Shown here: piece after piece, positions 1-64,000 of the stretch
Layout of the letters: every line of letters starts with the position of its first letter
Position numbering within the stretch: the first letter of the stretch is position 1
Assembly: GCF_001411805.1 (NCBI RefSeq)
Contig: NZ_CP007213.1
Coordinates: 3,596,001 to 3,660,000 of the forward strand
Source: Burkholderia plantarii
Lineage (GTDB): Bacteria > Pseudomonadota > Gammaproteobacteria > Burkholderiales > Burkholderiaceae
Length of the DNA: 64,000 bases
Direction: 5' to 3'
Notes under the pieces: generated by a model
Database searches by the model: none
Seen by the model: only the letters and a program-made list of their open reading frames with translations
Told to the model about the DNA's origin: nothing
Made by a program: the position numbers and the translations under genes

Positions 1-100
1 TCCTGAACCACCGAAGCGCCTTCGGCGGCGCCATGACGATGTCGATGCCGAAGGCACTCGCAAGCCCGCGTCGCCCGACGGCGCGCGCGGGCCGCCGGCC

Positions 101-3100
101 TCACTTGAGCCCGAAATCCACGCGCGTGGTCGCGCCCTTGTCGCCGATCCCCTTCGCGTCGAGCTTCGGCGCGACGACGAACATCCGGCTCGCGTCCACC
201 TTCCCGTCCAGATACTCGCGCACCGCCTGCGCGCGCGCCTGGGCCAGGCGGCGCAGGCTCGCCTCGTCCACCGGCGCGTGGTCCTCCAGCGCCTGCCGCA
301 TCTGCGCGTCGGGCAGCGTCTTCTGCAGGCCGATCAGGTTGCGCGGCTTCTTGAAGTCGGCCGCCTTGTAGGCGCGCGTCAGGTATGTCGTGACTTCGTC
401 CGGCGCGACCTTCACCGTCATCGGATCGACGCTCTCGCCCTGCCCCACCACGTCCTTGAGCTTCTGCTGGCGCACCAGCCGCTCGACGTAGGCCTCGCGC
501 AGGCCCGGCTCGTCGCGCGCGGGATCGACGCGGCCCGTCAGGTCGAGCCGGATCGAGGGCTTTTCGGCCAGCAGCTTCGCGATCGTGTCGAGCTTCTGCT
601 TCGCGGCGTCGGACAGCGTCGCGAGCCCCGGCGCGAATTCCACGTAGCCGAGTTCCTCGCCGCCGCCGCCGAACGCGCTCGCGAGCAGCGAGAACGGCGC
701 CGTCACGGCCTTCTTCAGCAGGTTCAGCACCGCATGCCAGATCAGCCCGCCGACGCTGAATTGCGGATTCGACAGCGAGCCCGACACCGGAATGTTCACG
801 TCGATCTCGCCGCGCGAGTTCTTCAGCAGCGAGATCGCCAGGCGCACCGGCAGCTTCGTCGCCGTGTCGTTGTCGACGTGGTCGCCGAACGTGAGCTGGT
901 CGATGAAGATGTGGTTGTTCGCGCTGAGCTGGTCGTCCGCGAGCTGGTAGTGCAGGTCGACGTTGAGCTTGCCCTTCGTGATCGGATAGCCCGCGTACTT
1001 GGCCGAATACGGCGTGAGATTGGTCAGCTCGATGCCGTGCGCCGAGGCCGTCAGGTCGAGCGCCGGCTTCGCGATCAGCGGGTTCACCGAGCCCTTGATC
1101 GAGATCGGGCCGTTGCCCTCGAGGCTCGCGCCGATATCGACGGGCGCGGGCGTCTGCGACTCGGTGCCGAACGCGCCGACCGTGCCCTTGATCGCGACCA
1201 GGTCGGCCGTGTAGTTCGGGCGGATGAAGTTGTCGGTGTAGGTCACGCGGCCATCGCGCAGCAGCAGTTCGCCGACGCGCATTCGCACCGGCCGGCTCGG
1301 CGCCGGCGCGGCCGTCACGAGCGCCGGTGCCGATGCCGGCACGGCCGCCGCGACAGTGGTTGCGGACGCAACGTCCAGCGGCGCCGCCGGCGTGGCGGCC
1401 GAGGCCGGCTGCGCGCTCGCGGCCGCCACCGCGGACGCGGCCGGCGAGAGCGGCACCGGCTGCGTGCCGCCCGCGCCTCGCGTCAGCGACTGCGCCGGGC
1501 CGCTCTGTTTCGCCACCACGTCGCTGAGGTTAAGCCGCCCCTGCGGGTCGAGCAGCACGCGGCCGTAGAAGTTCGCGAACGTCACGCGCGCGGCGTCCAC
1601 GTCGGTGCCGCGCGCGCTGTCGTAGTTGGCCTTGAGGTTCGACAGCGCGAGCGAGCGCCAGCCCGCGAACGGATCCGACGAAGCCTTGTCGAGCAGCCGC
1701 ACGTCGACCAGCGCGAGGTCGCCGCGATACGACGCCCGGGTGGCCGCGCCGGCCTGCGACACGGCGAGATCGCCGTTCGCGTCGAGCAGCGCGCTCGCGA
1801 TCGTCGCGTTGAGCGCGCTGCCGAAATACGGCTCGAACGCGGCCGCGTCGAGCCGCTTGCCATCGATGCGCAGGCGCGCGTCGAGCGGCGCGGCGCGCAC
1901 CTCGCCCGCGATCTCGACGCTGCCCTTGCGGTTCAGCGTGGTGCGCAGCGACAGCGGCAGCGGCTTCGACAGATCGTCGCTGATCGGGCCGAGCTTCAGC
2001 GTCAGCGGCGAGAACGCGAGCTTCACCGGGCGCGGTGTCGAGAGGTCGGTGACGTTGGCGTTCGCGGCCGTCAGGTTCAGCGCGCCGATGCGGTAGTGCC
2101 ACGGCGCGGCCGGCGTCGGCGCGGCGGCTTGGGCGGCGCGATCGACACGCTCAGGTTCGGCGCGGGCGTCGTGCGTCGGCTCGACCAGCGACGCCAGATC
2201 GATCTGGCCGCCCTTCAGCCGCGCCACGTCGGCCGACAGCCCGTCCACGTCGATGCTCGCGAATTCGGCGGTGCGCGCGCCGAGGTCGATGCGCGTCACG
2301 CCGACGCTCGCCTTCGACAGCGCGATCACGGGTGCCTTCGCATACGGCGCGCCGAGCTTCAGCGCGCTCAGCGTCAGCGTGCTCGGGCCGATGTTGGCCG
2401 CGAGCGGCGCCTTCGACCAGTCGGCGAACGCATCGACGCTGGCGCCGAGCCTGCCGTCGAGCAGCTTCGCCCGGCTCGCGCTCGCCAGATACGGCGCGAT
2501 CGCCGGCAGCGCCAGCGCGTCGATCGTCAGATGGCCGCCCGCCTGCTGCTGCGCGAGGCTGATCGCGCCGGCCGCGCGCAGCGCGCCGCCCTGCGCGAGC
2601 GAGGTCGAGATCCAGAACTTCGCGGGCTGGCGGCCCCGCAGCGTGAAGCCGGTCAGCGTGGTGTTCAGGTTCGCGAGCGTGAGCGCGACGGGCGGCGACA
2701 CCGAGGCGTCGCTGACGTGGATCGTGCCGTCGTCGATCGCGAGGCGGGCGACCGTCAGGTCGAGCGACTGGGGGGATGCCGGCGCGGCGGTCGTCGTGGC
2801 GGTGGTCGCGCTGCCTGCGGCCGTGGAGGTGTCGACGGGCGACGACGCTGCGGCGGGTCCGCTCGCCGATGCCCCGGAGGCCGTTGCGGACGAAGCGGCC
2901 GCCACCGGCGAGGCGGTGCCCGCGCCCGATGCCCCCCGCGCCGCCGCGAGCCGCCGCACGTTCAGCTGGCCCGCCGCATCGCGCGTCAGCGTCAGGTCCG
3001 GCGCCTCGACGCGGATCTCGTCGAAATGCAGCGCGCGGCGCAGCGGTTCGAGCGACGCCGCGGCCACGTGCAGGCGGCGCGCCGCGAAGAGCGGCCGGCC

Positions 3101-4015
3101 CTGCGCATCGGTCACGTTCGCGTCGGCCAGATCGACGCTGCCCGACACGCGCAGCGCGCTCGTGTCGCCGTCGATCGCGAAGCTCACGGCCAGATCGCTC
3201 GACAGCCGGCCCGAATTCACCACCACGGGCAGTTCGGCCGGCGCGTAGGACAGCAGCTTCGGCACGTCGAGTCCGTCGAACTTCAGGTTGATCCGCGACT
3301 CGCGCGAGCGCGCGAACGGCTTGGTCCTGCCGTCGATCGCGATCGGGCTGCCGTCGAGCCGCAGGCGCAGCGTCGGCTGCACGAAGATGTCGGTCTTCGA
3401 CGCCAGCGTCGCGACGAACGGCACGCCGAGCGTCCACTGGTCCACCGTGTGCCGCACGCCGAGCAGGCGGTCGTCGAAATCGATCCGGCCGTTGTTGATC
3501 CGGATGTTCGACACCGAGAAGCGCGCCGGCCCCGACGCGGGCTGCGGCGACGGCTTCGAGAATTTCTCGATCAGATCGGTGAAATTGAAGCGCTGCGCGT
3601 CGTAGCGGACGATGTGGAAGCGCGGCGAATCGATCCGCACCTCGTCGACGATCGGCGCGCCGCGCAGCAGCGAGGTCCACGCCGGCCGCACGATCAGCTT
3701 CGCGATGTCGATGAACGGGGCGCCGCCGGCCGGCTCGCCGACATGGATGCCGTCGGCCTCGAGCCGCAGCGTGTAGGGATTCAGCGCGATCCGCGCGATC
3801 GTGGCCGGGCGGCCGAGCTGCCGGCTCAGCTGCTGCTCGGCGAGATGGCGGATCAGCGGCGGCGCCGCGAAGAAGCCGAGCAGGCCGAACAGCACGAGGA
3901 ACGCGACCACGCCGAGCGCGATGCGCCGGGTGCGGCGCGCGCGAACAAGGCCGCCCAGCCGCTGCGCGAATCGGGAACGGGGAGCGTCGGACGGCTTTTT
4001 CTGGATACTGGCCAT
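101..4015 (-). CDS. DUF748 domain protein (AsmA-like envelope protein)
   Basis: This encodes a 1304-aa protein with a basic N-terminus, one membrane anchor near residues 30-50 (ALGVVAFLVLFGLLGFFAAP) and a very long periplasmic region. That layout fits the DUF748/AsmA-like family of envelope proteins, which are thought to span the periplasm and affect outer-membrane assembly or lipid transport. The middle has low-complexity Ala/Ser/Pro linkers around residues 360-420 and 970-1020. The C-terminus begins with a LGYVEFAPG segment and ends with an OmpA-like fold resembling the usual DUF748 tail. The ORF is open to 4195, but the upstream 60 residues look like non-coding translation, so I start at ATG 4015; no strong Shine-Dalgarno is visible. 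The family assignment is secure; the molecular role is inferred. Confidence 0.85.
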   Translation of the reverse strand: MASIQKKPSDAPRSRFAQRLGGLVRARRTRRIALGVVAFLVLFGLLGFFAAPPLIRHLAEQQLSRQLGRPATIARIALNPYTLRLEADGIHVGEPAGGAPFIDIAKLIVRPAWTSLLRGAPIVDEVRIDSPRFHIVRYDAQRFNFTDLIEKFSKPSPQPASGPARFSVSNIRINNGRIDFDDRLLGVRHTVDQWTLGVPFVATLASKTDIFVQPTLRLRLDGSPIAIDGRTKPFARSRESRINLKFDGLDVPKLLSYAPAELPVVVNSGRLSSDLAVSFAIDGDTSALRVSGSVDLADANVTDAQGRPLFAARRLHVAAASLEPLRRALHFDEIRVEAPDLTLTRDAAGQLNVRRLAAARGASGAGTASPVAAASSATASGASASGPAAASSPVDTSTAAGSATTATTTAAPASPQSLDLTVARLAIDDGTIHVSDASVSPPVALTLANLNTTLTGFTLRGRQPAKFWISTSLAQGGALRAAGAISLAQQQAGGHLTIDALALPAIAPYLASASRAKLLDGRLGASVDAFADWSKAPLAANIGPSTLTLSALKLGAPYAKAPVIALSKASVGVTRIDLGARTAEFASIDVDGLSADVARLKGGQIDLASLVEPTHDARAEPERVDRAAQAAAPTPAAPWHYRIGALNLTAANANVTDLSTPRPVKLAFSPLTLKLGPISDDLSKPLPLSLRTTLNRKGSVEIAGEVRAAPLDARLRIDGKRLDAAAFEPYFGSALNATIASALLDANGDLAVSQAGAATRASYRGDLALVDVRLLDKASSDPFAGWRSLALSNLKANYDSARGTDVDAARVTFANFYGRVLLDPQGRLNLSDVVAKQSGPAQSLTRGAGGTQPVPLSPAASAVAAASAQPASAATPAAPLDVASATTVAAAVPASAPALVTAAPAPSRPVRMRVGELLLRDGRVTYTDNFIRPNYTADLVAIKGTVGAFGTESQTPAPVDIGASLEGNGPISIKGSVNPLIAKPALDLTASAHGIELTNLTPYSAKYAGYPITKGKLNVDLHYQLADDQLSANNHIFIDQLTFGDHVDNDTATKLPVRLAISLLKNSRGEIDVNIPVSGSLSNPQFSVGGLIWHAVLNLLKKAVTAPFSLLASAFGGGGEELGYVEFAPGLATLSDAAKQKLDTIAKLLAEKPSIRLDLTGRVDPARDEPGLREAYVERLVRQQKLKDVVGQGESVDPMTVKVAPDEVTTYLTRAYKAADFKKPRNLIGLQKTLPDAQMRQALEDHAPVDEASLRRLAQARAQAVREYLDGKVDASRMFVVAPKLDAKGIGDKGATTRVDFGLK

Positions 4016-4409
4016 GCGGGAGGTGCCGGTGAGGCGACGGCGGACGCCGTCGGCAAAATCGGGGCGGAAGCCTTGGAATTCCCGAAGTATAGGCGGTTGG
4101 CCGGTGCGATCGGCAGGGGAAACTTCAGGAATTGCAAGACGGGGGGCGGGGGGGCGCCAGACGCAAGTGGCTCGATGCCATTGCGCTACGCTCAAAGTAG
4201 GCGCTCACTTATTATTGGATCGATCGAAGTTTGGAGCTTGGCCCGGGAGCGACGCGCCTTCAAGATCGCACCGAGAAAGGTCCGCGGAAAGCGCTTCTCA
4301 TGGCGAGATGCACGTCCCGCCCGGCGAATCTCCCGACCGAGCGCGATGTAACCGGCACCTTCGCATTTCTCATCCAGTTAGAACAATACCAAAGCAAGCA
4401 CTCACTTTC
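4016..4409. other. Intergenic region with two copies of a GCTCACT motif
   Basis: No convincing gene lies between the DUF748 start and the stop of the upstream DUF1254 gene. The region holds the probable promoter of the DUF748 gene. It contains AGTAGGCGCTCACT at about 4197-4210 and AGCAAGCACTCACT at about 4392-4405, both resembling the palindrome at 6118-6131. Confidence 0.4.
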
Positions 4410-5870
4410 TCACTGCCGCTCCACCGTCGGCGGTTGCCAGGAGCCATCGGTCGCCTCGGCCTTCGGCGCGTACAGGCGCAGCGCCAGCTGGAAATCGGCG
4501 CGCGGCGCGGGCAGCCAGTTCGCCGCGTGAGCCCGGCCCGGCGAGGCCGCCGCCACGACGATGTCCACCGAGCCGTCGCGATTGCGCTGCAGCCGGTCGA
4601 AGCCGCCGATCGAACGCCGGCCGCGGCCGACCTCGGGCAGCGCGCCGTCGGCCGTGTACGGCGTCAGCGACCAGAACGCGCGCACCGGCGGCAGCGCGCG
4701 CGGCGCGAAATGCAGCACGTAGCGGTTGGTGCCGTCGAGCGGCTTGCCGTCGCCGTCCACCGCCACCACGACGACGGTTTCATCGTCGCGCGTGCCGGCG
4801 CCGAAGTGCGTGGCCGCCGCGTAGGCGCGCAGCGCGTAATCCTGCCCGTAACGGCCGGCGTCGCCGCCGAGCCAGCGCCAGCCGTCGGCCGCGAACAGGT
4901 TTGACGGCGGCGTGGCGAGCCGCGCGCGCGCATCCTCGACGCCGCGCGTCGCGGCGGCGAGGCGCTCGTCGGTCCAGTCCACCTCGCTGCCCGCCTTCAC
5001 GCCGATCTCGCCGAGCACCTGATCGACATGAGCGTCCGGCTGCACCGGCGGGTTGTCGCGCAGCGCGGCGGCGAAGCGCGAGAAGAACGCCTTCGCGTCG
5101 AGCGCCGCGACGCGCGCGGCGGCCGTCGCCGAGGTCGCGGCGGCATTCGCCGCTGCTTCGTCGAGCGCCGCCTGCGCGTGGCCGACTCGCTCGGCGCGCT
5201 TGGCACGCTCGGGGCGCGCCGAAAAAGCCGACAGCGGCACGATCCGGACCGCGCGCTGCCAGCGGCGCGCCTCGTTCAGATCGCGGCCGCCGCCGGTGCG
5301 CACGCGCACGCCGATCCAGGCCTCGTGCGACGGCAGGTCGACGCGCTTGACGCCGTCCGGCAGCGAGCCGTGAAAATCGGGGCCGACGAACGCAATCGTT
5401 TGCTCGCGAACCAGGCCATTGCGCGGATTCGCGTCGGCCCCGGTGGACCAGACGACATTGGTCCACATGTCCAGCACCCGCGCGTCGAGATAGCGGCCGT
5501 GCGTGTCCGGCAGCGTGACGAGCACCGGCTCGGCGGCCACGTCGAGCCAGCCGCCCGCGTCGAGCGTGTCGACGCCCGGCAGCGGCGGGTTCATCGCGCC
5601 GGCTGGCGGCAGCGCGGCGCCGCCGCTCAGCGTGTTGACGGGAACCGGCGCCACGCCGTCGCCGCTCGCGGCGGCTTCGCGCGCGACGTCCATCATCACG
5701 AGCGGATAGGCATACAGATAGGAATCGGCCACCTCGCTGCGCATCCAGCCCGTCTTGCGGGCAACGACGTCCGGCTGCTGCGGCGAGGCGCAACCGGCGA
5801 GCACGGTGACGAAAGCAACCGCCATCGCGGCGCACGGCCGGACGGCGGACAACGGGCGAAGAAGTGTCAT
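4410..5870 (-). CDS. DUF1254/DUF1214 family lipoprotein
   Basis: The 486-aa product starts with a lipoprotein signal (hydrophobic stretch ending in LAGC, Cys near residue 26), so it is probably lipid-anchored in the envelope. It then shows the DUF1254 pattern (YLYAYPLVMMD near residue 52 and the WLDVAAEPVLVTLPDTHGRY block) and a C-terminal DUF1214 half ending in the RLYAPK and WQPP motifs typical of this family. The family is widespread and its biochemical function is unknown. Residues 210-260 contain a low-complexity Ala/Arg linker. The gene is monocistronic as far as can be seen. The palindrome at 6118-6131 lies about 250 bp upstream and could be an operator for it. Confidence 0.85.
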   Translation of the reverse strand: MTLLRPLSAVRPCAAMAVAFVTVLAGCASPQQPDVVARKTGWMRSEVADSYLYAYPLVMMDVAREAAASGDGVAPVPVNTLSGGAALPPAGAMNPPLPGVDTLDAGGWLDVAAEPVLVTLPDTHGRYLDARVLDMWTNVVWSTGADANPRNGLVREQTIAFVGPDFHGSLPDGVKRVDLPSHEAWIGVRVRTGGGRDLNEARRWQRAVRIVPLSAFSARPERAKRAERVGHAQAALDEAAANAAATSATAAARVAALDAKAFFSRFAAALRDNPPVQPDAHVDQVLGEIGVKAGSEVDWTDERLAAATRGVEDARARLATPPSNLFAADGWRWLGGDAGRYGQDYALRAYAAATHFGAGTRDDETVVVVAVDGDGKPLDGTNRYVLHFAPRALPPVRAFWSLTPYTADGALPEVGRGRRSIGGFDRLQRNRDGSVDIVVAAASPGRAHAANWLPAPRADFQLALRLYAPKAEATDGSWQPPTVERQ

Positions 5871-6397
5871 TGCGATTGGCGCGCGGGGCAGCGTCGGCTG
5901 CGCTTGTTGATTGGCGGCCGGCGCTCGCGGTCTCGATCCTCGTAGCGGGTGCGCCGTCCGTTCGCATCCGGAACCCCGGAGCGCGAGAATCGTACCGCGA
6001 CGGCCATGGCAAAAACAATGTCCGCGCGCGAAGAAGCTGTTGCCTGACGGCGATTTAATTCGGAATGCGCAATAGTCGCCGAGAGCGAGGGGGGATTATC
6101 GTGCTTCGGTATCGTATAGTGAGTGCTCACTCTCGCGGATATCCTCAAGAATGAATGCAGCTGGCGCGGCGGCTTGACGGTGGCGTGACATCACCACGAC
6201 ATTGGCGCGACATCGGGATGACGATGACGTGACGATTTCGGGGCGACGGCCGTCGCGCCACGACCGCGATCACCCCGGAGGCGTGCCGGGATGACCGTTA
6301 GTTGCCGGCTTGGTGCGGCGGTCGTGCCGGAACGAACGCTTCCGGGAAATGGCGGACAATGGACGTTTAATCGCCTCGACTTCCCCGATTGCCATCC
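5871..6397. other. Divergent intergenic region without a gene
   Basis: About 530 bp separate two divergent genes. Apart from the palindrome at 6118-6131 I see only unremarkable sequence, including a short run of near-repeats of the type gtgacg/gcgac between 6170 and 6250. No ORF here has credible coding character. Confidence 0.4.
6118..6131. promoter_or_regulatory. Palindrome AGTGAGTGCTCACT, candidate TetR-type operator
   Basis: Perfect 6-bp arms (AGTGAG / CTCACT) flank a 2-bp centre. It lies in the long intergenic region between the DUF1254 lipoprotein gene and the small dioxygenase-like gene, with the TATAG sequence immediately before it. Palindromes of this type are commonly bound by TetR-family repressors, but no such regulator is in the window, so the assignment is inferred. 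Confidence 0.4.
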
Positions 6398-6748
6398 ATG
6401 AGCTTTCTCGATCCCGCCGGCATCACGAGCTGGCACGCGCACGTCTATTTCGATGCCGCCAGCCGCGACGCTGCCTGGGCGCTGCGCGAGGCCATCGAAA
6501 CGCATCTCGGCACCCTGGTGCGGATCGGCCGCTTCCATGAGCGGCCGGTCGGCCCGCACCCGATGTGGTCGTATCAGCTCGAATTCGACCACGGACAACT
6601 CGCGGCGGTGGTCGGCTGGCTGGCGCTGAATCACGGCGCGCTCGACGTGTTCGTGCATCCGAATGCCGGCGACGCGCTGCGCGACCACCGCGATTCGGCG
6701 CTCTGGATCGGACAATCGCACGCGCTGAATCTCGATACGCTGCGCTGA
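6398..6748 (+). CDS. DOPA 4,5-dioxygenase family protein
   Basis: The product is a 116-aa single-domain protein. The pattern WHAHVYFD near the N-terminus, IGRFHERPVGPHPMWSYQLEF in the middle and NHGALDVFVHPN toward the end matches the DOPA 4,5-dioxygenase family (small extradiol-type enzymes; bacterial members are mostly uncharacterised). The conserved His residues (HAH, GRFHE, GPHP, VHPN) are the expected metal ligands. I use ATG 6398; a TTG three codons earlier is less likely. It ends 145 bp before the copper ATPase gene, whose promoter is separate, so the two are probably not co-transcribed. The substrate is unknown. Confidence 0.85.
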   Translation: MSFLDPAGITSWHAHVYFDAASRDAAWALREAIETHLGTLVRIGRFHERPVGPHPMWSYQLEFDHGQLAAVVGWLALNHGALDVFVHPNAGDALRDHRDSALWIGQSHALNLDTLR

Positions 6749-6820
6749 GCGCGGCAGCGGGTAGCGCTTGACGCACCGGGGCCGGAAGCGACCGACAGGC
6801 CGGTCCGGTAAAAAAGCCGC

Positions 6821-6851
6821 TTGACCTTGCCATCGTTGGAAGGTTGATACT
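6821..6851 (+). promoter_or_regulatory. CueR/MerR-type promoter of the copper ATPase gene
   Basis: The -35 box TTGACC (6821-6826) and -10 box GATACT (6846-6851) are separated by 19 bp, the lengthened spacing typical of MerR-family activated promoters. The spacer contains the dyad ACCTTGCC ... GGAAGGT, matching the CueR box upstream of copA genes. The start codon of the ATPase is 43 bp downstream. No cueR gene is in this window, so the regulator must act in trans. Confidence 0.85.
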
Positions 6852-6893
6852 GGCTGCATCGTCGGCTTCGGCCACGCCTGACCGGTTTTCACG

Positions 6894-10067
<3,174 letters not shown>

Positions 10068-10101
10068 TCGCGTCGCGCCGAGAGACCGGGCGCCATTCAG
10101 C

Positions 10102-10144
10102 ACAAAGCCCGCGCATCGAAATCGGTGCGCGGGCTTTGTTTTTT
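10102..10144 (+). terminator. Rho-independent terminator after copA
   Basis: A 14-bp perfect stem (ACAAAGCCCGCGCA / TGCGCGGGCTTTGT) with a 10-nt loop is followed by a T tract. It lies 35 bp after the copA stop codon. Confidence 0.9.
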
Positions 10145-10461
10145 CATCGGGACCATACGGCGTCGGCGATCGCGCCAACAGCGTCGACGGACCACGAAAC
10201 GAAACGGAATACAGGAAGGAAGACCAACCAGGCAGATACCGCGCGCTCGGGCCGAAGCTCGACAGTGGACGCAGTGCGCGGAAATCGGGCGCGAAACCAA
10301 CCCGGAGTGGCCGCTATCGCGCGCGGCACGGCGCGCTCGGCCTGAAACGACGCCCGGCCGCGCCGACGCGATGAAGACGCGGTGGCAATAGCCGGGGGAG
10401 ATGGCGAAAACAGCGATAAAACGACGACGAAGGCGGCGGCTGCTGGGCGGCCGGCAGCCGA
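10145..10461. other. Gap without a recognisable gene
   Basis: About 320 bp between the copA terminator and the stop of the small minus-strand gene. ORFs here are Arg-rich shadow frames with no recognisable motifs. I see no regulatory element. Confidence 0.4.
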
Positions 10462-10617
10462 TCAGCGACGGATCAGGCCGACATGCGAGATGTGCGCCTT
10501 GCGCTGACGCTCGGCTTCCGCATGGCGGGCGGCGTAGGAGTAGTCGCGATCGAGCGGCAGATGCGGCGAAACGAACAGATCGTCGATCTTTTGAAGCAGC
10601 GCGAAAATGAGGGTCAT
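10462..10617 (-). CDS. Small 51-aa hypothetical protein
   Basis: This short ORF starts with MTLIFALLQKIDDLFVSPHL and ends in AHISHVGLIRR. It has an amphipathic or weakly hydrophobic N-terminus and a charged Arg/His-rich C-terminus. A good Shine-Dalgarno (GGGAG, 7 nt before the ATG) and a strongly structured upstream region with two AGGG/CCCT dyads support real expression. I do not recognise the family with certainty; the length and the opening hydrophobic helix resemble small Burkholderia proteins of the DUF3563 kind, but the conserved LERR core of that family is not visible. No neighbour shares its direction closely. Confidence 0.55.
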   Translation of the reverse strand: MTLIFALLQKIDDLFVSPHLPLDRDYSYAARHAEAERQRKAHISHVGLIRR

Positions 10618-10644
10618 TTGCAGCTCCCGACAGGTGTGTTGATC

Positions 10645-10681
10645 AGGGTTATCCCTAAAACAAATATTAGGGGTTTTCCCT
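10645..10681. promoter_or_regulatory. Two AGGG/CCCT dyads upstream of the 51-aa gene
   Basis: AGGG-TTAT-CCCT (10645-10656) and AGGG-GTTTT-CCCT (10669-10681) are spaced about 25 bp centre to centre and separated by an AT-rich stretch. They sit 28-64 bp upstream of the small gene's start codon, a typical place for a paired operator. Confidence 0.45.
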
Positions 10682-10763
10682 AGCCAACGCTAGTGCAGCG
10701 CAACATCCTGTGTCGCCGATGCGACGCGACAAGTCGACGCACAAGATGCTGTCCCGAATTTGC

Positions 10764-12200
10764 TCAGCGTCTGCGACGTTCGCGCCGGATCGTTGCAGGG
10801 GCGGGCTGCCGTGGTGCGGCAATCGCAACCCGGTTGGTCAGGCGCTGGACCTGCGCACCTAGTTCGTCATTGCGTTGCTGCACCGCAGCAAGATCGGCTT
10901 GCTGCGTCTCCTGCAGCGACACCAGGCGGTCAACATGTTGTCGCAGCGCGGCTGCATCGCCGCGCGCGTTCGACAGCGCCAGCGCCTGGACGACGAGCGC
11001 GGCGATGCCGGCCAGCACGACCACCGCGAGGGCGAGCAGCAGCCGGTTCACGCGGCGCATCTCGCTATTGGCGGCGCGGCGCAGGTCGACCGTTTCGATC
11101 TGCAGCGCGCGAATCCGGTCTGCCAGCGGACGCAGTTGCGCATCGGGATCGATGGCGAGCGGGGTCGGCGCGGACGGCGGATTATCGTCGCCGGTGGCAT
11201 CGAGCGCGATGGCCTCTGCCGGCGCCGACATGGTCGGGGAGATCGGCTCGACCGGCGCGACAGCCGGCGAGCGGACTTCGTCGGCGGGCGCGGCCGCCTT
11301 GCGCCGCTTGGCCGGCGCGCCGGCCGGCTCCGCGTTGCGCCCGGCATTGCGCCGGCCGCCGCCGGTGCGCGCCGATCGTGCCAGGGCCGGGGCCGCCGCG
11401 TCGCGCTTCGCGGTCGCGAGGCCGGCGACGGTTTCCTGCACCGCCGCCGCCACTTCGATCACGTCGATCGACGGCATGGCCTGCGGCGCGCCGACGGCGG
11501 ACGCCGACCCCGGCATCGCGTCGCCGGACGGGAGGCTCTCAACGAGCGCAGCAGCGTCGACGGGCACACCGGCAGCGGCATCGTCGGTATGCCGCGGCGC
11601 CTCATCGGCCACCGTGACCGATACCTCGGACGAAATGGCCGCTGTTCCTCCGGTCGCTGCCGGCACGTCTGTCAAACCACGCGCCGCATCGGCAGCGGCA
11701 TCGGCATCGGCATCGGCATCGGCATCGGCAGCACGATCCGGCTCCGCCGCATCCTGCTCGCCGCCCGTTGCGACTACCGGCTCCGCCGCCGGTGTAATCG
11801 ACACCGCTGGCCCGTCCGCCGCCGGGACCACCGCCTGCGCGTCCGCGTGCCCGCCATGACGCGCTTCCCCGGCAGGCTCGTCAGGCCAATCAAAACCGGC
11901 AAAGCTTCCCTGCCGCGTGTCGCGCGCCGCCTGCGGCTCCACGTTCGCGCCGGCCGCCGTGGCCGGCGCCGCCGCGCGCGCTGCCGCCGCACCCGCCGGC
12001 AGGCCGCCGAACAGATCGAGCGTGTGCTCGTCGCGCGGCTCGACGCCCGGGTCGGCCTCGTCGTGCGCCGCGCCCTCGCCGTCGGCCCGCGCGATGCTGC
12101 GGTCCGGCTGCCCGGCGTTGGCGGCGGCGCCGCGCCGGCGGGACGACGGCCGGCTGGAGCGGGGGGAACGGGTACGGGGAGACACGCGGGATTCGATCAT
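10764..12200 (-). CDS. Ala-rich single-pass membrane protein with C-terminal coiled coil
   Basis: The 478-aa product has a low-complexity acidic/Ala-rich first 330 residues, then a charged helical segment (LRPLADRIRALQIETVDLRR), one transmembrane helix near residues 385-408 (LLLALAVVVLAGIAALVVQAL) and a C-terminal coiled coil with heptad-like LRQHVDRLVSLQETQQADLAAVQ, ending in a very basic tail. I do not recognise a named family. A run of Ala-Asp dipeptides near residues 158-170 is encoded by tandem ggcatc hexamers (11697-11726). The start at ATG 12200 (MIESRVSPRTR) was chosen because residues encoded upstream look non-coding. The function is unknown; the topology would suit a cell-envelope or division-site scaffold, which is speculation. 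Confidence 0.6.
   Translation of the reverse strand: MIESRVSPRTRSPRSSRPSSRRRGAAANAGQPDRSIARADGEGAAHDEADPGVEPRDEHTLDLFGGLPAGAAAARAAAPATAAGANVEPQAARDTRQGSFAGFDWPDEPAGEARHGGHADAQAVVPAADGPAVSITPAAEPVVATGGEQDAAEPDRAADADADADADAAADAARGLTDVPAATGGTAAISSEVSVTVADEAPRHTDDAAAGVPVDAAALVESLPSGDAMPGSASAVGAPQAMPSIDVIEVAAAVQETVAGLATAKRDAAAPALARSARTGGGRRNAGRNAEPAGAPAKRRKAAAPADEVRSPAVAPVEPISPTMSAPAEAIALDATGDDNPPSAPTPLAIDPDAQLRPLADRIRALQIETVDLRRAANSEMRRVNRLLLALAVVVLAGIAALVVQALALSNARGDAAALRQHVDRLVSLQETQQADLAAVQQRNDELGAQVQRLTNRVAIAAPRQPAPATIRRERRRR
11697..11726. repeat. Five tandem ggcatc hexamers inside a coding region
   Basis: Five perfect copies of ggcatc, flanked on each side by ggcagc, encode the alternating Ala-Asp run of the Ala-rich membrane protein. 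Length changes would stay in frame. Confidence 0.85.
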
Positions 12201-12432
12201 GGAGCAATGACTGCCGCATCGCATCACGGGGGCTCGGCGCGCGGCGCGCGATGCCCTCGCCCTGGCAACGGACAGGGATGGTCCTCGGGGACGAAAAGGC
12301 GGCATTGTCTCATGCCGGGCGGCGCGGCCCGGTCGAACCGGGCCAACCGCACGCGCCGCCGGGCGGCGTCCGGGCCGCCATCGAGCAGGCAGGCCGATCT
12401 CGATCAAGCCCGGCCACCCGCGTGCCCGGGCC

Positions 12433-13128
12433 TCATTCGACGCCCGTCACGCCCTCCTGCTCCTTGAACATCTGCACCCCCGGCAGTTGCCGCAGCCGCG
12501 TGCAGATCCGCTCGTATTCGACCGATGACACCCGCGCCAGCGAGATCGTCACGTCGTCGCACTCGGGCTGCTCCTCGCTCTGCTGGACGACGAACTGCTT
12601 GACGCGCGCGGCGTCGGTGCCGAGCGCGGCGTGCAGCGAGCTGAACGTCATCGAGCCGCGATCGACCAGCAGCAGCATGTGCCGGCGCCGACGCACGGTG
12701 ATGTAGCGCCGCTCCAGCGGCTTGATGCCGGCGAGGATCACCAGCACGATCACGGTGGCCGCGACCGCCGCCACGTAGAGCCCGCCGCCGACGGCAAGCC
12801 CGACCGCCGCGACCGACCACAGGCTCGCGGCCGTGGTCAGCCCGCGCACGATCTCGCCGCGCATCAGGATCGAGCCGGCGCCGAGAAAGCCGATGCCGGA
12901 CACCACCTGCGCGGCGATCCGCGACGGATCCAGCACGACCTGCGGCTTGCCGAGCACGTCGGCGAAACCGAACGCGGAAACGATCATGATCAGCGCCGAG
13001 CCGACGCAGACGAGCATGTGCGTGCGCAGGCCGGCCGCCCATGACAGGCGCTCCCGTTCGAAGCCGATCACGCTGCCGAGGACGGCCGCGAGCAGCAGCC
13101 GCAAGATGAGTTCGACGTTGTTGAGCAT
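12433..13128 (-). CDS. MgtC/SapB family inner-membrane protein
   Basis: The 231-aa product has several hydrophobic helices in its first 140 residues with the MgtC/SapB signatures GFERE, GLRTHMLVCVGSAL and the GIGFLGAGSIL block, followed by a soluble C-terminal domain (from about residue 150) resembling the ACT-like tail of longer MgtC proteins. In pathogens MgtC helps survival in low magnesium and in macrophages by acting on F-type ATPase; other members of the family have unknown roles. The start ATG 13128 has a good AGGAG Shine-Dalgarno. No magnesium-sensing leader or PhoP-like box was recognised upstream. It is divergent from the epimerase gene with about 107 bp between them. Confidence 0.9.
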   Translation of the reverse strand: MLNNVELILRLLLAAVLGSVIGFERERLSWAAGLRTHMLVCVGSALIMIVSAFGFADVLGKPQVVLDPSRIAAQVVSGIGFLGAGSILMRGEIVRGLTTAASLWSVAAVGLAVGGGLYVAAVAATVIVLVILAGIKPLERRYITVRRRRHMLLLVDRGSMTFSSLHAALGTDAARVKQFVVQQSEEQPECDDVTISLARVSSVEYERICTRLRQLPGVQMFKEQEGVTGVE

Positions 13129-13235
13129 GCGCGCTCTCCTTCCTGTTATTGTGTCGGCGCGTTGGCGCCGCCGGGCCGGACAGCCGCATCCGGTCGGCGG
13201 CACGCTGCCGCACTTTGATCGATCAACGAGTTTTG

Positions 13236-14348
13236 ATGATGTCCGCTACCCGTCCCGCTTTCGTCCAGGCTGCCGAACTGCGTCGGCATTTCGCGGAAAT
13301 CGTGCTGCCGCTGTGGCGCGGCCCCGGTTTCGACACGGCAATCGGGCTGCCGTTCGAAGCGGTGAGCGCCGATACCCATGCGCCGCTGCCCGTCACGCGC
13401 TATCGGGCCATGGCCTGCGCGCGGCAACTGTTCGTGTTTGCCGAGGCCGGCGATCTCGCGCATGCGCACGCGCTGTACGACGCATTGTGCCGCCATTTCC
13501 GCGATCCGCGGCACGGCGGCTGGTTCTACAGTGTCGACGCGCAAGGCGCGCCGCTCGATCGCACCAAGGACCTGTACACGCACGCGTTCGTCGTGTTCGC
13601 CTGCGCGGCGTACTTCGCCGCGTCCGGCAACGGCGACGCGCGCGGCGTGGCCGAGCACACCGCCACGCTGATCGAGGACCGCTTCGCGCCGGCCGCCGGC
13701 GACGCCTGCCTCGACGCGGCGCGCGCCGAGGATTTCGCGCGCCTCGACGGCGGCCCGCTGCAGAATCCGCTGATGCACCTGACCGAAGCGTGGCTCGCGG
13801 CCGGCGAGGCGTTCGGCGACGCCGCGTTCGACGCCGCGCTGCTGCGCACGGCGCGCGCCGTCGAGCAGCGCTTCGTCGAGCCGGCCACCGGCTGCGTCGT
13901 CGAGCTGCCGCTGGGCACGCCCGGCAACCGCATCGAGCCGGGCCACCAGTTCGAGTGGTTCTACCTCGTCAGCGCGGCGGGCCAGCGGCTCGCGGCGACC
14001 GGCCTCGCCGACGCGCTCGAACGCGCCTACCGGTTCGCCGAGCGGCACGGCATTGATCCGGCCACGGGCGGCGTGCGTGCGGCCATCGACGGGTCCGGCG
14101 CCTGCCTCGACGCGACGCAGCGGATCTGGGCGCAGACCGAGTATCTGCGTGCGCTCGCCACGCGCGGCGAACGCGCCGGCTCGCCCGCCCTCGCCACGCA
14201 GGTCGAGCGCTTCGCGACGCGCTTCCTGCACCCGCGCGGCTGGTTCGAATGCAAGACCGCGGCCGGCGAGGTCGCCCGCGCGGACATGCCGTCCACCACG
14301 CCGTATCACCTCGCGACCGCCTACGCGGCGCTGCCCGCCGGCGCGTGA
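13236..14348 (+). CDS. AGE family epimerase/isomerase
   Basis: The 370-aa protein fits the N-acylglucosamine 2-epimerase / mannose isomerase superfamily, an (alpha/alpha)6 barrel. Diagnostic blocks are HGGWFYSVD, KDLYTHAFVVFA, NPLMHLTEAWLA, EPGHQFEWFYL and RIWAQTEYLRA, which supply the conserved His and Glu residues of the active site. Members interconvert aldoses and ketoses such as mannose and fructose, or 2-epimerise N-acyl sugars; the exact substrate cannot be read from the sequence. ATG 13236 is followed by a second Met codon. It shares its upstream region with the divergent MgtC gene. Confidence 0.88.
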   Translation: MMSATRPAFVQAAELRRHFAEIVLPLWRGPGFDTAIGLPFEAVSADTHAPLPVTRYRAMACARQLFVFAEAGDLAHAHALYDALCRHFRDPRHGGWFYSVDAQGAPLDRTKDLYTHAFVVFACAAYFAASGNGDARGVAEHTATLIEDRFAPAAGDACLDAARAEDFARLDGGPLQNPLMHLTEAWLAAGEAFGDAAFDAALLRTARAVEQRFVEPATGCVVELPLGTPGNRIEPGHQFEWFYLVSAAGQRLAATGLADALERAYRFAERHGIDPATGGVRAAIDGSGACLDATQRIWAQTEYLRALATRGERAGSPALATQVERFATRFLHPRGWFECKTAAGEVARADMPSTTPYHLATAYAALPAGA

Positions 14349-14739
14349 TCTCGCATCGCGCGGAGCGCGTTCGGCGGTGACGCCGCACGGCCCGCGCAAA
14401 TCGCATGCCACCCGTGGAGCGGCCCGCGCACGTCTCGCCCGCGGCGCAACGCAAGCCCGCCCCGGGTTGCCCGTTCACGCCGACGCGATCGCCCGCCTTT
14501 ACGCCAAAGAGCCGATTGGCAAGCTGCGACGCAACCGGCAGAGAAGCCCGTGGGCGCTCGCGCCCAAGGCCCATGCCAGATCGCGCGACGACGCCCGTGA
14601 CGCCTCCGCCCACGCGGCTTCGTCACGCACTTTCCTCGAATCTCCTTGCGTATCGGTCGGTCGCTTCCTAGAGTGGAGCGCAGGCGGCCGGCCCCCGTCG
14701 GCCGCGCGGGGCGGCGCCCCATTCAACGAAGGAACGTCG
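14349..14739. other. Intergenic region with a possible sigma-70 promoter
   Basis: About 390 bp between the epimerase and thioesterase genes. The only signal I can support is TTGCGT (14646-14651) and TAGAGT (14669-14674) with a 17-bp spacer, about 66 bp upstream of the thioesterase start. The remainder looks like non-coding GC-rich sequence. Confidence 0.4.
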
Positions 14740-15183
14740 ATGACGGATATCGTGGATCACGCGCGCGGCGCGCTGCTCGCCCAGCCGTTCAGCACCTTGC
14801 TCGGCACCGAACTGATGACGATGGGCGGCGACGAAGTCGCGCTGTGCCTGCCGATTCGCGACGAACTGAGGCAGCAGCACGGCTTCGTGCATGGCGGCGT
14901 GATCAGCTATCTGGCCGACAACGCGCTGACCTTCGCGGGCGCGCTCGCGCTCGGCCCGCGCGTCGTCACCGGCGAATACAAGATCAACTACCTGCGCCCG
15001 GCGATGAACGGCCGCCTGATCGCGCGCGCGAAGCTGCTGTACGGCGGCAAGAACCAGGCGACCTGCCAGTGTCACGTGTTCGTGGCGGTCGGCAAGGACG
15101 AACGCCTCGTCGCGGTCGCGCAGGGCACCATCAACCGGCTCGGCGAGGCGCGCGCCGACGAAGTGCAGGAATCGGCGGCCTGA
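14740..15183 (+). CDS. PaaI-type hotdog-fold acyl-CoA thioesterase
   Basis: The 147-aa product has the hotdog thioesterase core: RQQHGFVHGGVISYLADNA near residues 45-65 contains the HGG motif, followed by GEYKINYLRPA and the closing strands with VAVAQGT. This matches the PaaI/YdiI-like family, which hydrolyses acyl- or aryl-CoA thioesters in the cytoplasm. A Shine-Dalgarno (GAAGGAA) precedes ATG 14740. The substrate is unknown, and the neighbours do not define a pathway. Confidence 0.88.
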   Translation: MTDIVDHARGALLAQPFSTLLGTELMTMGGDEVALCLPIRDELRQQHGFVHGGVISYLADNALTFAGALALGPRVVTGEYKINYLRPAMNGRLIARAKLLYGGKNQATCQCHVFVAVGKDERLVAVAQGTINRLGEARADEVQESAA

Positions 15184-15321
15184 ACGGCGCCGGCGCGCGT
15201 GGTCATCGCCGGGTCACGTGCGGGTCACCGGACCTTCACCGCCCCGACACGCGAGCCGCCCGGCGGCGGCATCCCGTCGTGCCGCCATCACCACGCCGGC
15301 ACACCACCTCCGCGCCGCGCC

Positions 15322-16386
15322 TCATTCGTCGCTCCTGGCCACCGTGCCGTCGAGCCAGGTGAAGCGCGGCGCCACCTTCACGCGCATCGCCCCGTTCGGC
15401 GTCAGCGAATGCACGCCGCGCGCGCGGTTGTGCGGATGCCGCGCGGCGGCCTCGAAGTCGAGCACGGGCGCGACGCACGCGTCGCTATCCGCGAAGCGCT
15501 CGCACCAGGCCGCCGCCGGCTCGCTCGCGAAATGCGCGGCGAAGCGCGCCTTCAGCGCGGGCCAGGTCTCGCGCGCGTACTGTGCCTCCGGATCGACGCC
15601 GTCCAGCCCGAAGCCGGCCACGAAGCTGCGGTAGAACGCCGGCTCCAGCGCGGCCACGCTGACCCACGCGCCGTCCGCGCAGCGATAGACGGCATAGAAC
15701 GGCGCGTCGTGGAACAAGCTCGCGCCGCCCGGCCCGTCGAGCTGCCCGCGTTCGCGCGCCCACAGCGCGAGCGCGCCGAGCATCGCGACCACGTCGACGA
15801 TCGCGCCGTCCACCACGCGCCCGCGCCCGCTCGCGCGCGCGGCCAGCAGCGCGCTGACGATGCCGAACGCGAGGCCGAGCGCGCCGCCTGCGTCGCCGAC
15901 CACGGTGGGCGGAATGACCGGCATCTCGCCCGGTTTCACGGCCAGCGCGAGCAGCCCCGTCAGCGCGACGTAGTTGAGATCGTGGCCGGCACGCTCGGCC
16001 AGCGGCCCGTGCTGGCCCCAGCCCGTCATGCGCGCGTAGACCAGCGACGGCCGCCGCGCCGCGCAGGCGTCCGGCCCGAGGCCGAGCCGCTCCATCACGC
16101 CGGGCCGATAGCCTTCGACCAGCACGTCGGCGCGCGCGACCCGCTCGAGCATCGCCTCGCGGGCGCCGGCCGCCTTCAGGTCGCACTCGATCACGGTCTT
16201 GCCCTCGCGCAGCAGGTCGTCGTCCCGCGCATGCAGGCCGGGCGGCCCGCCCGCGCGGCCGCCGGGACGCGCCACCAGCGTCACGCGCGCGCCCAGCGCC
16301 GCCAGCATCCAGCCGGCCAGCGGCGCGGGGCCGAGCCCTTCGAGTTCGAGCACTTCGACACCCGCCAGCGGCGTCGCCACGTTCAT
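15322..16386 (-). CDS. CaiB/BaiF family CoA-transferase (racemase-like)
   Basis: The 354-aa protein belongs to the class III CoA-transferase / alpha-methylacyl-CoA racemase family. Motifs include LAGVEVLELEGLGPAPLAG at the start, ADVLVEGYRPGVMERLGLG, and AGHDLNYVALTGLL followed by VVGDAGGG, which carry the His and Asp residues used by the racemase branch. It begins 86 bp after the prpF stop, in the same direction, so it may be the last gene of the methylcitrate operon. Racemases of this type act on 2-methyl-branched acyl-CoAs, which suggests a role in feeding branched acyl chains to propionyl-CoA; this is inference. The length is normal for the family. Confidence 0.85.
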   Translation of the reverse strand: MNVATPLAGVEVLELEGLGPAPLAGWMLAALGARVTLVARPGGRAGGPPGLHARDDDLLREGKTVIECDLKAAGAREAMLERVARADVLVEGYRPGVMERLGLGPDACAARRPSLVYARMTGWGQHGPLAERAGHDLNYVALTGLLALAVKPGEMPVIPPTVVGDAGGALGLAFGIVSALLAARASGRGRVVDGAIVDVVAMLGALALWARERGQLDGPGGASLFHDAPFYAVYRCADGAWVSVAALEPAFYRSFVAGFGLDGVDPEAQYARETWPALKARFAAHFASEPAAAWCERFADSDACVAPVLDFEAAARHPHNRARGVHSLTPNGAMRVKVAPRFTWLDGTVARSDE

Positions 16387-16472
16387 CCCGGCCTCCGGTC
16401 GGCGTGCCGCATCGCGGCCACGCCCGCTGTCACGTTCATGCCCGCGCGCGCGGGCCTCACGACCTCAAAACC

Positions 16473-17663
16473 TCAGAGCGCGTCGCCCGGCACGCGCACC
16501 TTGCCTTCCATCAGCACGCGCGCGCTGCGGCTCATGATCGCCTTCTTGACGGTCCACTCGCCGCTCGCGTTGCTGGCCTGCGCGCCGACCCGCAGCGTGC
16601 CGGACGGATGGCCGAAGCGCACCGCCTCGCGCTCGCCGCCGCCGGCCGCGAGGTTGACGAGCGTGCCGGGAATCGCGGCGGCGGTGCCGATCGCCACGGC
16701 GGCGGTGCCCATCATCGCGTGGTGCAGCTTGCCCATCGACATCGCGCGCACCAGCAGGTCCACGTCCTTCGCCGCCACGGTCTTGCCGCTCGACGCGACG
16801 TAGTCGGCCGGGCGCGCCACGAACGCGATCTTCGGCGTGTGCTGGCGCGTGGCGATCTCGTCGAGCGTCTGGATCAGGCCCATGCGCAGCGCGCCGTAGC
16901 CGCGGATCGCCTCGAAGCGCGCGAGCGCGGCGGGGTCGCCGTTGATCGCGTCCTGCAGCTCGGTGCCGGTGTAGCCGATCGCCTCGGCCTCGACGAAGAT
17001 GGTCGGGATGCCGGCGTTGATCATGGTCGCCTTCAGCGTGCCGATGCCGGGCACCTCCAGATCATCGACGAGATTGCCGGTGGGGAACATCGCGCCGCCC
17101 GCGCCATCCTCGTCGGCGGCCGGGTCCATGAATTCGAGCTGGACCTCGGCGGCCGGGAACGTCACGCCGTCGAGTTCGAAGTCCCCCGTCTCCTGCACCT
17201 CGCCGCCCGTGATCGGCACGTGCGCGACGATGGTCTTGCCGATGTTGGCCTGCCAGATCCGCACGGTGGCGATGCCGTCGGCGGGCACGCGCGACGCGTC
17301 GACAAGGCCCGCCGCGATCGAGAACGGGCCGACCGCTGCCGACAGGTTCCCGCAGTTGCCGGTCCAGTCGATGAATGCCTTGTCGATCGAGACCTGGCCG
17401 AACAGGTAGTCGATGTCGTGATCGGGCCGCGTGCTCCTCGAAAGGATCACGGTCTTGCTGGTGCTCGAGGTCGCGCCGCCCATCCCGTCGATCTGCTTGC
17501 CATACGGGTCGGGGCTGCCGATCACGCGCAGCAGCAGCCGGTCGCGCGCCGCGCCCGGCACGCGCGCGGCCTCCGGCAGGTCGTCGAGCCGGAAGAACAC
17601 GCCCTTGCTGGTGCCGCCGCGCATGTAGACGGCGGGAATCCGGATCTGGGGAACGTGGGCCAT
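16473..17663 (-). CDS. prpF: 2-methylaconitate cis-trans isomerase PrpF
   Basis: The 396-aa protein matches PrpF, which isomerises the 2-methylaconitate made by AcnD to the cis form used in the methylcitrate cycle of propionate oxidation. Recognisable segments are IPAVYMRGGTSKGVFF at the N-terminus, QIDGMGGATSSTSKTVIL, DWTGNCGNLSAAVGPF and MSMGKLHHAMMGTAAVA. Lys in the TSKG segment is the known catalytic region. The start at ATG 17663 has an AGGAA Shine-Dalgarno; an upstream extension to 17723 is unlikely. It lies 127 bp after acnD in the same operon. Confidence 0.95.
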   Translation of the reverse strand: MAHVPQIRIPAVYMRGGTSKGVFFRLDDLPEAARVPGAARDRLLLRVIGSPDPYGKQIDGMGGATSSTSKTVILSRSTRPDHDIDYLFGQVSIDKAFIDWTGNCGNLSAAVGPFSIAAGLVDASRVPADGIATVRIWQANIGKTIVAHVPITGGEVQETGDFELDGVTFPAAEVQLEFMDPAADEDGAGGAMFPTGNLVDDLEVPGIGTLKATMINAGIPTIFVEAEAIGYTGTELQDAINGDPAALARFEAIRGYGALRMGLIQTLDEIATRQHTPKIAFVARPADYVASSGKTVAAKDVDLLVRAMSMGKLHHAMMGTAAVAIGTAAAIPGTLVNLAAGGGEREAVRFGHPSGTLRVGAQASNASGEWTVKKAIMSRSARVLMEGKVRVPGDAL

Positions 17664-17790
17664 GGTTGGTGTTCCTGAAATGGCGAGGGCGGCCGCGCCG
17701 CCCGGGAGCGTCGCGCCGGTCACGGCGCCACGCGCTGATTGATGGGTTTCGCACGCCTCGCGCCGGCGGCTGGCCGGCGCGAGGCACGCA

Positions 17791-20385
17791 TCATGCCGCC
17801 TGCGACGATTCGAGGAAATCCTGCGCGAAGCGTTGCAGCACGCCGCCCGCCTCGTAGATCGACACTTCCTCGGCGGTATCGAGCCGGCAGGTCACCGGCA
17901 CCTCGACGCGCGTGCCGTTGCGGCGCGAGATCACCAGCGTGAGGTCGGCGCGCGGGCGACGCTCGCCGATCACGTCGAAGGTCTCGGTGCCGTCGATGCC
18001 GAGCGTGAGCCGGTTCGCGTCGGGCTTGAACTCGAGCGGCAGCACGCCCATCCCGATCAGGTTGGTGCGGTGGATCCGCTCGAAGCCCTCGGCCACGATC
18101 GCCTCCACGCCGGCGAGCCGCACGCCCTTGGCCGCCCAGTCGCGCGACGAGCCCTGGCCGTAGTCGGCGCCGGCGATCACGATCAGCGGCTGCTTGCGCG
18201 CCATGTACGTCTCGATCGCTTCCCACATGCGCACCACCTTGCCTTCTGGCTCGATGCGCGCGAGCGAGCCCTTCTTCACGGCGCCGTCCACCACCGCCAT
18301 CTCGTTGACGAGCGTGGGGTTCGCGAAGGTCGCGCGCTGCGCGGTCAGGTGATCGCCGCGGTGCGTCGCGTAGGAGTTGAAGTCCTCCTCGGGCAGGCCC
18401 ATCTTCGCGAGGTATTCGCCGGCCGCGCTGTCGCGCAGGATCGCGTTGGACGGCGAGAGGTGATCGGTGGTGATGTTGTCGCCGAGCACCGCCAGCGCGC
18501 GCATTCCCGCGAGCGTGCGCGCGCCGGCCAGCGCCCCTTCCCAGTACGGCGGGCGGCGGATGTAGGTGCTCTGCGCGCGCCAGTCGTAGAGCGGCGGCAC
18601 GCTCGCCGCGCTCCCCTCGCTGCGCGCGAACATCGGCTCGTAGACGCGCCGGTACTGCTCGGGCTTCACGCTGGCGGCGACGATCGCGTCGATCTCGGCG
18701 TCGTCGGGCCAGATGTCGGCGAGCGTGACGGGCTGGCCGTCGGCGTCGGTGCCGAGCACGTCGTGCTCGATGTCGAAGCGGATCGTGCCGGCGATCGCGT
18801 AGGCCACCACCAGCGGCGGCGAGGCGAGGAACGCCTGCTTCGCGTAGGGGTGGATGCGGCCGTCGAAGTTGCGGTTGCCCGACAGCACGGCGGTGGCGTA
18901 CAGGTCGCGGTCGATGATCTCCTGCTGGATGTCGGGGTCGAGCGCGCCCGACATGCCGTTGCAGGTGGTGCAGGCGAACGCCACCACGCCGAAGCCGAGC
19001 GCTTCCAGCTCGCCGAGCAGGCCGGCTTCCTTCAGGTACAGCTCGACCGTCTTCGAGCCCGGCGCGAGCGAACTCTTGACCCACGGCTTGCGCGTCAGGC
19101 CGCGCGCGTTCGCGTTGCGCGCGAGCAGGCCGGCGGCGATCACGTTGCGCGGGTTGCTGGTGTTGGTGCAGCTGGTGATCGCGGCGATGATCACGGCGCC
19201 GTCGGGCATCTGTCCGGCGATGTCCTCGTGCGGCGCGGCGATGCCGCGCGCGGCCAGCTCGCTGGTGGGCAGCCGCTTGTGCGGATTCGACGGGCCGGCC
19301 ATGTTGCGCACCACGGTCGACAGATCGAACGCGAGCGTGCGCTCGTATTGCGCGCCGGCGAGGCTGTCGGCCCACAGGCCGGCCGTCTTCGCGTAGGTCT
19401 CGACCAGCGCGACCTGCTCGTCGCTGCGGCCGGTCAGGCGCAGGTAGTCGAGCGTGCGGCCGTCGATGAAGAACATCGCGGCGGTCGCGCCGTATTCCGG
19501 CGCCATGTTCGAGATCGTCGCGCGGTCGCCGAGCGTGAGGCTCGCCGCGCCCGGGCCGCGAAACTCCAGGTAGGCGCCCACCACCTTCTGCTTGCGCAGG
19601 AACTCGGTCAGCGCGAGCACGATGTCGGTGGCGGTGATGCCGGGCTGGCGCTCGCCGCTCAGCTCCACGCCGACGATGTCGGGCAGCCGCATCCACGAGG
19701 CGCGGCCCAGCATCACGTTCTCGGCCTCCAGGCCGCCCACGCCGATCGCGATCACGCCGAGCGCGTCCACGTGCGGCGTGTGGCTGTCGGTGCCCACGCA
19801 GGTGTCGGGATAGGCCACGCCCGCGTGCGTGCCGATCACGGGCGACATCTTCTCGAGATTGATCTGATGCATGATGCCGTTGCCGGGCGGGATCACGTCG
19901 ACGTTCTCGAAGGCCGTCTTGGTCCATTCGATGAAGTGGAAGCGGTCCTCGTTGCGGCGGTCCTCGATCGCGCGGTTCTTCGCGAACGCGTCGGGATCGA
20001 AGCCGCCGCACTCCACGGCGAGCGAGTGATCGACGATCAGCTGCACCGGCACCACCGGGTTGACCTTGGCCGGATCGCCGCCGCCCTGGGCGATCGCGTC
20101 GCGCAGGCCGGCCAGGTCGACCAGCGCGGTCTGCCCGAGGATGTCGTGGCAGACCACGCGCGCCGGATACCACGGGAAATCGAGGTCGCGGCGGCGCTCG
20201 ATCAGCTGGCGCAGCGCGGCGTCGAGCTGCGCCGGCTCGCAGCGGCGCACCAGGTTCTCGGCAAGCACGCGCGAGGTGTAGGGCAGCGCGTCGTAGGCGC
20301 CGGGCGCGAGCGCCTCCACGGCGGCACGCGCGTCGAAGTAGTCGAGCCCGGTGCCGGGCAGCGGTTTGCGATTGGCGGTATTCAT
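17791..20385 (-). CDS. acnD: Fe/S-dependent 2-methylisocitrate dehydratase AcnD
   Basis: The 864-aa protein is an aconitase-superfamily enzyme that dehydrates 2-methylcitrate. Its opening MNTANRKPLPGTGLDYFDAR and length match AcnD rather than housekeeping AcnA or AcnB. Cluster-binding and active-site blocks are visible: DSHTPHVDALGV, ITSCTNTSNPRNV and ACTTCNGMSG with the [4Fe-4S] cysteines, and the C-terminal swivel domain with GADYGQGSSRDWAAKG. AcnD needs PrpF, encoded next, to replace PrpD; no prpD is present in the window, consistent with that. An ATG four codons earlier (20397) is also possible. Confidence 0.96.
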   Translation of the reverse strand: MNTANRKPLPGTGLDYFDARAAVEALAPGAYDALPYTSRVLAENLVRRCEPAQLDAALRQLIERRRDLDFPWYPARVVCHDILGQTALVDLAGLRDAIAQGGGDPAKVNPVVPVQLIVDHSLAVECGGFDPDAFAKNRAIEDRRNEDRFHFIEWTKTAFENVDVIPPGNGIMHQINLEKMSPVIGTHAGVAYPDTCVGTDSHTPHVDALGVIAIGVGGLEAENVMLGRASWMRLPDIVGVELSGERQPGITATDIVLALTEFLRKQKVVGAYLEFRGPGAASLTLGDRATISNMAPEYGATAAMFFIDGRTLDYLRLTGRSDEQVALVETYAKTAGLWADSLAGAQYERTLAFDLSTVVRNMAGPSNPHKRLPTSELAARGIAAPHEDIAGQMPDGAVIIAAITSCTNTSNPRNVIAAGLLARNANARGLTRKPWVKSSLAPGSKTVELYLKEAGLLGELEALGFGVVAFACTTCNGMSGALDPDIQQEIIDRDLYATAVLSGNRNFDGRIHPYAKQAFLASPPLVVAYAIAGTIRFDIEHDVLGTDADGQPVTLADIWPDDAEIDAIVAASVKPEQYRRVYEPMFARSEGSAASVPPLYDWRAQSTYIRRPPYWEGALAGARTLAGMRALAVLGDNITTDHLSPSNAILRDSAAGEYLAKMGLPEEDFNSYATHRGDHLTAQRATFANPTLVNEMAVVDGAVKKGSLARIEPEGKVVRMWEAIETYMARKQPLIVIAGADYGQGSSRDWAAKGVRLAGVEAIVAEGFERIHRTNLIGMGVLPLEFKPDANRLTLGIDGTETFDVIGERRPRADLTLVISRRNGTRVEVPVTCRLDTAEEVSIYEAGGVLQRFAQDFLESSQAA

Positions 20386-20499
20386 GTTCGGGGGCATGCG
20401 GGGAAATTCAACGGCGGGCGCGGCCCGTCCGGCGGCGGCATTGCCGCGAGGCGGGCCGGCGGCGTCGGGTCGGTCCCGCCGCCGGCCGCGCCGGTTCGA

Positions 20500-21669
20500 T
20501 CAGCGCTTCTCGATCGGCACGAACGCGAGATCTTCCGGTCCGGTGTAGTTCGCGCTCGGGCGGATGATCTTGTTGTCGATGCGCTGCTCGATGATGTGCG
20601 CGCTCCAGCCGGAAGTGCGCGCGATCACGAACAGCGGCGTGAACATCGCGGTCGGCACGCCCATCATCCGGTACGACACGGCGCTGAACCAGTCGAGGTT
20701 CGGGAACATCTTCTTCGCGTCCCACATCACCGCTTCCAGCCGCTCGGCGATCTCGAACAGTTGCGTATCGCCGGCCTCCTTCGAGAGCTTGCGCGCGACT
20801 TCCTTGATCACCTTGTTGCGCGGGTCGGAGATCGTGTAGACGGGATGGCCGAAGCCGATCACGACTTCCCTGTTCTCGACGCGGCGGCGGATGTCGGCCT
20901 CGGCTTCGTCGGCGTTGCGGTAGCGGCTCTGGATCTCGAACGCCACCTCGTTCGCGCCGCCGTGCTTCGGCCCGCGCAGCGCGCCGATCGCGCCGGTGAT
21001 CGCCGAGTGGATGTCGGCGCCGGTGCCCGCGATCACGCGGCCGGTGAACGTCGAGGCGTTGAACTCGTGCTCGGCGTAGAGGATCAGCGAGGTATGCATC
21101 GCATCGACCCACGACTTCGACGGCGCCTTGCCGTGCAGCAGGTGCAGGAAGTGGCCGCCGATCGAATCGTCGTCGGTCTCCACCTCGATGCGGCGGCCGT
21201 TGTGCGACCAGTGATACCAGTACAGCAGCATCGAGCCGAGCGAGGCCATCAGGCGGTCGGCGATGTCGCGCGCGCCGGCCACGTTGTGGTCGTCCTTCTC
21301 GGGCAGCACGGTGCCGAGCACCGACACGCCGGTGCGCATCACGTCCATCGGATGCGCCGAGGCCGGGATCGCCTCGAGCGCCATCCTCACGGCGGCGGGC
21401 AGCCCGCGCAGCGCGCGCAGCTTGGTCTTGTAGGCGCTCAGTTCGGCCTGGGTGGGCAGCTTCTCGTGGACGAGCAGATAGGCGATCTCCTCGAATTCGC
21501 AGGTTTCGGCGAAATCGAGGATGTCGTAACCGCGGTAGTGCAGGTCGTTGCCGGTGCGGCCGACCGTACACAGCGCGGTGTTGCCGGCCGCGACGCCCGA
21601 CAGCGCAACCGATTTCTTCGGCTTGAAGCCACCGGCCGCGGCCGGTGCCGCGTCTTTCGTCTCGCTCAT
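20500..21669 (-). CDS. prpC: 2-methylcitrate synthase PrpC
   Basis: The 389-aa protein joins propionyl-CoA and oxaloacetate to form 2-methylcitrate. It has citrate-synthase motifs GPKHGGANE and [13 protein letters not shown], which hold the catalytic histidines, and the [17 protein letters not shown] block that contributes to the second active site. The N-terminal [22 protein letters not shown] sequence is typical of PrpC. A strong AGGAG Shine-Dalgarno precedes ATG 21669. It lies between prpB and acnD with gaps of about 100 bp each side. Confidence 0.96.
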
Positions 21670-21766
21670 CGTGATGTTCTCCTGGTCGTTCTTCGGGTTC
21701 GGCCGTCTTCGGGTCCGTTTCCGGTCGGCGCCGGCCGTGATTCGGGATTCTGAACCGATCCGCCGC

Positions 21767-22660
21767 TCAGCGCTTGCCGTGGCTGAACAGTTCGTCGAGC
21801 TTGTCCTCGTAAGCGTGATAGCCGAGGAACTCGTAAAGTTCCGCGCGCGTCTGCATGGTCGGCACGGCGGCCTTCTGCGTGCCGTCGCGGCGCACGGTTT
21901 CGTAGAAGTTCAGCGCCGCCTTGTTCATCGCACGATACGCGCCGCAGCAGTAGAGCGCGATGTCGACGTGTACGCTCTTCAGCTCGTCGGTGGTGAACAT
22001 CGGCGTCGAGCCGAACTCGGTCAGGTTCGCGAGGATCGGCACCTTCACCGCCTCCTTCACGCGCCGGTAGTCGTCGAGCGTCTTCATCGCCTCGGGAAAG
22101 ATCATGTCGGCGCCGGCCTCGACGTAGGCCACCGCGCGCTCGATCGCGGCGTCGAGCCCCTCGGCGGCCGCCACGTCGGTGCGCGCCATGATCACGAACT
22201 GGTCGTCGGTGCGCGCGTCCACGGCGGCCTTGATGCGGTCGACCATCTCCTCGGCCGGCACGCATTCCTTGCCCGGGCGGTGCCCGCAACGCTTCTGGCC
22301 GACCTGGTCCTCCAGGTGGACGGCGGCCACGCCGGCCTTGATGAACGAGCGGATGGTGCGCGCGATGTTGAACGCGCCGCCCCAGCCGGTATCGATGTCC
22401 ACCAGCAGCGGCAGGCTGGTGGCGTTGGTGATGCGGTTCGCGTCGATCAGTACGTCTTCCATGGTGCTGATGCCCAGATCGGGCATGCCGAGCGAATTCG
22501 CGGCCACCCCGCCGCCCGACAGATAGACGGCCTTGAAGCCGGTGGCCTCGGCCATCTTGGCCGCGTAGGCGGTGATCGCGCCGACCACCTGCAGCGGCGC
22601 CTCGGCCGCGACCGCGGCACGGAACTTCGCGCCGGCGCTGGAAAGTTGGGAATGGCCCAT
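21767..22660 (-). CDS. prpB: 2-methylisocitrate lyase PrpB
   Basis: The 297-aa enzyme cleaves 2-methylisocitrate to pyruvate and succinate, the last step of the methylcitrate cycle. The signature KRCGHRPGK with the catalytic Cys is present near residues 121-129, along with the metal-binding [11 protein letters not shown] and the HLEDQVGQK segment of the isocitrate-lyase/PEP-mutase superfamily. An AGGAGG Shine-Dalgarno precedes ATG 22660. It is the first gene of the operon and lies 44 bp downstream of a sigma-54-type promoter. Confidence 0.97.
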
Positions 22661-22703
22661 CGAGAACTTGCCTCCTGACGAATGTCGTTGTCGTCACGGT
22701 AAT

Positions 22704-22719
22704 CGCAAGGATCGGGCCA
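22704..22719 (-). promoter_or_regulatory. Sigma-54 (-24/-12) promoter of prpB
   Basis: On the minus strand TGGCCCGATCCTTGCG matches the consensus TGGCACGN4TTGCW at all but two positions (A to C, W to G), keeping the invariant GG and GC at the right spacing. It lies just upstream of prpB. The divergently encoded PrpR has the GAFTGA motif required for contacting sigma-54 polymerase. Confidence 0.85.
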
Positions 22720-22789
22720 GCCGCGGCGCCCGTCGCCAAGTCGCTGATTCGCAATCGAAACGCGATTCGGCGCGAGCGGCGCCGGTTTC

Positions 22790-22834
22790 ATTATGGAAAT
22801 ACTCGATTCCATATTTGAAATATCATTGCGATAA
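22790..22834. promoter_or_regulatory. Palindromic cluster, candidate PrpR binding region
   Basis: ATGGAA-N8-TTCCAT (22793-22812) overlaps the perfect palindrome ATATTTGAAATAT (22811-22823), and the whole is bracketed by ATTAT and ATAAT. It lies 71-130 bp upstream of the sigma-54 promoter of prpB and 41 bp before prpR, a suitable site for an enhancer-binding activator that also autoregulates. Confidence 0.6.
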
Positions 22835-22874
22835 TGCACGCCAATCCGATCGCGCTCCCCGCCCGCAACCTTCC

Positions 22875-24938
<2,064 letters not shown>

Positions 24939-25376
24939 GGCCCGCACGCGACGCAGTCGCGGCCACCGCGCCGCCCGCCCCCGCCCCCCTCCGCCATTTC
25001 ATTGGCCCGACGAAAGCGCGAAATCCGCGCGCACGCATGCGTGCGCGCCTCGTCTTATCGCAGAAAACCATTCCGTCCTATTTTCTCATTCACCTCCCGG
25101 CCCGCTTCTCATTCGTCCATCATCGCGTCGGGCCCGGGTTCGCGGCCGAAAACCGCGAGCGTCGGGAGGTATCCGCCCCCATTCTGTTGTCGCCAATCGA
25201 CATGAGAACTATTTTCGAGATGACAATGATTCGCATTTAATTTATAGTCCGGCCATCTTAAAAAAACGCCTTCCCGCTTCGTCCAGCGCACCGGATCGAT
25301 CGACGGGACGGCCGGCCCGCCCGGATTCCGAACGACGCCCTGGGACGGAGTTTTCTTCAATCCGTTAGTGCGTCCT
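24939..25376. other. Intergenic region with Fur-controlled promoter
   Basis: About 440 bp, lower in GC than its surroundings between 25040 and 25260. Its second half contains the Fur box and promoter listed separately. No gene is apparent in the first half. Confidence 0.5.
25220..25248 (+). promoter_or_regulatory. Fur box overlapping a sigma-70 promoter
   Basis: TGACAATGATTCGCA (25221-25235) matches 11 of the 14 specified positions of the 7-1-7 Fur consensus TGATAATNATTATCA. It overlaps the -35 hexamer ATGACA (25220-25225); the -10 hexamer TATAGT (25243-25248) is 17 bp downstream. This placement would let iron-loaded Fur block the polymerase, matching the downstream siderophore receptor. Confidence 0.75.
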
Positions 25377-27575
25377 ATGCGAATCAACGTCTTGCCTGCC
25401 ACGCCTCGTTCACCGATTTCCCTCGGTTGCCTCGCCCTCGTCGCCCTGTGCGCCCTGCCTGCCGCCGCGCTGGCGCAAACCACCCCGTCCGCGACGCAAC
25501 CCACGGCGGCCAGCGGCGCCACCGCGCTGCCGGCCATCGCCGTGCAGGGCAAGGCCGAGGAACTGCCCGGCGACCTCTCGCCCGCCTACGCCGGCGGCCA
25601 GGTCGCGCGCGGCGCCAACTACGGCATGCTCGGCAAGCAGCGCAACATCGACGTGCCGTTCAGCATGACGACCTACACCTCGAAGCTGATCGAGGACCAG
25701 CAGGCACGCACGCTCGCCGACGTGCTCGACAACGATCCGGGCGTGCGCACCGCCTACGGCTACGGCAACTTCTCGCAGGTGTTCGTGATCCGCGGCTTCG
25801 AGCTGAACGGCGACGACGTCTCGCTGAACGGCCTGTACGGCGTGACGCCGCGCCAGCTGGTGGCCACCGACGCGGTCGATCGCGTGGACGTGCTGAAGGG
25901 CGCCAACGCGTTCCTGAGCGGCGCCTCGCCGACCGGCTCCGCGGTGGGCGGCGGCATCAACCTGCAGTTGAAGCGCGCCGAGGACAAGCCGCTCACGCGC
26001 GTGACGGTGGACGGCGGCACCGGCGGCGAGATCGCCGAGCACATCGACGTGGGCCGCCGCTTCGGCAGCGAGGGGCAGTTCGGGATTCGCGCCAACCAGG
26101 CCACCAGCACCGGCGACACCGACGTGGACGGCGAATACCACCGCAGCAGCACGCAGGCGCTGGCGCTCGACTGGCGCGGCGACAAGCTGCGCCTGTACGC
26201 CGACTTCCTGCACCAGCGCCAGCGCGTCGACGACGGCCGCCCGGTAGTCTACGTGACCGGCAGCTCGGTCCCGGCGCCGCCGTCGGCCAGCTACAACTAC
26301 TCGCAGAACTGGGCCTATTCGGATCTCGAGGACACGGTCGGCATGCTGCGCGCCGAATACGACTTCGCGCCGGGCTGGACCGCCTACGCGGCCGGCGGCG
26401 CACGCCACACCGACGAGTGGGGCGAATACTATTCGCCGACCTACGGCGCGGGCGGCGCCACCACCGGCTCGCGCCTGGGCGTGCCGCACAAGGAAGACGC
26501 GGAATCGGCCGAAGCCGGCGTGCGCGGCCGCTTCGCGACCGGCCCGGTCACTCACATGGTGTCGGTCGGCGCCGCCTACACGCGCCTGAACTCGCAGTCG
26601 GCCTACACGTTCTCGAGCTCGTTCCCGACCTCGCTCTACAACACCGTGCAGGTGCCGTATCCGGCCACGATCGGCTCGGGCGGCAATCTCCGCGATCCCG
26701 GCACGGTGGCGATGACCTGGACGCGCAGCGTCGCCGTGTCCGACACGCTCGGCTTCCTGAACGACCGCGTGCTGTTCACGATCGGCGCGCGCCGCCAGTC
26801 GATCGCGGTCACCAACTACGCCTACACCGGCGGCCCGACCACCGTCTACGACCAGTCGATCACGACGCCGGTGTTCGGCCTCGTCGTCAAGCCGACCGCG
26901 AATCTCGCGTTCTACGCGAACCGCACCGAGGCGCTGACGCAGGGCGACAGCGCGCCGACCACCGCGATCAACTTCGGCCAGGCGCTCGCGCCGTATCGCT
27001 CGAAGCAGTATGAAGTCGGCGCCAAGTACGACACCGACCGGTTCGGCGCCGCGTTCGCGCTGTTCCAGATCGAAAAGCCGATGGCCTACACCGATCCGAA
27101 CACGCTGGTGTTCGCCGCCGACGGCACGCAGCGCCATCGCGGCATCGAGGCGTCGATCAACGGCGAACCGCTCAAGGGCCTGCGCCTGATCGCCGGCGCC
27201 AGCTACATCGACGCGACGCTGCAGGACACCTCGGGCGGCACCAACGACGGCAACCGCCCGATCGGCGTGCCGAAGTTCACGTTCACCGCGAACGCCGAGT
27301 ACGACCTGCCGTTCCTGACCGGCGCCACGCTGACGGCGCGCTGGATCCACACCAGCCCGGAATACCTCAACGTGGCCAACACGCTGTCGATCCCGTCGTG
27401 GAACCGCTTCGACCTCGGCGCGCGCTACCAGACCGAGCTGTTCAAGAAGCAGACCACCTTCCGCGTGATGGTGCGCAACGTCGCCAACAAGTCGTACTGG
27501 GCGTCGGCGGTGGGCGGTTACCTGACGCAGGGCGCGCCGCGCTCGATCTGGCTGTCGATGACGACCGACTTCTGA
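25377..27575 (+). CDS. TonB-dependent siderophore receptor
   Basis: The 732-aa outer-membrane receptor has a Sec signal peptide (about residues 1-32, ending ALAQ), no N-terminal signalling extension, a plug domain (about 65-170: YTSKLIEDQQARTLADVLDNDPGV, FVIRGFELNGDDVSLNGLYG) and a beta-barrel ending in the expected aromatic residue (MTTDF). The plug pattern fits ferric-siderophore receptors of the FhuE/FcuA type. The ligand is probably a hydroxamate siderophore, which is inference. There is no anti-sigma/sigma pair or biosynthesis gene beside it, so it may take up xenosiderophores. I use ATG 25377 rather than GTG 25368. Iron control is indicated by the upstream Fur box, and a terminator follows. 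Confidence 0.93.
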   Translation: MRINVLPATPRSPISLGCLALVALCALPAAALAQTTPSATQPTAASGATALPAIAVQGKAEELPGDLSPAYAGGQVARGANYGMLGKQRNIDVPFSMTTYTSKLIEDQQARTLADVLDNDPGVRTAYGYGNFSQVFVIRGFELNGDDVSLNGLYGVTPRQLVATDAVDRVDVLKGANAFLSGASPTGSAVGGGINLQLKRAEDKPLTRVTVDGGTGGEIAEHIDVGRRFGSEGQFGIRANQATSTGDTDVDGEYHRSSTQALALDWRGDKLRLYADFLHQRQRVDDGRPVVYVTGSSVPAPPSASYNYSQNWAYSDLEDTVGMLRAEYDFAPGWTAYAAGGARHTDEWGEYYSPTYGAGGATTGSRLGVPHKEDAESAEAGVRGRFATGPVTHMVSVGAAYTRLNSQSAYTFSSSFPTSLYNTVQVPYPATIGSGGNLRDPGTVAMTWTRSVAVSDTLGFLNDRVLFTIGARRQSIAVTNYAYTGGPTTVYDQSITTPVFGLVVKPTANLAFYANRTEALTQGDSAPTTAINFGQALAPYRSKQYEVGAKYDTDRFGAAFALFQIEKPMAYTDPNTLVFAADGTQRHRGIEASINGEPLKGLRLIAGASYIDATLQDTSGGTNDGNRPIGVPKFTFTANAEYDLPFLTGATLTARWIHTSPEYLNVANTLSIPSWNRFDLGARYQTELFKKQTTFRVMVRNVANKSYWASAVGGYLTQGAPRSIWLSMTTDF

Positions 27576-27691
27576 GTCCCGTTCCGGTTGCGGCGCGCGC
27601 CGGCCATCGTTCGCGGGTTCTTCCCCTCGGCTCGCGACGGGCCGGCGCGGCGCGCCGCTTCCCGGGCCGGTGGGCCTTGACTGCCGTATTC

Positions 27692-27718
27692 ATGCCGCCG
27701 CACTCCGGCGGCATTTTT
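27692..27718 (+). terminator. Rho-independent terminator after the siderophore receptor
   Basis: The stem ATGCCGCCG / CGGCGGCAT with a 5-nt loop is followed by five Ts. It lies about 115 bp after the receptor stop codon and before the convergent GGDEF-EAL gene. Confidence 0.85.
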
Positions 27719-27768
27719 CATGGACGCGCGGCCGGCATCGGCCGCTCACGCCTCGTTCCCAACCCCGT

Positions 27769-30700
27769 TCACGCATCGTCGCGCGACGCATTCGCCGACG
27801 CCGGCTCGGCCAGCGCGTGGCGGATCGCGTCGATCGGCACGAAATCGAGCCCCGAGTCGGCCGCGAGGATCTGCTCGGGCGGCACCGGCCGGCCCACCGC
27901 GTAGCCCTGCACGTAGTCCACGCCGATCGCGCGCAGCGCCTCGAAGGTCCGGGTGTCCTCGACCCACTCGGCGATGGTGCGCATGCCGAGGTTCTTGGCC
28001 AGATCGACGATCGATTCGACGATCGCGATGTCGGCCGGATGCTCGCACATGGTCCGCACGAACTCGCCGTCGATCTTCAGCGCGTCGGCCGACAACGCCT
28101 TCAGGTACTTGAACGACGTGTGGCCCGCGCCGAAATCGTCGAGCGCGATGCGGATCCCCATGTCGTGCGCGCGCGCCACGAAGTGCTGGCTCGTCTTCAG
28201 GTCGTGCAGCGCGACCGTCTCGGTGATCTCCAGGCACAGCAGGTGCGCGATCGAGGCGTGCGCCTCCAGGCGCCGGAACATCTCGGCCACGATGCGCTCG
28301 TCGTTCAGCGACGCGCCGCTCAGGTTCACGCAGATGAAGCGCGTCTTGGCGAGCCTCGCCTGATTGCGCTCGACCCAGTCGAGCACCGACGACAGCACCC
28401 ACAGATCGATCGCGCCGATGGTGCCGAGCCGCTCGACCGCGTCGATGAAGTCGGCCGCGCTGAGGATCGTGCCGTCCTCGCGCTTCAGGCGCAGCAGCAC
28501 CTCGAAATCGAGCGCCTCGCCCGCGTGCGTGACCGACACGATCGGCTGCATCGCGAGCACCAGCCCCTCGGGGATCGCATCCTCGCTGAGCGTGCCGATC
28601 AGCGCGATGTCGCGCATGCGGCGTTCGAAGTCGCGCGAATCGCTGCGGTAGACGATCATCCGGCCGGTGCCGTCGCGCTTCGATTCGCGGCAGGCCAGGT
28701 CGGCGTGCGCGATCATGTCGTGGACCGACATCGTCGGCAGGCACTCCACCACGCCGATCGAGGCGCGCACGCGCACGGTGCGGTTGCCGATCTGATAGGG
28801 CTGCGCGCTGATCGTCTCGGCGAGCTGCGCGCAGAGCGCGGCGGCCTCGTCCACGTCGATCTCGGCGAACACGCAGACGAACTCGTCGCCGCCGATCCGG
28901 CCGATCACGCCGCGCCGCGCGAGGCAGCCCGTCATGCGCGCGACCAGCTGGCAGAGCACCTCGTCGCCGGCCGCGTGGCCGAACATGTCGTTGATCACCT
29001 TGAACGGCTCGAGATCGACGTAGGCGACCGACCAGCGCGCGCGCGTGCCGGCCAGCGCCTCCAGCCGGCGCTCGATGCCGCGCCGGTTCAGCGCGCCCGT
29101 CAGCGAATCGTGGTCGGCCAGGAAATGCAGCCGCTCCAGCGCCTCGGCGCGCTCGGTCACCTCCTCGATCGAGCCTTCGTAGGCATCCTCGGAAAAGATC
29201 GCGCGCACCGAATAGCGGCGCTGCGCGGTGCCGACCGCGGCCGAGCCGTTGATCTCGATCGCGCCCGCGCCGTCCTGCCGCGCGAGTTCGCAGAGGCGCC
29301 CCCAGGCGCCGGCGTCGAAGAACTCGGTCCAGTAGCGCATGCGATAGGCGTCGTGCTCCAGCGACAGCATCGACAGCAGCGCCGGGTTGGCGCGCGTGAA
29401 GCGGCCGCCCGGATCGAGCGTGAACAGGCCGATCGGCGTGAGCGCGTAGGTGTTGCGCAGATCGGATTCGGACTTGCGGCGGCGCCGGCGGTCGGCGCGC
29501 AGCTGCTCGGCGATCGCGAACGCCGCGAGCATGCTCGAGGCGAGCGAGGTGGCCACCGGGTTCAGCCCGCCGAACAGCAGCCGCGTGCCGAGCGCGGCCG
29601 AGAACACTTCCGAGAGGATCGCGAACAGCACGACGCTCAGCGACGCGGCGTACCAGATCATGGTGCGCGTGCGCGCGCGCCACAGCATCTGCCCGAGCAA
29701 CAGCAGCAGCACCAGCATGCCCGCGCCCGCCAGCGTCCAGAGCAGCGGGATGAACCAGCGGTACGGCAGCACGAACGCGAGCGGCAGCAGCACGCCGCCG
29801 CCGATCTGCACCGCCTTGAGCAGCCACTGCAGCGGCAGCTGCGCCAGCTCGCGCCGGAACAGCCGCACGAACAGCGAGACCGTGACCATGTAGTAGACCG
29901 CGAACGTCACCTGCCGGATCAGGTCGATCCAGGCCGGCGAGAGCAGGTGGTCGAGCCAGACGTCGTCGAAGCCGAGCGCGTTCGCGGCGAGCCGCTGGTT
30001 GCCCACCAGCCAGACCGCGAACACGATGTAGGTCCATTCGCGATTGATCAGCGCGATCACGAAGATGAAGACCGCCAGCGTGAGCAAGCCGCCGCTGATC
30101 AGCGAGGCGTTGCGCTCGAACTGCAGGCGCGTCTCCACCAGCGCGGCGCGCGACAGCCGGCTCGCCGTCACATAGGCCGGGCCGCCGTACAGGCCGCGGC
30201 ACAGCACCGGCGCCGGTTCATCTGGTGCGCCGGGGGCGGCAAGCGCGTCGAGCCGCAGCGCGAAGCCGGTGCCGGCCGCGCGCAGCGCGCCGTGCGTCGC
30301 GATCCGTTCGGCGTTGCCGAGCGGCGCCAGCGTGCGGGCGTTCCAGCACGACAGCGAGCGGGCGTGCCGCGAGGGGAACGCCAGGTAGTCGTGCGGATCA
30401 TGCGGGTCGTGCAAAGCGGGAGTGGTGCCGCTGGCGGATGCGGCCATCGAGGCCATCGGTTGGGCGCCGGGATCGAGCAGCATCCAGACCGGCTGCTCGG
30501 ACAGGCGCGTGCCGAAGCGCGTCGTGACGGGCGCGTCGCGCGCGGCAGCCAGCGCGTCGGCCGGCGAGGCCTCGCCGCCGCGGTCGAGCCAGGCGCGAAA
30601 GCCGAGCGGCGTCGCATCGATGATGCCGTCGCTCGATGGCGAGATCGTCAGGAACAGCACGGTCGATATCACCAGCAGCGCGGGCACCAGATGGATCGAG

Positions 30701-30777
30701 AAAACGTCGAACCAGCGGTCGAAGCGACGTCCGCCAGCCAGCTGTCTGAACCCTGATGCCCATCCTGACAGCCGCAT
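27769..30777 (-). CDS. Membrane GGDEF-EAL protein (c-di-GMP turnover)
   Basis: The 1002-aa protein starts with a membrane anchor, a periplasmic segment (about residues 50-215), then a block of seven or so membrane helices (about 220-425) arranged like 7TM-DISM sensors. A PAS-like domain, a GGDEF domain (IGGDEF at 628-633, intact active site) and an EAL domain follow. In EAL the first motif is EVL (759-761); the NLSG, EITE, DDFGAGHTSF and K-ID catalytic segments are present, so both synthesis and hydrolysis of c-di-GMP are possible. ATG 30777 has AGGAG at ideal spacing and is preferred over ATG 30786. It lies 68 bp after a FeeM-like acyl amino acid synthase gene and may share its transcript. 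Confidence 0.93.
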   Translation of the reverse strand: MRLSGWASGFRQLAGGRRFDRWFDVFSIHLVPALLVISTVLFLTISPSSDGIIDATPLGFRAWLDRGGEASPADALAAARDAPVTTRFGTRLSEQPVWMLLDPGAQPMASMAASASGTTPALHDPHDPHDYLAFPSRHARSLSCWNARTLAPLGNAERIATHGALRAAGTGFALRLDALAAPGAPDEPAPVLCRGLYGGPAYVTASRLSRAALVETRLQFERNASLISGGLLTLAVFIFVIALINREWTYIVFAVWLVGNQRLAANALGFDDVWLDHLLSPAWIDLIRQVTFAVYYMVTVSLFVRLFRRELAQLPLQWLLKAVQIGGGVLLPLAFVLPYRWFIPLLWTLAGAGMLVLLLLLGQMLWRARTRTMIWYAASLSVVLFAILSEVFSAALGTRLLFGGLNPVATSLASSMLAAFAIAEQLRADRRRRRKSESDLRNTYALTPIGLFTLDPGGRFTRANPALLSMLSLEHDAYRMRYWTEFFDAGAWGRLCELARQDGAGAIEINGSAAVGTAQRRYSVRAIFSEDAYEGSIEEVTERAEALERLHFLADHDSLTGALNRRGIERRLEALAGTRARWSVAYVDLEPFKVINDMFGHAAGDEVLCQLVARMTGCLARRGVIGRIGGDEFVCVFAEIDVDEAAALCAQLAETISAQPYQIGNRTVRVRASIGVVECLPTMSVHDMIAHADLACRESKRDGTGRMIVYRSDSRDFERRMRDIALIGTLSEDAIPEGLVLAMQPIVSVTHAGEALDFEVLLRLKREDGTILSAADFIDAVERLGTIGAIDLWVLSSVLDWVERNQARLAKTRFICVNLSGASLNDERIVAEMFRRLEAHASIAHLLCLEITETVALHDLKTSQHFVARAHDMGIRIALDDFGAGHTSFKYLKALSADALKIDGEFVRTMCEHPADIAIVESIVDLAKNLGMRTIAEWVEDTRTFEALRAIGVDYVQGYAVGRPVPPEQILAADSGLDFVPIDAIRHALAEPASANASRDDA

Positions 30778-30845
30778 GTCTGTCATCTCCTGTCGCGCGC
30801 CGAAACCTTCCCGATTCTAATGGCCTTGCTCCTGATTCGCTGTTA

Positions 30846-31523
30846 TTAATTCTCATCAGGAAGTAATGCAATTTGATCAACGCCTTTGGGTCGATGACCG
30901 GAAGCCCGCGACGGGCGCGGGGTGACGTCGATGTCCGGGTGCTGCGTCTCGAACATGCAGCCGTAGAGCGGATGCTGGACTTCGGCCCAGCGGCGCTGGG
31001 CCGAGGCCACGCGCTTGGCCATCAGGCGGTGCGCCTGGCCGTCGAGATGCGTCATCGGAAAGGTTTCGTGCGCGCCGTGGACGTCGTCGAACAGCATCGC
31101 CTCGAAATCGCGGTCGAGCGGCGCGCGCGTGGCGATCACGACCCAGTCGATCGCGGCCGCCCGGCAATAGGTCAGGAGCGCCTTGCAGAGCGCCACCTTG
31201 ACCGCGCGGCCCATCAGGCCGTCGCGCACCGCGAGCTGGGTCGCCTCGGCGAGCCGGCAGCCCGCCATCTCCGGCGGCAGCGCCACTGACGCCTCGAGCG
31301 GCAGCGGCCCGTGCGCATTGCTCTGGATGCGCATCGTGCCGACCGGCTCGTGATCGAGCCGCGACTGCGCCAGCAGGACCACCGCGTCGCGGCCACGGTC
31401 GCCGGCCTCGGCACGGATCGTGAAAGGCAGCCGCTCGCTGCGCGACGGCAGTTCGGCGGGCGGGGTGAGCGGATTCGCGAGCAGCGATTCGTCTACGAGA
31501 AACGACGGATTGGCGCGATCCAT
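30846..31523 (-). CDS. FeeM-like N-acyl amino acid synthase
   Basis: The 225-aa protein resembles the FeeM family of GNAT-fold N-acyl amino acid synthases, relatives of acyl-homoserine-lactone synthases that use acyl carrier protein donors. Matching segments are VGTMRIQSN and LPLEASVALP, the CRLAEATQLAVRDGLMGRAVKVALCKA helix, IDWVVIATRAPLDRDFEAMLF, and the C-terminal RRWAEVQHPLYGCMFETQHPDI. It lacks the conserved LuxI N-terminal Arg/Trp pattern, so a lactone product is unlikely. Start ATG 31523 has a GGAG Shine-Dalgarno. It is directly upstream of the GGDEF-EAL gene. The product and partner amino acid are unknown. Confidence 0.78.
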   Translation of the reverse strand: MDRANPSFLVDESLLANPLTPPAELPSRSERLPFTIRAEAGDRGRDAVVLLAQSRLDHEPVGTMRIQSNAHGPLPLEASVALPPEMAGCRLAEATQLAVRDGLMGRAVKVALCKALLTYCRAAAIDWVVIATRAPLDRDFEAMLFDDVHGAHETFPMTHLDGQAHRLMAKRVASAQRRWAEVQHPLYGCMFETQHPDIDVTPRPSRASGHRPKGVDQIALLPDEN

Positions 31524-32194
31524 GATGAACTCCGTGGCATGACTTGCGAGTAAAAAGGAACGTCGCGTGAAATATCCTCGATCAGGTCGATCGCGGCTGC
31601 CACCCGAATCCCACGGCCATGGTGAATCGGAATGCCACGAAAACCCCCAATAATCGGGATAAGGGATTTTTTAATGAGGAGCTCGATTCTTCACACTACA
31701 ATGTGCCATACATCAAAGTAGGGATCGTTCGGCGCCGCAACGGCCTCATGCCGGCCTCCCGCGCCATGCATGGCGGGGGCTCGCGGCGCGGTCCGCAGAC
31801 GATTCTACGCGGTTTCGCATGGTTTTCGCATGACCACGCCGCGCGCAAAAATCGATTTCCACTTGTTTCCAATATCCGGACAAAATCCCGCTCTTTTAGT
31901 GCTTTGTTGTCGATAAAACTGATATTTCCTACAGGATGCCTGTGTCATGCCGGGGAAATATGGCAATGTCGGCGAACGCGCCGGCGAAGTGCTGGAACCG
32001 GGATGACCGCGGCGCGGCGGCCGGTGCCGGGCGGGTCGTGCCATTGTTTCCTGGTCTCGTTATCCCGTCGTTCGGGGGAGTGAGGGAAATCGGGCGCACG
32101 CGGTCGGCGCGCGCCGCTGTCTGGCGGCGTCCCGGCCGCGATGACGGCCGGGCGAAGCGGTCACGCGCGGCGTGCGCCGCCGCGTGACGACGCC
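31524..32194. other. Long AT-richer intergenic region
   Basis: About 670 bp upstream of the acyl amino acid synthase gene. GC drops between about 31620 and 31960. It must hold the promoter of the two-gene signalling unit, but no consensus boxes stood out. A 154-codon ORF on the plus strand (31619-32083) has no recognisable features and is not called. Confidence 0.4.
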
Positions 32195-32937
32195 TCAGCC
32201 TGCCGCGCGCGTTCGCTGCCGCTGCTCGCCGAGGCCGGCGATGCCGAGTCGCACGGTCTGCCCCGGCCTGAGGTAGACGGGCGACGGCTTCACGCCCATG
32301 CCGACGCCGGGCGGCGTGCCGGTGCAGATCACGTCGCCGGGCTGCAGGCTCATGCAGCGCGACAGATAAGCGATCACCTTCGCCACGCTGAAGATCATCG
32401 TTCGCGTGTTGCCGTTCTGGTAGCGATGGCCGTCGACCTCGAGCCACGGATCGGGCTGCAGCGGATCCGCGATCTCGTCGCGGGCCGAACGTGTCGAACC
32501 CCTTGCCCTTGTCCCACTGGCCGCCGCGCTCGATCTGCCATTCGCGCTCGGACACGTCGTTGATGACGCAATAGCCGGCCACGTAGTCGAGCGCGCTCGC
32601 CTCGTCCACGTGCTTGCACTCGCGGCCGATCACGACGCCGAGTTCGACCTCCCAGTCGGCTTTCACCGAATCCCGCGGGATCTCGATGCCGTCGTCCGGC
32701 CCGCAGACGGCGCTGGTCCACTTCGCGAACACCACCGGCTCGGCCGGCACCGGCAGGCCCGATTCCGCCGCGTGATCGGCATAGTTGAGGCCGATGCAGA
32801 CGAACTTGCCGATCCCGCCCACGCAGGCGCCGATCCTAGGCTCGCCCGGCACCAGCGGCAGCGAATCCGGATCGAGGCCGCGCATCGAGCAGGCCGGGCT
32901 TTTCCTGGCCCAGCGGGCCATAACGCAACAGTTTCAT
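32195..32937 (-). pseudogene. Fumarylacetoacetate hydrolase family gene, disrupted by two frameshifting deletions
   Basis: The start MKLLRYGPLGQEKPGLLDA at 32937 (strong GGAGG Shine-Dalgarno) loses frame at about 32880, where roughly 28-30 family residues are missing. The next frame covers PLVPGEPRIGACVGGIGKFVCIGLNYADHAAE through GKGFDTFGP, then a second deletion of about 23 bp at about 32483 shifts the frame again before RDEIADPLQPDPW and the C-terminal MSLQPGDVICTGTPPGVGMG block. Intact relatives are about 280 residues; this locus is some 106 nt short. Family members include 2,4-diketo-3-deoxy-L-fuconate hydrolases. The metal-ligand and CTGTPPGVG motifs survive, so decay looks recent. Confidence 0.85.
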
Positions 32938-33357
32938 GACGAACTTCCCTCCGGTTGAATCGCATCGCGAAACCGGCGGCGCCCGATTGTGCCTGCGCCG
33001 GCCCGGGCGCCGCGGCACACGGCCCGGCTGCATCGAATGTTGCCAAACGACAACAATCGATTTCGCACTGGACATCGCGCGGGAGCCGGTCGCGAGCGCG
33101 TTTGCGATGGCGCACCATTTTTTTGGACGAGCGCAAGCTCAGATCGGCTCGCTATTTGATAAAAATGATGCTTGCGTCCCACTCCTTTACGATTATTTTC
33201 TTGAAATAAGCCAATCGACCGCTGCGCCAGTCGGTGCCAACCGACGTTGCCGCGGGGTTTCGCTTATCGATGAACGCATCGGGCCGATGCGCAACTTCCA
33301 GAGCCACAACCGGGTGCCGCATGCCGTGCGGGCGCCCGGCCATGCCAATACACTACG
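32938..33357. other. Divergent control region of the disrupted hydrolase and IclR genes
   Basis: About 420 bp, AT-rich between about 33100 and 33215. It probably contains the IclR regulator's own promoter and binding site. I could not identify a convincing palindrome. Confidence 0.35.
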
Positions 33358-34182
33358 ATGCAGAATCAATACGTCCCCTCCGCGCCATCCGAGGCCGCGC
33401 TGAACGACACCGAGGACGCCGGGCGCTATCGTGCGCCGGCGCTCGACAAAGGACTCGATATCCTCGAACTGCTCGCCGAGCAGAAAGAAGGTCTGACTCG
33501 CACCGAAATCACCAAACGGCTCGGCCGCAATGCCAGCGAGATCTACCGGATGCTCGAACGTCTGGTGGCGCGCCAGTATGTAACGCGGTCGTCCGGCGGC
33601 GACCGCTACACGCTGAGCCTCAAGCTGTTCGCGCTCGCGCACCGGCATCCGCCGACGAGCCGGCTGATCGCCGAGGCGCTGCCGCCGATGCAGCGCTTCG
33701 CCGAGGACGCCGGGCAGTCGTGCCACCTGTCCGTCTACGACCGCGGCGACCTGCTCGTGATCGCCCAGGTCGACGATCCCGGCGCGTGGGGCATTTCGGT
33801 GCGACTCGGCTCGCGCGTCGGCCTCGCCGACTCCGCGTCCGGACACCTGGTGCTGGCGTTCCAGACGCCCGGCCAGCGCAGGCTGATGCTCGACGAACAC
33901 GCGAAACTCGACAGCGCCGCGAGCTTCGACAACGACATGTTCGAGGCGGCCGTCTCCGACGTGCGGCAGCAAGGCGGGATCCGCCGGGAATCGCGGCGTG
34001 CCGTTGGTATCACCGACATCGCCTTTCCCGTGCTGGGGCCGTCGGGACACGCGATCGCGGCGCTCACCTGCCCCTACGTGCAACGCATCGATGCGCACGA
34101 CGCGCCCTCGCCGTGCGCCGTGGCGGCGCTGCTGCGGCGCACGGCCGAGGGGCTGTCGATGGGGGGATTGCGGGCGGCCTAG
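33358..34182 (+). CDS. IclR family transcriptional regulator
   Basis: The 274-aa protein has an N-terminal winged HTH (about residues 28-90: LDILELLAEQKEGLTRTEITKRLGRNASEIYRMLERL) and a C-terminal IclR effector domain (about 105-265) with GVRLGSRVGLADSASGHLVLAF-like and GGIRRESRRAVGITDIAFPV segments. IclR regulators typically control adjacent sugar-acid or aromatic catabolic genes. Here the divergent neighbour is the broken fumarylacetoacetate hydrolase gene, so the regulator may have lost its local target. The ligand is unknown. Confidence 0.9.
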   Translation: MQNQYVPSAPSEAALNDTEDAGRYRAPALDKGLDILELLAEQKEGLTRTEITKRLGRNASEIYRMLERLVARQYVTRSSGGDRYTLSLKLFALAHRHPPTSRLIAEALPPMQRFAEDAGQSCHLSVYDRGDLLVIAQVDDPGAWGISVRLGSRVGLADSASGHLVLAFQTPGQRRLMLDEHAKLDSAASFDNDMFEAAVSDVRQQGGIRRESRRAVGITDIAFPVLGPSGHAIAALTCPYVQRIDAHDAPSPCAVAALLRRTAEGLSMGGLRAA

Positions 34183-34465
34183 CCGGGCGGCTGTGGGCGC
34201 TGCGACGTTGCCTGACCGCAAGCCGGATGGATGGCGAACGACGGCGAGCGACGGTGATGCGGCCTGCTCGCGGGCCGGCTGCACGCATGCGCGGGCAGGC
34301 TCTCCGTTAGTAGCGTCGCTGGCCGTGGCTGCGTCAACGCGCAGAGCGGTACCGGCGCATGTGATCGGCATGTCCTGATCACACGTGCTGGATCGCATCC
34401 GCGCGCGACGCTAAAATGGCGGCCCTTTCGCAAACCGGCGCCGCCGTCCGGACGGTGCCCGCACG

Positions 34466-35017
34466 ATGACCCTCATGGCCAAACTTCTGACCGATCTCGA
34501 ATTCCAGCGTTTCTCCGAACTTCAGCAGAAGCAGGCAAGCTTCACGATCACGCCCGAGGAGGCGGACGAACTGCGCGACATCGTCGCCCGCGCGCAGAAG
34601 AAACGCGACGACCGCGCCGCCGCGATGCAGGCGATCGAAGCCTACATCTCGCAGTTCGACATTTCGCCGGACGAGCTGTTTTCCCCCGAGCAGATCGGCG
34701 ACGCCGCGCGCACCTACGGCCTGATCTCGGCCAGCAAGAAGGAGCGCGTGCTGCCGCCGTCGATCACCTTCAACGGCAAGCCGTACCAGTGGACCAAGAC
34801 GCTGCCCGACGACGTGCGCGCCGCCCTGTTCGAGGCGTTCACGACCGGCGAATCGGTCAAGCGCTTCATCGCGATGCCGAAGGACACCGCGCGTTGCGCA
34901 CTGACGATCGCGCGGCTCGAACGCGAGACGGGCGCCGTCTATGCCGAGGCGCTGCTCGAGGAACTCGCGCTGTCGCGCGCGCAGATCGACGACGCGTCGA
35001 ACAAGCTGGCTGTTTGA
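34466..35017 (+). CDS. Hypothetical protein with H-NS-like N-terminal layout
   Basis: The 183-aa product (180 aa from the second ATG at 34475) has a charged helical N-terminus (about residues 1-60), then EAYISQFDISPDELF, which resembles the IAEYDITPEELGF linker of the H-NS protein at 38477-38767. The C-terminal half (LPPSITFNGKPYQWTKTLPDDVRAALFEAF) does not contain the H-NS DNA-binding loop. I do not recognise a named family. The resemblance could be chance; if real, the protein may be an H-NS partner or a divergent nucleoid protein. It is a single gene flanked by non-coding DNA. Confidence 0.65.
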   Translation: MTLMAKLLTDLEFQRFSELQQKQASFTITPEEADELRDIVARAQKKRDDRAAAMQAIEAYISQFDISPDELFSPEQIGDAARTYGLISASKKERVLPPSITFNGKPYQWTKTLPDDVRAALFEAFTTGESVKRFIAMPKDTARCALTIARLERETGAVYAEALLEELALSRAQIDDASNKLAV

Positions 35018-35485
35018 GCTGGCTGAACGGGCGGCTCGAGCCAGCCGCCTGAGCGGATTGCTCGAGCGGGCAGCCCGGGTGGCTTGCCTCGGCGCGGGTT
35101 GCCCAAGCCGCCGGAGCGTCGGGCGGTAGTTTGAGCAATCGTCCGACTGCGCCGGCCCGCTGCCCGCGCAGTCAGGAATCGCACCGGGCGGTCCCCACGA
35201 CGTCGTCGCCCGGCATTACGGCCATTGACGCTATCCGCCCGAGCCGCTCATCCGCACCGGCTCACCTCGAACACTCGCCGCGCGCCATAGCCCGCATGGG
35301 CAGCATCGATACGGCTCCCCCCTGCCGTATCGCCTCGGAGCCCCGCGCATACCTCCCGCGCGGCTCCCGTAATCCCTCACCATCGATCCCGTATCGGCTC
35401 ACCTTCGCGTCAATCGCCGCCGTGCGACCGCCGGCATCCGGAGCAAGGCACGCGGTATCCCCGCGGCTCAACGCGCCATCCACGC
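35018..35485. other. Intergenic region without a convincing gene
   Basis: About 470 bp. The first 100 bp contain short inverted elements around CTCGAGC (e.g. GGCTCGAGCC near 35034) with no T tract. ORFs here lack recognisable motifs. Confidence 0.35.
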
Positions 35486-37876
35486 TCACGCTTGCAGCTT
35501 CAAACGGAAACCGACGACACCGGGCTCATCGGTCGACGCAACTTCAAACCCCGACGCGCGCGCGAGGCCGATCATGGCGCCGTTCTCGCGCAGCGCCTCG
35601 CCAACCAGCCACTGCGTGCCGCGCGAGCGCGCGTAGTCGATGATGCGCGCCATCAGCAGCCGCCCGAGGCCCTTGCCTTTTTGGTCCGCGCGAATCGCGA
35701 TCGCGAACTCGGCCGTCTCGTTGTCGGGATCGGCCACGGCCCGCACGACACCGAGCGTCTGCCGGTTGCCTTCGTGATCGTCGACGGTCGCGATCAAGGC
35801 CATCTCGCGGTCGTAGTCGATCTGCGTCATCCGCGCGACCTGTGAATGATCGAAGCCGCGGATCGCGCCGAAGAAGCGCATGCGCAGATCATCGGGCGTC
35901 ATCGCACCGAGCAGCGCCGTATGCGCGGCCTCGTCCTCGGGCCGGATCGGTCGCACCGTCATCGTGGTGTCGTGCCAGTCGACGCGCTGTTCGAGGCGCC
36001 GCGGGTACGGCATGATCGCGAGCCGGCTGCGGCCCGCCGCGAAGCGCAGGCGCGCATCGCGAAACACGACGCGGCGCGGCAACACGCGCAACACCAGCGA
36101 CAGCGAAACAAGCTCCCGCACCTCGCATACCGCCTGCGACAGCGCCGTCAGCACGTCGAGCAGCGGCTCGGGCGCCGCGCGTCGCGCGTAGGGCGAACGC
36201 CTCACGACCGCGCGCGCGAGCACGGTGTTGAACGGCGGCAGCCCGTACACGACGAGCGGCGCCGAGATGCCGTCCGCCGCCGGCACCGCGTAGCGGAACA
36301 CCGGGCCGAAGTTCGGATCGTCGAACATCTCGACCGTCATCTCCACGATCACGCCGCCGCCCGGGTCGACGGGCTCGGCACTGTCCGGCTCCCCGGGCGT
36401 GAACGGCTGCAATCCGAAATGCGCGAGCCAGTCCGCCGCGCGCGCTCCATCGAAGCCGGTCGGCCCGCGCGCGGCGGCCTCGCGCGCCTCCTCCTGCGCG
36501 CGCGCCACCGCGGCGGGCGGCTCGGGCGGCATGCCTTCCGGCGTCTGCATCAGCAGCTCGCGGCCGTGCCGATACTCGACGAGCCGCCCGTAGGCACGCG
36601 CGAGCCGCTGCGGCGTGGTATGCACGGGAATGCCCTGCGCATGCAGCGCATCGCGCGTGGCCGCGTCGACGCCGCCGAAGAAGCAGGCCACGACACCATG
36701 CGATGAAGTGCGCTTCGCCTCGATCAGTTCGCGCGCCACCGCCTCGACCGGTGCGTTGTGGGACGTTGCGTGGACAACGAACAGCGTACCGGTGCCGCCC
36801 AGCTTGCCGAGCGCGCGCACGACGGCGCCGAAACCTTCGGGCCGCACGTCGTCGCCGAGCAGCAGCGGATTGCCGGCCTCGATGCCGGGCGGCAGCGGCA
36901 GCACGGTGGCCAGCGCGGCGGTGGCTGCCGGCGGCCACGGCGCGAGCGTCATGTCGCCGACAGCGGCGAGCGCATCGACGGCGAGCCTCGCGACGCCCGC
37001 ATCGCTGGTGACGACGGTGACCGCGTCGCTCGCCGTGATGCGCCCGACGCCGAGCGTTTCGATCTCGTCGAGCAGATCGTCGAGCGTGTCGACGCGCACC
37101 ATGCCGGCCTGCTGGAACGCCGCCGTATACAACGCGTCGCCGGCATCGGCGCGGCCGGTGTGCAGCGCCAGCACCGGCTTGTTGCGCGCCGCCGCGCGCG
37201 CGGCCGACATGAACTTGCGCGCCGATCTGATGCTGTCGAGTTCGAGCAGGATCGCGCGCGTGGAGGGATCGCTCGCGAGGTAGTCGAGCACGTCGCCCGC
37301 ATCGACGTCGGCCTCGTCGCCGAGCGCGACCGCATGCGAGAAACCGAGCCCGCGCGCCTGCGCCCAGCCGAGCGCGGCATTCGTCAGCGCGTTCGACTGC
37401 GAGACCCAGGCGACGCCGCCCGCGCTCACGCGACAGGCCGGCGCGCCGAAATGCGCGTTCAGGCGCGGCGTCACGACACCGAGGCTGCCCGGCCCGACGA
37501 TGCGCAGCAGATACGGCTTCGCCGCTTCGAGCGCGCGCTCGACCGAGGCGCGCTCGCCGGCCGTGCGCGCCTCGCCGACGAGGATCGCGCAGCGCGCGCC
37601 CAATTCGCCGAGCTGGCGAATGATGCCGGGCCAGGTGGCGGGCGGCGTGCAGACGACCGCCACCGACGGCGGCTGCGGCAGCCGCGCCACGCGCGCGAAC
37701 ACCGGGTGTCCGTTCAGTTCGTCGTACTTGGGATTGACGGGCCAGGCGGGTCCGGTAAATCCGCCGTCCAGCACGCGTGCCCAGACGATCGCGCCAAGGC
37801 TGCCCGCGCGCCGGGACGCGCCGACCACGGCCACGGATTTCGGCTGAAACAACGCATCGAGATTACGGACGGTCAC
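35486..37876 (-). CDS. Acetyl-CoA-synthetase-like / GNAT acetyltransferase fusion (Pat-like)
   Basis: The 796-aa protein is organised like protein lysine acetyltransferases of the Pat/PatZ type: a CoA-binding Rossmann domain (about residues 5-100, SVAVVGASRRAGSLG), succinyl-CoA-ligase-like domains (to about 460), an ATP-grasp-like region and a C-terminal GNAT domain (about 640-796, with the acetyl-CoA loop RADQKGKGLGRLL). The ATP-grasp part is about 130 residues and lacks the usual N-terminal nucleotide-binding half, so ATP-driven ligase activity is unlikely; acetyl transfer is the probable function. The start is GTG 37876, preceded by AAGGAG at ideal spacing; the longer ORF to 38185 is not supported. 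Proteins of this class often acetylate acyl-CoA synthetases. Confidence 0.85.
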   Translation of the reverse strand: MTVRNLDALFQPKSVAVVGASRRAGSLGAIVWARVLDGGFTGPAWPVNPKYDELNGHPVFARVARLPQPPSVAVVCTPPATWPGIIRQLGELGARCAILVGEARTAGERASVERALEAAKPYLLRIVGPGSLGVVTPRLNAHFGAPACRVSAGGVAWVSQSNALTNAALGWAQARGLGFSHAVALGDEADVDAGDVLDYLASDPSTRAILLELDSIRSARKFMSAARAAARNKPVLALHTGRADAGDALYTAAFQQAGMVRVDTLDDLLDEIETLGVGRITASDAVTVVTSDAGVARLAVDALAAVGDMTLAPWPPAATAALATVLPLPPGIEAGNPLLLGDDVRPEGFGAVVRALGKLGGTGTLFVVHATSHNAPVEAVARELIEAKRTSSHGVVACFFGGVDAATRDALHAQGIPVHTTPQRLARAYGRLVEYRHGRELLMQTPEGMPPEPPAAVARAQEEAREAAARGPTGFDGARAADWLAHFGLQPFTPGEPDSAEPVDPGGGVIVEMTVEMFDDPNFGPVFRYAVPAADGISAPLVVYGLPPFNTVLARAVVRRSPYARRAAPEPLLDVLTALSQAVCEVRELVSLSLVLRVLPRRVVFRDARLRFAAGRSRLAIMPYPRRLEQRVDWHDTTMTVRPIRPEDEAAHTALLGAMTPDDLRMRFFGAIRGFDHSQVARMTQIDYDREMALIATVDDHEGNRQTLGVVRAVADPDNETAEFAIAIRADQKGKGLGRLLMARIIDYARSRGTQWLVGEALRENGAMIGLARASGFEVASTDEPGVVGFRLKLQA

Positions 37877-37929
37877 GGGGGGCTCCTTGGGCATGGCGCG
37901 TGGAACGCGACAATGAGCCGTAGGATAGG

Positions 37930-37973
37930 TGAACACCCAAAGCCTGCCTATAGGCCAAACGGCCGGGTGTTCA
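37930..37973. promoter_or_regulatory. Nested palindrome upstream of the acetyltransferase gene
   Basis: TGAACACCC (37930-37938) and GGGTGTTCA (37965-37973) are perfect inverted repeats. The 26-bp interval contains a second perfect palindrome GCCTATAGGC (37946-37955) at nearly the same centre. It lies 54-97 bp upstream of the GTG start, suited to an operator. Confidence 0.5.
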
Positions 37974-38401
37974 GCTACGTCAATTCGCGCGACGATGAAG
38001 GCGTGCTGCACGGTGCCGACCGCACGGCCTACGGTATTGATGGATGCCGCCGGTCCGCATCGCTGGCCTGCCGCACGCTCCGTCGCGTGCAAAGGTGAGC
38101 AGTTTCGGGAGTCGGGGTGAGGGATGACGGAGCAAAGGTGAGTTGATTCGGGAGGTGCGCAATGCACGTGCCACCGCCTCACCAAAACCGGTCGAAAACA
38201 ATTCGGCGCGGCGTATCAGCCGGCGAATCGAAAGCGGCGCCTCTCTCCACTGAATCACGACGATATCGCGCGGACGTCCATGATATGTCGTTCATTCGCC
38301 CCGTATTTACCGCGAATTCAAGACGCTTCCGCAGTTTGACGCAATCGGGAAACAAATTAAGTCAATTGTTTCACAAGGAGAGAAACCGGCCGGGACACGG
38401 G
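37974..38401. other. Intergenic region, no gene seen
   Basis: About 430 bp between the acetyltransferase control region and the terminator of the H-NS gene, AT-richer from 38280 to 38400. No feature other than the nearby palindrome and terminator could be supported. Confidence 0.35.
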
Positions 38402-38445
38402 AAAAACAAAACGGTGCGAACGACTCGGAGTCGATCGCACCGTTT
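38402..38445 (-). terminator. Rho-independent terminator after the H-NS gene
   Basis: On the minus strand the stem AAACGGTGCGA / TCGCACCGTTT encloses a 15-nt loop that can itself pair (GACTCCGAGTC), followed by TGTTTTT. It lies about 30 bp after the H-NS stop codon. Confidence 0.85.
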
Positions 38446-38476
38446 CAGAAGTCGCCAAAGGTGAGTCTTTTCGGGA

Positions 38477-38767
38477 TCAGTCCTTGATCAGGAAGCGGTT
38501 CCGGTTCTTGCCGAGCCAGGCCGGCGCGCGGCCTCGGCCGCTCCAGGTTTCGCCGGTCTTCGGATTCAGATATTTCGGGGGTAGCGGCTTCTTGGGCTTC
38601 GCGGCGGCGGCGGTGCTCCGGAAACCAAGCTCTTCGGGCGTGATGTCGTATTCCGCAATTTTTGCCTTGATATCGGCGATTGCGTCCGAGATGGCCTTTT
38701 CTCGCTCCTTGTCGATTTTTTGCTGCAGCTTTTCGAGCTGGACGGTCAGTTGCCTGTAGGTCGCCAT
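38477..38767 (-). CDS. H-NS family nucleoid protein
   Basis: The 96-aa protein has an N-terminal coiled-coil oligomerisation region (about residues 1-45), the YDITPEELGF linker and a C-terminal DNA-binding domain with the TWSGRGRAPAWL core (about residues 72-85). This is the compact H-NS architecture of Burkholderia. H-NS proteins bind AT-rich DNA and silence acquired genes. A possible -10 box (TATACT, minus strand, 38811-38816) precedes it and a strong terminator follows, so it is a single-gene unit. Confidence 0.95.
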   Translation of the reverse strand: MATYRQLTVQLEKLQQKIDKEREKAISDAIADIKAKIAEYDITPEELGFRSTAAAAKPKKPLPPKYLNPKTGETWSGRGRAPAWLGKNRNRFLIKD

Positions 38768-38872
38768 ATCGAATCCGACTCCGTGATTGGTTATTTGGAC
38801 AGTATAGAAATCAATTTACACAGGGTTCGTGTTTTTTCGCATTGCGCGCCGGGCCGTCAACGCCGTCGCTCC

Positions 38873-39160
38873 TCAATGGGCAGCACCGACACGGCATGCG
38901 AAGAGCAGGGTGCGGGTGCCGTTCTCGACCGACTGGCGAATCGTGTCGAAATTGCCGTCGCAAATACCGCGGGCATTTTGCAGACAGGTATCCCACGGGC
39001 CGGCTTCGGGACATTGGACTTGCGCGGTCGAGCGGCCGTCGGGAGTAAACAGCGGGGCACCGCCGCCGCATCCCGCGAGACTCGCGAGCAAAGCGATCGA
39101 CAATGCCAGTTGCACGGCGGGCTTGCGTGGCGAGGGCAGCTTCGCCAATCGATGTTTCAT
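38873..39160 (-). CDS. Small lipoprotein with four cysteines in the mature part
   Basis: The 95-aa product carries a lipoprotein signal ending in LAGC (ALLASLAGC), followed by Gly-rich GGGAPLF. The mature part contains four further cysteines (VQCPE, DTCLQ, GICDG, FACRV), suggesting two disulfides in the periplasm or outer-membrane inner leaflet. I chose ATG 39160; the open frame to 39214 adds only unlikely residues. I do not recognise a named family. It lies upstream of the H-NS gene in the same direction (105 bp gap), but its own promoter was not identified. Confidence 0.75.
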   Translation of the reverse strand: MKHRLAKLPSPRKPAVQLALSIALLASLAGCGGGAPLFTPDGRSTAQVQCPEAGPWDTCLQNARGICDGNFDTIRQSVENGTRTLLFACRVGAAH

Positions 39161-39706
39161 GGGCGGTTTCCAGTCAATCAGCTTTTGGGACGACGCGAGT
39201 ATGCCATGCCGCAACGGTCGAAAGTCAATTCAAAGTGGCACGAACGCAATCATTCGCGCGATATGTCGCCAGTCGCAAAGATCGTTGCCGCGTTGCGATA
39301 TGGATTGCGGCCCGCGCGAGCATTTTCGAGATTACAACGCAGCAAACGAATGTCATGCGAATCAATGACGAAGCTGCAAGCCAGCCATGCTTTCTTTCTT
39401 AACGATTTCACGCCGCGCCGGCTCACGCGTCGCGTGCGCGAGCGCACCGCAACTTCGCATCGGCGAACCTGTCGTCGGCCGTCGGGCGGCCCGCACCGCA
39501 ACGGTGTCGGCCGGATTCGGCAGTTCACCGAACGGTTCGCCGCGCGCCGCGTTCCGGCGCCGGCGCCAGCAACGCGAGCACGGCGCACAAGCCAATATCG
39601 TTACCGGCATTCATCGGAATTTTTATTAATCGACAGACCGATCGGCATCGGGCCGATTTTCATTTCGGCACTCGCGCATTCCGATTCTCGATTGACGCCG
39701 CATTCG
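39161..39706. other. Intergenic region without a supported gene
   Basis: About 545 bp between the lipoprotein start and the sigma-54 activator stop, with lower GC than flanking genes. A short stem ATCGGC / GCCGAT near 39641-39657 lacks a clear T tract in the direction of the activator gene. ORFs in it show no family features. Confidence 0.35.
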
Positions 39707-41263
<1,557 letters not shown>

Positions 41264-41305
41264 GATGTCGTTGTCTCCGGGTATCGTCGGGTTATTGGAA
41301 CCGTC

Positions 41306-41317
41306 TCCCGATCGGGA
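41306..41317. promoter_or_regulatory. Palindrome TCCCGATCGGGA, candidate activator site
   Basis: This 12-bp perfect palindrome lies about 230 bp upstream of the sigma-54 promoter of the permease and 43 bp from the activator start, a position suited to an enhancer-type site and autoregulation. Confidence 0.45.
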
Positions 41318-41536
41318 CGGATTATCTCATTCGCTGGACTTGCGCCGGAATGGCGTTATCGCGCGCCCGGCAAAGGATTCCGGCCGGCAACGCTACCCGG
41401 GCCTCGTTGTCGGGCACCGTCGAATGGCGTCGAACACCGTTTATCGTCTCAAAACCGGGACGCGCCCGGTAGAATCGATCGCGCCGGTACCCGCGGTGCG
41501 CACGGCGGCGGCCTCGCCGTCAGGCGGCTAGTACAC

Positions 41537-41552
41537 TGGCACGGAACCTGCA
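41537..41552 (+). promoter_or_regulatory. Sigma-54 promoter of the GntP permease gene
   Basis: TGGCACGGAACCTGCA matches TGGCACGN4TTGCW with a single mismatch (T to C). It lies 85 bp upstream of the TTG start codon, downstream of the divergent activator gene. Confidence 0.9.
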
Positions 41553-41636
41553 ACATCCGGGCGCGCCACGGCGCGGGCCGCTCGCATGACGCGGCGCCGG
41601 CCGTCGCGACAGAAATCAAACAATCAGGAGACTCAC

Positions 41637-43040
41637 TTGTCATTCATCATCGTCCTCGCCGCGCTGGCGTTTCTGATGTTCGCCGCCTATCGCGGCTACA
41701 GCGTGATCCTGTTCGCGCCGGTCGCCGCGCTCGGCGCGGTGCTGCTGACCGATCCCGCCGCCGTGGCCCCCGTCTTCTCCGGCATCTTCATGGACAAGAT
41801 GGTCGGCTTCGTCAAACTGTATTTCCCGGTGTTCCTGCTCGGCGCCGTGTTCGGCAAGGTGATCGAGCTGTCCGGCTTCTCGGAGGCGATCGTCGCCGCC
41901 GCGATCCGCTACATCGGCCGCTCGCGCGCGAACGCGGTGATCGTCGCGGTCTGCGCGCTGCTCACCTATGGCGGCGTGTCGCTGTTCGTGGTCGTGTTCG
42001 CGGTCTATCCGTTCGCGGCCGAACTCTATCGCCAGAGCAACATCCCGAAGCGGCTGATGCCGGGTGCGATCGCGCTCGGCGCGTTCTCGTTCACCATGGA
42101 CTCGCTGCCGGGCACGCCGCAGATCCAGAACATCATCCCGACCACGTTCTTCAAGACGACGGCCTGGGCCGCGCCGGCGCTCGGCACGATCGGCTCGGTG
42201 TTCATCATCGTGGTGGGCCTGACCTACCTCGAATGGCGCCGCCGCGCGGCGATGGCGACCGGCGAAGGCTACGGCACCTCGCTCGTCAACGAACCGGAGC
42301 GCGTCGAGACGCAGACGCTGCCGAATCCGGTACTCGCGGTCGCGCCGCTGCTACTGGTGGGCGTGGCGAACTTCGTGATGACGAAATGGATTCCGCAGTG
42401 GTACGGCGGCGCCACCTACACGGTGCCGCCCGAGGTGCTGCCCGGCCTGCACGCGCCCGTCACCACGCCGATCAAGACGGTGGTGGCGATCTGGTCGGTG
42501 GAGGCCGCGCTGCTGCTCGGCATCCTGCTGGTGGTGATCACCGCGTTCCCGCGCGTGAGCGCGCGCTTCGCGAGCGGCACCAAGACCGCCGTCGGCGGCG
42601 CGCTGCTGGCGGCGATGAACACCGCGTCCGAGTACGGCTTCGGCGGCGTGATCGCGGCGCTGCCGGGCTTCCTGGTGGTGAGCGACGCGCTCAAGAGCAT
42701 CCCGAACCCGCTCGTCAATGCCGCCGTGTCGGTCAGCGCGCTGGCCGGCATCACCGGCTCGGCCTCGGGCGGCATGAGCATCGCGCTGGCCGCGATGTCG
42801 GACGTGTTCATCAAGGGCGCCGAAGCCGCGCACATTCCGATGGAAGTGCTGCATCGCGTGGTCGCGATGGCCAGCGGCGGCATGGACACGCTGCCCCACA
42901 ACGGCGCGGTGATCACGCTGCTCGCGGTCACGGGCCTCACGCACCGCCAGTCGTATCGTGACGTGTTCGCGGTCACGCTGATCAAGACGCTCGCGGTGTT
43001 CTTCGTGATCGCCGTTTATTACGTTACCGGACTGGTTTGA
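41637..43040 (+). CDS. GntP family permease (hydroxy-acid:H+ symporter)
   Basis: The 467-aa inner-membrane protein has about 12 hydrophobic segments and the GntP-family blocks YRGYSVILFAPVAAL, KLYFPVFLLGAVFGK, LGAFSFTMDSLPGTPQIQN, and the repeated SVSALAGITGSASGGMSIALAA and MASGGMDTLPHNGAV. Members carry gluconate, 3-hydroxybutyrate or similar acids. The start is TTG 41637: AGGAG lies 7 nt upstream and the N-terminus then begins directly with the first membrane helix. Transcription is expected from the sigma-54 promoter at 41537, activated by the divergent PAS-containing regulator. No dehydrogenase gene accompanies it. Confidence 0.88.
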   Translation: MSFIIVLAALAFLMFAAYRGYSVILFAPVAALGAVLLTDPAAVAPVFSGIFMDKMVGFVKLYFPVFLLGAVFGKVIELSGFSEAIVAAAIRYIGRSRANAVIVAVCALLTYGGVSLFVVVFAVYPFAAELYRQSNIPKRLMPGAIALGAFSFTMDSLPGTPQIQNIIPTTFFKTTAWAAPALGTIGSVFIIVVGLTYLEWRRRAAMATGEGYGTSLVNEPERVETQTLPNPVLAVAPLLLVGVANFVMTKWIPQWYGGATYTVPPEVLPGLHAPVTTPIKTVVAIWSVEAALLLGILLVVITAFPRVSARFASGTKTAVGGALLAAMNTASEYGFGGVIAALPGFLVVSDALKSIPNPLVNAAVSVSALAGITGSASGGMSIALAAMSDVFIKGAEAAHIPMEVLHRVVAMASGGMDTLPHNGAVITLLAVTGLTHRQSYRDVFAVTLIKTLAVFFVIAVYYVTGLV

Positions 43041-43343
43041 AACGCAACCGGGCGCGCCCGGTGCGCCGGCAGCCGCCCGCCGCTGCCAGCCGTCATGCCC
43101 GTTTCCGGCGGCGGACGCGGGCGGCCGGCGGCGGCGGCCGCGCGTGCTCGATCCGCCTCGATTTTCCGGGCCGCGCGGCGCCCCGCCGGCGCCGCCCCAT
43201 TGCCCGATATGTCATACCAGCCGGGCGTCCCGCGCTGCCACGGAACTCGAAATTCTCGTTGCGATTGGCCGGTTCGCGTTACACTGCAACAGAGCAGTTC
43301 GCAGCACGACATCTTCCATTGACACGACACGAGGACTTGTTCG
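43041..43343. other. Intergenic region
   Basis: About 300 bp. GC-rich palindromic stretches follow the permease stop, then an AT-richer stretch leads to the small hypothetical gene. A TACACT (-10-like) at 43280-43285 has no convincing -35 at standard spacing. Confidence 0.3.
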
Positions 43344-43613
43344 ATGCGCACTACCGGTGCTTCCGGGGCGATGACCCTGCTGACCGAATTGGATACGGCC
43401 GACGGCCGCGAGCTACGCTCGCTGCGGCTCGAAGCCACCGATGACGGTAAAAGCGTGCTGCTGATCGAGGTCGACGAGCGCAAGCCCGGCATCCATCGCG
43501 AGGTGCGTTACGAGATCACGCCGGCGGAACTGATCGCCGCGATCCGCTCGCACGGCGCCGAGTTGCCCGGCGAATCGCACGGCGCGGCCACGTTCGCACG
43601 CACGCCGTCCTGA
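43344..43613 (+). CDS. Small hypothetical protein, 89 aa
   Basis: The product is acidic-basic mixed with a compact predicted fold: LRSLRLEATDDGKSVLLIEVDERK then HREVRYEITPAELIAAIRSHG. The alternating hydrophobic pattern suggests a small beta-strand-rich domain followed by a helix. I do not recognise the family. A GAGG Shine-Dalgarno lies 9 nt before ATG 43344. It stands alone between the permease and the DedA-rhodanese gene. Confidence 0.65.
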   Translation: MRTTGASGAMTLLTELDTADGRELRSLRLEATDDGKSVLLIEVDERKPGIHREVRYEITPAELIAAIRSHGAELPGESHGAATFARTPS

Positions 43614-43784
43614 GTTGTCTCGCCCAACGGTGAGCGTTCGCCTCCCGCATCGCTCACCGCCCACGTTCCCGCTCCCCCCCTGCCGTTCAGCCGACCTTCC
43701 ATTGACTTGAAAATGGTCGATAATCGGCCCATCTGATTCGCTCCCGCCGTTTTCGCCGCCGTTTTTGCGTATCGCCCATCGACC

Positions 43785-44774
43785 ATGCTGCATGACCTCA
43801 TCGCCCGCTACGGACCGTTGATCGTGTTCACCAACGTGCTGGCCGCCGCGCTCGGCTTGCCCGTGCCGGCAATGCCGACGCTCGTCCTGTTCGGCGCGAT
43901 GGCCACCCTGCATCCCGACATGATCGGCATGCAGCTGGTGCCGGTGCTGCTGCTGTCGGTGGTGGCGGCGCTGATCGGCGACTCGGCCTGGTACGTGGCG
44001 GGGCGCCGTTTCGGCGGCAAGACGCTGAAAACGATCTGCCGGCTGTCGCTATCGCGCGACAGTTGCGTGAAAAAAACCGAGCAGTTCTTCGGTCGCTGGG
44101 GCGTGCGCGTGCTCGCGATCGCGCGCTTCGTGCCGGGGCTGTCGCTGGTGTCGGTGCCGATGGCCGGCGCGCTCGGCACGCGCTATCGCACCTTCATCGG
44201 CTACGACGCGCTCGGCGCGCTGCTGTGGGCCGCCGTCGGGCTGCTGATCGGGCTCGTGTTCGCCGAGCAGATCGACTGGCTGTTCGCGGGTGCGAGTCAG
44301 CTCGGCCACGTCGCGCTGGTCGCCATCGTGCTGCTGCTCATGCTTTACGCGAGCGTGCGCTGGATGCGCCGCCGCGCGCTGCTGCGCCAGCTGGCGCACG
44401 CGCGCATCGGCGTCGACGAACTCGACCAGTTGCTGCACGCCGACGCGGCGCGGCTGCCCGTCGTGATCGACGTGCGGACCGTCGAGCATCGGCGGCTCGA
44501 TCCGTTCTCGATTCCCGGCGCGGTGTTCGCCGACGAGCGGCACGTGCGCGAGCTGGCCGCCCGCTATCCGCTGTCGCAGAAGTTCGTGATCTATTGCTCC
44601 TGTCCGAACGAGGTGTCGGCGGCGCTGATGGCGCGACGGCTGTCGGACGCCGGCTTCACCGACGCGCTCGCGCTGCGCGGCGGCCTCGACGCGTGGCGCG
44701 ATACCGGCCGGCAGCTGACCGGCGTCGTGCTGGTCGAGCCGGTCCCGGCCGCGCCGGCGCCGAAGACGGCCTGA
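43785..44774 (+). CDS. DedA-family membrane protein fused to a rhodanese domain
   Basis: The 329-aa protein has an N-terminal DedA/VTT membrane domain (about residues 1-195, with GLPVPAMPTLVLFGA, GDSAWYVAGRRFGGK, FVPGLSLVSVPMAGALG) and a cytoplasmic C-terminal rhodanese-like domain (about 215-315, VVIDVRTVEHRRLDPFSIPGA, VIYCSCPNEVSAALMARRL). The rhodanese loop begins with Cys in YCSCPNEVS, so the catalytic Cys is present. DedA proteins are lipid-flippase-like membrane proteins; the rhodanese may handle sulfane sulfur or act as a sensor. Such fusions occur in proteobacteria, but the combined role is not established. Confidence 0.9.
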   Translation: MLHDLIARYGPLIVFTNVLAAALGLPVPAMPTLVLFGAMATLHPDMIGMQLVPVLLLSVVAALIGDSAWYVAGRRFGGKTLKTICRLSLSRDSCVKKTEQFFGRWGVRVLAIARFVPGLSLVSVPMAGALGTRYRTFIGYDALGALLWAAVGLLIGLVFAEQIDWLFAGASQLGHVALVAIVLLLMLYASVRWMRRRALLRQLAHARIGVDELDQLLHADAARLPVVIDVRTVEHRRLDPFSIPGAVFADERHVRELAARYPLSQKFVIYCSCPNEVSAALMARRLSDAGFTDALALRGGLDAWRDTGRQLTGVVLVEPVPAAPAPKTA

Positions 44775-44903
44775 ACATCAGAGCCCGGAGGCGACGGCCC
44801 GGGCATTCCGCTGCGGGCGTCACGGCCGCAATCTTCACAGCCGGTCCGGCACCGCGCCGCGTTCGGCCATTGGCGAACCACCGCGCATCGCTCCCGCCCT
44901 CAC

Positions 44904-46352
44904 TCAGAACACCGTCACCGGCAGATTGACCACCAGCCGGTATTCCTGGTTCGTGCTGTCCGAGTAGTGCGCCGAGCCCACGTGCCACATCGCGATGAAG
45001 GTGATCTTGGTGTCCTTGAAACGCCCGTTCTGGATCGTGTACGAAGGGATGAAGCCGAACTCGTGGTGGCGCCCCTGCACCGGCAGGCCGTCCTTCCAGT
45101 AGATGCCCGCGTGCGTCGGGTCCTGCGCCGCGCCCACCGAGCCGTCGGCGCCCCACCCCGTCAGCGCCCAGACCATCGCCTTGAAGCCGGGCAGGCCGCC
45201 GTCCTTGCCGTAGAACGTGTAGCGCAGCTGCAGCGATTTTTCGTGCGGCGCGTTGTAGTCGACGTCCATCGAATCGACGAGGAAGATGCCGTTCGTTTCG
45301 GCGAGGTAATCGAAGAACTGGTTGCCGAGCACCTGCTGGTAGCCGAGCAGCAGTTCATGCGGCCCGTGCTGGGCGGCGAGCGACAGGCTGTAGGCGTTGT
45401 TGTCGATGCCGCCCTGCCGCGCGTCGCCGCTGTCGTGCGTCGAGTACACGTTGCCGAAGCCGCTCCACTTGATGCCGGCGGGCGCGCCGAAGCTCTGCCG
45501 CACCGACGCGTAATACTGGTTCCAGACGTTTTCGGCCTGGTTCGCGTAGAGCGCCACCGTGCCGCCCGGCAGGTAGTCCCAGGTGCCGCCGACGTAGGTC
45601 AGCCGGTCGATGCGCGTGCCGCCGTATTGCGAGGTCAGACCGATCAGCGTCGTGCGTCCGCGCGCGTCGGTCTTCGTGAAGCTGCCGCCCTCGAGCATCA
45701 CGTTGCGGAACTCGTTGCTGACGATCGTCGCGCCGAGGAACGTCGGCGGCAGCGAGCGGTTGTCGTGCGGTTCCATGAACGGGTTGTCGACGATCTGCAG
45801 GCCGTACTTGATCACCGTGTTCGAGATCCGCGCCTTCACGTCGTAGAGGCCGGGATAAGCCCACGCGAGCTGGTTCGAGCCGCCGCCGTTGGCGACATGC
45901 ACCATGTTGCCGCCGCCCGCGCCGCCGTCGAGCTTCAGCGCCGCGTACACCGACGCGTCCACGCCGAAGCCGATCAGCCCGGTCGTGTAGCCCGATTCGA
46001 AGTTGGCCATCAGCGCCTGGATCCACGAGTGGCGATGCGGGCCGCCCTTGGCGTCGAGCGCGTCCGCGTAGTTGCGGAACATCAATTCGAAGTGACTGTC
46101 GCGAATGAAGCCTCGCGACTTCGCCTGGCTCGACAGGTCCTGGTTCGGCGTGGGCGAGGGCGCCTGATTCGCCTCCGCGTCGATCACGGCGTTCGGGGTG
46201 GCGGCCGGCTGCGAGGCAGCGGCGGGAGCGTGGGGGGCGCCCGGCGGCTCGTCGGCGAGGGCCGGCGCGGCGGCCATGCCGGCCAGCATCGGCAGGCTAT
46301 ACGCGAAGCGCAGCGCAAGCGATGCGCGCGACAGGTTTCTGGTCTGGATCAT
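44904..46352 (-). CDS. OprD family outer-membrane porin
   Basis: The 482-aa product has a Sec signal (about residues 1-33, ending ALA), a Pro/Ala-rich N-terminal linker and an 18-strand-type porin region opening with SRGFIRDSHFELMFRNY, with GGTRIDRLTYVGGTWDY, QSFGAPAGIKW and a C-terminal strand LVVNLPVTVF ending in Phe. This matches the OprD family, substrate-specific channels for amino acids, peptides or organic acids. Its substrate cannot be read here. It starts at ATG 46352; the XRE-cupin regulator is encoded about 300 bp upstream in the same direction, and the peptide transporter beyond that, suggesting a shared nutrient-uptake theme. Confidence 0.9.
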   Translation of the reverse strand: MIQTRNLSRASLALRFAYSLPMLAGMAAAPALADEPPGAPHAPAAASQPAATPNAVIDAEANQAPSPTPNQDLSSQAKSRGFIRDSHFELMFRNYADALDAKGGPHRHSWIQALMANFESGYTTGLIGFGVDASVYAALKLDGGAGGGNMVHVANGGGSNQLAWAYPGLYDVKARISNTVIKYGLQIVDNPFMEPHDNRSLPPTFLGATIVSNEFRNVMLEGGSFTKTDARGRTTLIGLTSQYGGTRIDRLTYVGGTWDYLPGGTVALYANQAENVWNQYYASVRQSFGAPAGIKWSGFGNVYSTHDSGDARQGGIDNNAYSLSLAAQHGPHELLLGYQQVLGNQFFDYLAETNGIFLVDSMDVDYNAPHEKSLQLRYTFYGKDGGLPGFKAMVWALTGWGADGSVGAAQDPTHAGIYWKDGLPVQGRHHEFGFIPSYTIQNGRFKDTKITFIAMWHVGSAHYSDSTNQEYRLVVNLPVTVF

Positions 46353-46648
46353 CGACACGTTCTCTCTCTCTGATTGGCGTGCGCCATGCGGCGTGCGCGT
46401 CACGCGCCCCACCGCCGCGACGCGGCCACGGCCGCGCGCGAGCGATCCCCGCGTGGCCTCGGAGCACACGCGCGGGACAGGATGAAAACGGAAGGGGGAA
46501 GCGCGGCGCAGCTCACGGGATGGCTGCGTTGTTGTCGTTATGGCTGGGGGATCGGAGGCGGTCCGTTGGCGCTACCGTTCATGTTAGTTATCCTGAATTG
46601 TCTCCGTATGAACCACCCGTTGCATGCAACCGCGGGCAGCCCGATTTT

Positions 46649-47230
46649 CTAGAACAGGCGCGGCGTGCCGACCCAGACCACCACCGATTCACGCCTGGCG
46701 GTGTTGACCCAGCTATGCGGCGTGGTCGACAAATAATGCGCGCTGTCACCGGCCTGCACGACGAACGTCTTGCCTTCCAGCGTCAGCGATACTTCCCCTT
46801 CGATCACGTACACGAATTCCTCTCCCGCATGCGTGGTCACTTCCGAACGCTTCTGTCCCGGCGGCATGCGCACGAGGATCGCCTCGAGCTGCCGCCCGGC
46901 CGACACGTTGGTCAGCCGCGCGAACAGATTCGCCGAATCGGCGAAACTGAAGAATCGCAACTGCTCGCCCCGGCACACCGACCGCTCCTCGCTCGGCGTC
47001 TCGACGAAATACTGCACGTTCACGCCGAGTGCGTGGGCGATGCCGGCCAGCGAGGTGATCGACGGCGATGCCAGCCCGCGTTCGACTTGCGACAGGAACG
47101 GCTTGGAAATGCCCGCGGCACTCGCGGTTTCATCAAGCGTTCGCTTGAGCCGCTGCCTCAGCGCACGAATCTTGCCGCCCAGCTCAACCGCCGCGTTGCG
47201 GGGCTGCGTATTTTCAGTGGAAGCAACCAT
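46649..47230 (-). CDS. XRE-type HTH regulator with cupin sensor domain
   Basis: The 193-aa protein has an N-terminal HTH_XRE domain (about residues 18-75: IRALRQRLKRTLDETASAAGISKPFLSQVERGLASPS) and a C-terminal cupin (about 105-190: HAGEEFVYVIEGEVSLTLEGKTFVVQAGDSAHYLSTTPHSW). Regulators of this design usually sense a small metabolite through the cupin pocket and control adjacent uptake or catabolic genes. ATG 47230 was chosen because HTH regulators of this type begin shortly before the HTH; the open frame to 47437 is not supported. Direct repeats at 47258-47286 in its upstream region may be an autoregulatory site. Confidence 0.9.
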   Translation of the reverse strand: MVASTENTQPRNAAVELGGKIRALRQRLKRTLDETASAAGISKPFLSQVERGLASPSITSLAGIAHALGVNVQYFVETPSEERSVCRGEQLRFFSFADSANLFARLTNVSAGRQLEAILVRMPPGQKRSEVTTHAGEEFVYVIEGEVSLTLEGKTFVVQAGDSAHYLSTTPHSWVNTARRESVVVWVGTPRLF

Positions 47231-47257
47231 AACAGGCCGGGATCTTGTCGTCAAAAA

Positions 47258-47286
47258 AAGTTTGATGGAAAGTAACGAAGTTTGAT
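47258..47286. promoter_or_regulatory. Direct repeats AAGTTTGAT upstream of the XRE-cupin gene
   Basis: AAGTTTGAT occurs at 47258-47266 and 47278-47286, exactly 20 bp apart (about two helical turns), in an AT-rich patch 28 bp upstream of the start. This spacing suits a dimeric HTH regulator binding on one DNA face. Confidence 0.5.
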
Positions 47287-47873
47287 TGATATGCCGTAAT
47301 CTTCGTCTTCGTGGCCGGTAACTGCAACGCCGCCCGCGCTCCGGCGCACCGGCGAACCGCTTGTGGCAACACGTAATCTTGCCAGACTCGACACGGAAAT
47401 TTGTGCTCGATTCGTGGCGCGTTACAACGCCCCCCATGGCAGCGGGTTCCGGCCACCGGTTGCGGGATTACCCGAAGCAACGGACGGGCGTCGCGACGCA
47501 ATTCACGCGGCGGCCCGGCGGCGCGCGACGAACTCGCGCCCGGTCCGTCGTCATGCCCGGCGCGCGCGGCCCACCGGCTGCTGCCTGCTCCCCTCGTTCA
47601 CGCGTCCCTATCCGGTCGCCCTTGCTGGTCGTATGACATGAAAGCTGCCGTTCCCCTGCCGCGCGCGCCGCGTGATCGCGCCGCCGCGGCCCACTCCGCA
47701 GACCGCGCCGCGTGCGCGCCGCGCCGCCGCCGCCGTCATCACGCAAGCACCGCCCCGCCTCCCGCTCCCCGCCTTTGCGCACGCTGACGCGCCATCCGCG
47801 ACGGCGCACGATTCCAGACCGGCCGCCTCCGTCCCTCGCGCCGCGGCCCCTCACCCAACAATCGAGGAAAACA
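47287..47873. other. Remaining upstream region of the peptide transporter
   Basis: About 590 bp of mostly GC-rich DNA rising in Pro/Arg-coding shadow ORFs. A promoter for the transporter must lie here but no consensus boxes were identified. Confidence 0.3.
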
Positions 47874-49397
47874 ATGTCAGACTCAACTCCGGTATCCCAG
47901 ACCCGCTCGTTCGCGACGGTGTCCCTGATCGAAATGTGGGAGCGCTTCGGCTACTACGGCATGGTCGCGCTGATGGTGCTGTTCATGGTCGAGAAGCTCG
48001 GCTTCGACGACAGCTACGCGAACCTGACCTGGGGCGCGTTCGTCGCGCTGATCTACGCATCGCCGGCGATCGGCGGCTGGATCGGCGACCACGTGCTCGG
48101 CACGCGGCGCACCATGATCGTCGGCGCGGTGGTGCTGGCCGCGGGCTATCTGATGCTAGCGCTGCCGAACGACAACCTGCAGTTCCTCTACGCCTCGCTC
48201 GGCGTGATGGTGGTGGGCAACGGCCTGTTCAAGGCCAACGCCGCGAACCTCGTGCGCCGCATCTACGAAGGCGACGACGCGCGCCTCGACAGCGCGTTCA
48301 CGATCTACTACATGGCGGTCAACGTCGGCTCGACCGTGTCGATGCTGGTCACGCCGTGGATCAAGGACCGCTGGGGCTGGCACCCGGCGTTCGCGGTCTG
48401 CTGCGCGGGCATGGCGCTCGGCATCCTCAACTACCTGTTGATGCACCGCACGCTCGCCCGGGTCGGCTCGCGCCCCGACAATGCGCCGGTGCGCTGGGGC
48501 CGCGCCGCGGGCGTGCTGGCGGGCGGCATCGCGCTCGGCGTCGCCACCATGTTCCTGCTCGGCCACAAGGCGCTCGCGGTGGCGGCGGTCTGGACGGCCG
48601 GCGTGATCGCGCTCGCGATCTTCGTCTACATGATCGCGAAGGTGGACCGCGCCGAGCGCTCCGGGCTGATCGCGGCGCTGGTGCTGATCGCGCAGGTGAT
48701 CCTGTTCTTCATCTTCTACCAGCAGATGTCGACCTCGCTCACGCTGTTCGCGTTCCGCAACGTCGATCCGGGCTTCACGCTGTTCGGCACCACGCTGTTC
48801 ACCTGGAGCGCGGGCCAGTTCCAGGCGCTCAACCCGATCTGGATCATGCTGCTGAGCCCGCTGCTGGTGCTGGTCTACAACGGCCTCGCGAACCGCGGCA
48901 TCAACGTGCCGGTGGCGGTCAAGTACGCGCTCGGCTTCGCCGTGGTGGCGGCCGGCTTCTTCGTGTTCGCCGTGAGCGGGCGCTTCGCGGTGGACGGGCG
49001 CGTCTCGTCGTGGTTCATGGTGGGCGGCTACGGCCTCTACTCGCTCGGCGAACTGCTGGTGAGCGGCCTCGGCCTCGCGATGATCGCGCGCTACGTGCCG
49101 GCGCGCATGAGCGGCTTCATGATGGGCGCCTACTTCGTCGCGACCGGGATTTCGCAATATCTGGGCAGCGTGGTGGCGAACCTCGCGCAGATGCCGTCGC
49201 ACGACCTGCCCGCCACCGCCTCGCTGCCGCTTTACGTCCATCTGTTCACGATGCTCGGCTGGGTGGCCGTGGCCGGCACCATCGTGTCCTGCCTGCTGCT
49301 GCCGCTGATGAGCCGGCTCTCGCGCGCGCACCACGAGAGCGTGAACGCCGTGCGCGGCGACGCCAACGGCCTGCAGGCCAGCGCCGCGGCTCAGTGA
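47874..49397 (+). CDS. POT/PTR family proton-dependent oligopeptide transporter
   Basis: The 507-aa inner-membrane protein has the POT signature EMWERFGYYGM at about residues 20-30, which contains the ExxER proton-coupling motif, and the family's second block IYYMAVNVGSTVS. About 14 hydrophobic segments are expected. It is most like the DtpA-type di/tripeptide symporters. GAGGA lies 6 nt before ATG 47874, so the longer open frame to 47712 is rejected. The divergent XRE-cupin regulator could control it. The C-terminal 20 residues are polar and cytoplasmic. Confidence 0.93.
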   Translation: MSDSTPVSQTRSFATVSLIEMWERFGYYGMVALMVLFMVEKLGFDDSYANLTWGAFVALIYASPAIGGWIGDHVLGTRRTMIVGAVVLAAGYLMLALPNDNLQFLYASLGVMVVGNGLFKANAANLVRRIYEGDDARLDSAFTIYYMAVNVGSTVSMLVTPWIKDRWGWHPAFAVCCAGMALGILNYLLMHRTLARVGSRPDNAPVRWGRAAGVLAGGIALGVATMFLLGHKALAVAAVWTAGVIALAIFVYMIAKVDRAERSGLIAALVLIAQVILFFIFYQQMSTSLTLFAFRNVDPGFTLFGTTLFTWSAGQFQALNPIWIMLLSPLLVLVYNGLANRGINVPVAVKYALGFAVVAAGFFVFAVSGRFAVDGRVSSWFMVGGYGLYSLGELLVSGLGLAMIARYVPARMSGFMMGAYFVATGISQYLGSVVANLAQMPSHDLPATASLPLYVHLFTMLGWVAVAGTIVSCLLLPLMSRLSRAHHESVNAVRGDANGLQASAAAQ

Positions 49398-49499
49398 AAT
49401 CCCTCGGCGCGCGGCTCGCGCGCCACATTCGGCCGGCGAAGCGCGCCCGCGCGTCCTACACTGAAGGCAACCCGAGGTCGGGTCATGCCGGAGAGCGAG

Positions 49500-49706
49500 A
49501 TGAACAAGAGGACGATGCGGCTGGTGCGCCAGCTGGCCGACATCCGCCGTGCGCAGCATTGCACCGCGCTGCGCGCGGCACGCCAGGCGGCCGAGGCCGA
49601 TGCCGAACTCGCGCGCGCCGCCGACGAGCCGGATGCGGCCGACGACAGCCGCGACGAACACGACGACACGCCCGCCACCGGCTCCCGTATCCGCTCACCT
49701 TCGTAG
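49500..49706 (+). CDS. Small charged hypothetical protein, 68 aa
   Basis: The ORF begins MNKRTMRLVRQLADIRRAQH, then an Ala-rich helical stretch and a very acidic middle (EPDAADDSRDEHDD), ending in a short polar tail. A GGAG Shine-Dalgarno lies 6 nt before ATG 49500. The amphipathic helical start recalls small stalk or chaperone proteins, but I do not recognise a family and the short length makes a chance ORF possible. Confidence 0.35.
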   Translation: MNKRTMRLVRQLADIRRAQHCTALRAARQAAEADAELARAADEPDAADDSRDEHDDTPATGSRIRSPS

Positions 49707-49834
49707 CCCCCGCGCACGGGGGCGGGCTGCGCGACTTGCGCGGCCGTTGCGAAGTTCGGTAACGGCTGCGCGCGCCGCAAAGCAAACGGCGCGCCTCGCG
49801 CGCGCCGTTCATTCTCCGGCATGCCGCCGCGCCG

Positions 49835-50953
49835 CTAGGCCGGCGCGCGCCGCAGCCTCGCCCACCAGCCGCCCGAACTGGCCAGCATCAGCAGGCCGCC
49901 GACCGCGATCGCGTCGGCCGCGAGCCCGATCTCGATCGGCGAGAAGTGCGGGCTCATCGAGGCGCGATGCAGCAGCGAATCGAGCGTCAGCGAGATCGCC
50001 GTGCCCACCACGTAGCAGACCAGCCCGCGCTGCCCGACAGCCACCACCGGCTGCACCGCGCGCGCGATCCGGCCGACCCAGCCGTAGCGCATCAGGTCCG
50101 CCATCAGCCAGGCGATCGCGACGAAGCTGACGATGCGCGGCCATGCGAGGTCGCGCTTGAGCACGCCCTCGGGCAGCGGCAGCCCCGAGAACAGCTTGTA
50201 GTAAGCGCAGATCGCCACGATGCCGAGCGCGATGCCGGTCAGCACGGCGCCGTGCGGGCGCGACGCGACGCTGCGATAGATCGGCTGGCAGCGCGCCAGC
50301 GCGCCGAGCACGAACATCAGCTGCCACGCGAACGGATTGAAGCTCCACTTGAACGAGGGCGTGTCGAGCAGCTGCGCGCCGAGCCAGCCCGAGGCGAGCC
50401 AGGACGCGATGCCCGCCGCGAACAGCCACGCCGGATGCCGGCGCGCGAGCGGCACGATGGCCGGCGTCGCGAGCGCGAACAGCACGTACATCGGCAGCAC
50501 CGAGGCGAGATAGGGCTGGCGCTGGAACGTCAGCACCTCGACCAGGCCCGTGAGCGGCGTGGCCAGCATCACGCTGACGTCGTCGAGCGCCATGTTCGGC
50601 GAATCGATGCCGTAGTGATCGAGCACGGCCGAGACCACCAGCATCAGCGTGGTGGTGGCGAGGAACGCGCGATAGATCTGCACCGCGCGGCGCATGAAGC
50701 GGCGCCGCGCGGCGTCGGCGCCATGCCGCTCGGACATCGCGACGAACGCGCTCGCCGCCGCGAAGCCGCCGAGGAACACGAACACCTCGGCCGCGTCGCA
50801 AAGCGCGAACGCATGCAGCGTGATCTTCGAGACGATGCTGCCGCCGATGTGATCGACCACGATCATCAGCAGCACGATCCCGCGAAAGAAGTCGATTTCG
50901 ATCAGACGGCCGGAACGCGGCGGCGCCGATGCGCGCGCGTTCGTTACCGCCAT
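49835..50953 (-). CDS. OpgC-domain membrane protein (acyltransferase-like)
   Basis: The 372-aa protein has about ten hydrophobic segments and the OpgC pattern: RLIEIDFFRGIVLLMIVVDHIGG at the N-terminus, VFLGGFAAASAFV, and later WSFNPFAWQLMFVLGAL. OpgC proteins are membrane acyltransferases, the best-studied succinylating osmoregulated periplasmic glucans; other members decorate other cell-surface sugars. No opgG/opgH genes are nearby, so the acceptor is unknown. Start ATG 50953 lies two codons after another ATG-like signal and fits the family N-terminus. Confidence 0.88.
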   Translation of the reverse strand: MAVTNARASAPPRSGRLIEIDFFRGIVLLMIVVDHIGGSIVSKITLHAFALCDAAEVFVFLGGFAAASAFVAMSERHGADAARRRFMRRAVQIYRAFLATTTLMLVVSAVLDHYGIDSPNMALDDVSVMLATPLTGLVEVLTFQRQPYLASVLPMYVLFALATPAIVPLARRHPAWLFAAGIASWLASGWLGAQLLDTPSFKWSFNPFAWQLMFVLGALARCQPIYRSVASRPHGAVLTGIALGIVAICAYYKLFSGLPLPEGVLKRDLAWPRIVSFVAIAWLMADLMRYGWVGRIARAVQPVVAVGQRGLVCYVVGTAISLTLDSLLHRASMSPHFSPIEIGLAADAIAVGGLLMLASSGGWWARLRRAPA

Positions 50954-51418
50954 GATGACGCTCCGTGATGGCGCCGCGACGGGTGTCGCGCTTCACGCCG
51001 GGCGCCACGCGCGAACGGCGCGACGAGCGAAAGGCAGGCGCGTGGGGAAGCGACGGGGGATACCGGAAACGCGAGCCGCGCGGCGATACACGTATGCCTG
51101 TATCGCGCGCGCCGAAGCGCTGAAGCGAGGACTGGACCGTTCATCTGGAAGCCGCATACGGAAGTTCGACGGTCCGGAAAGTCTAATCGCCGCTAAGGAC
51201 ATACCCTAAGTAACAAAGTGCAACCAATTCTTCCGATCGATGACTGACGGCCTTGTCAGGCAATGGTCAGCGCGATGTCGGCGGAGCGACCACGCATCGT
51301 CATGATGGATCGGATGCCGAAATGATTCGCGCGGCGTGCATGGAACTTGCGGGATTCATTTCAGAGCGTCCGGAATGCGCCGTGCCCACATTGCGGGACG
51401 CGGCGGAGGCGGCGATAT
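50954..51418. other. Intergenic region without a supported gene
   Basis: About 465 bp between the OpgC gene and rarD. It is AT-richer around 51160-51260 and may contain the OpgC promoter on the minus strand. No motif could be assigned. Confidence 0.35.
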
Positions 51419-52315
51419 TCAGGCGCGCACGCGGCGCATCAGCAGGTAGCTGTGCCATGCCGTCAGCGCGACGGCGATCCAGATCGGGCCGTAGGTGCCG
51501 AGCTGCTGCATGCTCAGCGATTCGCCGAGCAGCAGCACGGCGGCCGCCACGATCAGCACCGGCTCGACGTAGCCGAGGATGCCGAACAGCGCCATTGGCA
51601 GCATCCGGCTCGCCTTCAGGTAGCAGCCGAGCGCGAGCGTGCTGAGCACGCCGAGCCCCGGCAGCCACAGTGCCCAGAGCACCGGGTGGCCGGCCACCGG
51701 CGTGCCGATCGCGGCGAGCGTGACGAGCGCCACCGGCAGCAGCGCGACCATCTCGACCGCGAACAGCGTGAGCGGTTCGACGTCGATGCGACGGCGCAGC
51801 ATGAAGTACGGCGGATAACCGAGCGCGACCACCAGCGTCGGCCACGCGAACGCGCGCGTGACCCACACCTCGTGCGCCACGCCGGCCGCCGCGCAGGCGA
51901 TCGCGCACCACTGCAGCAGCGACAGCGACTCGCGATAGATGAAGCGGCCGACCAGCACCATCGTCAGCGGCAGCAGGAAATAGCCGAGCGACACCTCGAG
52001 CATGCGGCCGTGCAGCGGTGCCCACAGGAACAGCCACAGCTGCACGCCGAGCATGGCCGTGCCGGCGCCGACCGCGAGCGCGAGGCGGCGCGTGCCGCAC
52101 ACGCGCCGCACGAAGCCGACCAGCTCGCCGAAGCGGCCGCGCATCGCCACCAGCAGCAGCGCGCCCGGCAACGTCCAGACGATGCGCCACGCGAAGATGT
52201 CGAGGCCGGTGAGCGGCGCGAGCAGCTTCACGTAGACCGACAGCAGCGCGAACAGCATGGACGCGGCAACCGACAGCGTGACGCCGCGCTGCGCATCCGG
52301 GTGATCGTGAATCAT
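51419..52315 (-). CDS. rarD: RarD-type EamA transporter
   Basis: The 298-aa inner-membrane protein has ten hydrophobic segments and the RarD pattern: VTLSVAASMLFALLSVYVKLLAPLTGLDIFAWRI at the start and the paired SLGYFLLPLTMVLVGRFIYRESLS and LGTYGPIWIAVALTAW blocks of the drug/metabolite transporter superfamily. RarD exports an unknown compound and is linked to chloramphenicol sensitivity in E. coli. Its start overlaps the neighbourhood of the acylphosphatase stop by 13 bp spacing, suggesting co-transcription with acyP. Confidence 0.9.
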   Translation of the reverse strand: MIHDHPDAQRGVTLSVAASMLFALLSVYVKLLAPLTGLDIFAWRIVWTLPGALLLVAMRGRFGELVGFVRRVCGTRRLALAVGAGTAMLGVQLWLFLWAPLHGRMLEVSLGYFLLPLTMVLVGRFIYRESLSLLQWCAIACAAAGVAHEVWVTRAFAWPTLVVALGYPPYFMLRRRIDVEPLTLFAVEMVALLPVALVTLAAIGTPVAGHPVLWALWLPGLGVLSTLALGCYLKASRMLPMALFGILGYVEPVLIVAAAVLLLGESLSMQQLGTYGPIWIAVALTAWHSYLLMRRVRA

Positions 52316-52328
52316 CTCCCGCGTCGCC

Positions 52329-52637
52329 TCAATGTTGCTGGAAGCGCTCGAAGCGCTTGTTGGTCTGCCGCTCCTCGAATTCGACTTCGCTCACGCGCGC
52401 CGCCGGCGGCCCATGCCGCAGCCAGGCCAGCATGCGGTCGATCTGCGGCCCCGGGCCCTGGATCATCGCCTCGACGGAACCGTCCTCGAGATTGGCCACC
52501 CAGCCGCGCAGCTTCAGCGCATGCGCCTCGCGCACGGTCGCGTGCCGGAAGCCCACACCCTGCACGACGCCGCGCACGCGCACGTAGATCGTTTCGATCC
52601 GCTCGTCGAGATCCTTGCCGCTCATGTCCGTCCCCAT
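52329..52637 (-). CDS. acyP: Acylphosphatase
   Basis: This 102-aa enzyme hydrolyses carboxyl-phosphate bonds of acyl phosphates. The signature VRGVVQGVGFR with the catalytic Arg (about residues 21-31) and the GWVANLEDGSVEAMIQGP block with the catalytic Asn (N in VAN) are both present. Start ATG 52637 has GAGG 8 nt upstream; ATG 52625 is an alternative. It precedes rarD in the same direction and is divergent from hpnA. Confidence 0.93.
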   Translation of the reverse strand: MGTDMSGKDLDERIETIYVRVRGVVQGVGFRHATVREAHALKLRGWVANLEDGSVEAMIQGPGPQIDRMLAWLRHGPPAARVSEVEFEERQTNKRFERFQQH

Positions 52638-52796
52638 CCGGTTGCCTCAGAGCCCCGCATTGTAGTCGGCCCGCCTGCCCCGCGCCGCGCGGCGCAACGC
52701 GCGCGGGAGGCGCGAGCGACGCCGGCTGCACGTACAATCGCGCATCACGCACAACCGCCGCGCGCCCGAGCTGCGCACGCGGCTCCGAGGAATGGC

Positions 52797-53807
52797 ATGA
52801 CAGACACACAACGCGATCTCGTACTTGTCACCGGCGCGTCCGGCTTCGTCGGCTCCGCCGTGGCACGCATCGCGCAGGCGCGGGGCCATGCGGTGCGCGT
52901 GTTGGTGCGCGCCACGAGCCCGCGCACCAACGTCGCCGGCCTCGACGCGGAAGTCGTCACCGGCGACATGCGCGACGAGGCGTCGATGCGCCAGGCGCTG
53001 CGCGGGGTGCGCTACCTGCTGCACGTGGCCGCCGACTACCGGCTCTGGGCACCCGATCCACGCGAAATCGAGCGCGCCAACCTGGAAGGCGCCGTCGCCA
53101 CGATGCGCGCGGCGCTCGCCGAGGGCGTCGAGCGCATCGTCTATACCAGCAGCGTCGCCACGCTGAAGGTGACCAGCTCCGGCGACTCGACCGACGAAAC
53201 CTCGCCGCTCGCCGCCGGGCAGGCGATCGGCGTCTACAAGCGCAGCAAGGTGCTGGCCGAGCGTGCCGTCGAGCGCATGATCGCCGAGGACGGCCTGCCC
53301 GCCGTGATCGTCAACCCGTCCACGCCGATCGGCCCGCGCGACGTGAAGCCGACGCCGACCGGGCGGATCATCGTCGAGGCCGCCACCGGCAAGATTCCCG
53401 CGTTCGTCGACACGGGCCTGAACCTGGTCCACGTCGACGACGTCGCGCACGGCCATTTCCTCGCGCTCGAGAAAGGCCGCATCGGCGAGCGCTACATCCT
53501 CGGCGGCGAGAACCTGCCGCTGCAGCAGATGCTGGCCGACATCGCGGCGATGACGGGCCGCAAGCCGCCGACCATCGCGCTGCCGCGCTGGCCGCTCTAT
53601 CCGCTCGCGGTCGCGGCCGAGGCGGTGGCGAAATTCACGAAGCGCGAGCCGTTCGTGACCGTCGACGGGCTGAAGATGTCGAAGAACAAGATGTACTTCA
53701 CGTCGGCGAAGGCCGAGCGCGAACTCGGCTACCGCGCGCGGCCTTACCGCGACGGCCTGCGCGACGCGCTCGACTGGTTCCGCGAGGCGGGTTATCTGAC
53801 GCGCTGA
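52797..53807 (+). CDS. hpnA: Hopanoid-associated sugar epimerase HpnA
   Basis: The 336-aa protein is an extended SDR epimerase/dehydratase. It has GASGFVG at residues 13-19 (NAD-binding Rossmann motif), the RIVYTSSVATL strand and the YKRSK active-site Tyr/Lys pair. The tail KMYFTSAKAERELGYRARPYRDGL matches HpnA, encoded in hopanoid biosynthesis loci, where it is thought to act on a sugar during hopanoid side-chain formation. GAGG lies 6 nt before ATG 52797. Nearby hpnB, ispH and hpnH support the assignment. Confidence 0.9.
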   Translation: MTDTQRDLVLVTGASGFVGSAVARIAQARGHAVRVLVRATSPRTNVAGLDAEVVTGDMRDEASMRQALRGVRYLLHVAADYRLWAPDPREIERANLEGAVATMRAALAEGVERIVYTSSVATLKVTSSGDSTDETSPLAAGQAIGVYKRSKVLAERAVERMIAEDGLPAVIVNPSTPIGPRDVKPTPTGRIIVEAATGKIPAFVDTGLNLVHVDDVAHGHFLALEKGRIGERYILGGENLPLQQMLADIAAMTGRKPPTIALPRWPLYPLAVAAEAVAKFTKREPFVTVDGLKMSKNKMYFTSAKAERELGYRARPYRDGLRDALDWFREAGYLTR

Positions 53808-53883
53808 ACGGGCGGCGGGTGGCCGGCCCAGCCATGCCCGCGCGCGTACACGCCGGGTCGATGTGAGCGCCCGCTTCGGGTGT

Positions 53884-53955
53884 TTGCGGGCTTGCGGGCT
53901 TGCGGGCTTGCGGGCTTGCGGGCTTGCGGGCTTGCGGGCTTGCGGGCTTGCGGGC
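53884..53955. repeat. Nine-copy octamer minisatellite ttgcgggc
   Basis: Nine perfect tandem copies of an 8-bp unit lie 77 bp after the hpnA stop and 205 bp before the coiled-coil gene. Eight is not a multiple of three, so in any ORF copy-number change would shift frame unless three copies change at once. It probably sits in non-coding DNA. Confidence 0.95.
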
Positions 53956-54159
53956 GACGACGCTACGCGGGGGCCGCGAATTTCGATACCGCCGCGTTCG
54001 CGCGTCATCCAGTTGTCGTACCGAAGGGCGACGTTTCGCACGATCTGACAGCGCATGGGCGCCGATTCCTGCGCCGGGCCAGCACTTTGTTACACGTCAG
54101 GCCCGAACCGCGCACGGCGCAACGGGTAGAATCGCGGGTCTTACGTAGAGAAAGCACGC
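53956..54159. other. Upstream region of the Ala-rich coiled-coil gene
   Basis: About 200 bp between the octamer repeat and the start of the next gene. A short AT-rich segment near 54080-54160 may hold the promoter. No clear boxes were found. Confidence 0.3.
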
Positions 54160-55659
54160 ATGAACCTGAACGATCAGATCGACGCGCTCGGTACGGGCAT
54201 CGATCAGCTCATCCATACCGCACGCACGGTAGCGGGAGCCGCGAAGGCCGCGATCGACAACGCGGCCGCCGATCAGGCCGCCGCCAAGGCCGCCACCGAC
54301 GAGGCGAACGCCGCACGCGCGGCCGCCGAACAGATTGCCGCCGAACGCGCGGCCACCGAAGCCCTTCACGAACAGATGCGCGCGGTGCAGGCCGCGGCCG
54401 AATCGGCCGCCGCCCAGGCCGTGACCGACAAGACCGCCGCTGAAGCGCTCGCGGCCAGCGCCACGGCCGAGCGCGCGGCAGTGCAAGCCGCGACCGCGCA
54501 GGCGGCAGCGGATCGCGAGGCGGCGCAAGCCGCGGCGAAGCAAGCTGCTGCCGATCTCGAAGCGGCGCAAGCCGCCATCAAGCAAGCCGCCGCCGACCGG
54601 GAAGCCGCCGAGGCCATCGTCAAGCAAGCCGTCGCCGATCGCGAAGCGGCGGAAGCCGCCATCAAGCAAGCCGTCGCCGACCGGGAAGCCGCCGAAGCTG
54701 CGTCGAAGCAAGCTGCCGCCGACCGCGAGGCTGCCGACGCGATCGTCAGGCAGGCGGCCGCCGAGCGCGAAGCGGCGGAAGCCGTCATCAAGCAAGCCGC
54801 TGCCGACCGCGAGGCCGCCGAGGCCATCGTCAAGCAAGCCGCGGCCGAGCGCGAAGCCCACGCCGCCCAACGCGGCGCCGAACACGACGCCACCGCGCAG
54901 CAGGTCGCCGCCGAACGCGCGACGGCCGAAACCGCCGCCCGGCACGCCGCGGCCGACCTCGACGCGGCCGAAGCCGCGCGCCGCGAGGCAAACGCCGCGC
55001 GCGAGGCCGCCATCGAAGCCGCCGAGCGCGCCGCTCGCGACCGCGAGGCGGCCGATTCGCTGGCCGCGCAAATCCGCGCCGACCGCGCCGCGCTGGCCGA
55101 CGCGGCCGGGCAGTTCGAAGCCGAGCGCACGGCAGCCAAGACGGCGGCATCGCTTGCCGCCGCCGACAAGGCCGCGGCCGAGCTGCTCGCCGCCCAGGCC
55201 GCCTCCGACAAGGCCGCCGCCGAGGAAGCGCTGCGCGAGGCCATCGAGAGGGAAGCGGCGCTCGAACAGTCCGCCGCCAAGGCGAACTCCGTCACGAACG
55301 CCGAAGTCAAGCCCGACACGCAGCCCGAAGCGAACACCGCGCCCCGCCTGATCGTCTCCCGTCCCGCGCAGGACGCGCTGGTGCTGGCGATCGGCGAACG
55401 CGAGATCCCGCTGTCGCCGCAGCAGCTGAGCCAGCTGATCGAGGAACTCGCGCACGCGCGCGCCTCAATGACGCTCGAGCAGCCGCACGGCCTGCCGTCC
55501 GGCTGGCGCTTCGTCTCGACGCGCAATCCGATGATGGCGGTGCAGAAGCAGTCGAACGGCGACCGCCTGCTGGTCGCGCGTCATACCGGTTACGGCTGGG
55601 TGCCGTTCACGTTCTCGCCCGACACCGTGATCCAGATGTACATGCTGCTCACGCAATAA
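54160..55659 (+). CDS. Ala-rich 14-residue-repeat coiled-coil protein with conserved C-terminal domain
   Basis: The 499-aa product is predicted to be a long soluble Ala-rich coiled coil (about residues 40-385) that includes nine tandem copies of a 14-residue unit of the type KQAAADREAAEAIV (about residues 113-238), two heptads each. The last 110 residues differ: a compact domain starts APRLIVSRPAQDALVLAIG and ends WVPFTFSPDTVIQMYMLL. No signal peptide or membrane segment is visible. I do not recognise the family; the repeats resemble other Ala-rich filament or spacer proteins. It lies between hpnA and hpnB yet has no known hopanoid role. A bidirectional terminator follows. Confidence 0.75.
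   Translation: MNLNDQIDALGTGIDQLIHTARTVAGAAKAAIDNAAADQAAAKAATDEANAARAAAEQIAAERAATEALHEQMRAVQAAAESAAAQAVTDKTAAEALAASATAERAAVQAATAQAAADREAAQAAAKQAAADLEAAQAAIKQAAADREAAEAIVKQAVADREAAEAAIKQAVADREAAEAASKQAAADREAADAIVRQAAAEREAAEAVIKQAAADREAAEAIVKQAAAEREAHAAQRGAEHDATAQQVAAERATAETAARHAAADLDAAEAARREANAAREAAIEAAERAARDREAADSLAAQIRADRAALADAAGQFEAERTAAKTAASLAAADKAAAELLAAQAASDKAAAEEALREAIEREAALEQSAAKANSVTNAEVKPDTQPEANTAPRLIVSRPAQDALVLAIGEREIPLSPQQLSQLIEELAHARASMTLEQPHGLPSGWRFVSTRNPMMAVQKQSNGDRLLVARHTGYGWVPFTFSPDTVIQMYMLLTQ
54496..54873 (+). repeat. Nine tandem 42-bp repeats encoding 14-residue units
   Basis: Nine in-frame 42-bp units encode variants of (K/A/R)QA(A/V)A(D/E)(R/L)EAAXAXX. The units differ at several codons, indicating an older or gene-converted repeat array rather than a recent slippage event. 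Confidence 0.85.
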
Positions 55660-55716
55660 CGCGCACCGCCCCGGAAGCCGGGCGCGGCCCGAACGGGAGC
55701 GACGGCGCCCCAAGCG

Positions 55717-55753
55717 AAAACGGCACACGGTGCGCAACCGTGTGCCGTTTTTT
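55717..55753. terminator. Bidirectional terminator between coiled-coil gene and hpnB
   Basis: The 15-bp stem AAAACGGCACACGGT / ACCGTGTGCCGTTTT with a 5-nt loop is bounded by an A tract on one side and T tract on the other, so it serves the plus-strand coiled-coil gene and the convergent minus-strand hpnB. Confidence 0.92.
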
Positions 55754-55790
55754 CATGCCGCCAGACCAGGCGACGGACGTCCGCCGGCGC

Positions 55791-56978
55791 TCAGCGCTCC
55801 ACCGGCGCCTGCACGCGCGCCTTCCACTGGCCGCCCTTGCCGCGCCAGTAGCGCCACGCGGACGCGAACGTCGCGCCGTTATAGAACAGCGCGACGAGCG
55901 GCAGCGCGGGCGCCCACAGCAGCGAGCGCCGGTAGTAGGCCAGCATCGGCGCGTAGGACGCGCTCATCGCCGCCCATGCGAGCCAGGCCGGCCACGCGCG
56001 CGCGCCGCAGGCCAGCGCGGCCACCGGCGGCAGCAGGTAGATGATCGACATGCCGACCAGCGTGCCCGCCAGCAGCAGCGGCGAATAACGCAGCTGCGTG
56101 AACGCGGTGCGCGCGATCATGTTCCAGATGTCGCGCCAGCTGTCATACGGGCGCAGCGACACGCTGCGATCGGCAAGGTCAAGCCGGATCGGATGATGCT
56201 GGCCGCCGCGGAACTTGATCTTGGCGGCCAGGCTGCAATCGTCGATCAGCGCGCCGCGAATCGACTCGATCCCGCCTGCCTCTTCCAGCGCCGCGCGCCG
56301 CACCAGCATGCAGCCGCCGGCCGCGCCGGCGGTCTTGCTGCGCGTGTTGTTGATCCACGAGAACGGGTAGAGCTTCGCGAAGAAGAACACGAAGGCCGGG
56401 ATCAGCGCCTTTTCCCAGAACGAGTCGCAGCGCAGCCGCACCATCAGCGATACCAGATCGCGGCCTTCCGCCTGGGCGCGCGTGACGAGCTGGGTCACCG
56501 CGTCGGCCGGATGGCCGATGTCCGCGTCGGTCAGCAGCAGGTAGTCGGCCGGCAGCCCATGCGTGCGCACCGCGGCGATGCCCTGCGACTGCGCCCAGAC
56601 CTTGCCCGACCAGCCGGACGGCAGCGGCTGCGCGCTCAGCACGGTGAGCCGGTCGGCGTGCCGGGCGGCCAGCGCCGCCGCGCGCGCGGCATCGGCCGTG
56701 CCGTCGGTGCTGTGGTCGTCCACCACGATCACGTGCAGCGCGCCGGGGTAATCCTGCCGCACCAGCGAGGTGACGGCCTCGCCGATCACGTCCACCTCGT
56801 TGCGCGCCGGCACCACCACCGCCACCGCCGGCCAGCCGTCGGCGGCGGCCGCGCCGCGCGCCTCGGCCGGCAGCGGAGCGGCCGGGCGCGCACGCCAGAA
56901 GCCACCGCGCGCGAACAGCAGCACGCACCAGATAATCAGGGACACACACGACAGGACGAACACGATCGCGAGCGTCAT
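55791..56978 (-). CDS. hpnB: Hopene-associated glycosyltransferase HpnB
   Basis: The 395-aa protein is a family-2 glycosyltransferase with a leading membrane helix (about residues 3-23), the GT-A fold (VVVPARNEVDVIGEAVTSLVRQDYPG, VDDHSTDGTAD) and the DXD-type acidic site LLTDADIGH. The tail has four or so hydrophobic segments. The SGWSGKVWAQSQGI and FRGGQHHPIRLD blocks are typical of HpnB, a membrane glycosyltransferase found in hopanoid clusters whose exact acceptor is not settled. ATG 56978 has a GGAGGG Shine-Dalgarno. It converges on the coiled-coil gene. Confidence 0.92.
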   Translation of the reverse strand: MTLAIVFVLSCVSLIIWCVLLFARGGFWRARPAAPLPAEARGAAAADGWPAVAVVVPARNEVDVIGEAVTSLVRQDYPGALHVIVVDDHSTDGTADAARAAALAARHADRLTVLSAQPLPSGWSGKVWAQSQGIAAVRTHGLPADYLLLTDADIGHPADAVTQLVTRAQAEGRDLVSLMVRLRCDSFWEKALIPAFVFFFAKLYPFSWINNTRSKTAGAAGGCMLVRRAALEEAGGIESIRGALIDDCSLAAKIKFRGGQHHPIRLDLADRSVSLRPYDSWRDIWNMIARTAFTQLRYSPLLLAGTLVGMSIIYLLPPVAALACGARAWPAWLAWAAMSASYAPMLAYYRRSLLWAPALPLVALFYNGATFASAWRYWRGKGGQWKARVQAPVER

Positions 56979-57350
56979 GCGCGACCCTCCATGGCCGCGC
57001 CGGCCGGCCGGTTGGCCGCCCGTTCGGCCGCAAAATTCGGGGACACACCAATCAGTTCGACTTCCATCCAGTCCGCCTGTGAGCCGGCGCGAGCCCCATC
57101 GGCCGCCGGACGCGTTCAAAACCGCGTAGTGTAGCCGGGTTCCGCGGCAGCGGTCGCGGCGCCCCGGTACTGCGCACACAGCAACAGATTGGTACTGGGG
57201 AAAGCACGAAGGAGCCGATAGCGTTAAAATGCGCGATTAATTTTGGATGCCGGTAAATTCTGAACCGGCATTGATAAACATCAAGTTGGGGCGATCGAGC
57301 CGGCTGACCGGCTCTCTCGAACCCCGCGCTGTCGTCGGAGTTCGCCCTTT
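56979..57350. other. Divergent control region of hpnB and ispH
   Basis: About 370 bp. A -10-like TAAAAT (57225-57230) lies upstream of ispH but a matching -35 at normal spacing is not clear. No other element was recognised. Confidence 0.4.
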
Positions 57351-58292
57351 ATGCGAGTCATTCTTGCCCAACCCCGGGGCTTCTGTGCGGGCGTGGTCCG
57401 TGCCATCGAGATCGTCGATCGGGCGCTGCAGCAGCATGGCGCGCCCGTCTACGTCCGGCACGAGATCGTCCACAACCGCCACGTGGTGGACAATCTGCGG
57501 AACAAGGGGGCGAAATTCGTCGAGGAACTGCACGAGGTGCCGCACGGCGCCGTGGCGATCTTCAGCGCGCACGGCGTGGCCCAGGCCGTCGAAAAGGACG
57601 CCGAGGCCCGCGGCCTCGACGTGCTCGACGCCACCTGCCCGCTCGTCACGAAGGTCCACGTGCAGGGCCGGCAGTACGTGTCGGCCGGGCGCCGCCTGAT
57701 CCTGATCGGCCACGCCGGCCATCCGGAGGTGGAAGGCACGGTCGGGCAGATCCCGGGCGAAGTGATCCTGGTGCAGAGCGAGGCCGAGGTCGCGACGCTG
57801 GAACTGCCGGTGGATACGCCGGTCGCCTACGTGACGCAGACCACGCTGTCGGTGGACGACACGCGCGGCATCATCGAGGCGCTGACGCGCCGCTTCACCG
57901 ACATCGTCGGCCCCGACACGCGCGACATCTGCTACGCCACCCAGAACCGCCAGGCCGCCGTGCGCGAGCTCAGCAGCCAGGTGGACGTGCTGGTCGTGGT
58001 CGGCGCGACGAACAGCTCCAACTCGAACCGCCTGCGCGAGATCGGCACCGAAAGCGGTGTGCCGAGCTACCTCGTCGCCGACGGCTCCGAGATCCGCGCC
58101 GAATGGTTCGCCGGCGCACACACGGTCGGCCTCACCGCGGGCGCCTCGGCGCCCGAGGAGATGGTCGAGGACGTGATCGGCGCGCTGCGCGCCCTGGGCC
58201 CCGTGGAGGTCGTCACGATGGCGGGCCGCGAGGAAAAAGTCGAATTCAAGCTGCCGGCGAAGCTCATGCAAGCTGTCGCCCGCGAAGTTTAA
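57351..58292 (+). CDS. ispH: 4-hydroxy-3-methylbut-2-enyl diphosphate reductase IspH (paralogue in hopanoid locus)
   Basis: The 313-aa iron-sulfur enzyme makes isopentenyl and dimethylallyl diphosphates in the last step of the MEP pathway. The three cluster cysteines are in [20 protein letters not shown] and [11 protein letters not shown]; the substrate-binding motifs [14 protein letters not shown] and TNSSNSNRL are present. Location 12 bp upstream of hpnH suggests this copy is transcribed with hopanoid genes, supplying isoprenoid precursors; whether it is the only ispH of the genome cannot be seen here. Confidence 0.95.
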
Positions 58293-58304
58293 GGAGGACA
58301 TCTC

Positions 58305-59465
58305 TTGTCTATTCCGCTGCTCCAGCAAGTCCGTGTGGGCGCATACATCGTGCGCAACCACCTGTCCGGCAACAAACGCTACCCGCTCGCGCTGATGCTC
58401 GAGCCGCTGTTCCGTTGCAACCTCGCCTGCAATGGCTGCGGGAAGATCGATTATCCGGACCCGATCCTGAACCAGCGCCTGTCGATCGAGGAATGCCTGC
58501 AGGCCGTCGACGAGTGCGGCGCGCCGGTGGTGTCGATCGCCGGCGGCGAGCCGCTGCTGCACCGTGACATGCCGGAAATCGTCAAGGGCATCATGAAGCG
58601 CAAGAAGTTCGTGTATCTCTGCACGAACGCGCTGCTGATGGAAAAGAAGATGGACGACTACCAGCCGAGCCCGTACTTCGTCTGGTCGGTCCACCTCGAC
58701 GGCGACCAGCAGATGCACGACCACTCGGTCTCGCAGGACGGCGTCTACGAGAAGGCGGTGGCGGCCATCAAGGAAGCGAAGCGCCGCGGTTTCCGCGTCA
58801 ACATCAACTGCACGCTGTTCAACGACGCGATCCCCGAGCGCGTGGCGAAGTTCTTCGACACGCTCAAGCCGATCGGCGTGGACGGCATCACGGTGTCGCC
58901 GGGCTATGCCTACGAGCGCGCGCCGGACCAGCAGCACTTCCTGAACCGCGACAAGACCAAGAACCTGTTCCGCGAGATCCTCAAGCGCGGCGAAGGCGGC
59001 AAGCGCTGGTCGTTCAGCCAGTCGTCGCTGTTCCTCGACTTCCTGGCCGGCAACCAGAGCTACAAATGCACGCCGTGGGGCAACCCGGCGCGCACGGTGT
59101 TCGGCTGGCAGAAGCCGTGCTATCTGGTCGGCGAAGGTTACGTGAAGACCTTCAAGGAGCTGATGGAAACCACCGAGTGGGACAACTACGGCGTGGGCAA
59201 CTACGAGAAGTGCGCGGACTGCATGGTCCACTGCGGCTTCGAGGCCACCGCCGTGATGGACACCATCTCGAACCCGCTCAAGGCGCTGCGCGTGAGCCGC
59301 AAGGGCATCAACACGGAAGGCGCGTTCGCTCCGGACATCCCGATCGACAAGCAGCGTCCGGCCGAGTACGTGTTCTCGCGCCACGTCGAGATCAAGCTCG
59401 AAGAGATCAAGGTGGCCGGCAAGGGCAAGCTGCAGAAGCCGGCGAAGACCGCCAACGCGGTCTGA
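58305..59465 (+). CDS. hpnH: Adenosyl-hopene transferase HpnH (radical SAM)
   Basis: The 386-aa radical SAM enzyme adds adenosine to diploptene/hopene in the first step of extended hopanoid synthesis. The [4Fe-4S] ligand motif CX3CX2C is CNLACNGC at residues 38-45, followed by GGEPLLH (SAM binding). The C-terminal CxxCxxHCG cluster-type segment (CADCMVHCGFEATA) is also seen. The start is TTG 58305, with AGGAGG 7 nt upstream; no ATG fits. It overlaps closely with ispH and is followed by a strong terminator. Confidence 0.96.
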   Translation: MSIPLLQQVRVGAYIVRNHLSGNKRYPLALMLEPLFRCNLACNGCGKIDYPDPILNQRLSIEECLQAVDECGAPVVSIAGGEPLLHRDMPEIVKGIMKRKKFVYLCTNALLMEKKMDDYQPSPYFVWSVHLDGDQQMHDHSVSQDGVYEKAVAAIKEAKRRGFRVNINCTLFNDAIPERVAKFFDTLKPIGVDGITVSPGYAYERAPDQQHFLNRDKTKNLFREILKRGEGGKRWSFSQSSLFLDFLAGNQSYKCTPWGNPARTVFGWQKPCYLVGEGYVKTFKELMETTEWDNYGVGNYEKCADCMVHCGFEATAVMDTISNPLKALRVSRKGINTEGAFAPDIPIDKQRPAEYVFSRHVEIKLEEIKVAGKGKLQKPAKTANAV

Positions 59466-59538
59466 GCCACGGGCGGGGCGGGCGCGCGTCGCCTGCCTTG
59501 CCGGGGTTGACCGGTTTCACTGCCTGCGCGGGACACGA

Positions 59539-59584
59539 CGAGGGCGCCCCGGACTCATGGTCCGGGGCGCCCTCGTGCTTTTTT
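59539..59584 (+). terminator. Strong terminator after hpnH
   Basis: A 15-bp perfect stem (CGAGGGCGCCCCGGA / TCCGGGGCGCCCTCG) with a 7-nt loop is followed by a T tract at 59579-59584. It separates hpnH from the convergent MFS transporter gene. Confidence 0.92.
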
Positions 59585-59627
59585 GGCGCGGCGCGCCGCG
59601 CTCCTTCGGGATTCCTTCCGTGTTCCC

Positions 59628-60947
59628 TCAACGTTCGCCGCGTCCCGCCGTCAGCGCCGCCGCGCGCGCGCCGGGCGCGGCCTGCCGGCTCAGCACCAGC
59701 GTCAGCACGGCCGACAGCGCGAGGCTCGCCCCCACCACGTACAGCCCGGCCGCGTAGCCGCCCGTCACGCCCTTGAGCCAGCCGATCGCGAACGGTCCGA
59801 CGAAGCCGCCGAGGTTGCCGATCGAGTTGATCATCGCGATCCCGGCCGCCGCGCCGGAGCCCGACAGGAACAGGCTCGGCATCGCCCAGAGCGGCGCCTT
59901 GGCGGCGCTGATGCCGACGTTGACGATCACCAGCGCCGCGATCACGCCCACGATGGTCGTCGAGCCGCCCGCGAACACGAAGCCGACGCAGGCCAGCGCG
60001 CACGGGATCACTACGTGCCAGGTGCGCTCGCCGGTGCGATCGGAGTGGCGCGCCCAGAGAATCATCGCCACCACCGCGAGCACGCTCGGGATCGCGTTCA
60101 GCAGGCCCGTCTGCAGCGAGCCGAAGCCGTACTGGCGGATGATCAGCGGCGCCCAAAGCCCGAGCGTGTAGAGCCCCGCCGAGGTGCCGAAATAGATCAG
60201 CGCCAGCGCCAGCACGCGCGCATCGCGCAGCGCCGCGATCGGTCCGATCGTGTGGCCGGCGCGCGCGTGGCGCGCGTCCGTTTCGGACTTCAGCTTCGCG
60301 ATCAGCCAGGCGCGCTCGTCGTCGGCGAGCCAGTGCGCCTGGGCCGGCGTGTCGGTCAGCGCGCGCAGCACGACGAAGCCCAGCAGCACGGCCGGCACCG
60401 CCTCGATCACGTACAGCAGCTGCCAGTCGGCCAGCCCGAAGATCGGCGGCAGCTGCATGATCGCGCCCGACAGCGGCGAGCCGAGCGCGGTCGAGATCGG
60501 CGCGGCGGCCATGAACCACGCCGCCGCCACGGCGCGCTGGCGGGTGGGGAACCACTGCGCGAGGTAGTAGATGATGCCGGGGAAGAAGCCGGCCTCGGCC
60601 ACGCCGAGCAGGAAGCGCACGCTGTAGAAACTGGCCGGCCCGGTCACCAGCGCCGAGGCCGCCGAGACGATGCCCCACGAGATCATCACGCGCGCGATCC
60701 AGATGCGCGCGCCGACCTTGCTGAGGATCAGGTTCGACGGCACCTCGAACAGGAAGTAGCCGATGAAGAACAGGCCGCCGCCGAGCCCGAACGCGGTGGG
60801 CGTGAGGCCGAGCGAGGCGTTCATGGTCAGCGCGGCGAAGCCGACGTTGACGCGGTCGAGGAAGCTGACGAAGTAGAGCAGCATCACGAACGGAATGATC
60901 CGCCACATGAGCTTGCGGGTGACGCGGCTCTCGATATCGGTGGTCAT
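59628..60947 (-). CDS. MFS transporter of the anion:cation symporter family (putative tartrate transporter)
   Basis: The 439-aa inner-membrane protein has 12 predicted membrane helices and the family pattern: RIIPFVMLLYFVSFLDRVNVGFAAL at the start, FLFEVPSNLILSKVGAR and FLLGVAEAGFFPGIIYYLAQWFP. The family carries organic anions such as tartrate, phthalate and galactarate. AGGAG precedes ATG 60947. The neighbouring tartrate/malate dehydrogenase gene, encoded 299 bp upstream in the same direction, points to tartrate or malate as the substrate; this is inference. Confidence 0.9.
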   Translation of the reverse strand: MTTDIESRVTRKLMWRIIPFVMLLYFVSFLDRVNVGFAALTMNASLGLTPTAFGLGGGLFFIGYFLFEVPSNLILSKVGARIWIARVMISWGIVSAASALVTGPASFYSVRFLLGVAEAGFFPGIIYYLAQWFPTRQRAVAAAWFMAAAPISTALGSPLSGAIMQLPPIFGLADWQLLYVIEAVPAVLLGFVVLRALTDTPAQAHWLADDERAWLIAKLKSETDARHARAGHTIGPIAALRDARVLALALIYFGTSAGLYTLGLWAPLIIRQYGFGSLQTGLLNAIPSVLAVVAMILWARHSDRTGERTWHVVIPCALACVGFVFAGGSTTIVGVIAALVIVNVGISAAKAPLWAMPSLFLSGSGAAAGIAMINSIGNLGGFVGPFAIGWLKGVTGGYAAGLYVVGASLALSAVLTLVLSRQAAPGARAAALTAGRGER

Positions 60948-61246
60948 GCGTGTCTCCTGCGGCCGCGCGGCGTCGGCGCCGCCGGCCGGATGCGTGATCG
61001 ACGGGCTCTTGACGGCCCTGATCGACGGTGCGCCGCCCGTGCGTTCGCGCCGCCGGCGGCGGCCGCGACCACTGGACGGCGCGACTGGGAACTGCGAACT
61101 GCCCGCGGCTGGATCCGGTGCTGTCGATGGCGGGTTACCGGCCTGGCCGGCCTCGCCGCGCGCGGTGGCAAGCCGGCGTTCGCGGCGAGCCGGCGGCGGC
61201 CCGGCGGCCGCGCCGCGAACCGCCCGGCCCGGCCGTCCCGCCCGGC
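60948..61246. other. Gap between dehydrogenase and transporter genes
   Basis: About 300 bp of GC-rich DNA with short repeated CCGGCC/GGCCGG elements. I see no gene or clear terminator; the two flanking genes may still share a transcript. Confidence 0.35.
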
Positions 61247-62332
61247 TCAGGCCGCCACGGCCGCGCGCTGCGCGACATGCGCGCAGACCGCCTGCGTGAC
61301 CTGCTCGGTGGTCGCCTGCCCGCCGAGGTCGCCCGTATGCAGCGCCGGGTCGGCGGTCGCCGCCTCCACGGCGCGCATCACGCGCGCGGCGGCCTCGTGC
61401 TCGCCGAGGTGCTCGAGCAGCATCACCACCGACCAGAACGTGCCGACCGGATTGGCGATGCCCTTGCCCATGATGTCGAACGCCGAGCCGTGGATCGGTT
61501 CGAACATCGACGGATAGCGGCGCTCGGGATCGATGTTGCCGGTCGGCGCGATGCCGAGACTGCCGGCCAGCGCAGCGGCCAGGTCGCTGAGGATGTCGGC
61601 GTGCAGGTTGGTGGCGACGATCGTGTCGAGCGAGGCCGGGCGGTTGATCATGCGCGCCGTCGAGGCGTCGACCAGCTCCTTGTCCCAGGTCACGTCCGGG
61701 AATTCCCTGGCGATCTGCACCGCGATCTCGTCCCACATCACCATCGCGTGGCGCTGCGCGTTGCTCTTGGTGATCACCGTCAGCAGCTTGCGCGGGCGCG
61801 ACTGCGCGAGCCGGAACGCGAAGCGCATGATCCGCTCCACGCCGGCGCGCGTCATCATCGACACGTCGGTGGCCGCCTCGATCGGGTGGCCCTGATGGAC
61901 ACGGCCGCCCACGCCCGCGTATTCGCCTTCCGAGTTCTCGCGCACGATCACCCAGTCGAGATCGCCGGGGCCGCAGCGCTTGAGCGGCGCGTCGATGCCG
62001 GGCAGGATCCGCGTCGGCCGCACGTTCGCGTACTGGTCGAAGCCCTGGCAGATCTTCAGGCGCAGGCCCCACAGCGTGACGTGGTCGGGCACGTCCGGGT
62101 CGCCGGCCGAGCCGAACAGGATCGCGTCCTTGCCGCGCAGCGCGTCGAGCCCGTCGGCCGGCATCATCACGCCGTGGCGGCGGTAGTAGTCGGCGCCCCA
62201 GTCGAAATCCTCGAACTCGAACGCGAAGCCGGCGTCCGCGCCGGCCAGCGCCTCCAGCACGCGGCGGCCGGCGGGAATCACTTCCTTGCCGATGCCGTCG
62301 CCGGGAATGGTGGCGATGCGATAGGTCTTCAT
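61247..62332 (-). CDS. Tartrate dehydrogenase / D-malate dehydrogenase (decarboxylating)
   Basis: The 361-aa enzyme belongs to the isocitrate/isopropylmalate dehydrogenase family and oxidises tartrate or D-malate with NAD+. Motifs include IPGDGIGKEVIPAG, GSAGDPDVPDHVTLWGLRLKICQ, the substrate loop VRENSEGEYAGVGG, the catalytic KSNAQRH segment and DASTARMI. The ICQGFDQYANVRP block is typical of the TtuC/DmlA branch. GGAG precedes ATG 62332. Divergent from a LysR gene that probably controls it and followed by a transporter gene. Confidence 0.93.
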   Translation of the reverse strand: MKTYRIATIPGDGIGKEVIPAGRRVLEALAGADAGFAFEFEDFDWGADYYRRHGVMMPADGLDALRGKDAILFGSAGDPDVPDHVTLWGLRLKICQGFDQYANVRPTRILPGIDAPLKRCGPGDLDWVIVRENSEGEYAGVGGRVHQGHPIEAATDVSMMTRAGVERIMRFAFRLAQSRPRKLLTVITKSNAQRHAMVMWDEIAVQIAREFPDVTWDKELVDASTARMINRPASLDTIVATNLHADILSDLAAALAGSLGIAPTGNIDPERRYPSMFEPIHGSAFDIMGKGIANPVGTFWSVVMLLEHLGEHEAAARVMRAVEAATADPALHTGDLGGQATTEQVTQAVCAHVAQRAAVAA

Positions 62333-62434
62333 GCAGGTGTCTCCGGTATCCGTCTGTCGGTGGCATGACGGTAACGCGGCGTGTCGGCGGCGAACTGCTG
62401 CTAGACTCAAAGCATCTTTAACTTCCATTCACAA

Positions 62435-63433
62435 GTGAGCGCCGTGACCGATGCCGTGCAAGCCGCCGATCTCGCGTTCTTCTCGACCCTCGCGGCCTCG
62501 GGCAGCCTGAGCGCGGCGGCGCGCGAGCTGGGGCTCACGCCGGCCGCGGTCAGCAAACGGCTCGCGCAGATGGAGCAGCGCGCCGGCGTGGCGCTCGTGA
62601 ACCGCACCACGCGGCGCATGGCGCTCACGCCCGAGGGCGACGTGTACCTGGAGCGTGCGCGCCGCATCCTCGACGAGATCCAGCAGTTGGGCGACCTGCT
62701 GACGAGCGCCAACGACCGGCCGCGCGGCCTGCTGCGCGTGAACGCCACGCTCGGCTTCGGGCGCGGCGCGGTGGGGCCGGCGATCTCGCGCTACGCGCGG
62801 CGCTATCCGGAGGTGGACGTGCAGTTGCAGCTGTCGGTCACGCCGCCGCCGCTCACCGACGACACGTTCGACGTCTGCATCCGCTTCGGCGAGCCGCCCG
62901 ATGCGCGCGTGGTGGCGCGCCGGCTCGCGCCGAACCGGCGCCTGCTGTGCGCGTCGCCGGCCTATCTGGCCGCACACGGCATGCCGCGCAAGCCGGCCGA
63001 TCTGGCGCGGCACAACTGCATCGGCATCCGCCAGGGCGACGAGGCCTACGGCGTCTGGCGCCTGACCCACGGCCGCGGCGCCGCGCGCACGACCGAGGCG
63101 GTGCGGATCGGCGGCAGCCTCACCACCAACGACGGCGAGATCGCGGTGAAATGGGCGCTCGACGGCCACGGCATCCTGATGCGCGCCGAATGGGATCTGC
63201 ACGACTATCTGGCCGACGGCCGGCTGGTGCTGGTGCTGCCGGGCTGCGAGACGCCCGCCGCCGACATCTACGCCGTCTATCCGCACCGGCTGCAGATGTC
63301 GGCGCGCGTGCGCACCTTCGTCGATTTCATCGCCGCCGAATTCGCGCAGCCGCGCGAGGCGCGGCCCGAGGGCCGCAAGGCGCGCGGGGCGATCGCCACC
63401 GCGCGCAAGGCGCCGCGTCGTAACGTCCGCTAA
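62435..63433 (+). CDS. LysR family regulator (probably of the tartrate/malate genes)
   Basis: The 332-aa protein has an N-terminal winged HTH (about residues 10-68: FFSTLAASGSLSAAARELGLTPAAVSKRLAQMEQRAGVALVNR) and a type-2 periplasmic-binding-like effector domain (about 90-305). The final 25 residues are basic and low-complexity. The most likely start is GTG 62435, with GTG 62444 as an alternative. It is divergent from the tartrate dehydrogenase gene (about 100 bp between), the usual arrangement for LysR regulators and their targets. DmlR-like regulators respond to malate or tartrate, which is inference here. Confidence 0.9.
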   Translation: MSAVTDAVQAADLAFFSTLAASGSLSAAARELGLTPAAVSKRLAQMEQRAGVALVNRTTRRMALTPEGDVYLERARRILDEIQQLGDLLTSANDRPRGLLRVNATLGFGRGAVGPAISRYARRYPEVDVQLQLSVTPPPLTDDTFDVCIRFGEPPDARVVARRLAPNRRLLCASPAYLAAHGMPRKPADLARHNCIGIRQGDEAYGVWRLTHGRGAARTTEAVRIGGSLTTNDGEIAVKWALDGHGILMRAEWDLHDYLADGRLVLVLPGCETPAADIYAVYPHRLQMSARVRTFVDFIAAEFAQPREARPEGRKARGAIATARKAPRRNVR

Positions 63434-63541
63434 CACGCGCCCACGGGCCGTCGATTGCCGCCGCACCGGCCGCGATGCTATCGTCGGCCGACGCGCCCAC
63501 GCCGGTACCGCGTGCCTCCGTCACTCCCTCCACGGACCCTG

Positions 63542-64000
63542 ATGACCCCGACCTCCCCCGCCCCGCAGCGGCCGACCACGCTCGGCCTGTTCCTGATCTT
63601 CGCCCGCATCGGCCTGACCAGCTTCGGCGGCGGCCTGAGCGGCTGGTTCCTGCGCGAGTTCGTCAACGAGCGCCGCTGGCTGTCCGAGGCCGAATTCCTC
63701 GACGGCCTCGCGCTGTCGCAGGCGCTGCCCGGCGTGAACGTGAAGAACCTCGCGATCTGGATCGGCTACCGGCTGCTCGGCTGGCGCGGCGCGACGGCGG
63801 GCTTCTGCGGCATCATCTTCCCGCCCGCGGTCGGCATCGTGCTGCTCGGCGTGCTGTTCTCGTCGATCACGCGCTTTCCGATCGCCCACATCGCGCTGGC
63901 GGGCGCGGCGGCCGCGGCGATCGGGCTGTCGCTGTCGATGGCGATCACCGCGGCGCGGCGCCTGCCGCGCCGCGTGGTGCCCTACGCGGTGTTCGCGGCC
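63542..64000 (+). CDS. Chromate transporter (CHR) family protein, 5' part
   Basis: The first 153 codons of a gene cut by the window end are seen, starting at ATG 63542 and open to 64000. The sequence TLGLFLIFARIGLTSFGGGLSGWFLREFVNERRWLSEAEFLDGLALSQALPGVNVKNLAIWIGYRLLG matches the CHR domain (PNVNxxxxxGG-type), membrane proteins exporting chromate in some bacteria. Bidomain ChrA proteins are about 400 residues, and single-domain ones about 200; the missing end decides which. It shares direction with the LysR gene 108 bp upstream. Confidence 0.85.
   Translation, partial: MTPTSPAPQRPTTLGLFLIFARIGLTSFGGGLSGWFLREFVNERRWLSEAEFLDGLALSQALPGVNVKNLAIWIGYRLLGWRGATAGFCGIIFPPAVGIVLLGVLFSSITRFPIAHIALAGAAAAAIGLSLSMAITAARRLPRRVVPYAVFAA

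Follow-up and report, generated by a model that had tools for sequence, protein, structure and literature searches.

A FeeM-related acyltransferase gene and a 7TM GGDEF-EAL sensor gene form a conserved pair in Burkholderiales, with an altered acyltransferase in Burkholderia plantarii

RpfF, the synthase of the RpfF/RpfR system, is a crotonase-fold enzyme and not FeeM-like, and its partner RpfR is not known to have a 7TM block. rpfF and rpfR are convergent, whereas the two genes of the FeeM-related pair reported here lie on the same strand in nearly all loci and tail to tail in a few. RpfR has FI and PAS domains, whereas the receptor of our pair has a 7TM block and its synthase is related to PF21926, which sets the pair apart from RpfF/RpfR. 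The two systems are alike in that the gene of a synthase using acyl-ACP (presumably so in our pair) adjoins the gene of a GGDEF-EAL receptor, with c-di-GMP as the output and Burkholderiales as the hosts (PMC6361424, PMC8846402, as far as the available text of both goes). According to the accessible part of the report, the binding site of the fatty-acid signal is the PAS domain of RpfR, and the receptor restrains the synthase RpfF by means of a further domain (PMC6361424).

A FeeM-type domain is tied to c-di-GMP also in Nas343 and Nas354, where one protein combines it with the c-di-GMP binder PilZ; our pair consists of two proteins, of which the partner would make or break c-di-GMP. In the available text, the authors proposed, without demonstration, that c-di-GMP acts upstream of the Nas-PilZ enzymes (PMC4897644), and a subset of canonical N-acyl amino acid synthases is linked to PEP-CTERM/exosortase systems, as cited there. 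These canonical enzymes belong to the same Pfam family as our subfamily, PF21926, and their catalytic Glu aligns with that of the subfamily, but within the order the highest-scoring core members reach 196 bits and the subfamily about 23–44 bits in the cases seen. A cluster with an N-acyl amino acid synthase, as yet uncharacterised, was reported to be under a quorum-sensing-linked regulator in B. gladioli BBB-01; neither GGDEF nor c-di-GMP is mentioned in the main text (PMC13067344). Receptors of the 7TMR-DISM GGDEF/EAL type share the 7TM-DISM block and the GGDEF-EAL output with our sensor; their DISMED2 domain is predicted to bind carbohydrates (PMC8846402, available part), and glucose-6-phosphate is reported as a ligand of SagS (PMC8544897, likewise). 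In the limited body of literature searched, which comprised few subscription papers and no bioRxiv preprints, we came across no account of a FeeM-like gene forming a pair with the gene of a GGDEF-EAL receptor. The original prediction likewise knew of no description of the exact pair. The underlying logic has precedents in RpfF/RpfR and in the FeeM-PilZ fusions.

Within the window, by which we mean the whole stretch of 64,000 nucleotides of Burkholderia plantarii DNA that was analysed (NZ_CP007213.1, positions 3,596,001 to 3,660,000), Pfam and the spacing of the start sites bore out that a FeeM-related ORF lies directly upstream of a 7TM GGDEF-EAL gene on the same strand, 68 bp apart (Table 1). 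The upstream ORF starts with an ATG that has GGAG 6 nt upstream. For the sensor gene, AGGAG is found 9 nt before ATG 30777 but abuts ATG 30786, a spacing of the ribosome-binding site that makes ATG 30777 the likelier start and 68 bp the likelier gap. No terminator-like site was found in this gap, and no riboswitch or other known RNA across the window at gathering scores. In the Pfam scan, the window synthase matched PF21926 above the cut-off (E 4.2e-7; 30.3 bits versus 27), with no PilZ in the same chain, neither here nor in 52 aligned members, arguing against a Nas-PilZ fusion. NCBIfam gave no match for the window synthase or the 52 members, a LuxI/AHL synthase profile was matched by none of them in Pfam or NCBIfam, and a sequence search for PDB relatives of the subfamily returned no credible chain. 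An EAL search of the source genome yielded 16 matches in 8.08 Mb, two of them within one ORF.

Table 1. Positions of the two genes and their parts in the window. Residue numbers of the sensor count from ATG 30786.
Feature	Position	Strand	Description	Basis
FeeM-related acyltransferase ORF	30846..31523	-	225 aa, without 31 residues conserved in relatives	ORF calling, Pfam, alignment
Junction, residues 38|39	31409..31410	-	relatives have a segment of 31 residues with R..AY.RH at this point	coordinate from alignment
Glu93 codon	31245..31247	-	aligned with the Glu that FeeM-type synthases carry in their E-F/L-T/S-R motif	alignment; profile alignment from intact relative
Gln96 codon	31236..31238	-	Arg in 92/94 sequences	alignment
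Intergenic gap	30778..30845	-	68 bp (59 bp counted from ATG 30786)	
Membrane GGDEF-EAL protein	27769..30777	-	1002 aa from ATG 30777; 1005 aa from ATG 30786 (ORF 27769-30786)	
N-terminal hydrophobic segment, residues 28-46	30649..30705	-		hydropathy
Probable periplasmic domain, residues 47-228	30103..30648	-	periplasmic location inferred	conserved residues
7TMR-DISM_7TM block, residues 229-426	29509..30102	-	45/45 aligned sensors match at E<=0.01	Pfam
PAS-like region, residues 449-503	29278..29442	-	below cut-off in window; PAS_8 at E<=0.01 in 33/45	Pfam
GGDEF domain, residues 557-708	28663..29118	-	motif intact	
EAL domain, residues 740-967	27886..28569	-	motif EVL, catalytic residues intact	

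The sensor combines a 7TMR-DISM_7TM block with GGDEF and EAL domains that retain their catalytic residues, and so has all the features of a 7TMR-DISM GGDEF-EAL receptor. Simple hydropathy resolves five peaks within the 7TM block. The putative periplasmic domain is marked by W101 (110 of 110 sensors), S139-R140-H141 (106–107 of 110) and the cysteines Cys147 and Cys196 (105 of 110 each); in contrast to described 7TMR-DISM receptors, this N-terminal domain matches 7TMR-DISMED2 in only one of 45 aligned sensors. The residues of the GGDEF motif are kept in 105–110 and those of the EAL domain in 109–110 of the 110 sensors, the latter residues presumably playing their usual catalytic roles in the window sensor. 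An RxxD inhibition site was not found at the expected place by GGDEF.

The pair is a real two-gene module of Burkholderiales. A neighbour search with one genome per species was run on the best 80 of 220 encoded relatives (one place, L080 and L084, being counted twice), and a GGDEF/EAL-like ORF was present within 700 bp of the synthase in 79 of these 80; the adjacency extends over many genera and is not confined to this strain. All but one of the 79 partners also match the sensor region of the window, the exception (L108) being a mere piece at a contig end; at L048, the frame of the partner looks broken. At L047, the only one of the 80 loci to lack the partner, inspection by eye suggests a transposase-like ORF (7236-7970, minus strand) behind the synthase, in the place of the sensor. 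Both genes share a strand except at L096, L098, L102 and, as far as its contig goes, L108, where they are arranged tail to tail, and retention of the pair in this orientation indicates that pairing does not depend on co-transcription. The partner was likewise present in 13 of 13 further loci, which overlap partly with the other sets: seven from whole genomes and six on Paraburkholderia/Caballeronia plasmid records, the six being those read for context among the 13 plasmid or megaplasmid records found. The control consisted of PF21926 loci of other subfamilies, namely the 30 strongest among those listed for 150 genomes of the order, each with flanks of about 5 kb unless the contig was too short (in six of the 30, one flank stops within 1.6 kb). 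By the same distance criterion, a GGDEF/EAL-like ORF of a different kind was found in three of the 30, all from one family of the order, and a window-type sensor in none. With 79/80 versus 3/30, the pairing is not a matter of chance.

Genome-wide searches scored few candidates per genome, so that the following counts are lower bounds and the absences not strict. Across 399 genomes drawn evenly from the order, 19 were found with the synthase profile, source genome included, and the sensor region was present in 24 before three weak hits were dropped (G319, G347 and G445, E about 5e-4; two are broken by stops, and that of G319 spans 46 residues). Each of the 19 genomes with the synthase also has the sensor, adjacent in 18 and split in G281, where both genes sit at contig ends; in G341, one of the 18, 747 bp separate the two open frames. 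Two sensors, in G422 (L140) and G450 (L139), lack a synthase in the 16 kb read, and a second synthase copy in G425 lacks a sensor in 8 kb, with the contig ending about 1.1 kb downstream. The synthase occurs in 8 of 121 close relatives (source genome again included), and in a draw of 274 genomes of the class it was detected in the source genome only, hence in none outside the order. Sensor-profile hits outside the order were obtained in G540, G572, G636 and G688 (E 4e-16 to 1e-20); none of these sensor-like loci has a synthase within 1.5 kb, and one of five has a GGDEF-EAL-like ORF. The distance matrices of synthase and sensor correlate with r 0.947 over 106 pairs (two duplicate genomes or places included), a value not reached in any of 2000 permutations, although a high r is to be expected from shared vertical descent by itself.

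As judged from profile scores, the synthase subfamily is only distantly related to FeeM. The intact relative L030 scores 38.4 bits against PF21926; 48 of 52 aligned members reach E<=0.001, the best of them 4.6e-12, and in the search of genomes with PF21926, G128 and G175 remained below the cut-off and G079 and G191 unmatched, all four carrying the pair. Alignment of the subfamily profile with six canonical members by hhalign gave a probability of 39.7 (E 3e-4); in this alignment, the Glu of EATRL falls on that of EFTRL/EFSRF, and the R..AY.RH segment on the RMY..RGY segment of the canonical enzymes. In Nas354 this Glu is catalytic, and its exchange for Ala abolished surfactant activity, as stated in the available text (PMC4897644). 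Of the 94 subfamily sequences aligned, three pairs of which are identical, 92 retain the Glu; since L019 and L020 have Gly instead, catalysis is not universal in the subfamily. At the level of protein clusters, we considered the 174 listed from two overlapping database searches (the best 120 of 2715 and the best 120 of 267); nine of them fall outside the motif pattern, so that the Glu was not judged there, and one has Asp. An N-acyl amino acid product is conjectural for the family, being deduced from a weak family match, and doubtful in the window strain, and the database names of the B. gladioli relatives probably go back to the same Pfam match. The highest score among the clusters listed (469 bits) belongs to P0001, a relative of 376 aa with perhaps a duplicated domain.

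A feature overlooked in the original prediction is the loss of 31 residues from the window synthase, along with replacement of the motif Arg by Gln. The segment is present in 92 of the 94 aligned sequences and absent only from the window and from L014, the locus of a sister genome (G063, 90% identical), and these two are also the only ones with Gln. That the segment defines the family is our reading of the PF21926 profile, the match to which begins at position 23 in the window and at position 4 in intact L030. One of the 174 listed protein clusters, P0121, lacks it as well; its 12 members have 100% rounded identity to the window and are flagged as the window's own protein. Relative to the P0121 sequence (205 aa), the window synthase is 20 residues longer at its end (30846-30908), amounting to a changed C-terminus. 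A different in-frame deletion was seen in P0125, a cluster of three members that barely differs from P0124 of B. gladioli. An assembly error as the source of the window's deletion was ruled out, because the second genome (G063, L014) has the same in-frame gap.

By a simple counting method, with the frames of other loci running from stop to stop and thus including a few upstream codons, the dN/dS of the synthase between window and L014 was 0.24, compared with 0.15–0.28 for five other pairs in which the segment is present. As this value lies within the range of the intact pairs, the altered synthase seems to be still maintained, and a functionless pseudogene is not favoured in view of a dN/dS of 0.24 between two truncated copies; an additional pseudogene test, for which the fraction of synonymous sites was assumed, served as a guide only. 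The sensor of the window may be under somewhat weaker constraint, with a dN/dS of 0.41 versus L014 (0.10–0.30 in the same five pairs) and of 0.42–0.44 in three further comparisons involving the window or L014. Lacking segment and motif Arg, the window synthase may make nothing at all. The enzyme is probably impaired, which leaves both a receiver-only state of the strain and a non-catalytic role of the protein as live options.

The following proposal, tentative and in our estimate just short of an even call, would accommodate these observations: the family is a two-gene signal-synthase/sensor module that sets c-di-GMP, with a weak or non-catalytic synthase and a complete sensor in the window. 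It starts from the pairing, the co-inheritance, the domain make-up and the catalytic residues described above. The FeeM-related, GNAT-type acyltransferase would probably take acyl groups from acyl-ACP to form an N-acylated product, either a small molecule or a lipid. Its neighbour, the 7TM-DISM/PAS GGDEF-EAL protein, would sense this molecule or its accumulation and alter c-di-GMP, for which its intact EAL phosphodiesterase is the most likely means; sensing as well as the direction of control from synthase to sensor are part of the conjecture. In the window and the sister genome, where the synthase has lost the part that aligns with the N-terminal segment of canonical FeeM-type enzymes in addition to the motif Arg, it would be weak or non-catalytic yet still held by selection, and the complete sensor could pick up molecules from other producers. 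Arguing by analogy, our best guess is hence a synthase/receptor module resembling RpfF/RpfR, with an altered, possibly receiver-only version in the window. Points against such a module are the remoteness of the subfamily from FeeM, the synthase-less sensors of G422 and G450, the sensor-less second copy in G425, the Gly in place of Glu in L019 and L020, and the sugars or small polar molecules predicted or reported as 7TMR-DISM ligands. The idea of a self-contained pair for signal synthesis and response, put forward in the original prediction, has accordingly gained from the conserved pairing, the co-divergence and the retained c-di-GMP residues, and has lost from the weak link to FeeM and the damage to the window synthase. 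A bolder version, which we consider unlikely, is an undescribed Burkholderiales-wide system in which a 7TM GGDEF-EAL receptor sets c-di-GMP in answer to an N-acyl signal from a FeeM-type acyltransferase, and in which the sender has been damaged repeatedly in some Burkholderia lineages, the window among them, with the receiver left complete, giving rise to listener-only strains. The natural losses of the synthase provide a built-in comparison of sender-plus-receiver with possible receiver-only strains.

Control might also run in the reverse direction, with the GGDEF-EAL protein sensing an outside cue and local c-di-GMP or direct contact tuning the acyltransferase, the product of which would be a surfactant or membrane lipid for surface motility or dispersal. 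FeeM-type synthases fused to PilZ make N-acyltyrosine surfactants (PMC4897644), and the FI domain of RpfR directly inhibits RpfF (PMC6361424), as the available portions of these reports have it; however, PilZ is missing from the subfamily, with PF21926 as the sole Pfam family among 52 members, and we regard this direction of control as rather unlikely. It is less probable still that the FeeM-like protein serves as a non-catalytic partner of the sensor, binding acyl-ACP or a lipid, with catalysis being dispensable in several lineages. The synthases of the window and L014 lack the segment, yet their dN/dS lies inside the range of the five intact pairs, and the loss of Glu in L019 and L020 and the different deletion in P0125 would be in line with such a role, but the presence of Glu and of the segment in 92 of 94 sequences each points to catalysis in most members. 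We consider it improbable that the pair is a conserved neighbourhood without signalling logic, made up of independent genes that descent and transfer have left side by side: its restriction to 19 of 399 genomes of the order and its occurrence on 13 plasmid or megaplasmid records are as expected of a passenger cassette, but retention in inverted orientation and nearly perfect co-occurrence are not readily accounted for unless the two genes are functionally linked.

Some minor observations concern the surroundings of the pair. In the window, an ORF of the fumarylacetoacetate-hydrolase family (31929-32921, minus strand) matches its profile with residues 13-147 only (profile positions 46-180 of 284), and as the rest is unmatched, it looks frameshifted. 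A further GGDEF/EAL-like ORF lies near the pair in many Caballeronia and some Paraburkholderia loci (for example L043-L046, L068 and L070), and in Caballeronia it is often encoded on the other strand, some 1 kb upstream of the synthase; the count is 38 of 79 loci when L048 and L108 are included, where the extra match is a piece of the partner itself. At three canonical PF21926 loci, L201, L204 and L207 (G103, G192 and G149, all of family f32), an open frame of 876-895 aa shows a GGDEF/EAL-like match at a distance of about 350-380 bp from where the FeeM domain is matched, so that acyl-amino-acid synthases may have been linked to c-di-GMP a second time and independently.
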